Source: a virus
Strand: one strand, 5' to 3'
Length of the DNA: 36,841 nucleotides
Virus record (IMG/VR): IMGVR_UViG_3300025030_000278
Coordinates: 1-36,841 of that record
Under the pieces are notes generated by a model. That model saw nothing but the letters and a program-made list of their open reading frames with translations, was not told the origin of the DNA and made no database searches. Positions 1 through 36,841 of this stretch are shown here, one piece after another. Positions within the stretch are counted from its first letter, which is position 1, and every line of letters starts with the position of its first letter. Position numbers and translations under genes: made by a program.

Positions 1-40
1 AATCTGTGCTGCGTTGGACATGCAAGAGTATATAACCCGT

Positions 41-55
41 AAAACCAAATGTGCA
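41..55 (-). repeat. Terminal transposase-site candidate, left (L1)
   Basis: AAAACCAAATGTGCA is the exact 15-base reverse complement of TGCACATTTGGTTTT at 36765-36779, so the two form a terminal inverted repeat pair more than 36.7 kb apart. In Mu the transposase binds short sites just inside each end. The flanks (CCCGT on the left, GTGTA on the right) do not match as a 5-base target duplication, so the true terminus may lie a few bases outside. Confidence 0.6.
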
Positions 56-218
56 TATCTATTTTTGGCCGATTTTGGTGATAATCAACGATTTAGTGTT
101 TTTGGCTGATCTCAAGCGGCTTTAATGTCCTTTAACTTAGCTGCCGCCTGAACGCACCAAAACGCCCGCCAGCACTACATTCCTTTACATAACGCCTCTG
201 AAAAATGTAAAAAAAAAC

Positions 219-233
219 TGCACATTTGGTTTT
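219..233 (+). repeat. Internal transposase-site candidate (L2)
   Basis: TGCACATTTGGTTTT is identical over 15 bases to the right-end copy at 36765 and inverted relative to L1. Mu left ends likewise have several differently spaced transposase sites in mixed orientation. Function is inferred. Confidence 0.5.
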
Positions 234-240
234 TACCAAA

Positions 241-280
241 AAATGTTACCCTAAATGTTACCCCTGCCGATGGGGTAACA
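241..280. repeat. GTTACCC repeat cluster between end sites
   Basis: Two direct copies of AAATGTTACCC (241-251 and 253-263, 12-base period) are followed by the inverted GGGGTAACA (272-280). The second copy and the inverted one form an 8-bp perfect stem (GTTACCCC 257-264, GGGGTAAC 272-279). It sits between L2 and L3, which suggests a protein-binding cluster (transposase accessory or host protein); the binder is unknown. Confidence 0.4.
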
Positions 281-286
281 AAAATA

Positions 287-297
287 TGCACATTTGG
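287..297 (+). repeat. Internal transposase-site candidate (L3)
   Basis: TGCACATTTGG is a third, shorter copy (11 bases identical) of the end motif, 68 bases from L2 and in the same orientation. Confidence 0.45.
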
Positions 298-312
298 AAT
301 TATGCAAGCAAA

Positions 313-345
313 AAAGCCCTTATCCGAGACCAGGATAAGGGCTTT
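313..345 (-). terminator. Terminator of the leftward immunity operon
   Basis: Perfect 13-bp stem (AAAGCCCTTATCC 313-325, GGATAAGGGCTTT 333-345) with a 7-base loop. On the minus strand the stem runs into TTTTTT, making a good intrinsic terminator for the lipoprotein/repressor transcript. It also shields the end sites from transcription. Confidence 0.8.
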
Positions 346-405
346 GTAAATGCTTTTTAAGGAGTTTTAACCCCCTAAAAGGTGACAATAAATCAATTTT
401 TTAGC

Positions 406-948
406 TCAGTGCGACCACCTTAATCCTTCTACATCAAACTCCATTACTTGCCTGCCTGCATTGTAAAAAGGAGCTTCAATCATCACCTTTTTAACAGTCT
501 TCAATCGTTGGATAAATTTCTTTGGATTGTTTGGAAAAATAATATCCATGCCTGCATCTCTTGCGCCGGAATACGCCCACGGCTCAGGTTTTCCGTCGTC
601 AAATTTTACTCTCAGTTGCTCCTCGCCCATCATATTAGTCATAAATTGCCCCTTATCAACGAGAACAACAACATCCGTTCCGTGCAGCATCTTCCTTACC
701 ATCAATCTAAATGTGGATCCCCCATTGTAAGGAAATTCAAACTCAACGCTGTTGGTGGAATTAGAGGATGCAAAATAGCTCGTGTCTCCGCTCATTTTGT
801 CCAACCTGGTTTCATACAGCCAGTCTGTTTGTGGTTCCGGCGCTGCATCATTAACGGCGGCATTAGATTCAGCGTTGTTTTTTTCCGAAGCGGGGGAAAG
901 GCACCCGGTAAGCATAAATGCACACATTAAAAAGTGTAGTCTTTTCAT
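406..948 (-). CDS. Exported lipoprotein, VasI-like fold (moron)
   Basis: A 180-residue protein with a type II signal peptide: basic start MKRLHF, hydrophobic stretch, lipobox L-T-G-C with the lipidated Cys at residue 16. The mature part has the pattern seen in small VasI-like / type VI-associated periplasmic proteins: a Trp-led start, a beta-rich core with FRLMVRK and VKFDDG, and a closing FDVEGLRW. Family placement is by pattern only. It lies 24 bases downstream of the repressor on the same strand and ends before a strong terminator, so it is probably expressed in the lysogen. That is typical of a lysogenic-conversion gene, for example one that changes the envelope or blocks superinfection; the actual role is unknown. 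Confidence 0.65.
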   Translation of the reverse strand: MKRLHFLMCAFMLTGCLSPASEKNNAESNAAVNDAAPEPQTDWLYETRLDKMSGDTSYFASSNSTNSVEFEFPYNGGSTFRLMVRKMLHGTDVVVLVDKGQFMTNMMGEEQLRVKFDDGKPEPWAYSGARDAGMDIIFPNNPKKFIQRLKTVKKVMIEAPFYNAGRQVMEFDVEGLRWSH

Positions 949-972
949 ATTATCCTGGATTTAGTTAAGAAA

Positions 973-1677
973 TCAACCCTTCCTGCTGCCCGGTTCATTC
1001 GCCTGGGAACTGCCCACATCCCCTACCATATAAGGCAGCATAAAATGTTTCGTCAGCCGCATTTTAACCTGCCAGACCTCAAACACCTGGTCGTAGGGTA
1101 TCATGTGCCAGGCGTGGCCCGCCTGATTGTGCGGCATCACCTTCACCCCTTCCTTAAAGTTCTGTGCATACCCAAAAACGACCTCCGAGCCTTGCGTCAC
1201 CACCACGAAAATCCGTCCGACTTCCAGCCCTTTCGCCTGCTCTACCGGCGCACATACCGCCCAATCGCCCCACATCAGCAGCGGGGCCATGCTGTCGTTG
1301 GCCACTTCAAAGGTCAGTGCCTTGCCTTGTATGCCGGGAATGACCGCCTGAACAAGCTCTATTGCATCATTCCACCCACAATAATCTTTGAAGTCTTCAG
1401 CAGGTACTAATACATTATGATTATTGAGCGTCACAATAGCAAGTTGGAAGGGAGAACCCACCTCGAACCCCTCCGCTTCCAAATCTTTTGTGAGCAAATC
1501 ATCTATTAATACCTTGAAAAGTCTGGATAATTTTATCAAGGCTGTCAAAGTCGGCTCGGCAGTACCCCTCTCCCAATTGCTGACGCTATTAGAACTGACT
1601 TTCAATTTGTTAGATAAGTCTGACTGGCTAAATCCGTGTAGTTTCCTCCCGAATTTGATGTTTTCTCCGATGTTCAA
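973..1677 (-). CDS. Phage repressor, XRE HTH plus degenerate S24 domain
   Basis: A 234-residue CI-type repressor. Residues about 5-60 form an XRE helix-turn-helix (recognition region SQSDLSNKLKVSSNSVSNWE). Residues about 85-205 form an S24/LexA-like domain with the nucleophile motif NDSM (Ser129). At the place where homologues carry the general-base Lys (usually VVKR) this protein has VVFG, so the Lys appears replaced by Phe168, and no Ala-Gly cleavage site is visible before it. The fold may therefore serve dimerisation rather than self-cleavage. The reading frame starts at TTG (1677); no in-frame ATG lies upstream. It is transcribed away from the Ner-like gene across a palindromic operator. 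Confidence 0.85.
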   Translation of the reverse strand: MNIGENIKFGRKLHGFSQSDLSNKLKVSSNSVSNWERGTAEPTLTALIKLSRLFKVLIDDLLTKDLEAEGFEVGSPFQLAIVTLNNHNVLVPAEDFKDYCGWNDAIELVQAVIPGIQGKALTFEVANDSMAPLLMWGDWAVCAPVEQAKGLEVGRIFVVVTQGSEVVFGYAQNFKEGVKVMPHNQAGHAWHMIPYDQVFEVWQVKMRLTKHFMLPYMVGDVGSSQANEPGSRKG

Positions 1678-1711
1678 TTTTGTTAACGATTTGTTAATGA
1701 TGGTATTTATA

Positions 1712-1731
1712 ATTCACATCATGTTGTGAAT
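1712..1731. promoter_or_regulatory. Palindromic operator in the divergent immunity region
   Basis: ATTCACA (1712-1718), six bases, TGTGAAT (1725-1731) is a perfect 7-bp inverted repeat in the 128-base gap between the divergent repressor and Ner-like genes. Two TGTTAA repeats (1681, 1692) lie next to it. The arrangement fits an operator for one or both HTH proteins. No full Bacteroidota -33/-7 promoter pair could be assigned; TACATTTG on the minus strand near 1790 matches the TAnnTTTG consensus but lacks a clear partner. Confidence 0.55.
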
Positions 1732-1805
1732 CTCAAAATATATTTACAATATTGCAGCGTCAATCAATCAAAAATATTCAGAAAAGCAAATGTAAATAAA
1801 TAAGC

Positions 1806-2060
1806 ATGAATAGCCATACCGAGGAATTGAGAAAAACCACGAAAGAAGCCTTCCAGCAGTACGGCGGGCAGTCCATAATAGCGAAAGAGTTGGGGGTGAA
1901 GCGGCAATATGTGTGGTCTATCCTGAACGGGGAGAGGGGAAACGACGAGACGCTGATGAAGCTCTCCGTGTTCATCAAGAACCGGATTCAGGAGCAGAAG
2001 GACAAAGAAGTGCAAAAGAAGCAATTGACCAGCGAAATCAAAGCCGCTTTAACAGCTTAA
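1806..2060 (+). CDS. Ner/Cro-like HTH regulator
   Basis: An 84-residue protein with a central helix-turn-helix (QSIIAKELGVKRQYVWSILN, about residues 22-41) and a lysine-rich C-terminal tail. It is the first gene of the rightward early region, divergent from the repressor, which is where Mu carries ner, the negative regulator of early transcription and of the repressor promoter. The sequence is not close enough to Mu Ner to assign the symbol; the role comes from size, fold and position. Confidence 0.7.
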   Translation: MNSHTEELRKTTKEAFQQYGGQSIIAKELGVKRQYVWSILNGERGNDETLMKLSVFIKNRIQEQKDKEVQKKQLTSEIKAALTA

Positions 2061-2085
2061 TTTTTAACCTATAAATATCCAGAAC

Positions 2086-2418
2086 ATGACAGCAACTACT
2101 AAACAAAAGACAAGGAAGTTCATACGGTGGGAAGGGGATAGGACCCCGAACGAAGGGTATCCCGCTTTAACCGTCGAAAGAACAAGTGGGTTTAACCAAA
2201 TCATCACAGACGCCTTCGCCCAGATTTTATTTGAAGGGTGTGACAACACTTATGATGCCGTCCACCAGCTTGAATTGGATTACTCCAAGCCTTACAAGAA
2301 AGCCCGGCTCATAGCTGGGTGGGGCAGCAACCACATTTGGTTCCACCGCATCAGCGAGTTCGGCGAGGTGGATGAAAAGCGGCTCGCCATCATCGAGTTC
2401 GACCCTTATAAAATCTAA
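2086..2418 (+). CDS. Hypothetical early protein before the transposase
   Basis: A 110-residue soluble protein, basic at the N terminus (TKQKTRKFIRWEGDRTPNEG) and acidic at the C terminus. No family is recognised. It starts 25 bases after the Ner-like gene and ends 6 bases before muA, so it belongs to the same early transcript. A partial copy of the end-site motif (CACATTTGGTT, 2332-2342) lies inside it and is probably coincidental. Confidence 0.6.
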   Translation: MTATTKQKTRKFIRWEGDRTPNEGYPALTVERTSGFNQIITDAFAQILFEGCDNTYDAVHQLELDYSKPYKKARLIAGWGSNHIWFHRISEFGEVDEKRLAIIEFDPYKI

Positions 2419-2424
2419 ACAACA

Positions 2425-4533
2425 ATGCAACTAACGACCCATGACATTGCCGAGCGCCGGGAACGTGATGGACGGACGACCCTCTGGCTCTCCGAAAGGT
2501 TGCTGATTGAGGAATTGGATATTTCAGAAATGTACCTCCGAATGAAAGCACGGAGGGAATATCTGGAATCCGTCTCCCCTGCCAAAAAAGACAAAGACAT
2601 CCTCCCCGACACGGGCAAGTCGTGGCGGTACGCCCGCATCAACGGGGCCTTCTATTACGATTACGACCGCCTCCCAGCCAACCGCAGGGAAGCGCTGCCG
2701 GGAAAGGAAAAGCTGCTCCGGTTGGCGCAGCAAACCGACCTCGACACCTACCATAACCACCTGAAACGTCAGGTGGAGGCCATCTTAAATACCGATTTTC
2801 AACAGTACCTGCACCTTTACAGGGGCTACGACGACGACCATGCTCACACACTCGCTAAAGGCTGCGCCGTGTTGATGTTCGCAGCCGACACCCTCCGGAA
2901 CGGTGGCGCAGACAGCGCCACCGCTTTCCTGAACGAGCTTGCAAACGTGCTGAACCTCGTCGGGTGCGAGTACCTGCCGAAGCACTGGCGCAGGTTGAAA
3001 GAAAAGGTGGATACTATATTAAAAGGTGTACCCGTGCAGGAGGTGATGAAGCTCAAGCGGGAAGGTAACCAGAACGCCGCCCGCCTCAACGACGAGGAAG
3101 TAAAATCCTGGCTGCTCCAGATGCGCAACATGCCCGCCAACTACACCAACGCCTTCATCATCCGCAAGCTGCGGCTGATGTGTACCCTGGCGGAAAAGCG
3201 GGTGCCTTCAAAAAGCTGGTTTGAACTCGAATTGGCCAAACCGCTGACCAAGTTTCTGACCACCGCCCGCTTCGGCTCCGGCAAGCTCGGCGACAAGTGG
3301 AAAGGCTACATCCCGATTGAAAACGCCCTCCATTCCGGCGACTGCTGGATGATGGACGGCACCAGGGCCAACATGATTGCCTTTCGGAACGCCGAAGGCA
3401 AGGAAGAATTTCTATACTGGCTGGCCTGCTACGACGTGCATTCCGGCGACCTGCTCGGCCTGCATTTCGACACGAAAGAGGACCGCTGGGGCTACCTGAA
3501 TGCCTTGAAAATGTCGGTCTCCACTACCGGCTATCTGCCTTACGAAATCGTCATTGACCGCTTCCCCGGCCACAACACCGAGGAAATCGAACTGCTGATA
3601 AAACGCCTCGAACGCCTCGGCGTGAAGGTGACTATAACCTCCAAAAAGACGGGCAAATCGAAGCTCGAAAGGTTCTTTGAAACATTCCAGTCGGTGTTCA
3701 TGGCCGAATCGCCCTGGTATTACGGCGAAGGAGTACAGAGCAGCCGCACAGCCGCCCACCGCAGCCCCGAATACCTCAAGGCGCAAACAAAACGCCGCAA
3801 TAACGAGCAGTGGGATTTCAACGCCGCCTGGTCGGAGATGCTCCGCCTGGTGAGCATGTACCGGGACACACCCCTGGCCGAATACTCCGAAAAGTGCGCA
3901 GGCGTGGCCCAAAGCCCCCGCCAACTGCACGAGGCCAGCGACCGCCCGCACAGCGTGAAGGTAGAACCCTGGGACGCCGTGGAGCTTTTCGGCCTCGAAA
4001 AAACCGTGACCATCCGCCACGGCGGACTGATAAAAACAGACATCCAAAAAGTGGAATACTTCTACCGGGTGGACGAATATACGACCCTTAGCGAGCACAC
4101 AAAGGTGCGGCTCTGCTACGACATGGAAGACCTCACGACAGTCTATCTCTACGCCGACAGCGACGAGATAAACCGCCAATATCTCGGCACCGCCACCGAG
4201 CAGCGCCGGGCGCAGCTATACGGCCCCGATGCCGATATGTCGGGAATCGGAAAGGGAAAGGAAAAGATTGCCGCAATCGAAGCGGCCCGCAAAGAACACT
4301 TCAAAGTGCTGACCCAGGTGGCCGACGACGGCGACGAGGTGGACATCCTCCTCGCAGGGCTGGCCCAAAAAGGCGCAAAATCCAACGCCGAAACCGCCTG
4401 GCTCCACGAGCGAACCGCCGAATGGAAACCGACCGAAAAAAACAAGCCCCGCCTCCTCGATACGGAGGAAGCGGACGAATTGGACGAAGACACTTTTGCC
4501 CTCGTGCCGAACGCAGCACGGAAGCAGTACTAA
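2425..4533 (+). CDS. Mu-type transposase A (DDE)
   Basis: A 702-residue transposase that would bind the end sites and carry out replicative transposition and integration. The catalytic triad is visible in an rve-type core: Asp311 (WMMDGT), Asp378 (EIVIDRF) and Glu415 (KLERFFET). The first two Asp are 67 residues apart, as in Mu A (D269/D336); the second gap is shorter than in Mu. N-terminal residues about 1-80 form a winged/helical DNA-binding region, followed by the long alpha-helical end-binding region (to about 250); the C-terminal ~150 residues follow the Mu-transposase C-terminal layout. It is directly followed by its own terminator (4570-4598). Confidence 0.93.
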   Translation: MQLTTHDIAERRERDGRTTLWLSERLLIEELDISEMYLRMKARREYLESVSPAKKDKDILPDTGKSWRYARINGAFYYDYDRLPANRREALPGKEKLLRLAQQTDLDTYHNHLKRQVEAILNTDFQQYLHLYRGYDDDHAHTLAKGCAVLMFAADTLRNGGADSATAFLNELANVLNLVGCEYLPKHWRRLKEKVDTILKGVPVQEVMKLKREGNQNAARLNDEEVKSWLLQMRNMPANYTNAFIIRKLRLMCTLAEKRVPSKSWFELELAKPLTKFLTTARFGSGKLGDKWKGYIPIENALHSGDCWMMDGTRANMIAFRNAEGKEEFLYWLACYDVHSGDLLGLHFDTKEDRWGYLNALKMSVSTTGYLPYEIVIDRFPGHNTEEIELLIKRLERLGVKVTITSKKTGKSKLERFFETFQSVFMAESPWYYGEGVQSSRTAAHRSPEYLKAQTKRRNNEQWDFNAAWSEMLRLVSMYRDTPLAEYSEKCAGVAQSPRQLHEASDRPHSVKVEPWDAVELFGLEKTVTIRHGGLIKTDIQKVEYFYRVDEYTTLSEHTKVRLCYDMEDLTTVYLYADSDEINRQYLGTATEQRRAQLYGPDADMSGIGKGKEKIAAIEAARKEHFKVLTQVADDGDEVDILLAGLAQKGAKSNAETAWLHERTAEWKPTEKNKPRLLDTEEADELDEDTFALVPNAARKQY

Positions 4534-4569
4534 AGAATAGTAGTTTGTACATAGTAAGTTCTGGGATTG

Positions 4570-4598
4570 GTAGCCGGGCAACGGCCCGGCTACTTTTT
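4570..4598 (+). terminator. Intrinsic terminator after transposase A
   Basis: Perfect 10-bp GC-rich stem (GTAGCCGGGC 4570-4579, GCCCGGCTAC 4584-4593), loop AACG, then TTTTT. It would stop or thin transcription between A and the downstream B gene. Confidence 0.85.
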
Positions 4599-4632
4599 GA
4601 AAAAGCAACTTTCACAATCAAAATAAATCATC

Positions 4633-4836
4633 ATGCAAGCATTCTTTTTCATCGGCTCTGAGCCATCGAAGCAAAACAAACCTTTCATCGTCTTCGCAAA
4701 TAGCGAGGAGGAAGCCCTTTCAATTGCCTCAAATGTGCTGTCAGAAAAGGCATTCGGCAACCCTGAAAAATTAACGCCAGGAGCCGCTCAACTTATTTCC
4801 GAAGTCAATAATAAGGGCAAGTTTCAGAGCTATTAA
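4633..4836 (+). CDS. Small hypothetical protein
   Basis: A 67-residue protein beginning MQAFFFIGSEPSKQNKPFIV, with no recognised family. It has a short beta-strand-rich start and a helical acidic middle (EEEALSIASNVLSEK), resembling small standalone alpha/beta domains. It lies between two terminators (4570-4598 and 4909-4934) together with a tRNA-like minihelix, so it may form a separate transcription unit. The A-rich leader just before the ATG supports the start. Confidence 0.5.
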   Translation: MQAFFFIGSEPSKQNKPFIVFANSEEEALSIASNVLSEKAFGNPEKLTPGAAQLISEVNNKGKFQSY

Positions 4837-4841
4837 TGTTC

Positions 4842-4875
4842 GGGAGCGTGGGTTCGACTCCCGCCGCTCCCACCA
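4842..4875 (+). ncRNA. tRNA-like minihelix 1 (acceptor stem + T-arm + CCA)
   Basis: GGGAGCG (4842-4848) pairs perfectly with CGCTCCC (4865-4871). Between them is a T-arm: GTGGG, T-loop TTCGACT, CCCGC (4848-4864), with the conserved GGTTCGA core. ACCA (4872-4875) follows, as an encoded discriminator plus CCA. The first base of the T-stem is shared with the last base of the acceptor strand. There is no D-arm or anticodon arm. This is the shape of a minimal RNase P substrate. Whether it is processed or charged is unknown. Confidence 0.6.
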
Positions 4876-4908
4876 ATATCCATAGGTGTTTATTTTCATG
4901 AGATTTAA

Positions 4909-4934
4909 GCCGGGGCAAAGGCCCTGGCCTTTTT
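4909..4934 (+). terminator. Intrinsic terminator after the minihelix unit
   Basis: GCCGGGGC (4909-4916) pairs with GCCCTGGC (4921-4928) with one G-T wobble; loop AAAG; TTTTT at 4930-4934. Confidence 0.65.
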
Positions 4935-4958
4935 AAAACCTTTTAAAACAACCTTAAA

Positions 4959-5066
4959 ATGGTATTAATCATCAAAATCGGACTGACCTGCGCCGTCATG
5001 TTTTTCTTGGTGGCCTACAACCACGCAGCCTGTAAGAAGGCAGAAGACGAGAAAAACACCCCCTGA
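4959..5066 (+). CDS. Tiny single-pass membrane protein
   Basis: A 35-residue reading frame (MVLIIKIGLTCAVMFFLVAY, then a charged tail ending EDEKNTP). One membrane segment at residues about 2-20, with a Lys/Asp/Glu-rich cytoplasmic or periplasmic tail. It is preceded by the same A/T-rich leader (TTTTAAAACCTTTTAAAA) that precedes the capsid gene, which supports translation. Position before muB recalls the small membrane proteins (such as Kil) in Mu early regions, but no similarity is claimed. Confidence 0.45.
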   Translation: MVLIIKIGLTCAVMFFLVAYNHAACKKAEDEKNTP

Positions 5067-5131
5067 ATATGCACCAGCGACCACGATAAACCAAGCCAAC
5101 ACACCCATTTTCACAAATTAAACACACTGCA

Positions 5132-6124
5132 ATGAGTACGCCCATCAACATCAACAAAATGCACTTCAGCCAGATTTCCGACCTCGCCCGCAAAGAATGC
5201 GAGCGCCTCGGCTCTCAGTCCCGGCTCGCCGTAAAATGCGACGTTAGCGACGCAACCATTTCCCAAATCATCACGGGCAAATTCGACCAGGTGAGGGACG
5301 GCATGTGGCGGAAAGTCGCCGCCGTCCTCGACTGGCGTCCTGACGGCTGGCAAATCGTGGAGACCTCCAACACCCGTTCCGTGCATCAAATCATGTCGGA
5401 TGCGAAAGAGCAGCGCCTCTGGCTCACCGTATGCGACGGGGCCGGGGCCGGTAAAACCAGCGGGGCGAAGACATTCGTCGCAACGAACCGGGAGAACGTG
5501 TATTACCTCGAATGCGACGAGTGGAACAAAGGCGAGTTCGTGCGCCGTTTCGCCCGCTCCCTCGGCATCTCTTTCCTCGGATGCGGCACCTACTACGACC
5601 TGCTGGATAAGATAGTGCGAGACTTTCAACAGAAGTCCGACGAGCGGCCCCTCATCATCCTCGACCAGGCCGACAAGCTCCGTGACGCCGCTTTCCGCTG
5701 CCTCATCCCCCTGTTCAACGGCCTCGAAGACAAGGCCGGGATGGTGGTCATGGGCGTCGGCCACATACGCAAACGCATCCGCCGCAACGTCGAGCTTCAA
5801 ACTTGCGGCTTCGACGAAATAGAAAGCCGGTTCGGGCGCAAATACATCAACCTGCCGGGCCACACCCGCACCGACGTGGCTAACATCTGCCGGGGCAACG
5901 GCCTCGAAGACCCCGAAACAATCAAGCGTATTTGGGCGGAAGTGTGGGGCGAGGAAAAGGGCAGGTCCTCTATTGAAGGCCGGGAGGTGAACGTAATCAA
6001 GGACAACCGCCGCCTCAAACGCTGCATACAGCGGGAGATACTTATGCTTTCAGAAGCCTCCCCACCGCCCCCTCCAAGGGAGGGGGAGGCTTACGCCGAA
6101 GCGCTGGAATCCGTAGCGGCATAA
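5132..6124 (+). CDS. MuB-like target-DNA activator ATPase
   Basis: A 330-residue AAA+ ATPase. N-terminal HTH at about residues 30-52 (SRLAVKCDVSDATISQIITG), as in Mu B. Walker A GAGAGKTS at residues 103-110 (Lys108); Walker B LIILDQAD with Asp178. Mu B binds target DNA non-specifically, delivers it to the transposase and gives target immunity. The C-terminal ~25 residues contain a proline run (SPPPPPREGEAYAE) that is encoded by a GC palindrome inserted in frame (6056-6090) and is probably not part of the ancestral protein. Confidence 0.92.
   Translation: MSTPININKMHFSQISDLARKECERLGSQSRLAVKCDVSDATISQIITGKFDQVRDGMWRKVAAVLDWRPDGWQIVETSNTRSVHQIMSDAKEQRLWLTVCDGAGAGKTSGAKTFVATNRENVYYLECDEWNKGEFVRRFARSLGISFLGCGTYYDLLDKIVRDFQQKSDERPLIILDQADKLRDAAFRCLIPLFNGLEDKAGMVVMGVGHIRKRIRRNVELQTCGFDEIESRFGRKYINLPGHTRTDVANICRGNGLEDPETIKRIWAEVWGEEKGRSSIEGREVNVIKDNRRLKRCIQREILMLSEASPPPPPREGEAYAEALESVAA
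6056..6090. repeat. GC palindrome inserted in frame in the MuB C terminus
   Basis: CCCCCTCC (6068-6075) and GGAGGGGG (6079-6086) form an 8-bp stem, with partly overlapping outer GCCTCC/GGAGGC arms. It resembles the CCCC...GGGG palindromes found between tail genes in this window but lies inside a coding sequence near its 3' end. Confidence 0.6.
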
Positions 6125-6157
6125 CCGTGATTTATTAACACACACAATACAATTACA

Positions 6158-6637
6158 ATGGCAAAAAAAGTTACCGAAGCCGATGCAAAAGCGGCAATGA
6201 AAGAATGGCTCGACAACGACGTACAGCTTGCAAAGGTGCAGGCAGAGAAAAGGGTGAAAATCACCCCGCTCGTACAGAAGTACGAGGGGCTGGAAAGGGA
6301 ACTGACGGACAAAAAGCTACAAGCTGCCGAGGTGCTGGAAGCCTATGCAGACCAGAACCGGGGCACCATTTTGCCAAGCGGCAAGAAGTCAACCGGCTTC
6401 GAGGGCGGCACGATCGGCTGGAAATCCGGCCCGCCCAAACTCGTGCTGGCAAACGAGGACGAATTTGGTTGGGAAGAAGTCCTGGCGATGGCCAGGAAAG
6501 TGCTACCGGAGTTTGTGTTGCAAAAGGACGAACTCGACAAGTCGGGCATCCTGCGCAACGCCGACGGAATCGGCGACAAGCTGGCGAAAGCCGGCCTCGC
6601 CGTCGAACAGAAAGAAACCTTCTACGTGAAGGCGTGA
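6158..6637 (+). CDS. gam: Mu Gam-like host-nuclease inhibitor
   Basis: A 159-residue Gam-family protein. Mu Gam is a Ku-like dimer that binds double-strand DNA ends and blocks RecBCD-type exonucleases. Visible signatures: helical N terminus with DNDVQLAKVQAEKRVKITPL, the central KKSTGFEGGTIGWKSGPPKL strand region, and the C-terminal LRNADGIGDKLAKAGLAVEQKETFYV. Length is close to the family norm (~170). It sits 33 bases after muB, as in the Mu early operon. Confidence 0.9.
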   Translation: MAKKVTEADAKAAMKEWLDNDVQLAKVQAEKRVKITPLVQKYEGLERELTDKKLQAAEVLEAYADQNRGTILPSGKKSTGFEGGTIGWKSGPPKLVLANEDEFGWEEVLAMARKVLPEFVLQKDELDKSGILRNADGIGDKLAKAGLAVEQKETFYVKA

Positions 6638-6710
6638 CGTGTATTTTTTTCAACCCGCTGGCGGCGCACCCACACACTTTAGCCGCCAGCATTTTTCAAA
6701 ACCACACAAC

Positions 6711-7166
6711 ATGCAAGAATACCTCATCACCCTCTACGGAAAGCAGTCATCCAGGAGCGTCCGAATCGGATACCGGGAAGGGAAGTTAGCATCCTTCTCC
6801 ATCCCTGAAAACGAAAATTTCGACGAGGTTGGGACTATCTTCCTGCTCAACTGGCTGCGCTCTCAAACCGTCGAAACGGAAATGCTAAAAAACGTGGATG
6901 ACATCACGCTGGTAGTCCGCTTCCGGGCGGAAGCCATCGTTGCCGACATTAGTTTTGATGTGTTTTGGAACGCCTACGGCTATAAAGTAGGCAACAAAAA
7001 AAGGGCTGAAAAAGAGTGGAACAGGCTCACTTCCGAAGACCGCATTCTTTGCTTGCGGGGCATCCGCCGCTACAATATGTGGATAGCGCAGCGCCGCAAC
7101 CAGGATAAACTTTACCCCGAAACCTTTCTGTCACAATCCAGGTGGGAAAACGAATACAGCTTATGA
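6711..7166 (+). CDS. DnaT-like replication protein (C-terminal motif)
   Basis: A 151-residue protein; the start chosen is ATG 6711 (MQEYLITLYG) after an A/C-rich leader, not the upstream in-frame ATG at 6639 that overlaps the gam stop region. The C-terminal half carries the motif F-x-x-F-W-x-x-Y ... K..A...W, ending with T-F-L-S-Q-S-R-W-E. This is typical of the C terminus of phage and plasmid replication or helicase-loader proteins (DnaT/DnaD-associated, usually 'hPaTfLn..rWe'). The N-terminal half is not recognised. It overlaps the next gene by ATGA, so the two are translationally coupled. Likely role: helping load the host replisome after transposition. Confidence 0.55.
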   Translation: MQEYLITLYGKQSSRSVRIGYREGKLASFSIPENENFDEVGTIFLLNWLRSQTVETEMLKNVDDITLVVRFRAEAIVADISFDVFWNAYGYKVGNKKRAEKEWNRLTSEDRILCLRGIRRYNMWIAQRRNQDKLYPETFLSQSRWENEYSL

Positions 7167-7606
7167 AAACAAAATCACCGGCATCCGCCAACATAATCAA
7201 GTTCAACGCCCTGCTGCGGGAACTCTTCCCTTACAACCACGCCGAGGCGAAAGAGGGCCTCCTGAGCGGCTATCAGGTGACCAGCACCCTCGACCTGACA
7301 CCGGCGCAACTGTCCGAAGTCATCACCGGATTAGAAAACGAAAAGGCCAAGCGCCGCACCGAACCGGACCGGGAAACCCGGCAACTGCGCTCGAAATGCC
7401 TGAGCCTGATGACCGACATCGGCATCAATACCGCCGATTGGGCAAGGGTCAACGCCTTCTGCGAAAAGCCGCAGGTGCTGAACGGGCGCAGGCTCTACGA
7501 CCTGAACAAGGTCGAACTTGAAGCCTTCCGCAAAAAGCTGTTCGCTATCAAAAAGGAGTATGCCCGGCGCACCCAGGACGAAAAATTCTGGGCGGCCAAT
7601 AACTAA
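7163..7606 (+). CDS. GemA-like regulatory protein (DUF1018)
   Basis: A 147-residue protein whose C-terminal half (LRSKCLSLMTDIGI, DWARVNAFCEKP, then LYDLNKVELEAFRKKLFAI) matches the pattern of Mu gp16/GemA-type DUF1018 proteins (RR..L...G....W..VN.F). In Mu, GemA affects host gene expression and DNA topology. The start is ATG 7163, overlapping the previous stop (ATGA), not the upstream in-frame ATG at 7142. Gene order A-B-Gam-GemA follows Mu. Confidence 0.65.
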   Translation: MKTKSPASANIIKFNALLRELFPYNHAEAKEGLLSGYQVTSTLDLTPAQLSEVITGLENEKAKRRTEPDRETRQLRSKCLSLMTDIGINTADWARVNAFCEKPQVLNGRRLYDLNKVELEAFRKKLFAIKKEYARRTQDEKFWAANN

Positions 7607-7616
7607 AAACACCCGC

Positions 7617-8354
7617 ATGAAGTACACCCGTGAGCAAAGCCGCCGCCGCAATTACCTCGCCCGTGTCCTCATGGTGCAGGAAGCCCACAATGAAGTGTGG
7701 GAGGAGGACTTGACCAAGAAATACATCTGGCGCAAGTTCATTTTCGGGCGCTTCGGCATCAGCTACATCACTTATCTGAACATGCTCGGAATCAACGCAC
7801 GAAAAGAACTGAACGACTTTAATCAAAAAATTATCGAAATGAAAAATGCAAATCAACCCACTTTATTCGGCCTAATCATCATCTTTTTTGGTCTCATCAG
7901 CGCCTGCGGAGTGCCGGTTTCCAGGCTGGCCTCCACCTGCGCTGAACGCTACCCGGTGAAGGCCGATACCGTCACCGTCACCAGGACCGTCACCGACACG
8001 GTCGTCTTGCTCGATACGTACATGGAGTACGTGGATACCACAGAATGCCCGCCCTCCGACACGGCCATAACTATTGTAAAAACAGTCTCTGTGATGGTGC
8101 CTGGAAAAACCGTTTACAGCACACACGAGGTACACGACACCATGTTCGTGGTCGTGGACAGCGCCCACGTCGCCGCCCTGAAACAGGAACTCGAAGCCTG
8201 CAACCAGGCCCGCATCGCTGCCGCTGCCGCCGCCGCAACCGGCAGTCCCGGAGGGGCAACAAACAACGACGGTCTCCCATGGTGGTGGCTCCTCATCGTA
8301 GGCATCGGCGGCTTCCTCATTCGCAACTTTTTACCCAGAAAACAAAAGGCTTAG
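7617..8354 (+). CDS. Lipobox/TM protein, u-spanin-like, fused to a small N-domain
   Basis: A single open frame of 245 residues that looks like two genes without a stop between. Residues 1-74 (from ATG 7617) are a basic helical domain. An in-frame ATG at 7839 then begins a lipoprotein-type signal ending L-I-S-A-C (Cys23 of the short form). Next comes a Thr/Val/Asp-rich extended region (DTVTVTRTVTDTVV), a short helical segment, an Ala-rich linker, and a C-terminal membrane segment (WWWLLIVGIGGFL) with a basic tail. A 171-residue product with an N-terminal lipid anchor and C-terminal inner-membrane anchor is the layout of a unimolecular spanin (such as T1 gp11), which fuses inner and outer membranes at lysis. 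Position in the early/middle region is unusual for lysis. Confidence 0.5.
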   Translation: MKYTREQSRRRNYLARVLMVQEAHNEVWEEDLTKKYIWRKFIFGRFGISYITYLNMLGINARKELNDFNQKIIEMKNANQPTLFGLIIIFFGLISACGVPVSRLASTCAERYPVKADTVTVTRTVTDTVVLLDTYMEYVDTTECPPSDTAITIVKTVSVMVPGKTVYSTHEVHDTMFVVVDSAHVAALKQELEACNQARIAAAAAAATGSPGGATNNDGLPWWWLLIVGIGGFLIRNFLPRKQKA

Positions 8355-8380
8355 TCGGTTTTTTCAACATTGTTTGGTCT

Positions 8381-8409
8381 CCGCCCCCTTTCGTGGGGCG
8401 GGGCTTTTT
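8381..8409 (+). terminator. Intrinsic terminator after the spanin-like gene
   Basis: CGCCCC (8382-8387) pairs with GGGGCG (8395-8400), loop CTTTCGT, followed by GGGC and TTTTT (8405-8409). Confidence 0.7.
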
Positions 8410-8452
8410 GGCCGGAACGGTTCCAGCGGGTTCGATTCCAGCTCCGGCCTCA
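8410..8452 (+). ncRNA. tRNA-like minihelix 2 (acceptor stem + T-arm)
   Basis: GGCCGGA (8410-8416) pairs perfectly with TCCGGCC (8443-8449), giving a 7-bp acceptor-like stem. The 17 bases directly before the 3' strand form a T-arm: GCGGG, loop TTCGATT, CCAGC (8426-8442), with one G-A mismatch and the conserved GGGTTCGATTCC core. Only a 9-base linker (8417-8425) replaces the D- and anticodon arms. TCA follows the stem instead of NCCA. It begins at the end of the T-run of the preceding terminator. Confidence 0.55.
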
Positions 8453-8513
8453 TAGTATCAGTAAGGCCCCAGGTCGGCCCGCTTTTTAAAACCCACACAC
8501 ACACATCACGCCC

Positions 8514-9164
8514 ATGAGCGCCAAAAGAAAGGCCATCGGAATTTCCGATTTCCTGAACAAAAAATTTGACAGCTTCCACTTCGACGGAGCCTGGAAAGCC
8601 AGCTTCGGCGAGCCGGAGAAAAATTTCAAGATGGTCGTCTATGGCAACTCTGGCAACGGCAAAACGGACTTCTGCGTCAAGCTCGCAAAGTACCTCTCCC
8701 GATTCGGGAAAGTGTATTACAACAGCTTCGAGGAGGGCGTCAGCAAGACCCTACAGGATGCCTTCGTGCGCAACGACATGCGGGAAGTGACAGGCAGGGT
8801 CATCGTCGGCGACCGGGAAAACTTCACCGACATGATGCAGCGCCTCGGCAGCCGGAACAGTCCGCATTTCGTGGTGATTGACAGCCGGGACTATATGAAA
8901 TTTACCACAGAGCAGTACAAAATGCTCACCGAGCGCCACCACCGGAAAAGCCTCATCGTCGTCTGCTGGGAGATGAACAGCGCCCCCAGGGGCGAACACG
9001 GAAAACAGATGCTCTATATGTGCGACATCAAAGTACACGTGAAGAATTTCGTAGCCATCCCACGCTGCCGCTACGGGGGAAACGGGCGCTTCACAATATG
9101 GGAGCGCCCGCTCGACCACCAGGAAGAAGCGCCCAATTTGTTCAACCAAACGCAACAGATATGA
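8514..9164 (+). CDS. RecA/RadA-like P-loop ATPase
   Basis: A 216-residue ATPase with Walker A GNSGNGKT (residues 44-51, Lys50) and Walker B FVVIDS (Asp123), in the order and spacing of the RecA/RadA/DnaB core. It lacks the extended DNA-binding and multimerisation parts of RecA, so it is a minimal core. Such ATPases are often seen in Bacteroidota phages and mobile elements; a role in DNA replication or repair is likely but the substrate is not shown by the sequence. The stop overlaps the next start (ATGA). Confidence 0.65.
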   Translation: MSAKRKAIGISDFLNKKFDSFHFDGAWKASFGEPEKNFKMVVYGNSGNGKTDFCVKLAKYLSRFGKVYYNSFEEGVSKTLQDAFVRNDMREVTGRVIVGDRENFTDMMQRLGSRNSPHFVVIDSRDYMKFTTEQYKMLTERHHRKSLIVVCWEMNSAPRGEHGKQMLYMCDIKVHVKNFVAIPRCRYGGNGRFTIWERPLDHQEEAPNLFNQTQQI

Positions 9165-9553
9165 ACGTGCAACAAATCCGCAGGCAACTCGACGCTATCG
9201 AGTTCACCATCACCGCCATCCGGCAGGAACTGAACGACGATGACGGCCCAGCCAGGCCCATGCTCGATGAAATCGCCGCCTATACCATCGCCACCTTCGG
9301 CCTGGATTCCAGGCGCTTCTACGGCAACAAGCGCCAGGCCGACGTTGTGAACGCCCGTGCAGCTTTCGCTATGGCCGCCTATCAAAATGGCTACACCCTC
9401 AAGGCCATCGGTATCCATATCCACAAGGACCATTCGAGCATCGTACACCTGCGCCGTGATTACGAACTGCGCACCCGGCAGTGGCCGGAATACCAGGACA
9501 TGATGAACAAAGTCACCGATAATTTCCGCCGCCAAAACCTGAGTATCACATGA
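9161..9553 (+). CDS. Small DNA-binding protein with DnaA domain IV
   Basis: A 130-residue protein. Residues about 35-102 match the C-terminal DNA-binding domain of DnaA: FYGNKRQADVVNARAAFAMAAY, then the turn LKAIGIHIHKDHSSIVHLRR, whose KDHSSIVHL corresponds to the DnaA signature (DHSTV). There is no ATPase domain. It starts at ATG 9161, coupled to the RecA-like gene, and its own stop overlaps the next ATG. It could mark a replication site or act as a middle/late transcription activator in the place where Mu carries mor and C; both are inference. Confidence 0.65.
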   Translation: MNVQQIRRQLDAIEFTITAIRQELNDDDGPARPMLDEIAAYTIATFGLDSRRFYGNKRQADVVNARAAFAMAAYQNGYTLKAIGIHIHKDHSSIVHLRRDYELRTRQWPEYQDMMNKVTDNFRRQNLSIT

Positions 9554-9831
9554 AAAAGCCGGATATAATTTTCACGGAACAGTTTGACCTGACCCGCTCG
9601 GACCTGCCACCTGCCTCAGACCTGTTCGGCTATGTAGCGGAGGTATTGGTTCGTGGTACACACAACTTCAACATCGCACTGATTATGCAGAAGGAGATGA
9701 CACTCGAAGAAATAGTAGCCCCTGTAATCGCAGAAGCTGCAAGGCGGGGCTGCGAGGTTGATGAGATACTATTCATCAAGGCCGAGCGGCTATCGTGTGG
9801 AAGTGAATGCTTTTCAAACCACCTTAAATAA
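9550..9831 (+). CDS. Hypothetical protein
   Basis: A 93-residue acidic protein (MKKPDIIFTEQFDLTRSDLP...), no family recognised. It has an alpha/beta look, with a C-terminal Cys pair (CGSEC). Start and stop are tightly packed: ATGA overlap with the DnaA-like gene, and 7 bases to the next ATG. Its last codons fall in a 17-base sequence (9797-9813) repeated exactly at 11057-11073. Confidence 0.55.
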   Translation: MKKPDIIFTEQFDLTRSDLPPASDLFGYVAEVLVRGTHNFNIALIMQKEMTLEEIVAPVIAEAARRGCEVDEILFIKAERLSCGSECFSNHLK

Positions 9832-9838
9832 TCTGAAA

Positions 9839-10969
9839 ATGGCACAAACAACCGGAATATCCTGGACAGACGCCACCTGGAACCCCTGGCACGGCTGCCG
9901 CAAAATCTCCGCAGGCTGCAAGTATTGCTACATGTTCAGGGACAAAGAGCGCTACGGGCAGGACCCCACCGTGGTCATGCGCTCAAAAAGCAACTTCAAC
10001 GACCCCCTCAAATGGGCGATGGACACCGAACAGATTGGCTTTTTGCCCGGCAAGGACAAAGAACCAAGTGCATTTGTGGGTATGAAAATATTCACCTGCT
10101 CCTGGTCTGATTTCTTCATCCAGGAAGCTGACGAGTGGCGGGCAGATGCCTGGAATATCATCCGGGACACGCCGGAGTTCACTTATCAAATCCTGACCAA
10201 GCGCCCGGAGCGCATCATGGAATGCCTGCCTCCGGATTGGGGAAGGGGATATGAAAATGTTTGGCTCGGCGTCAGCGTGGAAGACAAAGCTGCCCTTACC
10301 CGCATAGAAATACTTTCTAACGTACCCGCAAAACTTCGTTTTATCTCATTCGAGCCGCTCCTCGAATACATCATTTTTGGCGATTACATAGACTGCCTGA
10401 TAGACTATGATTGGGCAATTATCGGAGGCGAGAGCGGCAACGAAAGCGGCAAATACCGCTACCGTCCATGTGACGCCAATTGGATTGGAAACATTGCAAC
10501 GAAACTAAGGAAATACGGCGTCACTGTGTTTGTAAAACAACTCGGCACACACCTGGCAAAAGAAATGCGCCTGAAAAGCAGGCACGGGCAACATATCACC
10601 GAATGGCCCCAATGGTTGCAGTACCAGGAGTTTCCAAAGAACAGAAGGGCGGAAGTAGCCCAACCCGACTCCGAAACAACTGAATGGCTCTGCACCTGCG
10701 GCCACTTCCAGCCTAACGGGTGGCACTGCGGCAACTGCGGCAACCAACCTCCCTGGGGCTGCGACTGCTCCGATTGCAGCTACTCCGACCCGGATGAGGA
10801 TGAAGACTATTTCCAAACGGTTTGGTCGAAATTCGACCATATACCTTATAACAAACCTGACAACAACGACCCAGAAACCGACTACCTTTGCGACTGCGGA
10901 GCCACCCTCACCAAAGCGGAATTTGAATCAAACGGTCGCTGCGACGACTGCCTCATGCAATATGATTGA
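9839..10969 (+). CDS. DUF5131 (phage Gp37/Gp68) protein with extra Cys clusters
   Basis: A 376-residue protein. The N-terminal ~270 residues are a DUF5131/Gp37-Gp68 domain: SWTDATWNPWHGC, then Cys20-x6-Cys27-x2-Cys30 (HGCRKISAGCKYCY), the LTKRPER segment, WLGVSVED, FISFEPLL and the IIGGESG motif. The three-Cys motif and TIM-barrel-like pattern recall radical-SAM enzymes; the substrate is unknown. The last ~90 residues carry a CTCGHF...CGNCG cluster, CDCSDC, and CDCGATL...CDDC, which look like zinc ribbons and are not part of the usual family length. Start is ATG 9839 (MAQTTGISW); an upstream in-frame ATG at 9758 overlaps the previous gene. Confidence 0.85.
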   Translation: MAQTTGISWTDATWNPWHGCRKISAGCKYCYMFRDKERYGQDPTVVMRSKSNFNDPLKWAMDTEQIGFLPGKDKEPSAFVGMKIFTCSWSDFFIQEADEWRADAWNIIRDTPEFTYQILTKRPERIMECLPPDWGRGYENVWLGVSVEDKAALTRIEILSNVPAKLRFISFEPLLEYIIFGDYIDCLIDYDWAIIGGESGNESGKYRYRPCDANWIGNIATKLRKYGVTVFVKQLGTHLAKEMRLKSRHGQHITEWPQWLQYQEFPKNRRAEVAQPDSETTEWLCTCGHFQPNGWHCGNCGNQPPWGCDCSDCSYSDPDEDEDYFQTVWSKFDHIPYNKPDNNDPETDYLCDCGATLTKAEFESNGRCDDCLMQYD

Positions 10970-11066
10970 ACTGAAAAACATAGCCGCCATCGCCTTCGTC
11001 ATCCTCTGCTGGATAGCAGGGGTGTGGCTGAGAAGTAAAATATACGGCAAAAACAGGTGGAAGTGA
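10962..11066 (+). CDS. Tiny single-pass membrane protein
   Basis: A 34-residue frame (MIELKNIAAIAFVILCWIAG..., ending KIYGKNRWK): one membrane helix at residues about 7-24 and a basic tail. Its ATG lies inside the last codons of the DUF5131 gene (8-base overlap), which supports coupled translation. Function unknown; comparable tiny membrane proteins lie at 4959-5066 and 36571-36741. Confidence 0.5.
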   Translation: MIELKNIAAIAFVILCWIAGVWLRSKIYGKNRWK

Positions 11067-11119
11067 ATGCTTTGCTTTCGCTATTTTCGCCCATTCATTC
11101 ACCTTAAAATATCTTAATC

Positions 11120-11503
11120 ATGTTCGGACTAAAAACAGCAGCTTCAAACGACAACCTTAGACGGTTGAAAGAATTCATGTTGCCCGGCGAGGGCTTCGAT
11201 TTCTTCTCGCAGCTTTCAACGGCCTACATCGGCGTGACCAGCAACGGGCGGGTGTTCGCCCACGAAATCGAGAAAGCCAACATGCTGGAAGGAACGCTCT
11301 ACGTCTTCAACCTCCACAGCATCACCGGCCTTATGCTCTACCATAGAAAGGCCGCATTGGTGGCGGGCGAAGGCTTCGGCCTTATGCTCGGCACAAAGGA
11401 AATCATCCTGCTTTCCGGCGACAGGAAACAGTGCAAAGAAGCCTTTTTGTACCTGCAAGAGCTTCTTTTCACCCCCTCAAACATGCACTTGCACCCACAA
11501 TAA
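11120..11503 (+). CDS. Hypothetical protein, PH-like beta fold possible
   Basis: A 127-residue soluble protein, last gene of the rightward early region. Alternating hydrophobic strands (AYIGVTSNGRVFAHEI, TLYVFNLHSITGLML, GLMLGTKEIILLSG) followed by a C-terminal helix resemble the bacterial PH-like (YdjM/bPH) arrangement, but this is only a structural impression. A 54-base leader precedes it, starting with a repeat of 9797-9813. A bidirectional terminator follows. Confidence 0.5.
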   Translation: MFGLKTAASNDNLRRLKEFMLPGEGFDFFSQLSTAYIGVTSNGRVFAHEIEKANMLEGTLYVFNLHSITGLMLYHRKAALVAGEGFGLMLGTKEIILLSGDRKQCKEAFLYLQELLFTPSNMHLHPQ

Positions 11504-11534
11504 CGTGGTCAAAATGCACACTTTCAGGCATTAG

Positions 11535-11567
11535 AAAGGCCGCTACAACCCAGTTGTAGCGGCCTTT
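11535..11567. terminator. Bidirectional terminator between early and head operons
   Basis: Perfect 15-bp stem (AAAGGCCGCTACAAC 11535-11549, GTTGTAGCGGCCTTT 11553-11567), loop CCA, with T-runs on the 3' side of both strands (TTTT right, TTTC on the minus strand). It separates two convergent transcription units. Confidence 0.88.
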
Positions 11568-11606
11568 TCTGCATTTTCAGGCCCCCAAAAAAGGCCCCGA
11601 TGAAAA

Positions 11607-11638
11607 ATGGTTAAATGGTTAAATGGTTAAATGGTTAG
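11607..11638. repeat. Tandem 8-base repeat, four copies
   Basis: ATGGTTAA occurs three times in a row (11607, 11615, 11623) followed by ATGGTTAG (11631). It is non-coding and lies in the gap between the terminator and the 3' end of the leftward operon. Copy number could vary by slippage, but no gene start is nearby. Confidence 0.8.
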
Positions 11639-11665
11639 CCATACAGCCATTCAAGAGCCAACCAT

Positions 11666-12187
11666 TCATATCCCATCCGGGAAAATATCCTCCTCTAAGC
11701 AGAGTTCCGGCGCAGCGGGCATCACGTCCGCCCAGGGTACGTATTGCGTATCGCCGCCCGTACCGTCGTCTTCCAGCAGGGTGCCGTAGGCTGCGCTGTA
11801 CACCCGTATGTCGGCCCGGCGCTCGTTCGACCAGTATGCCGTGCGGGCGATGGCGTTGAAGTTCGTCCCTGCCAGCCCGTTCAGGGCAGCGTGGATGAGC
11901 GCCAGCTTGTCGAGGTGCGCAAGGGCCGCATCCCGGTACGTGTTGGCGGTGATGGAGGCAGTGCGCTCGTACAGCTTGAAGGCCACCCGCACGGTGAAGT
12001 TGAGTTCGACCTGGTCCACGCCGTTGCCGAGGTTGAACACGTCGCCTCCGCCGAGGCCGACGAGGATGCAGGGGAATGAAACGGGCGGGTCTTCCGCTTC
12101 GAGTTGCCCCAGGTCGAGGTCAACGTAACGTATGCCGGTGATAGCCACCAGCGGGGCGGTGATTTCCTTGAAGGTTGTTGCGTCCAT
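11666..12187 (-). CDS. Putative tail terminator / head-tail joining protein
   Basis: A 173-residue protein, last of the leftward head operon. It begins with a helix (MDATTFKEITAPLVAITG), followed by a beta-rich core (FTVRVAFKLYE) and a helical segment (ALAHLDKLALIHAALNGL), a layout seen in tail-terminator (gp37/gpU-like) proteins. The position next to the gpG-like gene supports a head-tail completion role. The assignment is by layout, not clear similarity. Its ATG overlaps the stop of the preceding gene by one base. Confidence 0.45.
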   Translation of the reverse strand: MDATTFKEITAPLVAITGIRYVDLDLGQLEAEDPPVSFPCILVGLGGGDVFNLGNGVDQVELNFTVRVAFKLYERTASITANTYRDAALAHLDKLALIHAALNGLAGTNFNAIARTAYWSNERRADIRVYSAAYGTLLEDDGTGGDTQYVPWADVMPAAPELCLEEDIFPDGI

Positions 12188-12420
12188 TATGCCACGATGT
12201 CAGTGTCGGTGAGCCAGTCCTCCGGCAGTTCGGTGACGCTGACCCAAATCAGGTTGTATTGTTTCGAGTCCTGCCTGTTCAAACCAATCAGGCCAAGCAC
12301 TTCCGCCTGGCTGGGGAACTGCGGGAGTTGGAGGCTGCCGTCGAAGCCTAACATGCCCTCGATGACCATTCCCGAATTGGACTTGCGGTTGTACTTGTAA
12401 CAGATTAAATAAGATTTCAT
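12187..12420 (-). CDS. Small hypothetical protein in the head operon
   Basis: A 77-residue protein (MKSYLICYKYNRKSNSGMVI...), no family recognised. Beta-rich, neutral, ending DWLTDTDIVA. It is locked into the operon: its ATG overlaps the upstream gpG-like stop (ATGA) and its stop overlaps the next ATG, so it is very probably translated and may be a small connector or assembly factor. Confidence 0.55.
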   Translation of the reverse strand: MKSYLICYKYNRKSNSGMVIEGMLGFDGSLQLPQFPSQAEVLGLIGLNRQDSKQYNLIWVSVTELPEDWLTDTDIVA

Positions 12421-12854
12421 TGTTTAAATTTTTTATTAAGAAGTGATTGAATCTTGTTTTTGATGCGGGCTTCCAGCAGGGCGCTCTTTCCGACATACTG
12501 GCGCTTGGGCATCGTGAAGCCCTTGCCCCGGCCCGCCTTGCCGCCTTCGTTGTGGACTTTCATGTAGGCCAGCGGGAAATTGAAATCAACCTGTTTGCCC
12601 CGCACCGAGCCTTTGGTGGCGTGGCGGCGCATGGCCCCCGATTTCACCAGCAGCGCCCGCTTCCCTTTTCCGGCGTCTTTCTTCGTCGGCTTGCGGGGCG
12701 TCCAGGGCGTGAAACCCGTGTCAGTAAAACCTTTCTTTCGGAAGTTCTCCGCATGGAATTTTTCCGCCTCCACTTGGATGACGGTGTGCAATATCTCCTG
12801 CTCTAACCGGGGCAGGCTGCGTTGCAGGTTGCGGAAAAATTGTGATGGCGTCAT
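12417..12854 (-). CDS. Phage virion morphogenesis protein, Mu gpG-like
   Basis: A 145-residue protein of the Mu gpG / 'phage virion morphogenesis' family (tail completion). Signatures: the amphipathic N terminus (FFRNLQRSLPRLEQEILHTV), the GFTDTGFTPWTPRK segment, a LVKSGAMRRHATKGS region equivalent to the usual 'L..tG.L..s', and YMKVHNEGGKAGRG with a nearby MPKRQYVG corresponding to 'yA.iHq.G......iPaR.flg'. It acts late in assembly, preparing the tail for joining to the head. Confidence 0.85.
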   Translation of the reverse strand: MTPSQFFRNLQRSLPRLEQEILHTVIQVEAEKFHAENFRKKGFTDTGFTPWTPRKPTKKDAGKGKRALLVKSGAMRRHATKGSVRGKQVDFNFPLAYMKVHNEGGKAGRGKGFTMPKRQYVGKSALLEARIKNKIQSLLNKKFKQ

Positions 12855-12856
12855 GC

Positions 12857-13099
12857 TTAATGTTGAAGGTACTGAAAAAGTATCGCTATGGCCTCGGCGC
12901 TGGCGAGCGCTATCAGGCCGTAGATGATTCTTTCCAGCCGGTTTATTTTTTCCTCCGCTACTGCCATACGGCTCGTCATCTGCGTAACAAATTCCTCTTG
13001 CAACCGCTCCATTTTTACGGATAGTGCAGTCATTGTCTTTGTTATGTTTCTTACATCGCTGCTCATTTCGATAAGCAGCTTCGTTTCGTCTGACGTCAT
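12857..13099 (-). CDS. Coiled-coil membrane protein, XhlA-like holin candidate
   Basis: An 80-residue protein with an N-terminal coiled coil (about residues 1-58) and one C-terminal membrane segment (about 60-78, IIYGLIALASAEAIAILFQ). This is the layout of XhlA/haemolysin-type holin partners. It lies between the gpG-like and F-like genes. It could instead be a small membrane-linked assembly factor; no endolysin is adjacent. Confidence 0.55.
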   Translation of the reverse strand: MTSDETKLLIEMSSDVRNITKTMTALSVKMERLQEEFVTQMTSRMAVAEEKINRLERIIYGLIALASAEAIAILFQYLQH

Positions 13100-13109
13100 G
13101 GAATCGTTT

Positions 13110-14276
13110 TTAGCGTATTATTTGAAACAAATTATTGCTTACCTCAAGCGTGAACGTGTAGCCGCCCACCACAATACTATATAAATACGTGCCTTCTTCC
13201 AAAGGCAAGAGCGTAGCCTGAGCGCCGAGCAGGTGCAGCACGGTGAGGATGTCGTTCCTGATAGCCCGCTCCACCGCCGACGCCGACAGCGTACGGCTGA
13301 TAAAATCCAGGTTCACCCTCGCCGCCTTCGACATGCCCGGCAGCTTTTGCGTGGTACCGACAAACTTTTCGGCGAGTTGATAGACTTCCCTCGTTTCCCA
13401 TTCCGCCCGCAGGGCCTCGCTGCCTTTTTCGATTGCGGCCAGGCCGGGCTTGTCGAAATTGTAATATGGGTGGTCTTCCTCCACCAGCTTGCCCGTCCTG
13501 CCCGGATTATTTCGGAACCCTTTCGGCGGCTCGAAATCGAGCGCCTCCGAGCCGGTCGGCGCTTCGTCCGTCTGGATGACGATGCACCTACATCTCCACC
13601 CGTTGGGCGGCATAAATGTGTCCCAAAATGTGCTTTGGACGGGGTATATCCTGCCATCCAATGCACGGTGCGATTCCCTTACCCGCTCGTCGCCAGCGGT
13701 TTCGTAGCGCAGGTTGGGGTAGAGATAGGCCCGCTTTTCGATGTCCCGCCACTTGGCGGCGCTGTTGGCGCTCGCCAGGGTAGTCTGCAATTCCGCTTCG
13801 AGATAGTCCCGGTGGTGCCTTCTAACCGCTCTTTTGCCCTCCTTTAAAAAGTCGTTCAGCGGCAGTTTACGGAGGGTTTTCAATTCCTCGGTGAGCGTGG
13901 CCAGCTTGCCGCCCGAAAAGGTGCTGGCGCTTCGCTTCAAGCGTTCCATCAGGTCAAATTCCAGCCAGTCTGCCGGGCCGGTGAGCCGTTTCCCGTAGCC
14001 CGCCTCGGCGAACTGCCGGAAGCGGCTGTAATATTCCCGCCATAGCGGGGCGTCGAGGGCGTTGGCCTTCCACTTGCCGCCATGCAAGCGTTTCAGGAAA
14101 TCATCCTCCATCGGGGCGGGGATGCGGCGGAAGCGGTTGTCGAAATTGGCGTCTGCGAGGAGTGTCACCCCCCCTGCCCCCCCCTGAGGGGGGTTGCACG
14201 ACGGGCAGGTGCAGGTAGCGCCGTGGGCCATCAGCGCCCGGAGGTCGTATTGCCGTATGTATTGGCGGTTGGTCAC
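13110..14276 (-). CDS. Minor head protein, Mu F-like head morphogenesis
   Basis: A 388-residue protein. The middle region (about residues 150-270) is the phage Mu protein F-like domain: helical lead-in (YLEAELQTTLASANSAAKW), R-Y-E-T-A-G-D-E-R-V-R-E-S-H-R-A-L-D-G, then FWDTFMPPNGWRCRCIVIQ. These correspond to 'yrtvgD.rvR..H..ldG' and 'p.p..gwnCrC'. It acts at the portal vertex in early capsid assembly. The start codon is GTG (14274-14276), overlapping the portal stop as GTGA. A GC palindrome (14166-14194) encodes the NPPQGGAGGV stretch near the N terminus, after a CTCPSC motif. Confidence 0.88.
   Translation of the reverse strand: MTNRQYIRQYDLRALMAHGATCTCPSCNPPQGGAGGVTLLADANFDNRFRRIPAPMEDDFLKRLHGGKWKANALDAPLWREYYSRFRQFAEAGYGKRLTGPADWLEFDLMERLKRSASTFSGGKLATLTEELKTLRKLPLNDFLKEGKRAVRRHHRDYLEAELQTTLASANSAAKWRDIEKRAYLYPNLRYETAGDERVRESHRALDGRIYPVQSTFWDTFMPPNGWRCRCIVIQTDEAPTGSEALDFEPPKGFRNNPGRTGKLVEEDHPYYNFDKPGLAAIEKGSEALRAEWETREVYQLAEKFVGTTQKLPGMSKAARVNLDFISRTLSASAVERAIRNDILTVLHLLGAQATLLPLEEGTYLYSIVVGGYTFTLEVSNNLFQIIR
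14166..14194. repeat. GC palindrome inserted in frame in the F-like gene
   Basis: CCCCCC (14179-14184), TGA, GGGGGG (14188-14193), preceded by a CACCCCCCCTG tract, is of the same type as the palindromes at 21695-21737 and 28824-28840 between tail genes. Here it is read through as coding sequence. Confidence 0.6.
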
Positions 14277-15511
14277 TTGCTTGGCTTTGGCTTGGCTTCT
14301 TCTTCCTCCTCCTCTATTTCTTCCGGCTCGTCTTCTTCCGGCAAATCATCGGCGCTCGGCATCGGAATCCCGCTCGTCTCATACCACCACGACAGGCCCA
14401 CCGGCACGGCATTCCTTTTCAGGATTTCGCCTAATTCGAGCGTCTCCTTTTTCGACATGTTCTCCTCCTCCTCGAAAGCCCAGGAGCCGCCAGCGACCGG
14501 GAAGCCGATGCGTTCCAGGTAGGGCGTCAGCTTTTCGTTGAGGATGGACAGCACGAATTTCCGGTCGTCTTTGTGCAATTCTTCCTGCACCTGCTGGTGT
14601 ACGACGCCCTGTGCGTAGCCGGAGGTTTTCGCCTCGGTGGTGGTCATCGTGTTGCCCAGGATGGTGATGGCAATATCCTCGTCGCAGGTCTGGTGCAGCA
14701 TCTTGAAGATGTCCACGCCTTGGCCCACGCCAGCGGGGTACTGGAATTCAATCTGCGCATCGTCTGGACTGACGATGTACCCGGCAGCGCCCATCTTGTC
14801 GAGGGCATCTTCCAGCACGGTGCGGGTCTCCTCGTTGTTGTACTTCCCGTGACGGAATGGCATCCCGAACACCTGCGCAAACTCCGCCCAGTTTCCATAG
14901 TTGCCCCGCTTCACGATGACCGGAAAACAGCATTCTAAAATCCATCCCAAATCCTCGTCCTCGCCCGCCTCGATGGTGAGTGCGTCGAACGGCTTTTCCC
15001 GGTACTTGATGCCGTCCGTGTCTGTCGAGTTTTTTGTCACGATGCCGAAGCGCGGCTTCACGTGCCGCCTGTCCACGAGTTTCGTGTGGCCCTTGCCGTC
15101 CCTTCCCCAATCCAGTTCGATGAGGCTATGCCCCCAAAAGCGGCTTTCCATCACCAGCCGCACGAGCATGTCGAAAAAGGTTTTGTCGGTGAGCGCTTCC
15201 ACGTCTTCCATGCGCTTCTCGTTTACGGTGAAACAAAGGCGGCGGTTGGTCACTGCCGTGATGCGCTTTTCGATGCAGCGTTTCAGGAAGCCGTCTAACA
15301 GGATGTCGGCATAGAGGTCGTAGAGCGTTTGCCGCTGCTGTCCGAAGCCCTCGGCGGCTTGCAGGGCGTTGCGCCATTTGTCAACGTCCTGCGTCTGCCG
15401 GGTGATGGGGCGGACGCTGATGTTGTTGACCACCACCATCTTTTTGAACTTGTCGGAGGGCGTGATGTCGCCACCGAACATTCCCTTTAAGTATGAAAAC
15501 CAATTAGCCAT
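14273..15511 (-). CDS. Portal protein, Mu gp29-like (DUF935)
   Basis: A 412-residue portal. Signatures of the DUF935/Mu gp29 family: N-terminal linker, the long helical stem region (LLDGFLKRCIEKRITAVTNR), ESRFWGHSLIELDW, FGMPFRHGKYN, and ILGNTMTTTEAKTSGYAQG with the following VHQQVQEEL helix. The portal forms the dodecameric ring through which DNA is packaged and binds TerL and the head-tail connector. The C terminus ends in a highly acidic tail (EEDEPEEIEEEEEEAKPK). The ATG lies on CAT 15509-15511. Confidence 0.92.
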   Translation of the reverse strand: MANWFSYLKGMFGGDITPSDKFKKMVVVNNISVRPITRQTQDVDKWRNALQAAEGFGQQRQTLYDLYADILLDGFLKRCIEKRITAVTNRRLCFTVNEKRMEDVEALTDKTFFDMLVRLVMESRFWGHSLIELDWGRDGKGHTKLVDRRHVKPRFGIVTKNSTDTDGIKYREKPFDALTIEAGEDEDLGWILECCFPVIVKRGNYGNWAEFAQVFGMPFRHGKYNNEETRTVLEDALDKMGAAGYIVSPDDAQIEFQYPAGVGQGVDIFKMLHQTCDEDIAITILGNTMTTTEAKTSGYAQGVVHQQVQEELHKDDRKFVLSILNEKLTPYLERIGFPVAGGSWAFEEEENMSKKETLELGEILKRNAVPVGLSWWYETSGIPMPSADDLPEEDEPEEIEEEEEEAKPKPSK

Positions 15512-15623
15512 TTTGAGGCGATTTAAGCGGCGCAGGGTTTTTACCGTCCTCTGTGCCGTGAAATTGTTTTTAATTGAAATTGAAAGACATTAAAAATAGT
15601 CTCGGCCATTTTTGAGGCTTGTC

Positions 15624-16034
15624 TCAAAAGTGCGTCGCCGTCTTTTCATGTCCCCCCCACGTAATTTTCAGTTCCTTCGTTTCGGCCCGCCTGGGCAGGT
15701 CGTCGTAGGTCTCCATTTTCTGCACCGCCTTCAGCCACGACTTGGCGGCGGCGTAGCGCTCCTGCCGGTCGGACATGTCCACGCCCGCCTGGCAAGCGGC
15801 CACGATTCGGTAAACGGCGATGTCCACGCAGCACTGCAAGACCATTTGGTGCCGGGCTGCGCCGGAGGCGGCAAAGATGGTCTCGGTGTCGTAGCTGTCG
15901 AACAGGTACGCTTTGGCCTCGGCCTCGGCTGCGCTCAGGGCGGCGGTGACGGTGGCGGCGGTGGCCCTCGTTATCTCGTCGAGTTCGTCCACCAGGATGG
16001 ATAGCGTTAAGTCTGCTTTTGCGAGGAATGCCAT
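15624..16034 (-). CDS. Mu gp36-like protein (DUF1320)
   Basis: A 136-residue protein of the DUF1320 / Mu gp36 type: helical, with EITRATAATVTAALSAAEAE, AKAYLFDSYD and the HQMVLQCCVDIAVYRIV segment matching 'l...v.diA.y.L'. In Mu-like phages it is a head-completion/adaptor component. The C-terminal tail has KITWGGHEKT. About 110 bases without a gene separate it from the portal start. Confidence 0.75.
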   Translation of the reverse strand: MAFLAKADLTLSILVDELDEITRATAATVTAALSAAEAEAKAYLFDSYDTETIFAASGAARHQMVLQCCVDIAVYRIVAACQAGVDMSDRQERYAAAKSWLKAVQKMETYDDLPRRAETKELKITWGGHEKTATHF

Positions 16035-16045
16035 ATCGTTAGTTT

Positions 16046-16243
16046 TTAAAACGGTAAATCTTCTTCGTCCACTTCCCGGAACGGCTTCGCCCCGAAAAAG
16101 TAATCAAATCCATCTTCGTTTTCGTCTTGCAAGGCACATTCTTCGCAGACGGGGTTTCCGTCCTCGTCAAAATGGTCTGCCAGGTTGTCGCAGTGTATGC
16201 AAATATCATCCGGCGACGGGCAAAGTGGTTGGTCTTGTTTCAT
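16046..16243 (-). CDS. Small acidic four-Cys (zinc-finger-like) protein
   Basis: A 65-residue protein with a CIHC...CEEC cluster (Cys-x2-Cys, 15 residues, Cys-x2-Cys), likely binding zinc, and a strongly acidic C-terminal half (EVDEEDLPF). The start chosen is CAT 16241-16243, one base after the terminase stop; the longer frame would overlap terminase by about 100 bases. Function unknown. Confidence 0.6.
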   Translation of the reverse strand: MKQDQPLCPSPDDICIHCDNLADHFDEDGNPVCEECALQDENEDGFDYFFGAKPFREVDEEDLPF

Positions 16244-16244
16244 G

Positions 16245-17765
16245 TCAAAACTTGTATTTGGCACCCCGCCTGTTCGTCCCGACCGCAATCGGTGCAAGCT
16301 GGCGGAGCTTGGTGTTGATGATGTAGTAAGCGCCCTCGACGGCATCGGGGCCGTCGTCGTGGGCGTTCAGGGCCGGTTCGATGGCCTCGAATTGTTCTTT
16401 GAGGCGCTGCATGTGCGGGTCGCCGATTTCGGCTTCGTTGAAAATCAGGCTACCGACCCGGTTCAGCGGTTCGAGCGCCGCTTCGATGCGGCTGAACTTG
16501 TCGGGCTTGGCCCTGCGGTCGTCGGCGATGCTCACATGATAGCCCTTCGTTAATTCGACCTTTAAAAGAGCGGGCTTGAACACGTCCTGATACCAGGGGT
16601 CTTGAAGGCCGTTCACCTCTACGAAGTTATAGACCGGGACTTTCCCCCCGATGTAATCGTGTATGTCGTAAAACCAATTGATAGCCGCCGCCAGGGTAGC
16701 CTGTTCGAGGAAAGCCTTGATAATGTACAGCCTTCCCTCCGCCATACCGCAGAGAACGAGGGCTTTGTAGTCGCCTTTTTTCGATGCGGTTGACTTGTAA
16801 GATGCGTCCATGTAAGCCGCCAACAGTCGGAACTTTGACCAGGCGGGTATTTTTCCGAAGCGCAGGTCTTTGAAGACTGCGCCCTGGGTGATGGGGTTGT
16901 TGAAATATTCCTTTTGCCCGCTGGCGTAGCTGATTTTCGAGAGCATGTAGTTGACCTGCTCCAGGGTGTAGCGTTCTTTCCAGGTCGGTTTGCCGTGTTT
17001 GTCGAGGATGTTCACCTTCTTGAAATAGTCGGCGACCCGCCCGGCCTTCACAACGATGCTTTCCTTGCTGATGATGTTGCCCACCACGATAAACCGTTTT
17101 GTTCCGGTGATGGACATGGTCGGGAAAAGCGCCTGCTCCACCCAGTTCCACTTTTTTTCAATCCTTGCCTGGTTGCGGCTTTCCTCGTCGGTGTCTATGT
17201 CGTCCACCACGATGTAGTCGGGCCGCTTTTCTTCGTTCCTCGTTCCCCTGGGGCTTTGCCCTGCGCCGATGGCCCGGAAGCTCACCGAGTCGCCGGTTAC
17301 GAACTTGCCCCGCTCCCATTCCCGCCAACTGCGCTGTTTTCCGAAATCGGAAACAAAACGCTGGTTGTGTTCCAGGTTGACTTGGATGGGCATGAGCAGT
17401 TCGCAGGCGTTGTCGTAGCTGTGCGACACGAGCAGCATGTTTGACATTCGCTTGTTGGCCATCTCGAACAGGGGGAGCATCAGGCCGAAAACGACGGACT
17501 TGGCGTGTTCCCGTGCAAGCGCCATGCACATATATATATTGTCGGACTTGATGACCTTGTTGACGGCCTGGATATGAAACGGGGCGAACTCCGCCGAGGC
17601 GTAGTTGGGGAAGTAGTATTTTGCAAAGGCCACAAAGTCGCCTTGCAGCCTGGCGATGCGCCGGGACTTGTCGCCGTCCGTCTCCACCGGGACGGGCGTT
17701 TCCCGGTGCAGGTTTTTGATGTAATCGTCCCAGAGTTGCAGGGACTGGCGGTCTGTCTGCTTCAT
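16245..17765 (-). CDS. Large terminase subunit (TerL), Mu gp28-like
   Basis: A 506-residue packaging motor. ATPase: an atypical Walker A (AREHAKS, residues 84-90, Lys89) and Walker B IVVDDID (Asp188/Asp189). The C-terminal RNase-H-like nuclease has acidic residues at Asp320 (AYMDASY), Glu383 (FVEVNG) and the Asp470-474 cluster (HDDGPDA). It would cut and translocate concatemer or integrated phage DNA into the head, as in Mu headful packaging. The start is ATG 17765, overlapping the small-terminase stop; a longer frame would run back into that gene. Confidence 0.92.
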   Translation of the reverse strand: MKQTDRQSLQLWDDYIKNLHRETPVPVETDGDKSRRIARLQGDFVAFAKYYFPNYASAEFAPFHIQAVNKVIKSDNIYMCMALAREHAKSVVFGLMLPLFEMANKRMSNMLLVSHSYDNACELLMPIQVNLEHNQRFVSDFGKQRSWREWERGKFVTGDSVSFRAIGAGQSPRGTRNEEKRPDYIVVDDIDTDEESRNQARIEKKWNWVEQALFPTMSITGTKRFIVVGNIISKESIVVKAGRVADYFKKVNILDKHGKPTWKERYTLEQVNYMLSKISYASGQKEYFNNPITQGAVFKDLRFGKIPAWSKFRLLAAYMDASYKSTASKKGDYKALVLCGMAEGRLYIIKAFLEQATLAAAINWFYDIHDYIGGKVPVYNFVEVNGLQDPWYQDVFKPALLKVELTKGYHVSIADDRRAKPDKFSRIEAALEPLNRVGSLIFNEAEIGDPHMQRLKEQFEAIEPALNAHDDGPDAVEGAYYIINTKLRQLAPIAVGTNRRGAKYKF

Positions 17766-18241
17766 ATCCGACTTTTGATGAAACCATCTTGCAGGACGCC
17801 GATTTCTTTGAGGATTTCGAGGGCTGCGCCATTCTGCCTCGACCAATCGTTGAACTTCATAAACACCTCGATGATGTCGGCCACGCTGACCTCTATTTCA
17901 AGGCTTCGGATGGCCCCGGTCAGCTTCACGATGATGTCGGTGTCCTTCGTGCTGATTTGCCCGCCTTGCTCCTCCACCGCTTCGAGGTTCTTGATTTTCC
18001 TTTCCAACATCCGGTAGAGCCGGGCCAGTTGTTCGTAGCGCACCACGAGGAGGCTGCGCTTTTCCTCCTCCCATTTCCCGTCCCGCACCCATTTCACGAT
18101 GGTTTGTTGTGAGACTTTCACCCGCTCGGCCAGTTCTTTTTGTGTGCCGACGACGCCCCTGGTGAAAAGGAGTTTCGCTAAATCCTTTCTTTCCTTTACA
18201 GGCAGGTTGCTACCTTTTGTTTCTGCGATTTCCTGTTTCAT
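17762..18241 (-). CDS. Small terminase subunit with HTH
   Basis: A 159-residue protein, first gene of the leftward head operon. An HTH (about residues 30-56: GTQKELAERVKVSQQTIVKWVRDGKWEEE) is followed by a coiled-coil multimerisation region (RYEQLARLYRMLERKIKNLEA). This is the build of DUF1804/DUF3486-type TerS proteins. TerS recognises phage DNA for packaging and feeds it to TerL. Start chosen at CAT 18239-18241; the ATGA overlap with TerL supports co-expression. Confidence 0.8.
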   Translation of the reverse strand: MKQEIAETKGSNLPVKERKDLAKLLFTRGVVGTQKELAERVKVSQQTIVKWVRDGKWEEEKRSLLVVRYEQLARLYRMLERKIKNLEAVEEQGGQISTKDTDIIVKLTGAIRSLEIEVSVADIIEVFMKFNDWSRQNGAALEILKEIGVLQDGFIKSRI

Positions 18242-18375
18242 GCCCCAAAAATGCACGTTTTTGCATCGAAAGAATCTTTTTGTGTCAATGCAAACAACAA
18301 TTTGCGTAGTGATTGAAACAAAACTTTGCAAGGGCTTGGAAAGCCTGCACGTTTGCAGCGACTTATTTGACAAAT
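18242..18375. promoter_or_regulatory. Divergent late control region between head and capsid/tail operons
   Basis: A 134-base gap between outward-facing terS (leftward) and protease (rightward). A direct repeat TGCACGTTTTTGCATCGA (18252-18269) / TGCACGTTTGCAGCGA (18346-18361) places one copy near each gene start. Further TTTGCA/TGCAAA words lie between. No clear Bacteroidota TAnnTTTG promoter is seen, which fits activator-dependent late promoters. Function is inferred from position. Confidence 0.5.
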
Positions 18376-19422
18376 ATGGCATACAGGGGTAAGAAAATGA
18401 GGGTACACGATGAAAGCCTGAACACCTACGGTTTTCGGGTGCTGACATCGGGCTGGAAAAACAGGGAGCAGTTCCTTGCTAATCCGGTCATGCTGTACAA
18501 TCACGTCCAGCCCTGGATGGAAAACGACAAGGACGGTTTGCCGATCGGCACCTGGGAAGATGTTGCCGTCGAAGCGGATGGCATCATGGCCACCCCGGTG
18601 ATTGACAGCGAGGACAAAGGTTTCGGCGAAGCGGTGGCGGGCAAGGTGGAGCGGGGCGTTATCCGTGCCGCCAGCATCGGCATCCGCATCGTATCCATCA
18701 GCGAAGACCCCTCCGTGATGGTGGCGGGCCAGACCCGCCCGACCGTGACGGAATGGGAACTTCGGGAAATCAGCCTCGTGGACATCCCGGCAAACAAAAA
18801 TTGTGTGGTCCTCTACGATGCGGACGGCAAACAGGTGAACCTGAACGACGCCGCCGACGTGGACAAAGCACTGCCACTTGTCAAACTCGCTAATCAACCA
18901 CAACCTAAGAGAATGGAAAATCAAGATTTGCGATTCGTCGCCGGATTCCTCGGCCTCCAGGCCGGTTGCACCCTTGCCGACGTGCAGGACGCTATTTCCG
19001 ACCTGCGAACCAAAGCCGCCAGCGTTCCAACGCTGCAAGCGGAAATCAAAAAATTCAAGGACGCCGCTAAGGTCGTAGAGACGAACGAAGCGAAGCAACT
19101 GCTCGACGCAGCCCTGACCGGCAAGCGCATCACGAACGAACAGCGCCCGCACCTTGAAACGGTTTTCACTGAAAACCACGAGACCGGCAAAGCCCTGCTC
19201 GCAACCTTCACGGCGAAGGTGGTCAGCCTTTCGGACGTTCCGAACACGCAGGCAAACGGCAGTACCGATTCGTACATCATGAAGTACAACGGAAAGACCT
19301 TCTCCGAACTGTCGAAGACCGAACCGCAGACGCTGACGAAGCTGAAAGACACCAATTTCGAGACTTTCAAGGCCCTGTTCAAAGCCGAGTATGGCAAAGA
19401 ATACGGCACTAAAAGCAAGTAG
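18376..19422 (+). CDS. Prohead protease with C-terminal scaffold
   Basis: A 348-residue protein. The N-terminal ~150 residues are an HK97-type (U35) prohead protease: LYNHVQPW (His43), RAASIGIRI (Ser100) and ELREISLVDIPAN. The rest is a helical scaffold-like region (DLRTKAASVPTLQAEIKKFKDAAK) with a compact C terminus. An in-frame ATG at 18913 (Met180, MENQDLRF) could make free scaffold, as Mu gene Z does inside gene I. Start chosen at ATG 18376 after an A-rich leader; ATG 18397 is an alternative. It is the first gene of the rightward late operon. Confidence 0.85.
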   Translation: MAYRGKKMRVHDESLNTYGFRVLTSGWKNREQFLANPVMLYNHVQPWMENDKDGLPIGTWEDVAVEADGIMATPVIDSEDKGFGEAVAGKVERGVIRAASIGIRIVSISEDPSVMVAGQTRPTVTEWELREISLVDIPANKNCVVLYDADGKQVNLNDAADVDKALPLVKLANQPQPKRMENQDLRFVAGFLGLQAGCTLADVQDAISDLRTKAASVPTLQAEIKKFKDAAKVVETNEAKQLLDAALTGKRITNEQRPHLETVFTENHETGKALLATFTAKVVSLSDVPNTQANGSTDSYIMKYNGKTFSELSKTEPQTLTKLKDTNFETFKALFKAEYGKEYGTKSK

Positions 19423-19482
19423 TCCCGGTGCCGGGCAGGTGGGCGAAAACGCATTTTAAAAACCTTTTAAAGTCAAAATAAA

Positions 19483-20391
19483 ATGGCTGTACAAGTCGAA
19501 CTCTGGAAACCCGAAATCATCGAGTTTCTCGCAAAGGACAATCAATTTTTCAACTACTGCGTGTCGGCGGACGAGTACGTCCTGCAAGGCAAAGTAGTCC
19601 ACATTCCCCAATCGGGCGGCGCTGCCGCCGTGGAGCGCAACCGATCCATCCTGCCTGCTGTTATCGTGAAACGGGCGGATACGGACATCACGTATTCCCT
19701 CGACGAATACACGACTGACCCGGTTCTCATCCCGAACGCTGACGTAGCTGAATTGAGCTACGACAAGCGAATGAGCGTAGTAAGGGAAAACATGGGCAAC
19801 CTGAAAGAGGTGGCGATGGATAACCTTCTGCACCTGTGGTCGCAGAATATCCCTACCGCCAGCAAAATCAAGACCACCGGCTCCTCGACGCACACGGCGA
19901 CGGCCCCCGGTGGCACAGGCACCCGCAAGAACCTGCTGAACGCAGACTTGCGCAGCGCCCAAAAACTACTCAACAACCAAAACGTGGCAAAAGACGGGCG
20001 CTATGTCATCCTGACAGGCGACATGCTCGACCAACTGTTGGCTGACCTCACGGCTGCACAATTGTACGCCTTCAAGGATACCGCCAACGTGGAAAACGGC
20101 GCTGTGGGCAGGCTGTGGGGATTTTCCATCCTGGAACGCTCGACCTGCACGGTGTTCGACACTTCCGACGCCATCAAGTTGCCGGAAGCTGCGGGCGCTA
20201 CGACCGACAATATCGGCTGCATTTTTTGGCAGCGTGACATGGTGGAGCGGGCGCTCGGAACGATTAACATGTTCGAGCAAATCGGAGCACCGGAATACTA
20301 CGGTGACATCTATTCCTTCCTCGTGCGTTTGGGCGGTCGCAACCGCAGGACGGACAACAAAGGAATCGGGGTCATCCTCGCAGATGCTTAA
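19483..20391 (+). CDS. Major capsid protein
   Basis: A 302-residue protein placed directly after the protease/scaffold, as expected for the major capsid gene. The length suits an HK97-fold subunit. Features include an N-terminal helix (ELWKPEIIEFLAKDNQFFNY), a hydrophobic beta region (GKVVHIPQSGG), AVERNRS, and a C-terminal GAPEYYGDIYSFLVRLGGRN. It follows an A-rich leader (CATTTTAAAAACCTTTTAAA) like that before the tiny gene at 4959. Confidence 0.8.
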   Translation: MAVQVELWKPEIIEFLAKDNQFFNYCVSADEYVLQGKVVHIPQSGGAAAVERNRSILPAVIVKRADTDITYSLDEYTTDPVLIPNADVAELSYDKRMSVVRENMGNLKEVAMDNLLHLWSQNIPTASKIKTTGSSTHTATAPGGTGTRKNLLNADLRSAQKLLNNQNVAKDGRYVILTGDMLDQLLADLTAAQLYAFKDTANVENGAVGRLWGFSILERSTCTVFDTSDAIKLPEAAGATTDNIGCIFWQRDMVERALGTINMFEQIGAPEYYGDIYSFLVRLGGRNRRTDNKGIGVILADA

Positions 20392-20400
20392 TCCAACCAA

Positions 20401-20431
20401 GTGACCGGGTGACTTCAAGTTACCCGGTTAC
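20401..20431. repeat. Hairpin after the capsid gene
   Basis: GTGACCGGGTGAC (20401-20413) pairs with GTTACCCGGTTAC (20419-20431), a 13-bp stem including G-T wobbles, loop TTCAA. There is no T-run, so it is more likely an mRNA-stability or repeat element than a terminator. Confidence 0.55.
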
Positions 20432-20451
20432 TATGGCTAAAAACTTTTCTG

Positions 20452-20694
20452 ATGGATACGAAAGACATTTTCGACGCTTATCCCGACGTGAAAGAAATCT
20501 TTGTGGGCAAGGACGGCAAGAACCAGGAGCAGGCTTTTTTTACCTTCCGCCACGCCATGAACTTCGCAGGCGGAAAAGAGGACAACGTGAAGGCGGTGAA
20601 GCGGAGCGACAAAAGCGACAAAAGTCCTGCGGCTGAAAAGGCGCAAGACCCTGCCGAAAAAGCGCCGGTTAACGTGTCGAAAAAGGGACAATAA
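20452..20694 (+). CDS. Small protein after the major capsid gene
   Basis: An 80-residue protein: a folded N-terminal part (FDAYPDVKEIFVGKDGKNQE, FFTFRHAMNFA) and a disordered Lys/Ala/Ser-rich tail. It occupies the place of head-decoration or adaptor genes in Mu-like phages, but nothing in the sequence proves it. It uses an A-rich leader. Confidence 0.5.
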   Translation: MDTKDIFDAYPDVKEIFVGKDGKNQEQAFFTFRHAMNFAGGKEDNVKAVKRSDKSDKSPAAEKAQDPAEKAPVNVSKKGQ

Positions 20695-20755
20695 CCCCCC
20701 TCCAACTGCCCTGAACAACTTCATTTTTTCACTAATTACCATAAATCGCTAAACG

Positions 20756-21175
20756 ATGAAAAAAGTATCATACCTGTTGACTTTCGCCGCTATGCTGGCG
20801 TTTTTCACTTTTACCATTTTCCTGCCCGGAAACAACCTGCTGGCGCAGGATGAACCCGCTGATAGCACTGTCATCCCCGGCAATGCCGTGACTTACCAGG
20901 TCATCAGCACCGACCCGGAATCCGGGGCTATGGTGCTGGCGCAGGTGGAGCCGCCTGGTGAGAGCGTTTTCAAAAAGATATGGGATTGGTTTCAGAAAAA
21001 CGGCGCTGCCATCATAGCGATAATCGTCTCGCTGTTTTCAGTAATCGAGGTAGTCGTCAGACTGACGCCGACGAAAAATGACGATGCGGCGTTTGCCTGG
21101 CTCAGGGCCATTTTTGACAGCATTTTTCCGAACCTGAAAGCTGGCGGCGGCACCCACCCAACTCCGAAAGCATAA
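20756..21175 (+). CDS. Exported membrane protein with Q-rule signal peptide
   Basis: A 139-residue protein. N-terminal signal MKKVSYLLTFAAMLAF... with predicted cleavage before Gln (LLA|QDEP). The middle is extended; a membrane segment AAIIAIIVSLFSVIEVVV lies at about residues 83-100, followed by an amphipathic C-terminal helix. It could be a phage membrane/lysis-associated protein; no family is recognised. Being exported, it is unlikely to be a virion structural part despite its place between capsid and tail genes. Confidence 0.6.
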   Translation: MKKVSYLLTFAAMLAFFTFTIFLPGNNLLAQDEPADSTVIPGNAVTYQVISTDPESGAMVLAQVEPPGESVFKKIWDWFQKNGAAIIAIIVSLFSVIEVVVRLTPTKNDDAAFAWLRAIFDSIFPNLKAGGGTHPTPKA

Positions 21176-21221
21176 GCAACCATCAACCGGCGCTTCCCCG
21201 TGCATCCCGAAAGGGCGGCAA

Positions 21222-21243
21222 CCTCCGCCATCAAAAGCGGAGG
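21222..21243. repeat. Short hairpin before the next exported gene
   Basis: CCTCCGC (21222-21228) and GCGGAGG (21237-21243) form a 7-bp stem with an 8-base loop. A purine/A-rich stretch and the start at 21274 follow, as with other hairpin-plus-A-rich leaders in this operon. Confidence 0.5.
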
Positions 21244-21273
21244 CCAGGGGAGGCAACAAAAAAAAATCCTTCG

Positions 21274-21681
21274 ATGAAAAATTTTAAAACCTTTTTGATG
21301 CTGGCAATTGTGGGCGCTGCCCTGGCTTTTGCCTTCACGCCTAATGACGACGGTGGCATCGTGTTTCCTTTCGGGAAAGCGACAGAATTAGACGTGACGC
21401 CCTCCGGCGTGACGGCTGCGGCCACCGTGTTCAACAATATGACGATTCTGGATTTGGGAACGCTGGACACGGCCATCACGCTCAACATCACCCTCGAAAC
21501 GGGCATCCGTACCGGGGCGATTTGCATCGTGAAAGCTGCGAGCGATGCCACCAGCGGGCGAAACGTGACCTTCGGCAGCGGCGCTACGGCGGCGGTGCTT
21601 TCCGGCACGACGAGCAAGACAAAAACGGCCTGGCTGGTGTACGACGGAACCGAATTTATCGGGGTGGGGCAGATTGACTAA
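21274..21681 (+). CDS. Exported beta-rich protein
   Basis: A 135-residue protein with an N-terminal signal (MKNFKTFLMLAIVGAALAFAFTP) and a Thr/Ala/Gly-rich beta body (ATELDVTPSGVTAAATVF, TLDTAITLNITLETG). The body resembles head-fibre or decoration domains. Its export signal would take it out of the cytoplasm, where capsids assemble; here, unlike its neighbours, no Gln follows the predicted cut. Function unknown. Confidence 0.5.
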   Translation: MKNFKTFLMLAIVGAALAFAFTPNDDGGIVFPFGKATELDVTPSGVTAAATVFNNMTILDLGTLDTAITLNITLETGIRTGAICIVKAASDATSGRNVTFGSGATAAVLSGTTSKTKTAWLVYDGTEFIGVGQID

Positions 21682-21685
21682 TCAC

Positions 21686-21738
21686 CCCCTTTGTCCCCCT
21701 CAAGGGGGATTCACCCCCCTGCCCCCCTCAAGGGGGGT
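21686..21738. repeat. Two adjacent CCCCCT-CA-AGGGGG palindromes
   Basis: Stems CCCCCT/AGGGGG (21695-21708) and CCCCCCT/AGGGGGG (21722-21737) with very short loops. Copies of the same type occur at 14179 and 28824. They precede the tRNA gene. Confidence 0.65.
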
Positions 21739-21743
21739 AATAT

Positions 21744-21818
21744 CGCACCGTAGAGCAGTTGGTAGCTCGTGAGGTTCATACCCTCAAGGTCGCAGGTTCG
21801 AGTCCTGCCGGTGCCACA
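21744..21818 (+). tRNA. tRNA-Met-like (anticodon CAT) in the late operon
   Basis: A full cloverleaf can be drawn: acceptor CGCACCG/CGGTGCC (21744-21750, 21809-21815; position 1:72 is a C-C mismatch), D-stem GAGC/GCTC with loop AGTTGGTA, anticodon stem TGAGG/CCTCA with loop TTCATAC (anticodon CAT, 21777-21779), variable loop AGGTC, T-arm GCAGG/TTCGAGT/CCTGC, then ACA. CAT could be read by Met or, if modified, Ile. The 1:72 mismatch recalls initiator tRNA, but the anticodon stem lacks the three consecutive G-C pairs of an initiator. CCA is not fully encoded. Confidence 0.75.
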
Positions 21819-21822
21819 ATAG

Positions 21823-21877
21823 ATTCCCTGCGGGAATGGAAAACGTGGACGGGTTCCCTGCGGGAATGGAAAAAAAA
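21823..21877 (+). repeat. Duplicated hairpin leader before the sheath gene
   Basis: TTCCCTGCGGGAATGGAAAA occurs twice (21824-21843 and 21854-21873). Each copy is a 5-bp TTCCC/GGGAA hairpin followed by an A-rich tail, and the second ends 9 bases before the sheath ATG. A variant with compensatory changes in the stem is at 28508-28526. Confidence 0.75.
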
Positions 21878-21882
21878 GTAAC

Positions 21883-23079
21883 ATGGCAAATCGGACGGTA
21901 TCAATAAATATTTTGAACGGCCAGCTTGGCCAGCTTGGTGTTTCCGAAGACAACGTTTTCGGGCTGGTGCTGCAAAGCGCAGTGGCACCGAGCGGCCTGG
22001 CGCTGCTGACGCCGTTGCAAATCACGTCCTTGCAGGATGCGGTGGACGTGGGCATCACGGCGGCTTTCGACACGGCCAACACGGTTATCTGCTATAAGGT
22101 ATTGGCAGAGTTCTACGCCGAGGCCGGGAGCGGTACGCCGCTGTGGATTATGTTCACGGCGCAAACGGTGACGCTGACGGTTGCCTTCGACGTGGCGAAC
22201 GAACTGACCTATTTCGGCAAGCTGCAAACGGCAGCAGGCGGGAAAATCAGGATTATGAGCATGGTCCGCTCCTTTGCTGGAGGCTACTCCGCTACGACGA
22301 CGGACGGCGTGGATGACGATGTGCTGACGGCGATGACGAAGGCGCAAGCGCTCGTGGAAGAATTCCGCACCAGGCACCAACCCTTTGCGGTGGTGATGCC
22401 GGGACATTATTACCAGGACAACGAGAGCAGCTTGAAAGACATTTCGACCTACACCAACAAGTGGGTGGCGGGCATGATTGGCGACACGGCCACCGGCAGC
22501 GGCGTGGCCATCGGGGTGCTGATGGGCAGGCTGGCGAAAATACCGGTGGACCGGCAACCCGGCAGGGTGAAGGACGGGGCGCTGGCGATCACTGCGGCTT
22601 ACCTGAACACGACGGCCATCAACCTGTCCGAAAGCAACGGCGCTGTGCGCTCTATTGAGACGAAGGGCTGGATTACGTTCACGAACTACGTGAACAAGAG
22701 CGGTTTCTTTTTCACGAACGACTGGACGGCCACGGCCCGCACGGACGATTTCGACCGGCTGGCAAGGGTGCGCATTATCCAGAAGGCGGAGCGCATCGTC
22801 TATGATGTCTATCTCAACGAGATACTCGACGACGTGAAGCTCGACCCGGATACGGGCAAGATGAGTACCAATGCTGCGAAATACTATCAGCAAATCATCC
22901 AGCGGGCGATAGACAACAGCCTGACGGCTGACGATGAAATAAGCGGGTTGCAAATACAGATAGACCCGGAGCAAAACGTGCTAACGACTGGTGAAATCTG
23001 CGTGGATGTCAGGATAGTCCCTGATGCCTACGCCAACTCTTTCAAAATCAACCTGGGCTTCAATAACCCGGCTCTTTAA
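21883..23079 (+). CDS. Tail sheath protein (DUF2586-type)
   Basis: A 398-residue contractile sheath subunit. N-terminal MANRTVSINILNGQLG, a beta domain with threonine-rich strands (VTLTVAFDVANELTYFGKL), then the C-terminal sheath core: VRIIQKAERIVYDVYLNEIL and the final RIVPDAYANSFKINLGF strand that links to neighbouring subunits. Its place directly before the tube gene and the Bacteroidota-type DUF2586 pattern support the call. The sheath contracts at infection to drive the tube through the envelope. Confidence 0.82.
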   Translation: MANRTVSINILNGQLGQLGVSEDNVFGLVLQSAVAPSGLALLTPLQITSLQDAVDVGITAAFDTANTVICYKVLAEFYAEAGSGTPLWIMFTAQTVTLTVAFDVANELTYFGKLQTAAGGKIRIMSMVRSFAGGYSATTTDGVDDDVLTAMTKAQALVEEFRTRHQPFAVVMPGHYYQDNESSLKDISTYTNKWVAGMIGDTATGSGVAIGVLMGRLAKIPVDRQPGRVKDGALAITAAYLNTTAINLSESNGAVRSIETKGWITFTNYVNKSGFFFTNDWTATARTDDFDRLARVRIIQKAERIVYDVYLNEILDDVKLDPDTGKMSTNAAKYYQQIIQRAIDNSLTADDEISGLQIQIDPEQNVLTTGEICVDVRIVPDAYANSFKINLGFNNPAL

Positions 23080-23089
23080 TAAATAAGTC

Positions 23090-23500
23090 ATGGCAGAATA
23101 CTCTTTTAAAGAATACTCCGTGCGGCTTTTAGGCCGGGATGTCGCCAACCTCGTGGGGCTGGACTGGAAGTGGAAAGACCCGAAGGCTTACGTGCGGGGC
23201 AAGGGCAACAAGCCCTACGGCCTGAACAGCACGGGCGAGCAGGGGGTGGAAGGAACACTGAAAGTACAGCAGTCGGAATGGGCGGCCTTCGTGCAAGCGG
23301 TAAGGGCCACCAACCCGCTGGCGAAGATAACCGACGTGAGTTTCGACATCGTGGAGACCTACGGCGACGGCCTGCTGGCCATCACGAACACGCTTTTAGG
23401 CGTTCAAATCACGGAGTACAACGGCGGGATGGAACAGGGAGACGCCTTCAAGGTCATCGAGATGCCATTTATGGCGCTCGACGTGAAGGAGGCGGTATAA
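23090..23500 (+). CDS. Tail tube protein
   Basis: A 136-residue tube subunit, 10 bases after the sheath. Beta-rich with MAEYSFKEYSVRLLGRD, KWKDPKAYVRGKGNKP, EGTLKVQQSEWAAFVQAVR and a C-terminal MEQGDAFKVIEMPFMALDV, as in Mu gpM/tail-tube families. It stacks as hexamers inside the sheath. A strong terminator follows. Confidence 0.8.
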   Translation: MAEYSFKEYSVRLLGRDVANLVGLDWKWKDPKAYVRGKGNKPYGLNSTGEQGVEGTLKVQQSEWAAFVQAVRATNPLAKITDVSFDIVETYGDGLLAITNTLLGVQITEYNGGMEQGDAFKVIEMPFMALDVKEAV

Positions 23501-23532
23501 AACACACATGTTCATAGGATTATAATTTGTTA

Positions 23533-23566
23533 AAAGCCGGGCCGGGCATCCGGTTCCGGCTTTTTT
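23533..23566 (+). terminator. Intrinsic terminator after the tube gene
   Basis: AAAGCCGG (23533-23540) pairs with CCGGCTTT (23556-23563), with an inner CCGG/CCGG stem, followed by TTTTTT. It probably adjusts the ratio of sheath and tube (abundant) to downstream tail proteins (scarce). Confidence 0.8.
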
Positions 23567-23570
23567 CATG

Positions 23571-23604
23571 GCCTCACCCCCGGCCCCTCTCCGAGGGAGA
23601 GGGG
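23571..23604. repeat. CCCCTCTCC palindrome (copy A)
   Basis: GCCTCACCCC followed by CCCCTCTCC (23584-23592), GAG, GGAGAGGGG (23596-23604). A near-identical element is at 26569-26601. Both stand a few tens of bases before a tail-gene start. The CCCCTCTCC...GGAGAGGGG type is common as a dispersed repeat in bacterial genomes, so it may come from the host. Confidence 0.7.
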
Positions 23605-23625
23605 AGGGTTAAAACACTCATTTCA

Positions 23626-23931
23626 ATGAAAAATGCAACGGTTGATTTGGAAGAATTGAAAAAAGCGAACCCAGGCGGTTCGCACATCGTGTTCGAGGAC
23701 GGCCAATGGGCTTTCTTCAAGAAACCGACCCGGCAGGTGGTGAGCATGGCAATGGCCCAGGCCCGCACGAATCCGCTCGGCTTAGTGGACGTGATTGTAA
23801 AAAACTGCCTGGCCGGATGCTCCGAAGGGCTGGATTTGCGCTCGGACGATTGCATCGGGTACATCATGGGCCTGGCCGAAAGGATTGACGACATCATCGG
23901 CACCAAAAAGGCAGAGATAAAAAACTCATAG
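23626..23931 (+). CDS. Tail assembly chaperone, short (G-like) form
   Basis: A 101-residue protein ([18 protein letters not shown]...) that begins between tube and tape measure, the conserved place of tail assembly chaperones. An internal [26 protein letters not shown] matches the 'fr.p....y..a' pattern of such proteins. Start chosen at ATG 23626; the longer frame from 23527 runs through the terminator and palindrome. Near its 3' end is a slippery heptamer that yields a longer form. Confidence 0.8.
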   Translation: MKNATVDLEELKKANPGGSHIVFEDGQWAFFKKPTRQVVSMAMAQARTNPLGLVDVIVKNCLAGCSEGLDLRSDDCIGYIMGLAERIDDIIGTKKAEIKNS

Positions 23932-24104
23932 ACCTATCGGCTGACATCCAGGCGGATGACAACCCGGTAGGTTTCATTGATACATTGTTGCAGTATTACC
24001 TGCACATCGCCGACCCGACGATTTTGGAGGATGAAGTTTGGGCTGAAAAGTATGCGCATCTTCAAATCATCCGAAAAGCGGAGGCGGAATCTTCACGCAA
24101 ATGA
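23626..24104 (+). CDS. Tail assembly chaperone, frameshifted (GT-like) form
   Basis: A -1 slip at A-AAA-AAC (23919-23925) moves ribosomes from the 101-residue frame into a second frame that is open to 24104. It adds 59 residues (…[20 protein letters not shown]...ending SSRK), about 159 residues in all. The extension fills the gap between the chaperone and tape measure exactly, ending in an ATGA overlap with the tape measure start. The G/GT ratio set by frameshifting is needed for tail assembly in many contractile and siphophages. Confidence 0.78.
23919..23973 (+). promoter_or_regulatory. -1 ribosomal frameshift signal
   Basis: Slippery A-AAA-AAC (23919-23925, in frame as A.AAA.AAC). A downstream stem ACCTATCGG (23932-23940) pairs with CCGGTAGGT (23964-23972), nine pairs with one G-T wobble. 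The spacer is 6 bases, inside the usual 5-9. Confidence 0.75.
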
Positions 24105-25795
24105 CCGGATTTCTTTACTCCATAGCGTTCAACATTACCGGGAGTAGCTCGGTGATGAAGGCGGTCGAGGCGACTGACCGGCTGGACAGGAGCGTAAACC
24201 GGGCTAAAGGCGACATCGGTCGCATGGGCGGGGATATGGAAAACACCGGACGGCGGGGAAGTGCAGCGTTTTCGGCGATGAGGAGCAGTGTGATGGGCTG
24301 GGTTACGAGTTTGGGCATCGGGGTCGCACTGCTTGGAAGCATGAGAACGGCGGCAGCTTTTGAAGGCACTACCAACGCCATAGCCTTCGCCAGCGGCGGA
24401 GCAGAGCAAGGAGCAAAAAATATTGAATTCCTGCGAAAAGAATCCGACATAATGGGTTTGTCGCTTGAAAGTTCCTTATCTGGATTTAAAACACTTTCCG
24501 GCTCAATGAGGGGCGTTCCGGGGGAGCAACTTCGTAAAATATTTCATGGAGTTGCAACCGGCGCAACGGCGATGAGTCTGAGTGGAGAAGATGCAAACGG
24601 TGTCTTCCTGGCGCTTGGGCAAATAGCTTCCAAGGGAACCGTTGCTGCGGAGGAATTGAGGGGGCAAATCGGAGAGCGCATTCCTGGCGCTTTTGGCATT
24701 GCTGCCAGGGCGATGAACGTTAGCGAGGAGGCACTAAATAAGTTGCTTGTGACCGGCAAGATTACAAGCAAGGATTTTCTACCCAAATTTGCCGCCCAAA
24801 TGGAAAAGGAGTTTGGCGGTGCAGTTGAAAAGGCTTCCAACAGCGCTACGGCGAATTTTAACAGGTTCAACAATGCGGTTTTCAACTTAAAGAATACCAT
24901 AGGCACAAAACTGCTACCGACAGTCAATACTTTTATAAACAGGTACTTTATACCTGGCGTCACTTGGATAGGCAATCACATCCATGTTATTATTTCGCTT
25001 GCCACCGGCATTGGGACCGTCATAGCAATCACGAAGATATGGACGGCTGCGCAATGGCTGCTCAATGCGGCTATATCGGCCAATCCCATTGGCCTTGCCA
25101 TTATTGCTATTGCCGCATTGGTAGCTGGAATTGTCTATGCCTGGAAAGAACTCGATTGGTTCAGGGGAATAGTATTGGGCGCCTGGAACGTCATAGAGCC
25201 TTTTGTTAACTACTTTAAAGAACATTTCATAAAATCCTTCGACAACTTTACTTCTGCTGTCTCGACCGCCTGGGATGAATTCAAAGGGTTTTTTACCTGG
25301 TTAGAAGAAAAGCTGAACATGGGCAGCAAGACCAAGGACTGGATTTATGATAATTTGATAGACCCATTGGGTGTCCTTGAGGGTATTCTCAAGCGCTTTA
25401 AAACTGGGTTTAATGAAGGCATGGGCATTGTGGAAAGCCAGGCATCAGTAGTTGGGCGAGGACGCATTGGGGCTTATGCTTATTTAAGGGGCAGTGGCTC
25501 AGTGACCGGGCGTGGGCGTTTTGGCGCCTCTGCTTTTGGTGGGGCCGATGCGGTGGAAAATGCTTTTGCGGACGTGCCTGGAGGTGATAACAACACCGGC
25601 AACAATGACCTGAACATCACGAAAGGGGTGCAGGGCATCACGGGGGGCGGCTCGAAGAATATCACCATCAACGTGACGAAATTAGTCGAGAGCATCAACA
25701 TCCACAGCAGCGTGAAAGAGGCGGCGTCAGATATTCAGGAGGTGGTGACGAGGGTATTGATGCAAACGCTGAATACGGCAAACCAGGCGCAGTAG
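24101..25795 (+). CDS. Tail tape measure protein
   Basis: A 564-residue tape measure. The N-terminal ~270 residues match the tape-measure N-terminal domain ([55 protein letters not shown]). A hydrophobic segment at about residues 293-345 ([15 protein letters not shown] ... [21 protein letters not shown]) is typical of these proteins, which may insert in the host membrane. The C terminus is Gly/Asn-rich. By the usual rule of about 0.15 nm per residue the tail would be near 85 nm. It starts at ATG 24101 inside the chaperone stop (ATGA). Confidence 0.88.
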
Positions 25796-25813
25796 CCCTC
25801 GTGACGTGGACGG

Positions 25814-25847
25814 ACCCTTACAGGGTGACAACCCCTACGGGGTGACA
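25814..25847 (+). repeat. Tandem ACCC...GGGTGACA hairpins before a tail gene
   Basis: ACCCTTACAGGGTGACA (25814-25830) and ACCCCTACGGGGTGACA (25831-25847) are adjacent copies with matching stem changes, followed by an A-rich spacer and the ATG at 25857. A related GTCCCTACGGGATGACA lies at 26483-26499, just after the same gene. Confidence 0.7.
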
Positions 25848-25856
25848 AAAAAGAAA

Positions 25857-26465
25857 ATGGCAACGATAAACTTTGACATAACGACCCTTTTTCAGCAAGC
25901 CTTCGGCATAGGCCGGGGGAAGCCTTACGACGGGAGCCAGGCGAAGGAACAGTCTTTCGCAAAGGTGGAGGGCTACGAAGCCCCGGCCTCGGACGATGAA
26001 GAAGGCACCGAGTTCGTGAACATGCGGGACGTGCTGCGGGCCAGCACACCGACCGGGCAGGCGATTTTTATGCCGGTGAGTCTCGGCGGGCTGTTGTTGC
26101 CGAATGAGCCGACGCTCGTAATCACGGGGCAAAAGCGCATCGTGAAGACGGCGCTGGCGGGCAGCACCCGGAAGGGCAGCGTGAAGGAACTGATTAGCGT
26201 GGACGATTACTCGGTGACGATTCGGGGCATCGCTCTGAATTACGAAAGCACGAGGGTTTTCCCGGAGGACATGGTGAAGGACATCAACGACCTGTACCTG
26301 CGGAACGAATCGCTGGAAGTGAAAAGCGCACTGACGAATTTGCTCGGGATCTATTACTTAGTCATCGAGCGGGTGACGTTCCCGGAAATGGTCGGGATAC
26401 AGAATGCGCAGGCGTATGAGTTGCAGTGTGTGAGTGACGAGGATTTTGATTTGGAGATTGAGTGA
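25857..26465 (+). CDS. Conserved tail protein, DUF6046-like
   Basis: A 202-residue protein (start at ATG 25857 after the A-rich spacer; an upstream in-frame start would be inside the hairpins). It resembles DUF6046-type proteins of Bacteroidota phages: a beta-rich body with GLLLPNEPTLVITGQKRIVKT, LISVDDYSVTIRGIAL and a conserved acidic C terminus (SDEDFDLEIE). By place between tape measure and hub it may be the hub-adaptor/LysM-partner. A strong terminator follows it. Confidence 0.55.
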   Translation: MATINFDITTLFQQAFGIGRGKPYDGSQAKEQSFAKVEGYEAPASDDEEGTEFVNMRDVLRASTPTGQAIFMPVSLGGLLLPNEPTLVITGQKRIVKTALAGSTRKGSVKELISVDDYSVTIRGIALNYESTRVFPEDMVKDINDLYLRNESLEVKSALTNLLGIYYLVIERVTFPEMVGIQNAQAYELQCVSDEDFDLEIE

Positions 26466-26541
26466 CACCTCGTGACGGAACGGGTCCCTACGGGATGACA
26501 ATTTAGGGTGAGTGTTTGTTCATAGTGTTTGTTTTTTGTCA

Positions 26542-26566
26542 CGGGGGTTTTATCCCCCCGTTTTTT
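26542..26566 (+). terminator. Intrinsic terminator before the hub gene
   Basis: CGGGGG (26542-26547) pairs with CCCCCG (26555-26560), loop TTTTATC, followed by TTTTTT. It is another strong stop inside the rightward tail operon. Confidence 0.8.
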
Positions 26567-26568
26567 AA

Positions 26569-26601
26569 GCCTCACCCCAACCCCTCTCCGGGGGAGAGGG
26601 G
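26569..26601. repeat. CCCCTCTCC palindrome (copy B)
   Basis: GCCTCACCCC followed by CCCCTCTCC (26581-26589), GGG, GGAGAGGGG (26593-26601). It repeats 23571-23604 with small changes, 16 bases before the hub-gene ATG. Confidence 0.7.
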
Positions 26602-26617
26602 CTAAAGAGAAAAGAAG

Positions 26618-27604
26618 ATGTTCGTATTGAGCGCTGAAATAACGATAGGCCCCGAAGGGGGTGAAAAGAAGAAGTTTCGACGGGTGAACAGCGTGGAAAT
26701 CGAGAGCGACATGCGGCGGTTGGAAGATGTGGCCACGATTAAAATGCCGACCACGGCGAGGCTCGTTCGGGCGGGGGAATTCATCTCGGAGGTGGAGACG
26801 GAGAAAACGTTCAAAGTCGGCGACGAGGTGGTGATAAAACTGGGGTACGACGGCGAACTTGTGGAGGAATTTCACGGGTACGTGCGGAAAATCCGGCCCA
26901 ATACCCCGCTGGAAATCGAGTGTGAGGATGCTACCTTTTTATTGAAAAGAAAGAATCTGCAAAAGGCTTGGCGCAGCGCCACGTTACGAGACATTCTCGA
27001 CTATGTATTGGCGGACACGGGCATTACACTGCACGGCGAGCCGCCAGGGGTGAACTTCACCCACTTTTATTTAAAGAACGTGAGCGCCGCCAAGTCTTTG
27101 CAAAAGTTGAAGGATGAATATGGTTTGACGATGTATTTCAAATCCTTCAAAAAGTTATTCGTCGGCATATCGAGCGACGACGACGGGACGGCGGTGAAGT
27201 ACCGTTTTGGGGAGAACGTCATTGACAACGACCTTGAATGGACGGACGAGAAGGACGTGAGGCTGAAAGTTAAAGCGGTGCATGTTCGCCCCGACAACAC
27301 CCAGGTGACAAAGGAGGTGGGCGATCCGGACGGGGAGCAGCGGACGATATTTCTTTACGACCTCGATAAGCCAAGCGACCTGGAACGCCGGGCGCTGGAA
27401 GAATTGAAAAAGTACACTTTCAGCGGGTACAAAGGCAGCTTTAACGGTTTCCTGCGGCCCGTCGTGCGGGTGGGAAATGTGGCGAAAATCACCGACCCGA
27501 ATTTTACCGAGCGGGCGGGGGATTATTTGGTGGAGAAGGTGACCGTGAGTTTTGGCGATGGCGGGGGGAGGAGAAAGGTGACGCCGGGGTTGAAGGTGAA
27601 TTGA
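26618..27604 (+). CDS. Baseplate hub protein, gpD/gp27-like (Mu gpP)
   Basis: A 328-residue hub protein. The N-terminal tandem beta domain (RVNSVEIESDMRRLEDVATI, FKVGDEVVIKLGYDGE) and the middle (TPLEIECEDATFLLKRKNLQ, LRDILDYVLADTGI) match the gpD/VgrG/gp27-like hub fold. The trimeric hub links the tail tube to the spike. It is followed by the spike gene, as in Mu (P then gp45). Confidence 0.85.
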   Translation: MFVLSAEITIGPEGGEKKKFRRVNSVEIESDMRRLEDVATIKMPTTARLVRAGEFISEVETEKTFKVGDEVVIKLGYDGELVEEFHGYVRKIRPNTPLEIECEDATFLLKRKNLQKAWRSATLRDILDYVLADTGITLHGEPPGVNFTHFYLKNVSAAKSLQKLKDEYGLTMYFKSFKKLFVGISSDDDGTAVKYRFGENVIDNDLEWTDEKDVRLKVKAVHVRPDNTQVTKEVGDPDGEQRTIFLYDLDKPSDLERRALEELKKYTFSGYKGSFNGFLRPVVRVGNVAKITDPNFTERAGDYLVEKVTVSFGDGGGRRKVTPGLKVN

Positions 27605-27641
27605 TTTACGATTTTTGATTACATGATTTTTGATTTTTGAT

Positions 27642-28187
27642 ATGACGGAGTTGGCGCAGGCATTCGATGAATTCGTGAAAACCCGCATAGGCGGGGGCAT
27701 CATTCCGGCAAAAGTGTCGGCGGTGGATGCGGCGGCGCTGACCTGCGACGTGACCGACACGGACGGCAACGAAATATTTGATGTGCGGCTGCGGGCTGCG
27801 ATTGACCTCGAACAGGATGGGGTGGCTTACCTGCCGAAGTTGGACACCTGGGTACTGATAGGGCAAGTTGGCCACCAGGAAAACACCTGGTGCGTGGTGA
27901 TGTGGAGCGAGGTGACTTTGTTCAAATGGGAAGTGGCGCCGGTCATTTTCCGGGTGGACGAAGAGGGCTTTTTGATAGAAAAAAGCGGCGACACGCTGGC
28001 GGAAATAGAGGCCGATTTGGTGGATGCGCTGACGGATTTGACGGACGCCATTCAGCTTTTGACGGTGACTTGTGCGGCGCCGGGTTCGCCGAGTACACCA
28101 CCTGTAAACGTGGCGAGTTTTGCGGCGGTCGGCGCAACTTTGACGGCCCTGAAAACGAGGTTCAACAGTCTTTTAAAAGCAGTTTAA
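27642..28187 (+). CDS. Baseplate spike/assembly protein, gpV/gp45-like
   Basis: A 181-residue protein (start at ATG 27642, MTELAQAFDEF). The N-terminal part is an OB-like domain (IPAKVSAVDAAALTCDVTDT, VAYLPKLDTWVLIGQVG), as in Mu gp45/P2 gpV, which tips the tail. The C-terminal half is a helical segment (LAEIEADLVDALTDLTDAIQ), then a Pro/Ser/Ala linker and a final helix, rather than a beta-helix needle. The start is preceded by repeated GATTTTTGATT words. Confidence 0.7.
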   Translation: MTELAQAFDEFVKTRIGGGIIPAKVSAVDAAALTCDVTDTDGNEIFDVRLRAAIDLEQDGVAYLPKLDTWVLIGQVGHQENTWCVVMWSEVTLFKWEVAPVIFRVDEEGFLIEKSGDTLAEIEADLVDALTDLTDAIQLLTVTCAAPGSPSTPPVNVASFAAVGATLTALKTRFNSLLKAV

Positions 28188-28191
28188 AAAT

Positions 28192-28497
28192 ATGCCTAAC
28201 GATGTCCTTCTCGATGGCGATTTTGATTTGTTGTTTGTGGATGGCGATTTGGTCATCGGGGAATCCACGAGGCAGCATCAGCAACTCCTACTCCTCTCCG
28301 AAAAAGGGGAAATAAGGGAGTTTCCGACTGCCGGGGTTGGGCTGCTTTCCTGGACGCTGGACAACAGGCCGGGCGATTTGAACGGCGAAATCAAGCGGCA
28401 GTTCGAGCAGGATGGGATGACGGTGCAGCAAGTGAAAGTAAGGGTTTCGGCGGGCGAATTGAGAACGCTGGAAATCGAGGCAACATATCCAGCGTGA
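28192..28497 (+). CDS. Baseplate wedge protein, Mu gp46-like
   Basis: A 101-residue protein four bases after the spike gene. DGDFDLLFVDGDLVIGEST, HQQLLLLSEKGEIREFPTAGVGL and the final LRTLEIEATYP match the Mu gp46/gp25-type wedge pattern ('q.i.l.L.t.kGe.....fG.....l'). It joins sheath to baseplate. Confidence 0.75.
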   Translation: MPNDVLLDGDFDLLFVDGDLVIGESTRQHQQLLLLSEKGEIREFPTAGVGLLSWTLDNRPGDLNGEIKRQFEQDGMTVQQVKVRVSAGELRTLEIEATYPA

Positions 28498-28504
28498 CAT
28501 TGAC

Positions 28505-28527
28505 GGGTTGCCTTCGGCAATGGAAAA
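28505..28527 (+). repeat. Covarying hairpin leader before the LysM gene
   Basis: GGGTTGCC TTC GGCAATGGAAAAAA (28505-28526): stem TTGCC/GGCAA. It matches the leader before the sheath gene (TTCCC/GGGAA) except that both strands of the stem change together. The ATG at 28534 follows the A-rich tail. Confidence 0.7.
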
Positions 28528-28533
28528 AAGGAA

Positions 28534-28809
28534 ATGGCAAATGTGACGGTAAAACCTGGGCAGACTTTGGTGGATGTTGCGGTGCAGCATCTCGGAGCGG
28601 AAAGCGGGGTGGCGGCGCTGGCACAGGCCAACGGGCTGGACATGACGGCGGAGGTGGTGGCTGGGCAAGTGCTTACGCTGCCGGAGGTAGAAAATAAAAG
28701 GGTGGTGAAGGTGTACAAGGAGCGGGGCTATGTCCCGGCGACGAACATCAGCGGCGAATTGGAGGGGATTGAGTTTTGGGGGATTGAATATGATTTTGTT
28801 GTGAGTTAA
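28534..28809 (+). CDS. LysM-domain tail protein
   Basis: A 91-residue protein with a LysM-like fold: TVKPGQTLVDVAVQHLG, VAALAQANGLDMTAEVVAGQ, VLTLPEV. In contractile systems LysM proteins bind hub and tape measure (gp53-like) and can also contact peptidoglycan. It is placed between gp46-like and gp47-like wedge genes. Confidence 0.8.
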   Translation: MANVTVKPGQTLVDVAVQHLGAESGVAALAQANGLDMTAEVVAGQVLTLPEVENKRVVKVYKERGYVPATNISGELEGIEFWGIEYDFVVS

Positions 28810-28823
28810 TCACCCCCCTTAAT

Positions 28824-28840
28824 CCCCCCTCAAAGGGGGG
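28824..28840. repeat. CCCCCCT-CAA-AGGGGGG palindrome
   Basis: Perfect 7-bp stem (28824-28830 and 28834-28840), then TTGGACAAAAAAAC and the ATG at 28855. It is the same type as 21722-21737. Confidence 0.65.
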
Positions 28841-28854
28841 TTGGACAAAAAAAC

Positions 28855-29691
28855 ATGGCAAGAACGATAACAGAAATACAAGCGGAAATCGTGGCCTCGG
28901 TAGCGGCGGACGGTACGTTGTCGGGGGCAAGCTCGACGAGTGCGACGGCGATATGGCGGCTGTGGACGAGGGTGATGGCGACGGCCATCTGGGCGCTGGA
29001 AGTAATATTCGATGCGTTCACTGTGGACTTGCTGGCACAGGTTGAGGCGCTTCGGCCGCATACGCTGCGGTGGTATCAGGAGAAGGCGAAGGCTTTCCAG
29101 TACGGCAGCGATTTACCGGAGGGCAGCGACGAGTACGACAACAGCGCCCTGGACACTGCGACGATTGCGACGCAGATGATTGTCACGGCGGCGGCGGCGA
29201 CGGAGGAAGGCGGCTCGGTGACCGTTCGGGCGGCGAAGACGGTGAGCGGCGAACTGGCGAAGCTGTCAGCGCCGGAGGTGGCGAGCTTCACCACTTACAT
29301 AGAGGAAATAAAGGACGCCGGGGTGCCGCTTGAAATATTGAGCCAGGACGGCGACAAACTGACGGTGGTGGGAACGATATACTACGACCCGCTTGTGTTG
29401 AATTCTTCGGGCAACCGGATAGACGGTACGGAGAACGAGCCGGTTCAGAACGCTATCAAGGCGTATTTGAAGGCGCTCCCGTTCAACGGGATGCTGGTGC
29501 GAAATACGCTGATTGACATTATACAGGCGGTGCCGGGGGTCTATACTCCTAACATCACGAGCGTACAGGCGGGGCGGTTTGATGCTACGAGTTTGGGCGA
29601 GGTGACGGTGCAGTATATCCCTTATGCGGGGTACTTTTTTAATTCGACATTGACACTTACCCTGTCATTTGTCTCAAAAGAATCCTTGTAG
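28855..29691 (+). CDS. Baseplate J-like wedge protein (Mu gp47-like)
   Basis: A 278-residue wedge protein. The N-terminal helix (RTITEIQAEIVASVAAD), the LWTRVMATAIWALEVIFDAF segment and the C-terminal NAIKAYLKALPFNGMLVRNT-to-PGVYTPNI region match baseplate J-like proteins ('i..yl..l.f.g.......i..v.GV'). It forms the wedge arms around the hub. Its stop directly abuts the next ATG. Confidence 0.82.
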   Translation: MARTITEIQAEIVASVAADGTLSGASSTSATAIWRLWTRVMATAIWALEVIFDAFTVDLLAQVEALRPHTLRWYQEKAKAFQYGSDLPEGSDEYDNSALDTATIATQMIVTAAAATEEGGSVTVRAAKTVSGELAKLSAPEVASFTTYIEEIKDAGVPLEILSQDGDKLTVVGTIYYDPLVLNSSGNRIDGTENEPVQNAIKAYLKALPFNGMLVRNTLIDIIQAVPGVYTPNITSVQAGRFDATSLGEVTVQYIPYAGYFFNSTLTLTLSFVSKESL

Positions 29692-30183
29692 ATGTACGGA
29701 ATCAACTGGCAGACATTTATAGAGGAGCGGGTGCAAAGCCCGGCGAGGAAGCCGGTAATGTACGCCTGGCTTCATGCGGTGATGTCGCCGGTGAAATATC
29801 TGCATTCGATGTTCCTTGTGTTTAAGAACACGGAGGAAACGAATTTGAGGATTACGCCGCAGGTGTGCATCCTGCGGCATTGGTTGAACGAGTTGTTTGA
29901 TTATGATGACAGGCGGTTTGAAATTTTGGATTATGAGAATGTAGAGCCGATTTTGATTTGGGGGGAGAGCTACAACAATCCGGTTTATTTGCCTGTGTTT
30001 ATGTCGAGCAGCGATTACGATTTTATTGTGATAGCGCCCTGTGAGGCGCAAATGTATGTGGTGCAAATAAGGGCTTTCCTGGACCGCTTCAAGTTGGCGG
30101 GGAAGCGGTACAAATTGAGTTTTCAGGACGGCGACGGGCATAGCTGCCCGGTGCTGCCTGACATTGATTATGAAGACATGTAA
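29692..30183 (+). CDS. Probable baseplate protein
   Basis: A 163-residue protein (MYGINWQTFIEERVQSPARK...), with no certain family. The position immediately after the J-like gene corresponds to Mu gp48, but the Bacteroidota protein is different in sequence. It has aromatic-rich strands (YLPVFMSSSDYDFIVIAP) and a helical LRHWLNELFDYDDRRFEIL. Confidence 0.55.
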   Translation: MYGINWQTFIEERVQSPARKPVMYAWLHAVMSPVKYLHSMFLVFKNTEETNLRITPQVCILRHWLNELFDYDDRRFEILDYENVEPILIWGESYNNPVYLPVFMSSSDYDFIVIAPCEAQMYVVQIRAFLDRFKLAGKRYKLSFQDGDGHSCPVLPDIDYEDM

Positions 30184-30188
30184 GCCTT

Positions 30189-31052
30189 ATGAATTACGCT
30201 GATTTTAACACGCTTCCCGCGGGTTTTCCGCTTGAATCGGATGCAACGCTAGGTTTTATGCAGGCGAACATCTTAGATGTACTAACCGGCTTGGCCGGGA
30301 TGATGGGCGAGGGCTTATTGGCCCCGGTGGTGTTGTCGGGCTGCATAGTCACAGGCAGCACGATGTCAGATGGGTGGGTGCTGCACACGGACGGGGAGAT
30401 TTACTTTTTCGAGGGCGGTACGGTGCAGGCGACAGCTATCATCGAGCAGACGACTGTGAGCAAGAGCAACCAGGATGGCACGAGTGTTCCGAGGTACTAC
30501 ACACGAAAAATTAAGTTTGGTACTGGAGCGGGGCAATTTGCTGCAAACTTAATACGCAGGGGCAATATAGCAAGCAACCTCGACCGAATGTCATCGGTGG
30601 CGACGGCTGGGGAAGGTGATAGCGACGGGTGGGTGATTATACAAGGATTGAACACAATATCTGACGGAGCGGGGGGCATTCAATCCGGGTTAGCTATGTA
30701 TAATGGGGAGCCTGTTTCAGCGTCGAGCTACGGCAGCGCCGTGTCATCCGGCTCGCCTATATATCTCAAGACGGACGGCACGTGGACTGCATCGGCAGGC
30801 GGCGGGGCGTTGCAGTTCAACCCTTATACGAACAAGCACCTACGGACGTATTACCGGAAGAAATTGCACCCAATTGGTTCACTGCTTTTCATCAAAATCG
30901 GGGCGACGGAACTGACAACTTTTTTTCCCAGTGGCGGCCTGGGGGTGACTGAATGGGAAGGCTGGGCGCTGGCGAATGGTTCAAATGGGACTGTTGATTT
31001 AACCACTTCGCCGCCTATTGCGGGATTTCAGGCGATTCAAAGGATTCCATAA
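30189..31052 (+). CDS. Tail fibre/collar-type protein
   Basis: A 287-residue protein. N-terminal helical MNYADFNTLPAGFPLESD part likely docks to the baseplate; the middle is beta-rich. The C terminus (GSLLFIKIGATELTTFF ... EWEGWALANGSNGTVDLT) matches the tail-collar motif ('GW.lcnG.ngtPdl'). It probably joins or forms part of the fibre. It lacks a signal peptide, unlike later proteins. Its stop overlaps the next ATG (TAATG). Confidence 0.65.
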   Translation: MNYADFNTLPAGFPLESDATLGFMQANILDVLTGLAGMMGEGLLAPVVLSGCIVTGSTMSDGWVLHTDGEIYFFEGGTVQATAIIEQTTVSKSNQDGTSVPRYYTRKIKFGTGAGQFAANLIRRGNIASNLDRMSSVATAGEGDSDGWVIIQGLNTISDGAGGIQSGLAMYNGEPVSASSYGSAVSSGSPIYLKTDGTWTASAGGGALQFNPYTNKHLRTYYRKKLHPIGSLLFIKIGATELTTFFPSGGLGVTEWEGWALANGSNGTVDLTTSPPIAGFQAIQRIP

Positions 31053-31495
31053 TGGCAATACAAACGAGGACAACGATAAAAAACTGGTTTAAAAGGGGTT
31101 TGAAGCCCTTAGAAATCCAGTTTGCCGACTGGATAGACAGCTTTTGGCACAAGTCGGACACGATTGCCATCTCGGACATAAGCGGCTTGCAAACGGCGCT
31201 GGACGACTTAGGGGATTCGGTCGGGTTTCCCGGCACGAGCGAAACCATCGCCAACGGAGGTACCATCACGGTGGCGGCGGGCGAGGTGCTTGAATTGATG
31301 CTGGTGGAGAGCGCCAGCAGCCAGGTGGTGAAGTGCGGAACGAGTGCCGGTGACAACGATATTTTCGGCGTGTCGGTGGGCGCAGGCGGGAACTACCTGC
31401 ACCGGGAGGATTTCGCACCGAGCAGCACGCTGACGCTGCATTTCACGACGACCTCGAACATCACGCTGAAACTTAAAAGAACCACTTTCGCATGA
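31052..31495 (+). CDS. Short tail fibre-like protein
   Basis: A 147-residue protein. The N-terminal MAIQTRTTIKNWFKRGLKPLE helical part and IQFADWIDSFWHK are found at starts of Bacteroidota phage fibre proteins. The C-terminal part is a beta-structured tip (TITVAAGEVLELMLVES, STLTLHFTTTSNITLKL). No signal peptide. It may be one fibre segment with the previous gene; coupled by overlap on both sides. Confidence 0.6.
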   Translation: MAIQTRTTIKNWFKRGLKPLEIQFADWIDSFWHKSDTIAISDISGLQTALDDLGDSVGFPGTSETIANGGTITVAAGEVLELMLVESASSQVVKCGTSAGDNDIFGVSVGAGGNYLHREDFAPSSTLTLHFTTTSNITLKLKRTTFA

Positions 31496-31848
31496 AAAAG
31501 ATAATCATAATCATAGCCGGTATTCTGGTGTCGGTGGCTGCTTTCGGGCAGAAGAAAACGATGGTGGCGGATACTATCAGAGCGAAGGATGCTATCAAGA
31601 TAGGCAATACGGCAGTGAATGAAATTTCGACGGATACGACGTTTGCTGGGAATTCGGATTCGGCGGTGCCTACGGAGAAGGCGGTGAAGACATACGTGGA
31701 CAACATAGTTGGCGGAGTTGTGTACGGGGAATTTGACAACGATGTTGACGCTGGCGCGGGCGGTGTTCCGATAGGCGCAGATTACCGGGCCTCCGCAACA
31801 AACAGGATGGGAAAGGCAAAAGGCGATATAAGAAGGCGAGAATATTAA
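31492..31848 (+). CDS. Exported small protein with fibre C-terminal motif
   Basis: A 118-residue protein. Signal MKKIIIIIAGILVSVAAFG|Q (Q-rule). The mature part has SAVPTEKAVKTYVDNIV, a trimerisation-type fibre motif ('Vpt..AVktyvd'), and a C-terminal IGADYRASATNRMG that matches the C terminus of the 298-residue protein next to it. It is fibre-like in body but exported. Confidence 0.6.
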   Translation: MKKIIIIIAGILVSVAAFGQKKTMVADTIRAKDAIKIGNTAVNEISTDTTFAGNSDSAVPTEKAVKTYVDNIVGGVVYGEFDNDVDAGAGGVPIGADYRASATNRMGKAKGDIRRREY

Positions 31849-31867
31849 AAAATCATAAATTTCAACA

Positions 31868-32764
31868 ATGAAAAAGTTACTAATTCTGACAAGTTTTATC
31901 CTGTGCGCAGCTTATGGTTTCGCACAAACGACCATCATCGGTGGGGCCGGTGTCATAGCTGGGCGCAATAACCCTAACTCCCTAACGGCTCTTGATTACC
32001 AAGACCCTCGATATGAGGGCTTGCTGTACAATGACACGCTGACCGGAATACTCTACCGTCATGACAACTCATTGGCTTTTGGTTCAAGATGGGTCAGTAT
32101 GGCCTCCATCAGTGAAGTGGATGGAAGCATAACAAATGAGGGCGCATTATCAGTTGGTGCAGCAGCAGCAGCTACGTCGCAGATTATAACGAATACCAGC
32201 GGCGATGGTGGTGTTATTTTGAAAGCTGCCGGGATACTTACAACGGCTGAATCAGCAGATACTATTACTTTGACCGCTACTGAGGTTGATGCCTTAATTA
32301 CAAATGAAGGGGCATTGTCTGTTGGTGCCGGTGCTTCCAATTCGTCGCAGATTGCTACCAATACGAGTGGGGACGGCGGTGTGTTCATTAAGGTTGCGGG
32401 AATAAACACTATATCTGAAAGTGCCGATACGATGACGGTTACTGCGACCGAGGTGGATGGAAGCGTGACAAATGAGGGTGTCTTAGGCGTAGGCGCTGGA
32501 GGGGCCAATACTGCGGTGGCGCTATCAACGACATCCGGGGCAACGGGCATCACAATTGATGGCGGTACGGCAAAGGGTATTTCTGTTACGGAAAGCACGT
32601 CGGCAAACGGAGGTACTATAACGTTAGGGCTGGGAGTGCTGACTGCCTATGCAAACGATGCGGCAGCGGCTACGGGAGGATTGGCAGTTGGCGATTGGTA
32701 TAAAGCGTCGTCTGACAATACAATGGGGATGGCTGCGGGAACACCTAAGATTAGGGCGTTTTAA
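31868..32764 (+). CDS. Exported repeat protein, fibre-like
   Basis: A 298-residue protein. Signal MKKLLILTSFILCAAYGFA|Q (Q-rule). N-terminal domain with PNSLTALDYQDPRYEGLLYN and GSRWVSMA, shared with the 939-residue protein. Then three 56-residue repeats (each led by EVD..ITNEGALSVGA), Gly/Thr/Ser-rich and beta-forming. The C-terminal GLAVGDWYKASSDNTMG motif is shared with the 118-residue neighbour. Confidence 0.62.
   Translation: MKKLLILTSFILCAAYGFAQTTIIGGAGVIAGRNNPNSLTALDYQDPRYEGLLYNDTLTGILYRHDNSLAFGSRWVSMASISEVDGSITNEGALSVGAAAAATSQIITNTSGDGGVILKAAGILTTAESADTITLTATEVDALITNEGALSVGAGASNSSQIATNTSGDGGVFIKVAGINTISESADTMTVTATEVDGSVTNEGVLGVGAGGANTAVALSTTSGATGITIDGGTAKGISVTESTSANGGTITLGLGVLTAYANDAAAATGGLAVGDWYKASSDNTMGMAAGTPKIRAF
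32114..32617 (+). repeat. Three 168-bp tandem repeats in the exported fibre-like gene
   Basis: Units start at 32114, 32282 and 32450, exactly 168 bp (56 codons) apart, each beginning with codons for E-V-D and a TNEG(A/V)L(S/G)VGA stretch. Repeats 1 and 2 are close; repeat 3 is more diverged. Confidence 0.75.
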
Positions 32765-32775
32765 AAACATTTTTA

Positions 32776-35595
32776 ATGAAGAAGTTTCTATTGTTCATAT
32801 TGTTTATAGCCTCGTACTTAGGCACATCGGAAGGCCAGACTATTGTTGCAGGTTCAGGTAATATCCTGACGGCAGGTTCTCCTAATTCAATAGCTTCGAT
32901 AGACCTTCAAGACCCTCGATATGAAGGCGTGCTGGCAACGGACACAAATAACTGGAAAACCTACAAATATGTGGGGACTAATTCATCTGGAAGCAGGTGG
33001 GTCGAAATGGCTGCCGTGTCTGGGTTAGGCTCCTACCTCCCCCTTGCCGGAGGCACCTTAACGGGCAACCTCTTATTTTCCCTTGACAACACGCTGGACA
33101 TTGGGGCATCCGGTGCCACACGTCCACGCACCGGGTATTTTGGCACTTCTATCATTACTCCTGCTGCAACAATCTCCAGTATGACATTAGGTTCTGTTCT
33201 GTTCGCAGGGACTGGTGGGGCAGTGACACAGGACAATGCTAATCTTTTCTGGGATGATACGAACAATAGGTTGGGCATCGGGACGACGGGACCGAATACT
33301 AAACTTGAGATTAACGGTGCATTAAGTTCAGATTACTTTGCAGCATTAAGGCTTGCTGGAACGGGAACAGGAACGACTTATAGAAGAGCCGGAATTGAAT
33401 ATTATGATGGCGTAAGCGGGACAATGCTTGCATCTGCATCTGGTATGCGGGGGGAAGTGAGCGGGCATTGGGGCGGTGCTTATTCCATTCGTGTACAACA
33501 GAATAATTTACCCCAAACAGCGGAAAGTAGCCTAACTAATATGCTGACTTTTGATGGCTTCAATAACAGGTCATCCTTTCCTACCGGCAACGTCGGCATC
33601 GGCACCACCGTCCCGCCCCGAAACCTGTCCGTAGTAAGTAACACACCCTTAACCACGACGACAAGCAATGTCATCAGTTTTTCCCATGCCACAAGTGGGA
33701 TACCGGGAATTGCGTTTGGTGCTGCCATAGAGGGAAGGTTGGAAAAAGCGGATGGAACGGAAGCAATAGCGACAACATACGAGACAAAATGGTCTGACGC
33801 CACAAATGGAACAGCGGACTTGTATTTTGGTCTCTTGAATGCGGGTACACCGACAAATGTCTTGACTATTTTGGGGGCAACGGGAGCAGTCGGCATCGGG
33901 ACGACGGCACCAACAGGATTATTGCAAATTGGAAATGGCTCAGGAACAAATAGTGTTGACCCTGCTGTTAATGTTAACCGTGTTTTAGATACAGCTTCTG
34001 GGTCTGGTAATGCACACGGATATACTGATTCGTCGGTTCTCAGTCGTGGTGGAGGAATGGGATATAATTCGTTTGATGGCCGATTTGTTGTTAATGGAAC
34101 TGGGAATTATGACCACATCGTGCCCTTTCAGGGTGCTTTAATGTATTCATCCAGCGGTACAATAGGAAATATCTACGGATTATATAACAACCCAACAATA
34201 ACTGATGGAATTGTTACAAACACTTATGGAATATTAAGCGGTCTGACAATAACAGGCGGGGCTGTTACAAACAATTATGGGTTATTTCTCAATAATCCAT
34301 CGAAATCCGTAGGAACATTAATAAACAATTATGGAGTATATGTTGATGCCCAGACATCTGGAACCAATAATTACGCTGCCATTTTAATGGGAAAAGTTGG
34401 AATTGATGTTGCGGCCCCTTCTGAAAAATTACATATTAATGCAGGAAATATTTTGATAGATGGAACAGGCAGTAAAACTCTAACGCTAACAAGAAGTAGC
34501 GGCGCTTCACTTCAATTAGGAGCATCTATATTATTAACTGGCGGTTATATTAAAACAACTACAGACAGTCCATTTTATCTTGGAGCCAACAATGTTGATT
34601 GGGTAACTATTTTAAGCTCCGGCAACGTCGGAATCGGGACGAGGATTCCAGATGTTAAGTTGGATGTGAACCTAGGAACAGCAAGTGCCCTTCAACTTAC
34701 ATATAATGATGAAGACGGAAGCGCTGCAACGTACACAAAAGCAACACTTAGTTCAACGGGTCTTCAACTGTTTGATGCAGTAGGTACAGCTCCTGGTTTT
34801 AGCTTCAATGATAGGCTAATTTCAGGTGCAGGAAACACGGATGTTATTTTTACACCTTCTGATAGTGTTAAACTCTTTTCTGCATTAAATGGTGGAATAA
34901 CTATGACAGGTGGATTTATCAGGGAGTACGACAGCCTAACTATCAGACAACAGCTAAATTTATCAAATGGAGCACAGGCGATAAACTTAGTTGATAATAC
35001 AGCATCTGCATTTGTTTGGAATGGAGACGATGCAAAACCTTATTTAAATGCAAATACTACAAATGGAAGTGAATTACTTGCATTAGGTTCAACGGATGTT
35101 TCTACAAAAATTGTAGGTGCACTTCAAGACAAAGACGGTGATGTAGGAACATCTGGTCAGGTGTTAACCAGTACAGTAACCGGCACAAACTGGAGGAATC
35201 TTTCATCTGGAATCTATACCCCTACTGTTGCAATGATAGCAGGAACCGATACTATACTGAATGTTTACAGTTTTAAATATTCAGTAGTGGATAGCATTGT
35301 AACTGGTTCTGGAAGGGTTAAAATAGGCTTTGAAACAGGGACAAATGTTACTTCATTTACTATAACATTACCAGTTTTGTCTGCTTTCACCGATGATAAT
35401 GTAGATGCCTCTGGGACAGTAGATGTTACTCAAAGTGATGCTCTTGAGACAGCATTAGCACGAAAACATGCCAAGTTAAATGCAGATGCCGCTTCCGACA
35501 AAATAATCGTAGGCTTAGAGCCTATTGGAACAACAGTATTAGAATTTAAGAAGAGGAATTTTGTTGATGTGATATTTCAATATAAAATAAAGTGA
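32776..35595 (+). CDS. Large exported tail-fibre-like protein
   Basis: A 939-residue protein. Signal MKKFLLFILFIASYLGTSEG|Q (Q-rule). An N-terminal domain shared with the preceding protein (DLQDPRYEGVLATD, GSRWVEMA), the fibre motif YLPLAGGTLTGNL, then a long beta-structured body punctuated by GIGTT boxes (NRLGIGTTGP, GNVGIGTTVP, GAVGIGTTAP, GNVGIGTRIP), as in fibres that carry endosialidase-type chaperones. No chaperone domain is evident at the C terminus. The DNA turns AT-rich within this gene, with GC-rich islands at the GIGTT boxes. Export of a fibre is unusual. Confidence 0.65.
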   Translation: MKKFLLFILFIASYLGTSEGQTIVAGSGNILTAGSPNSIASIDLQDPRYEGVLATDTNNWKTYKYVGTNSSGSRWVEMAAVSGLGSYLPLAGGTLTGNLLFSLDNTLDIGASGATRPRTGYFGTSIITPAATISSMTLGSVLFAGTGGAVTQDNANLFWDDTNNRLGIGTTGPNTKLEINGALSSDYFAALRLAGTGTGTTYRRAGIEYYDGVSGTMLASASGMRGEVSGHWGGAYSIRVQQNNLPQTAESSLTNMLTFDGFNNRSSFPTGNVGIGTTVPPRNLSVVSNTPLTTTTSNVISFSHATSGIPGIAFGAAIEGRLEKADGTEAIATTYETKWSDATNGTADLYFGLLNAGTPTNVLTILGATGAVGIGTTAPTGLLQIGNGSGTNSVDPAVNVNRVLDTASGSGNAHGYTDSSVLSRGGGMGYNSFDGRFVVNGTGNYDHIVPFQGALMYSSSGTIGNIYGLYNNPTITDGIVTNTYGILSGLTITGGAVTNNYGLFLNNPSKSVGTLINNYGVYVDAQTSGTNNYAAILMGKVGIDVAAPSEKLHINAGNILIDGTGSKTLTLTRSSGASLQLGASILLTGGYIKTTTDSPFYLGANNVDWVTILSSGNVGIGTRIPDVKLDVNLGTASALQLTYNDEDGSAATYTKATLSSTGLQLFDAVGTAPGFSFNDRLISGAGNTDVIFTPSDSVKLFSALNGGITMTGGFIREYDSLTIRQQLNLSNGAQAINLVDNTASAFVWNGDDAKPYLNANTTNGSELLALGSTDVSTKIVGALQDKDGDVGTSGQVLTSTVTGTNWRNLSSGIYTPTVAMIAGTDTILNVYSFKYSVVDSIVTGSGRVKIGFETGTNVTSFTITLPVLSAFTDDNVDASGTVDVTQSDALETALARKHAKLNADAASDKIIVGLEPIGTTVLEFKKRNFVDVIFQYKIK

Positions 35596-35711
35596 GGAAG
35601 AAGGAGAAAGCTTTAATAAGATCATTCATAACGTTTTGGGCTTCTTTCCCGTCAGGTGAGAAGGCAAGACCTGTGAAATATATTATCGAACAGTTTGATA
35701 AATACTTGAAA

Positions 35712-36053
35712 ATGAAATCAGTAATCATTTTAGCATTCTTATTTGTAACCTTTTCTGGCTATTCACAAACAGAACAACCAAAGCCAGAAGTAATAGAGAG
35801 GGATGGCAAGTTACTTTATGTTGTTCCCGCCATTGCTTCGCAGGAAATCATACTCACTGTTGAAATACTTGAGCAACAACAGAAAGCCATAAAAGAAAGG
35901 AAAGAATTATTAGAGAAGCAAATGAAGGCTATTCAGGACGAATACGCAGCTTTAACCAAGCAAGAATCCGATACAAAAGATTGGATGATTAGGTTGTATA
36001 AACTAAAGGAGAATCCTACTGCTAAAAAAGAGGATGAACCTAAAAATAAATAA
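35712..36053 (+). CDS. Exported coiled-coil protein
   Basis: A 113-residue protein from ATG 35712: signal MKSVIILAFLFVTFSGYS|Q (Q-rule), then a long coiled coil (ILEQQQKAIKERKELLEKQM). A GTG at 35592 overlapping the fibre stop (GTGA) would give a 153-residue form with 40 extra residues before the signal; the shorter start is preferred because it exposes a normal signal peptide. It could act as a fibre chaperone or envelope protein. Confidence 0.6.
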   Translation: MKSVIILAFLFVTFSGYSQTEQPKPEVIERDGKLLYVVPAIASQEIILTVEILEQQQKAIKERKELLEKQMKAIQDEYAALTKQESDTKDWMIRLYKLKENPTAKKEDEPKNK

Positions 36054-36055
36054 CA

Positions 36056-36574
36056 ATGAAGCAGATACTTTTTGCAATAACATTTCTAATAACAGCTACC
36101 GTTATTTCAGCACAAATAACGGTGGTAGGAGATACTGTTAAAAGGACAGTTCCAGCCCGAGTAGAAACAAAGGGTGTTGAAGAAGCCTTTGATGAAGCTA
36201 CCAGGGATACAGCTAACATGAAACGTTACATCCTGGAGCTACAGGGCTTGTTGGCAAACCACCAACTTATCCTAAACAACCGGGTTGCGGAAATCCAGTT
36301 GATGAAAACAAGGGCTGGGGAACTTAGAGGTAAGAGAGAACTGAGAGAGTTCTTGCAGGGGAATTGGATACTTGAAAGAACTGTAAATTCTGTTGTCACA
36401 AGTTTCAATGTTACTATTGTCAACCAGAAAATTACAAACGGGGGCAGGTCGGGGACAATAACCCCGGTGGACGCCACCACTGCTACATTGACAGGTTTCT
36501 TCACAGGTTCCGTAAACCTGGTGAAAACTGGAGAAACTATGGTTGGAACCAACATTGTCCTCAAAAAGCCATGA
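36056..36574 (+). CDS. Exported protein with coiled coil and beta tip
   Basis: A 172-residue protein. Signal MKQILFAITFLITATVISA|Q (Q-rule), a helical middle (MKRYILELQGLLANHQLILN) and a beta C terminus (WILERTVNSVVTSFNVTIVN, TATLTGFFTGSVNLVKTG). No family recognised. Only 2 bases separate it from the previous gene; its stop overlaps the next ATG (ATGA). Confidence 0.6.
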   Translation: MKQILFAITFLITATVISAQITVVGDTVKRTVPARVETKGVEEAFDEATRDTANMKRYILELQGLLANHQLILNNRVAEIQLMKTRAGELRGKRELREFLQGNWILERTVNSVVTSFNVTIVNQKITNGGRSGTITPVDATTATLTGFFTGSVNLVKTGETMVGTNIVLKKP

Positions 36575-36741
36575 AGTTATTCAGAAAGTCAATGTTGCGG
36601 CTATTTGTAATAGGTTTTGTAAGGGTAGCATTTTTCACGCCAATCGTTTTTTGGATGTGGTTGGTTTTATTGGCCATTATGGTAGCGCTAACAATTGAAT
36701 TATTTATCAGCGGCGATTACAAGACGCCGCCGTTTCCATAG
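36571..36741 (+). CDS. Small membrane protein, holin-like
   Basis: A 56-residue protein (starts MKLFRKSMLRLF). Nearly the whole length from residue 11 to 46 is hydrophobic (FVIGFVRVAFFTPIVFWMW, LVLLAIMVALTIELF), allowing one long or two membrane helices, with a basic start and a Pro-rich tail (YKTPPFP). Size and build fit a small holin, but there is no endolysin next to it. It is the last gene before the right end. Confidence 0.55.
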   Translation: MKLFRKSMLRLFVIGFVRVAFFTPIVFWMWLVLLAIMVALTIELFISGDYKTPPFP

Positions 36742-36764
36742 TAGGTGAAAATGTTTCTCTTTGT

Positions 36765-36779
36765 TGCACATTTGGTTTT
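36765..36779 (+). repeat. Terminal transposase-site candidate, right (R1)
   Basis: TGCACATTTGGTTTT is the exact reverse complement of 41-55 and identical to 219-233. It lies 24 bases after the last gene. Only one clear copy is seen at this end; weaker ones may exist. Confidence 0.6.
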
Positions 36780-36783
36780 GTGT

Positions 36784-36820
36784 AAATCGTCATTTTGCGG
36801 ATGCAGGATGACGATTTTTT
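36784..36820. terminator. Perfect hairpin in the right flank
   Basis: AAATCGTCAT (36784-36793) and ATGACGATTT (36808-36817) form a perfect 10-bp stem, loop of 14, with a T-run on the right. It is directly outside the right end-site candidate; it may be a host terminator next to which the phage inserted, or part of the phage end. Confidence 0.6.
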
Positions 36821-36841
36821 GTTGATTTTTGGTGTACGTTT

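What the first reader, a model, noticed from the sequence alone, without database searches (positions are those of the whole stretch)
4842..4875. A tRNA minihelix with encoded CCA between early phage genes
The sequence shows a perfect 7-bp acceptor-type stem, a canonical T-arm (loop TTCGACT) and ACCA, with the D- and anticodon arms absent. Acceptor stem plus T-arm is the known minimal substrate of RNase P, and minihelices can be recognised by CCA-adding enzymes and some synthetases. It sits with a 67-residue gene between two terminators. Inference: it could be an RNA-processing point or 3'-end protector of a phage transcript ('tRNA punctuation'), a tRNA mimic acting on the host, or a decayed tRNA. 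A second minihelix (8410) and a near-complete tRNA (21744) in the same phage argue against chance.
Basis: partly seen in the sequence, partly recalled or inferred. Interest (0 to 1): 0.78.

Follow-up and report, generated by a model that had tools for sequence, protein, structure and literature searches.

The report
Anticodon-less tRNA minihelices between phage genes
A family of Mu-like viruses of Bacteroidota bacteria carries stripped-down tRNAs, keeping only the end that tRNA-processing enzymes grip, in the gaps just before its genes, probably as cut-here or start-here marks on viral messages.

Summary
At 4842-4875 there is an acceptor stem plus T-arm with encoded ACCA and no D- or anticodon arm; a second minihelix (8410) and a complete initiator-like tRNA (21744) are the only other such structures in the window. 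The exact 4842 sequence was found nowhere else, but the class recurs. In 119 non-redundant relatives (Bacteroidota transposable phages, 1.5 Mb) I found 42 tRNA top halves on the coding strand against 4 on the other (about 1.3 expected). Only 5 of 42 have a canonical anticodon arm, against 20/20 host tRNAs and 18/20 crAss-phage tRNAs scored the same way. Two thirds end within 60 nt upstream of a start codon (random: 13%). One subfamily, 10-45 nt upstream of the transposase and other genes, shows strong covariation (7 of 11 pairs changed on both sides). It occurs twice in the cultured Flavobacterium phage fF4, in up to four copies per phage, and was not found in 395 Bacteroidota genomes. Rfam and ARAGORN miss nearly all of these elements. 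Best explanation: cis-acting tRNA mimics at gene junctions and leaders, recognised by host tRNA-maturation enzymes (RNase P foremost). Structure and position are shown; cleavage is inferred. Function of the window's own copy is likely but unproven.

The parts
4842..4875 (+). tRNA minihelix: acceptor 4842-4848/4865-4871, T-stem 4849-4852/4860-4863, T-loop 4853-4859, bulged C 4864, discriminator A 4872, CCA 4873-4875; no D or anticodon arm
   Evidence: sequence; fold z -3.7; scanner
4633..4836 (+). 67-aa ORF of unknown function; its stop lies 5 nt upstream of the minihelix
   Evidence: only a sub-threshold Pfam hit to Sua5/YciO/YrdC, E 0.0065
4569..4594 (+). 11-bp hairpin followed by T-run: terminator-like, downstream of transposase A
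4909..4934 (+). 8-bp hairpin (4909-4928) followed by T-run: terminator-like, 33 nt after the minihelix
4959..5066 (+). possible 35-aa small ORF starting 83 nt after the minihelix
   Evidence: read directly from the sequence; coding not tested
8410..8452 (+). second minihelix: acceptor 8410-8416/8443-8449, 9-nt linker 8417-8425, T-arm 8426-8442 (one mismatch), T-C-A 3' end; directly after a terminator-like hairpin 8379-8403 and 61 nt before the ORF at 8514
21744..21816 (+). complete tRNA, anticodon CAT, initiator-like; homologue in L042 with compensatory acceptor changes; 66 nt before the ORF at 21883 (DUF2586)
2425..4533 (+). Mu A-like DDE transposase gene
   Evidence: PHROG 310 E 1e-25; Mu-transpos_C
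5132..6124 (+). MuB-like AAA target activator gene
   Evidence: PHROG 296 E 2e-36; AAA_22

Best explanation
The minihelix is one member of a class of cis-acting, anticodon-less tRNA mimics that transposable phages of Bacteroidota keep in gaps between genes on the coding strand. The acceptor stem and T-arm are recognised in the nascent phage mRNA by host tRNA-maturation enzymes: RNase P at the 5' end, possibly RNase Z and CCA enzymes at the 3' end. Cutting there separates cistrons and gives the downstream message a defined, structured or very short 5' leader, a phage counterpart of tRNA punctuation. Shown: structure, covariation in relatives, strand, position, and loss of the anticodon domain. 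Inferred: recognition, cleavage, and the benefit to expression. In the window the element lies between the 67-aa ORF and a terminator, so there it would form or protect the 3' end of that message, or act upstream of a small ORF at 4959 if transcription reads through.
For: Strand and number: 42 top halves on the coding strand, 4 on the other, 1.3 expected. Only 5 of 42 have a canonical anticodon arm, while 20/20 host and 18/20 crAss tRNAs do. T-arm-first control, which does not select on acceptor: 41 T-arms on + versus 3 on -, 12 with a perfect 7-bp acceptor where 0.5 is expected. Distance to the next ATG: median 39 nt, 66% within 60 nt versus 13% for random points; subfamily copies mostly end 10-45 nt before an ATG. 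Covariation: 7 of 11 pairs changed on both sides, 96.6% of cells paired, score 0.468 versus 0.123 shuffled and 0.164 or less when slid. Interchange: at the site upstream of transposase A there is a complete tRNA-Ser in L052, tRNA-like forms in L005/L074/L165 and minihelices in L013/L029/L060/L067/L118/L122/fF4. C74 after the discriminator is kept, as in 16/16 host tRNAs. Bacterial RNase P cleaves acceptor+T-stem+T-loop model hairpins at the correct site, and its known non-tRNA substrates include phage M3 RNA and phage C4 antisense RNA (PMC11143913).
Against: No RNA data, so no cleavage is shown. Some subfamily copies sit behind a conserved inverted repeat that looks like an operator/promoter, so they may be the first transcribed bases of an mRNA rather than sites inside a polycistron. 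In the window a terminator 33 nt downstream makes the element a 3'-UTR feature rather than a leader. The 4842 sequence has no homologue, so selection on this copy is not shown. Most relatives (77 of 105 A genes) have no element beside A.
Confidence: 0.5

Rival explanations
1. A structured 5' (or 3') mRNA element that works without cleavage: the tRNA-like hairpin stabilises the message end or sets translation of the next gene, possibly bound by a host tRNA-binding protein.
For: Copies lie 10-45 nt before ATGs. In L114 and L117 the unit inverted repeat + minihelix + A-rich leader is repeated before several genes, like a leader cassette.
Against: Unrelated acceptor sequences serve at the same site, so a sequence-specific reader is unlikely. 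Retention of T-loop identity and C74 points to tRNA enzymes. Plain hairpins would do for stability.
Confidence: 0.22
2. A trans-acting tRNA mimic: the minihelix is released as a stable small RNA that engages host RNase P, EF-Tu, CCA enzyme or a tRNA-targeting defence system.
For: Encoded CCA at 4873-4875; several copies per phage; phages are known to use tRNA mimics (own knowledge).
Against: Tight spacing to the next ATG is not needed for a trans-acting RNA; most copies do not encode CCA.
Confidence: 0.12
3. A decaying tRNA gene without function: the phage picked up a tRNA and a deletion removed positions 8-48.
For: The 4842 copy is unique and many elements look like tRNAs with broken anticodon arms.
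Against: Random decay would break top halves too, but nearly all T-arms keep an acceptor partner, and stems change with compensation. Position and strand are non-random.
Confidence: 0.13
4. An attachment-site remnant: the 3' end of a host tRNA or tmRNA gene captured by a tyrosine recombinase element.
For: Rfam tmRNA matches the 3' half, E 1e-5.
Against: The tmRNA model hits ordinary tRNAs equally well. Transposable phages do not use tRNA att sites. The 5' acceptor strand is present and covaries in relatives. No match to the 3' half in 61 Bacteroidota genomes.
Confidence: 0.03

Closest known systems
RNase P minimal (AT1-type) model substrates: acceptor stem + T-stem + T-loop (PMC11143913)
   Same: Same architecture and 3' ACCA
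   Different: Those are laboratory constructs; here they are natural, repeated and positioned at gene junctions. Cleavage untested
Phage M3 RNA and phage C4 antisense RNA, natural phage substrates of RNase P (PMC11143913)
   Same: Phage transcripts listed among non-tRNA RNase P substrates
   Different: Those are individual RNAs of E. coli phages (own knowledge), not multi-copy minihelices in mRNA leaders
Mitochondrial tRNA punctuation and armless mitochondrial tRNAs (reviews found, e.g. PMC4394434, PMC7609411, PMC12221289; punctuation itself from own knowledge)
   Same: tRNA-shaped elements abut genes; arms can be missing
   Different: Mitochondrial ones serve in translation as well; armless ones lose the D- and/or T-arm, here the T-arm is what is kept and the anticodon arm is lost
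MALAT1/mascRNA tRNA-like 3'-end processing element (own knowledge)
   Same: tRNA-like structure in a transcript whose role is processing
   Different: Eukaryotic lncRNA, 3' end only, cloverleaf-like
tmRNA tRNA-like domain (RF00023)
   Same: Acceptor + T-arm, D region without stem
   Different: No tag ORF, no long insert; the tmRNA hit is non-specific

Membership tests
tRNA (RF00005) | Acceptor stem and T-arm with T-loop consensus | tested here: met
   4842-4875 fold and sequence
tRNA (RF00005) | D-arm and anticodon arm | tested here: not met
   0 nt between acceptor and T-arm; Rfam 12.1 bits versus cut-off 29; ARAGORN silent
RNase P AT1-type minimal substrate | Coaxial acceptor + T-stem of about 12 bp with T-loop | tested here: met
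   11 bp with one bulged C and T-loop TTCGACT
RNase P AT1-type minimal substrate | 3' RCC(A) contact sequence | tested here: met
   ACCA at 4872-4875
RNase P AT1-type minimal substrate | Cleavage 5' of the first acceptor base | not testable with these tools
   needs RNA end mapping or in vitro assay
tRNA punctuation (mitochondrial type) | Element occupies a gene junction on the coding strand | tested here: met
   5 nt after the stop of the 67-aa ORF; same theme in relatives
tRNA punctuation (mitochondrial type) | Flanking mRNAs released by processing | not testable with these tools
   no RNA data
fF4-type minihelix subfamily (model R1) | Match to the covariance model of the transposase-upstream minihelix | tested here: not met
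   R1 search: in the window only a partial hit to the T-arm of 21744 (E 1.2); none at 4842 or 8410
tmRNA (RF00023) | tmRNA-specific similarity | tested here: not met
   19.2 bits versus cut-off 47; ordinary tRNAs score likewise
Intrinsic terminator | GC hairpin followed by T-run | tested here: not met
   no T-run after 4871; separate terminator hairpins at 4569 and 4909

The most novel reading that the evidence does not exclude
Bacteroidota transposable phages have turned tRNAs into portable, anticodon-less punctuation marks: minihelices repeated at gene junctions that recruit host RNase P (and RNase Z) to cut viral mRNA, a viral tRNA-punctuation system in bacteria.
Probability: 0.4. Interest if true: 0.85.

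Novelty: new variant of a known kind. Interest (0 to 1): 0.72.

Why it matters
Natural RNase P minimal substrates used as recurrent gene-boundary marks would be a new way for a phage to shape its transcripts, and would show that tRNA punctuation is not confined to organelles. The elements are invisible to standard tRNA finders and Rfam, so they have gone unannotated even in cultured phage fF4. A cultured phage-host pair makes the idea directly testable. They also give a natural series from full tRNA to bare minihelix, useful for asking what the tRNA top half is for.

Tried and rejected
Chance hairpin: rejected by shuffles, strand bias and covariation. tmRNA or att remnant: rejected because the tmRNA hit is non-specific and no host 3' match was found. 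Terminator: no T-run follows the element. Direct homologues of 4842: the pattern for it found nothing in IMG/VR, and its 3' half nothing in 61 Bacteroidota genomes with one mismatch allowed. Single-protein searches for close kin of the window's MuB and MuA found no or only distant relatives, so alignments were used. A DNA search of the region against named phages found nothing. The R1 covariance model in 395 Bacteroidota genomes found nothing, but that search scored only 15 candidates per genome, so the empty pattern search is the better evidence. My first bracket string for the family was off by one in the acceptor; the corrected count is. Neutral decay of tRNAs, with the ascertainment bias of a scan that demands an acceptor, was tested by starting from T-arms only. 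Literature searches for such elements in phages returned nothing relevant; only open-licence PMC papers are held.

Full report
The window is a 36,841-base virus record of a transposable, Mu-like phage. It has a Mu A-like transposase (2425-4533), a MuB-like ATPase (5132-6124), Gam (6158-6637), a Mu-type portal and MuF protein, a prohead protease, capsid and tape measure genes. Its relatives are transposable phages and prophages of Bacteroidota: hankyphage p00, Porphyromonas phages, Winogradskyella phage Peternella, Flavobacterium phage fF4, and MuA relatives in Saprospiraceae, Chitinophagales and Fibrisoma assemblies. MuB relatives reach at most 43% identity and MuA relatives 47%, so the window's own lineage is poorly sampled.

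Observation. One correction: the T-stem is 4 bp plus a bulged C at 4864. RNA folding returns exactly this hairpin (z -3.7). A purpose-built scan finds only three acceptor+T-arm elements in the window: 4842, 8410 and 21744. 21744 is a complete tRNA with CAT anticodon and initiator-like features. 8410 has a 9-nt linker and one T-stem mismatch. The 4842 element begins 5 nt after the stop of the 67-aa ORF; terminator-like hairpins lie at 4569-4594 and 4909-4928.

Is it conserved? The sequence itself is not: a degenerate pattern for 4842 finds nothing in 2.9 million viral contigs and its 3' half nothing in 61 Bacteroidota genomes. The class is. I collected MuB relatives from IMG/VR and scanned 119 non-redundant loci, 1.51 Mb. 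With a fixed threshold there are 42 top halves on the MuB strand, 4 on the opposite strand and 1.3 per strand in shuffles. Spacers between acceptor and T-arm range from -1 to 101 nt. A canonical anticodon arm (5-bp stem, 7-nt loop, U33, purine 37) is present in 5 of 42; nine have no room for one. The same test gives 20/20 for host tRNAs of Fibrisoma and 18/20 for crAss001 tRNAs; phages Mu and B124-14 have no top halves at all. ARAGORN and Rfam miss most of these elements.

Because that scan requires a good acceptor, intact acceptors could be an artefact of selection. I therefore started from perfect T-arms alone: 41 on the coding strand, 3 on the other, about 1.7 expected. Twelve of the 41 have a perfect 7-bp acceptor partner where 0.5 is expected from random upstream sequence, 31 score 6 or better where 11.6 are expected, and by eye all but about three have a real partner of 5-7 bp. 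Broken top halves are therefore rare while broken bottom halves are the rule. Neutral decay of captured tRNAs would not give that.

Position. The elements end a median of 39 nt before the next start codon; 66% end within 60 nt, against 13% of random positions. Gaps of 10-45 nt leave no room for a promoter between element and gene (inference), so the element is part of the downstream gene's mRNA wherever that gene is transcribed through it. Of 105 phages with identifiable A and B genes, 25 have an element upstream of A and 4 one between A and B (one phage counted in both), the window among the latter; this count includes loci fetched by the minihelix pattern. In the 95 unbiased A genes, 8 have a strong element ending within 60 nt of the ATG, 0.17 expected. 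The site upstream of A holds a complete tRNA-Ser in L052, tRNA-like forms in L005, L074 and L165, and minihelices in others: the position and the top half are kept, the bottom half is free.

A subfamily with sequence YCCCG-AGTGGCAYAC-T-arm-CGGGA-NCAAA recurs upstream of the transposase. A pattern search of IMG/VR gave 18 contigs, most of them this element. Sixteen distinct copies give 96.6% paired cells, 7 of 11 pairs with changes on both sides, covariation score 0.468 against 0.123 in shuffles and at most 0.164 when slid. All T-stem pairs covary, including the closing pair (G-C to U-A). The cultured Flavobacterium columnare phage fF4 (MN850656.1) carries two copies, 2399-2440 upstream of its transposase and 7118-7159 in another gap, neither annotated. 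Several phages have two to four copies. The pattern is absent from 395 Bacteroidota genomes, consistent with a phage-borne element. The window's elements are not members of this subfamily; they are members of the broader class by architecture and position only.

Other homologous pairs also show compensation: the window's 21744 tRNA against L042 (two acceptor pairs), L087 against L121 (acceptor and T-stem), L145 against L150 (T-stem).

Mechanism. [quoted passage not shown] hairpins of this design are cleaved at the correct site by bacterial RNase P, and its non-tRNA substrates include phage M3 RNA and phage-derived C4 antisense RNA (PMC11143913). The elements keep the T-loop consensus and the C after the discriminator that every host tRNA scored here has, while their acceptor sequences vary, which argues for a reader of tRNA shape rather than of sequence. 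I therefore favour a cis-acting processing element. Whether it separates cistrons, makes a structured 5' end or both cannot be told from sequence. Some subfamily copies follow a conserved inverted repeat (ATTACTAT-N27-ATAGTAAT and variants) that looks like an operator, and this unit is repeated before several genes in L114 and L117; there the minihelix may form the very 5' end of the mRNA, which keeps the non-cleavage leader model alive. In the window, the terminator 33 nt downstream makes 4842 more likely a 3'-end element of the 67-aa gene's message.

Verdict. The structure is real and belongs to a recurrent, selected class that I found in no database or open-licence paper searched; membership in the tRNA family is rejected (no D or anticodon arm, 12.1 bits against a cut-off of 29). 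Function as an RNA-processing mark is the best explanation but unproven, and selection on the window's own copy is inferred from the class.

Noticed in passing
L114 5990-6970; L117 (reverse strand); L013, L015, L067 upstream of the minihelix: Conserved inverted repeat (ATTACTAT-N27-ATAGTAAT, or CACTAC/GTAGTG) just upstream of the fF4-type minihelix, repeated with the minihelix before several genes: likely operator/promoter + leader cassette.
   Followed up: partly
window 21744-21816: Phage-encoded initiator-like tRNA (CAT), with a homologue in L042 14451 whose acceptor differs by compensatory pairs.
   Followed up: partly
window 4633-4836: 67-aa ORF with a sub-threshold Pfam hit to the Sua5/YciO/YrdC (tRNA t6A) domain, E 0.0065; may be noise.
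   Followed up: no
L010 7247-7397 (- strand), L007 13949, L074 1336: tRNA-like genes with 6- or 8-nt anticodon loops called tRNA-??? by ARAGORN.
   Followed up: no
L087 4437-4510 and L121 5171-5241: Homologous acceptor/T-arm elements whose spacer is not tRNA-like and contains an ATG (ATGGAT...), with compensatory stem changes; superficially tmRNA-like.
   Followed up: partly
L106 3198-3227 (- strand): A short minihelix-like hairpin about 20 nt before an ATG with a Shine-Dalgarno-like AAAGGAG, possibly outside Bacteroidota.
   Followed up: no
window 21660-21740 and 21825-21875: Tandem C-run/G-run hairpins before the tRNA and a repeated TTCCCTGCGGGAATGG after it.
   Followed up: no

Follow-up and report, generated by a model that had tools for sequence, protein, structure and literature searches.

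The 40-base hairpin at 8410-8449 of this virus record amounts to the "top half" of a tRNA, with no anticodon; comparison with the sequences of other phages gives good support to its membership in a family of mini-tRNA-like phage elements. Such elements stand between genes in many phages and probably serve there as signals at which one long message is split. For the copy studied here, the comparative data favour a selected tRNA-like minihelix, putatively a cleavage or leader element ahead of an ATPase gene. The record, analysed as a single window of 36,841 nucleotides, is a Mu-like (transposable) phage of Bacteroidota type, its relatives being hankyphage p00 and phages of Elizabethkingia, Winogradskyella and Porphyromonas.

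The element reads GGCCGGA-ACGGTTCCA-GCGGG-TTCGATT-CCAGC-TCCGGCC on the + strand, followed by TCA, and consists of these parts:

8410-8416, + strand: 5' strand GGCCGGA of the outer (acceptor-like) stem, perfectly paired with 8443-8449 and within the match to R1, the covariance model described below
8417-8425, + strand: linker ACGGTTCCA, with a D-loop-like GG at 8419-8420, fitting the invariant GG and the AACGGTT consensus of the family
8426-8442, + strand: T-arm, made of GCGGG (8426-8430), the loop TTCGATT (8431-8437) and CCAGC (8438-8442)
8443-8452, + strand: 3' strand TCCGGCC of the outer stem (8443-8449) and the tail TCA, as read from the sequence

The perfect 7-bp outer stem and the 9-nt linker named in an earlier, sequence-only reading of this DNA are both there. 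Its T-arm is present too, with one G-A mismatch that the reading did not mention and that leaves 4 of 5 T-stem pairs; the linker, correctly measured but taken as neutral, carries at 8419-8420 the invariant GG of the family. The T-loop TTCGATT is identical to the family consensus.

Folding energy, considered as evidence for the element, was uninformative (z -0.96), and for the generic shape, an acceptor stem plus T-arm in which the 7-bp stem is perfect and the linker measures -2 to 15 nt, the expected number of matches per window is about 0.12. The decisive test for 8410 was comparative and showed that the element is no chance occurrence. R1, a covariance model built from an alignment of 31 elements of other phages with the window left out, matches 8410-8451 at 32.9 bits (E = 3.1e-6) as the top match of the window, and the element received an E of 1.1e-4 in a 1.36-Mb search. 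Rfam 15 gave no match at gathering score at 8410 and weak ones below threshold, the best being tRNA-Sec at 14.3 bits, where the cut-off is 47. The only canonical tRNA found in the window (RF00005 at the Rfam gathering score, or ARAGORN) lies at 21744-21817, not at 8410. This tRNA-Met(cat)-like gene stands upstream of the DUF2586 (sheath) gene and has C-C as its first acceptor pair; cat tRNAs like it are common to many related Mu-like phages.

Members of the family combine an acceptor-like stem with a T-arm, and a GG-bearing linker replaces the D and anticodon arms. Their plan is an outer stem of 5-7 bp, a linker of about 9-12 nt with an invariant, D-loop-like GG, a T-stem of 5-7 bp and the T-loop TTCRANY. 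The stems differ in sequence yet keep their pairing, while the loops are constant. The summed stem length is mostly 11-12 bp: of 78 elements, 75 have 11-13 bp, with 12 the commonest value, which is close to the 12-bp acceptor/T helix of tRNA. Members were detected with paired stems, and a fully paired T-stem is not required by R1. The helix is mostly followed by A or G and then C; of 82 elements, 62 have C at position 74 and only 5 at position 75, and CCA is rare. No description of such a family appeared among the listed results of searches in the open-licence literature, so "undescribed" here means not found there; the hankyphage papers examined make no mention of tRNA.

In the 31-row alignment behind R1, pairing is 100% and the covariation score is high, values that arise partly by selection because the rows were picked with paired stems. 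Cleaner pairing tests set conditions on the loops and on the inner G-C pairs of the T-stem alone and left the outer stem free. Among such loop-defined matches, some of which are ordinary tRNAs, a full 5-bp outer stem was present in 56 of 126 (versus 2.2% with shuffled flanks) and, in a fresh sample, in 75 of 109 (versus 3.2%); complete outer T-stem pairing was seen in 112 of the 126 and in 101 of the 109. A strict descriptor gave 129 matches versus 0 on reversed or complemented sequence, a count in which part of the loci had been fetched by pattern. These results bear on the idea that the element is the relic of a tRNA, either a gene in decay or a 3' end left at an attachment site, which would explain its tRNA-conserved bases and draws on the fact that tRNA genes and att sites are both found in phages. 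We judge it highly improbable: pairing in the pattern-only samples is far above that of shuffles, the outer stem stays paired across many unrelated stems, and copies recur between genes of one phage. Mu-like phages, moreover, are not known to use tRNA genes as integration sites, which also counts against a remnant.

Across 1.39 Mb of Bacteroidota Mu-like loci, perfect T-arms numbered 47 in the forward orientation versus 3 on the reverse complement, 0 on reversed and 0 on complemented sequence; the same scan (T-arm plus acceptor-like stem) over 2.19 Mb returned 75 versus 9, 1 and 0. Some of the scanned elements have neither D nor anticodon arm and share an AACGGTT-type linker. R1 matches in 74 sources lay on the + strand in 25 of 25 cases. 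Searched against host chromosomes with strict filters and 32 candidates scored per genome, R1 found matches in 1 of 198 Bacteroidota genomes, three in number and all on a single contig holding the Mu-like prophage region L141. This Epilithonimonas hispanica contig and the viral contig L102 each carry three mini copies, one ahead of MuA, one ahead of the ATPase gene and one elsewhere. A loop-only pattern scan of viral contigs added more, including at least five copies in each of L171, L233 and L251 (L251 is Mycobacterium phage Cuke). On the - strand of another contig, L290, five closely spaced, near-identical mini elements stand within about 700 nt (~9000-9660 in reverse-complement coordinates).

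The sequence-only reading had proposed that the shape arose or was kept twice, which understates a multi-copy family in phages of both Bacteroidota and mycobacteria. Its second example is the following:

4842-4875, + strand: linkerless minihelix of acceptor stem and T-arm, with ACCA at its 3' end; it starts 5 nt downstream of the stop codon that closes the ORF at 4633-4836 (fold z -3.3)

Apart from tRNA-conserved bases the two sequences are indeed unlike each other. The 4842 minihelix is a linkerless variant; its membership in R1 is unsupported, with R1 seeing only the T-arm (11.4 bits). A similar architecture occurs in phage Predator, where the junction at 40395-40537 holds a linkerless hairpin with a 12-bp stem and a 7-nt loop.

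The genes that frame the two minihelices are:

2425-4533: MuA-like transposase
5132-6124: MuB-like ATPase
8514-9164, + strand: ATPase (phrog_6891) of Bacteroidota Mu-like phages (phrogs E 1.1e-59), with relatives in hankyphage p00 and others

Head and tail genes come after the phrog_6891 ATPase. In annotated relatives MuA, MuB and the ATPase gene are direct or near neighbours, and the same gaps in the window hold extra genes and both minihelices (4842 and 8410). Comparison of 7501-9600 with known phages found no DNA similarity, and viral contigs scanned with the single ATPase protein of the window gave no match; an alignment was used instead. ORF calls in unannotated loci are mechanical. Elsewhere in the window, the repeat TGCACATTTGG occurs at 219-239, 287-307 and 36765-36785, near both record ends, perhaps as transposase-binding sites, and C-rich inverted repeats (CCCCC...GGGGG) are intergenic at 14171-14193, 21686-21736 and 28816-28838.

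The earlier reading had been made to depend on related phages not having random sequence at this junction, and here the relatives divide. A family member stands directly before the same ATPase gene in L102 (~13 nt, a distance taken by eye) and in L141 (~18 nt), but the closest relatives, L016-L021, have no element directly before it; L016, L017 and L019 do have tRNA-like elements at other places in the stretch from MuB to the ATPase gene. The proposal of a conserved processing or leader element draws support from the family and from the junction shared with L102 and L141, and loses some through L016-L021. The junction before MuA is occupied by mini elements in some phages and by full-length tRNA-like ones in others, an exchange that fits recognition of the top half only. 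Full-length tRNA-like elements with aberrant anticodon arms were seen at L003:1767-1850 and L005:1284-1377; the one in p00 starts 10 nt after a stop codon and is located upstream of MuA, and the anticodon arm in L005 is an 8-bp stem with a GTGAA loop.

Family elements are intergenic and sit on the coding strand. Of 83 elements, 61 have a stop codon at -10 to +15 nt upstream, compared to 147 of 1421 shifted controls (10%), and 58 have a start codon within 60 nt downstream, compared to 315 of 1421 (22%). The fresh sample showed the same tendencies more weakly: of 75 elements, 28 had a stop nearby (versus 8.7%) and 25 a start no more than 60 nt away (versus 18.5%). In the parts read of three mycobacteriophages (Predator, Indlulamithi and Cuke), elements occupy 22 of the 33 junctions that span 60-160 nt and 0 of the 36 shorter ones. 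Several of the 11 long junctions without a strict match hold variant tRNA-like elements, as judged by eye, an example being the linkerless Predator hairpin. The clearest positional constraint is the usual distance of 0-10 nt from stop to element, which leaves little room for a promoter, so that the element would most simply be part of a polycistronic transcript.

These positions help to weigh two other functions. The folded element might be bound by a protein or the ribosome, as an elbow-binding factor, and regulate translation or stability of the downstream message without any cutting. A constant shape on variable stems is compatible with shape recognition by any such factor, and elements stand a median of 30 nt before the start codon; even so, we consider this unlikely, because starts follow at anything from 3 to >60 nt while the stop is held close, a combination that suits intercistronic cutting better than contact with an initiating ribosome. 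Alternatively, an excised mini-RNA could act in trans as a decoy, tying up tRNA-binding enzymes that belong either to the host or to a defence system. Several copies per phage, and the short tRNA-like RNAs that processing would free, agree with a decoy, but we regard it as very unlikely, since it has no need for placement 0-10 nt after stops or for absence from short junctions.

The surroundings of the 8410 element contain two further structures:

8379-8409, + strand: intrinsic terminator hairpin and T-run, with a 9-pair stem, 8 G-C pairs and a T tail
8426-8490, + strand: alternative hairpin in which the T-stem strand GCGGG pairs with CCCGC preceding a T-run, excluding the minihelix

Folding of the terminator stretch 8377-8409 gave a z of -3.8, and the element starts where the terminator T-run stops, just as the sequence-only reading had it. 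The element lies on the coding strand, 55 nt after the preceding stop with the terminator between, and 64 nt before the ATPase start. At 8481-8490, CCCGC and then a T-run, complementary to GCGGG, form a possible attenuator hairpin. The window element could be half of a terminator/antiterminator switch, in which the intact minihelix would keep GCGGG from pairing with CCCGC (~8481-8490), and its opening would allow a terminator-like hairpin to end transcription before it reaches the ATPase gene. The free fold contains the alternative hairpin at -26.7 kcal/mol, compared to -22.6 kcal/mol with the minihelix forced, and in short prefixes of the transcript the minihelix is preferred and folds first, as a switch would have it. 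We give a switch little chance, however: a z-score of -0.31 for the whole stretch makes the alternative hairpin weak, the energy model omits tertiary elbow contacts, and the listed Cuke elements have no T-run directly after them, which indicates that a switch is not a feature of the family.

We return to intercistronic processing and lean, by a modest degree, towards 8410-8449 being, as a family member, a cis-acting processing signal in phage mRNA that is cut by RNase P with or without RNase Z. RNase P recognises the tRNA elbow, and the invariant GG and the T-loop fit this. The linker GG would form such an elbow against the T-loop and, together with the ~12-bp helix, would imitate a tRNA precursor, so that host RNase P, possibly with RNase Z, would cut the transcript at the element. 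We infer that such a cut would affect expression by separating upstream from downstream messages, giving the ATPase mRNA an end of its own. Model hairpins made of an acceptor stem, T-stem and T-loop are cleaved by RNase P (McClain et al., 1987, as described in PMC11143913). Of the features of such RNase P substrates, the 8410 element has the T-loop, a first pair G-C (G+1-C72) and a coaxial helix of about 12 bp, in 7 + 5 positions with one mismatch, but not the 3' RCC(A), its tail being UCA. Counting against processing at 8410 are the T-stem mismatch, the UCA tail, the terminator upstream, a stop 55 nt away versus the usual 0-10 nt, the missing element directly ahead of this gene in L016-L021 and the weaker positional signal of the fresh sample. 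More tentatively, anticodon-less mini-tRNAs cut by host RNase P may divide operons into messages under separate control in phages of distant hosts (Bacteroidota, mycobacteria and others), a generalisation that we hold at just short of an even chance.

Several known systems resemble parts of this picture. In mitochondrial tRNA punctuation, tRNA structures between genes are cut out and mRNAs are thereby released; there the tRNAs are whole and functional, whereas the phage elements are anticodon-less minihelices for which cutting is proposed. The P4 CI and P1/P7 C4 RNAs are phage RNAs with a tRNA-like RNase P site, but each is a single immunity RNA, while the mini elements are a repeated mark at gene junctions. 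The tRNA-like domain of tmRNA has, like the mini elements, an acceptor stem, a T-arm and a D-loop without a D-stem, and no anticodon arm. Unlike tmRNA, the mini elements are short and intercistronic, with neither a tag reading frame nor a CCA end. The RNase P model substrates described in PMC11143913 have the same domain, a ~12-bp helix with a T-loop, which the linkerless Predator copy matches as a 12-bp hairpin with a 7-nt loop. Those substrates are synthetic, whereas the phage elements are natural and intercistronic, usually with a GG linker and mostly without CCA.

If the processing interpretation is true, the elements would add to phage gene expression an RNA layer that is widespread yet unannotated, and would mark mRNA boundaries within phage operons that go unrecorded in current annotation. 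They would extend tRNA punctuation from organelles to phages and would provide natural minimal RNase P substrates whose stems have been varied by evolution. Because members occur in mycobacteriophages that grow on M. smegmatis, the system would be directly testable.
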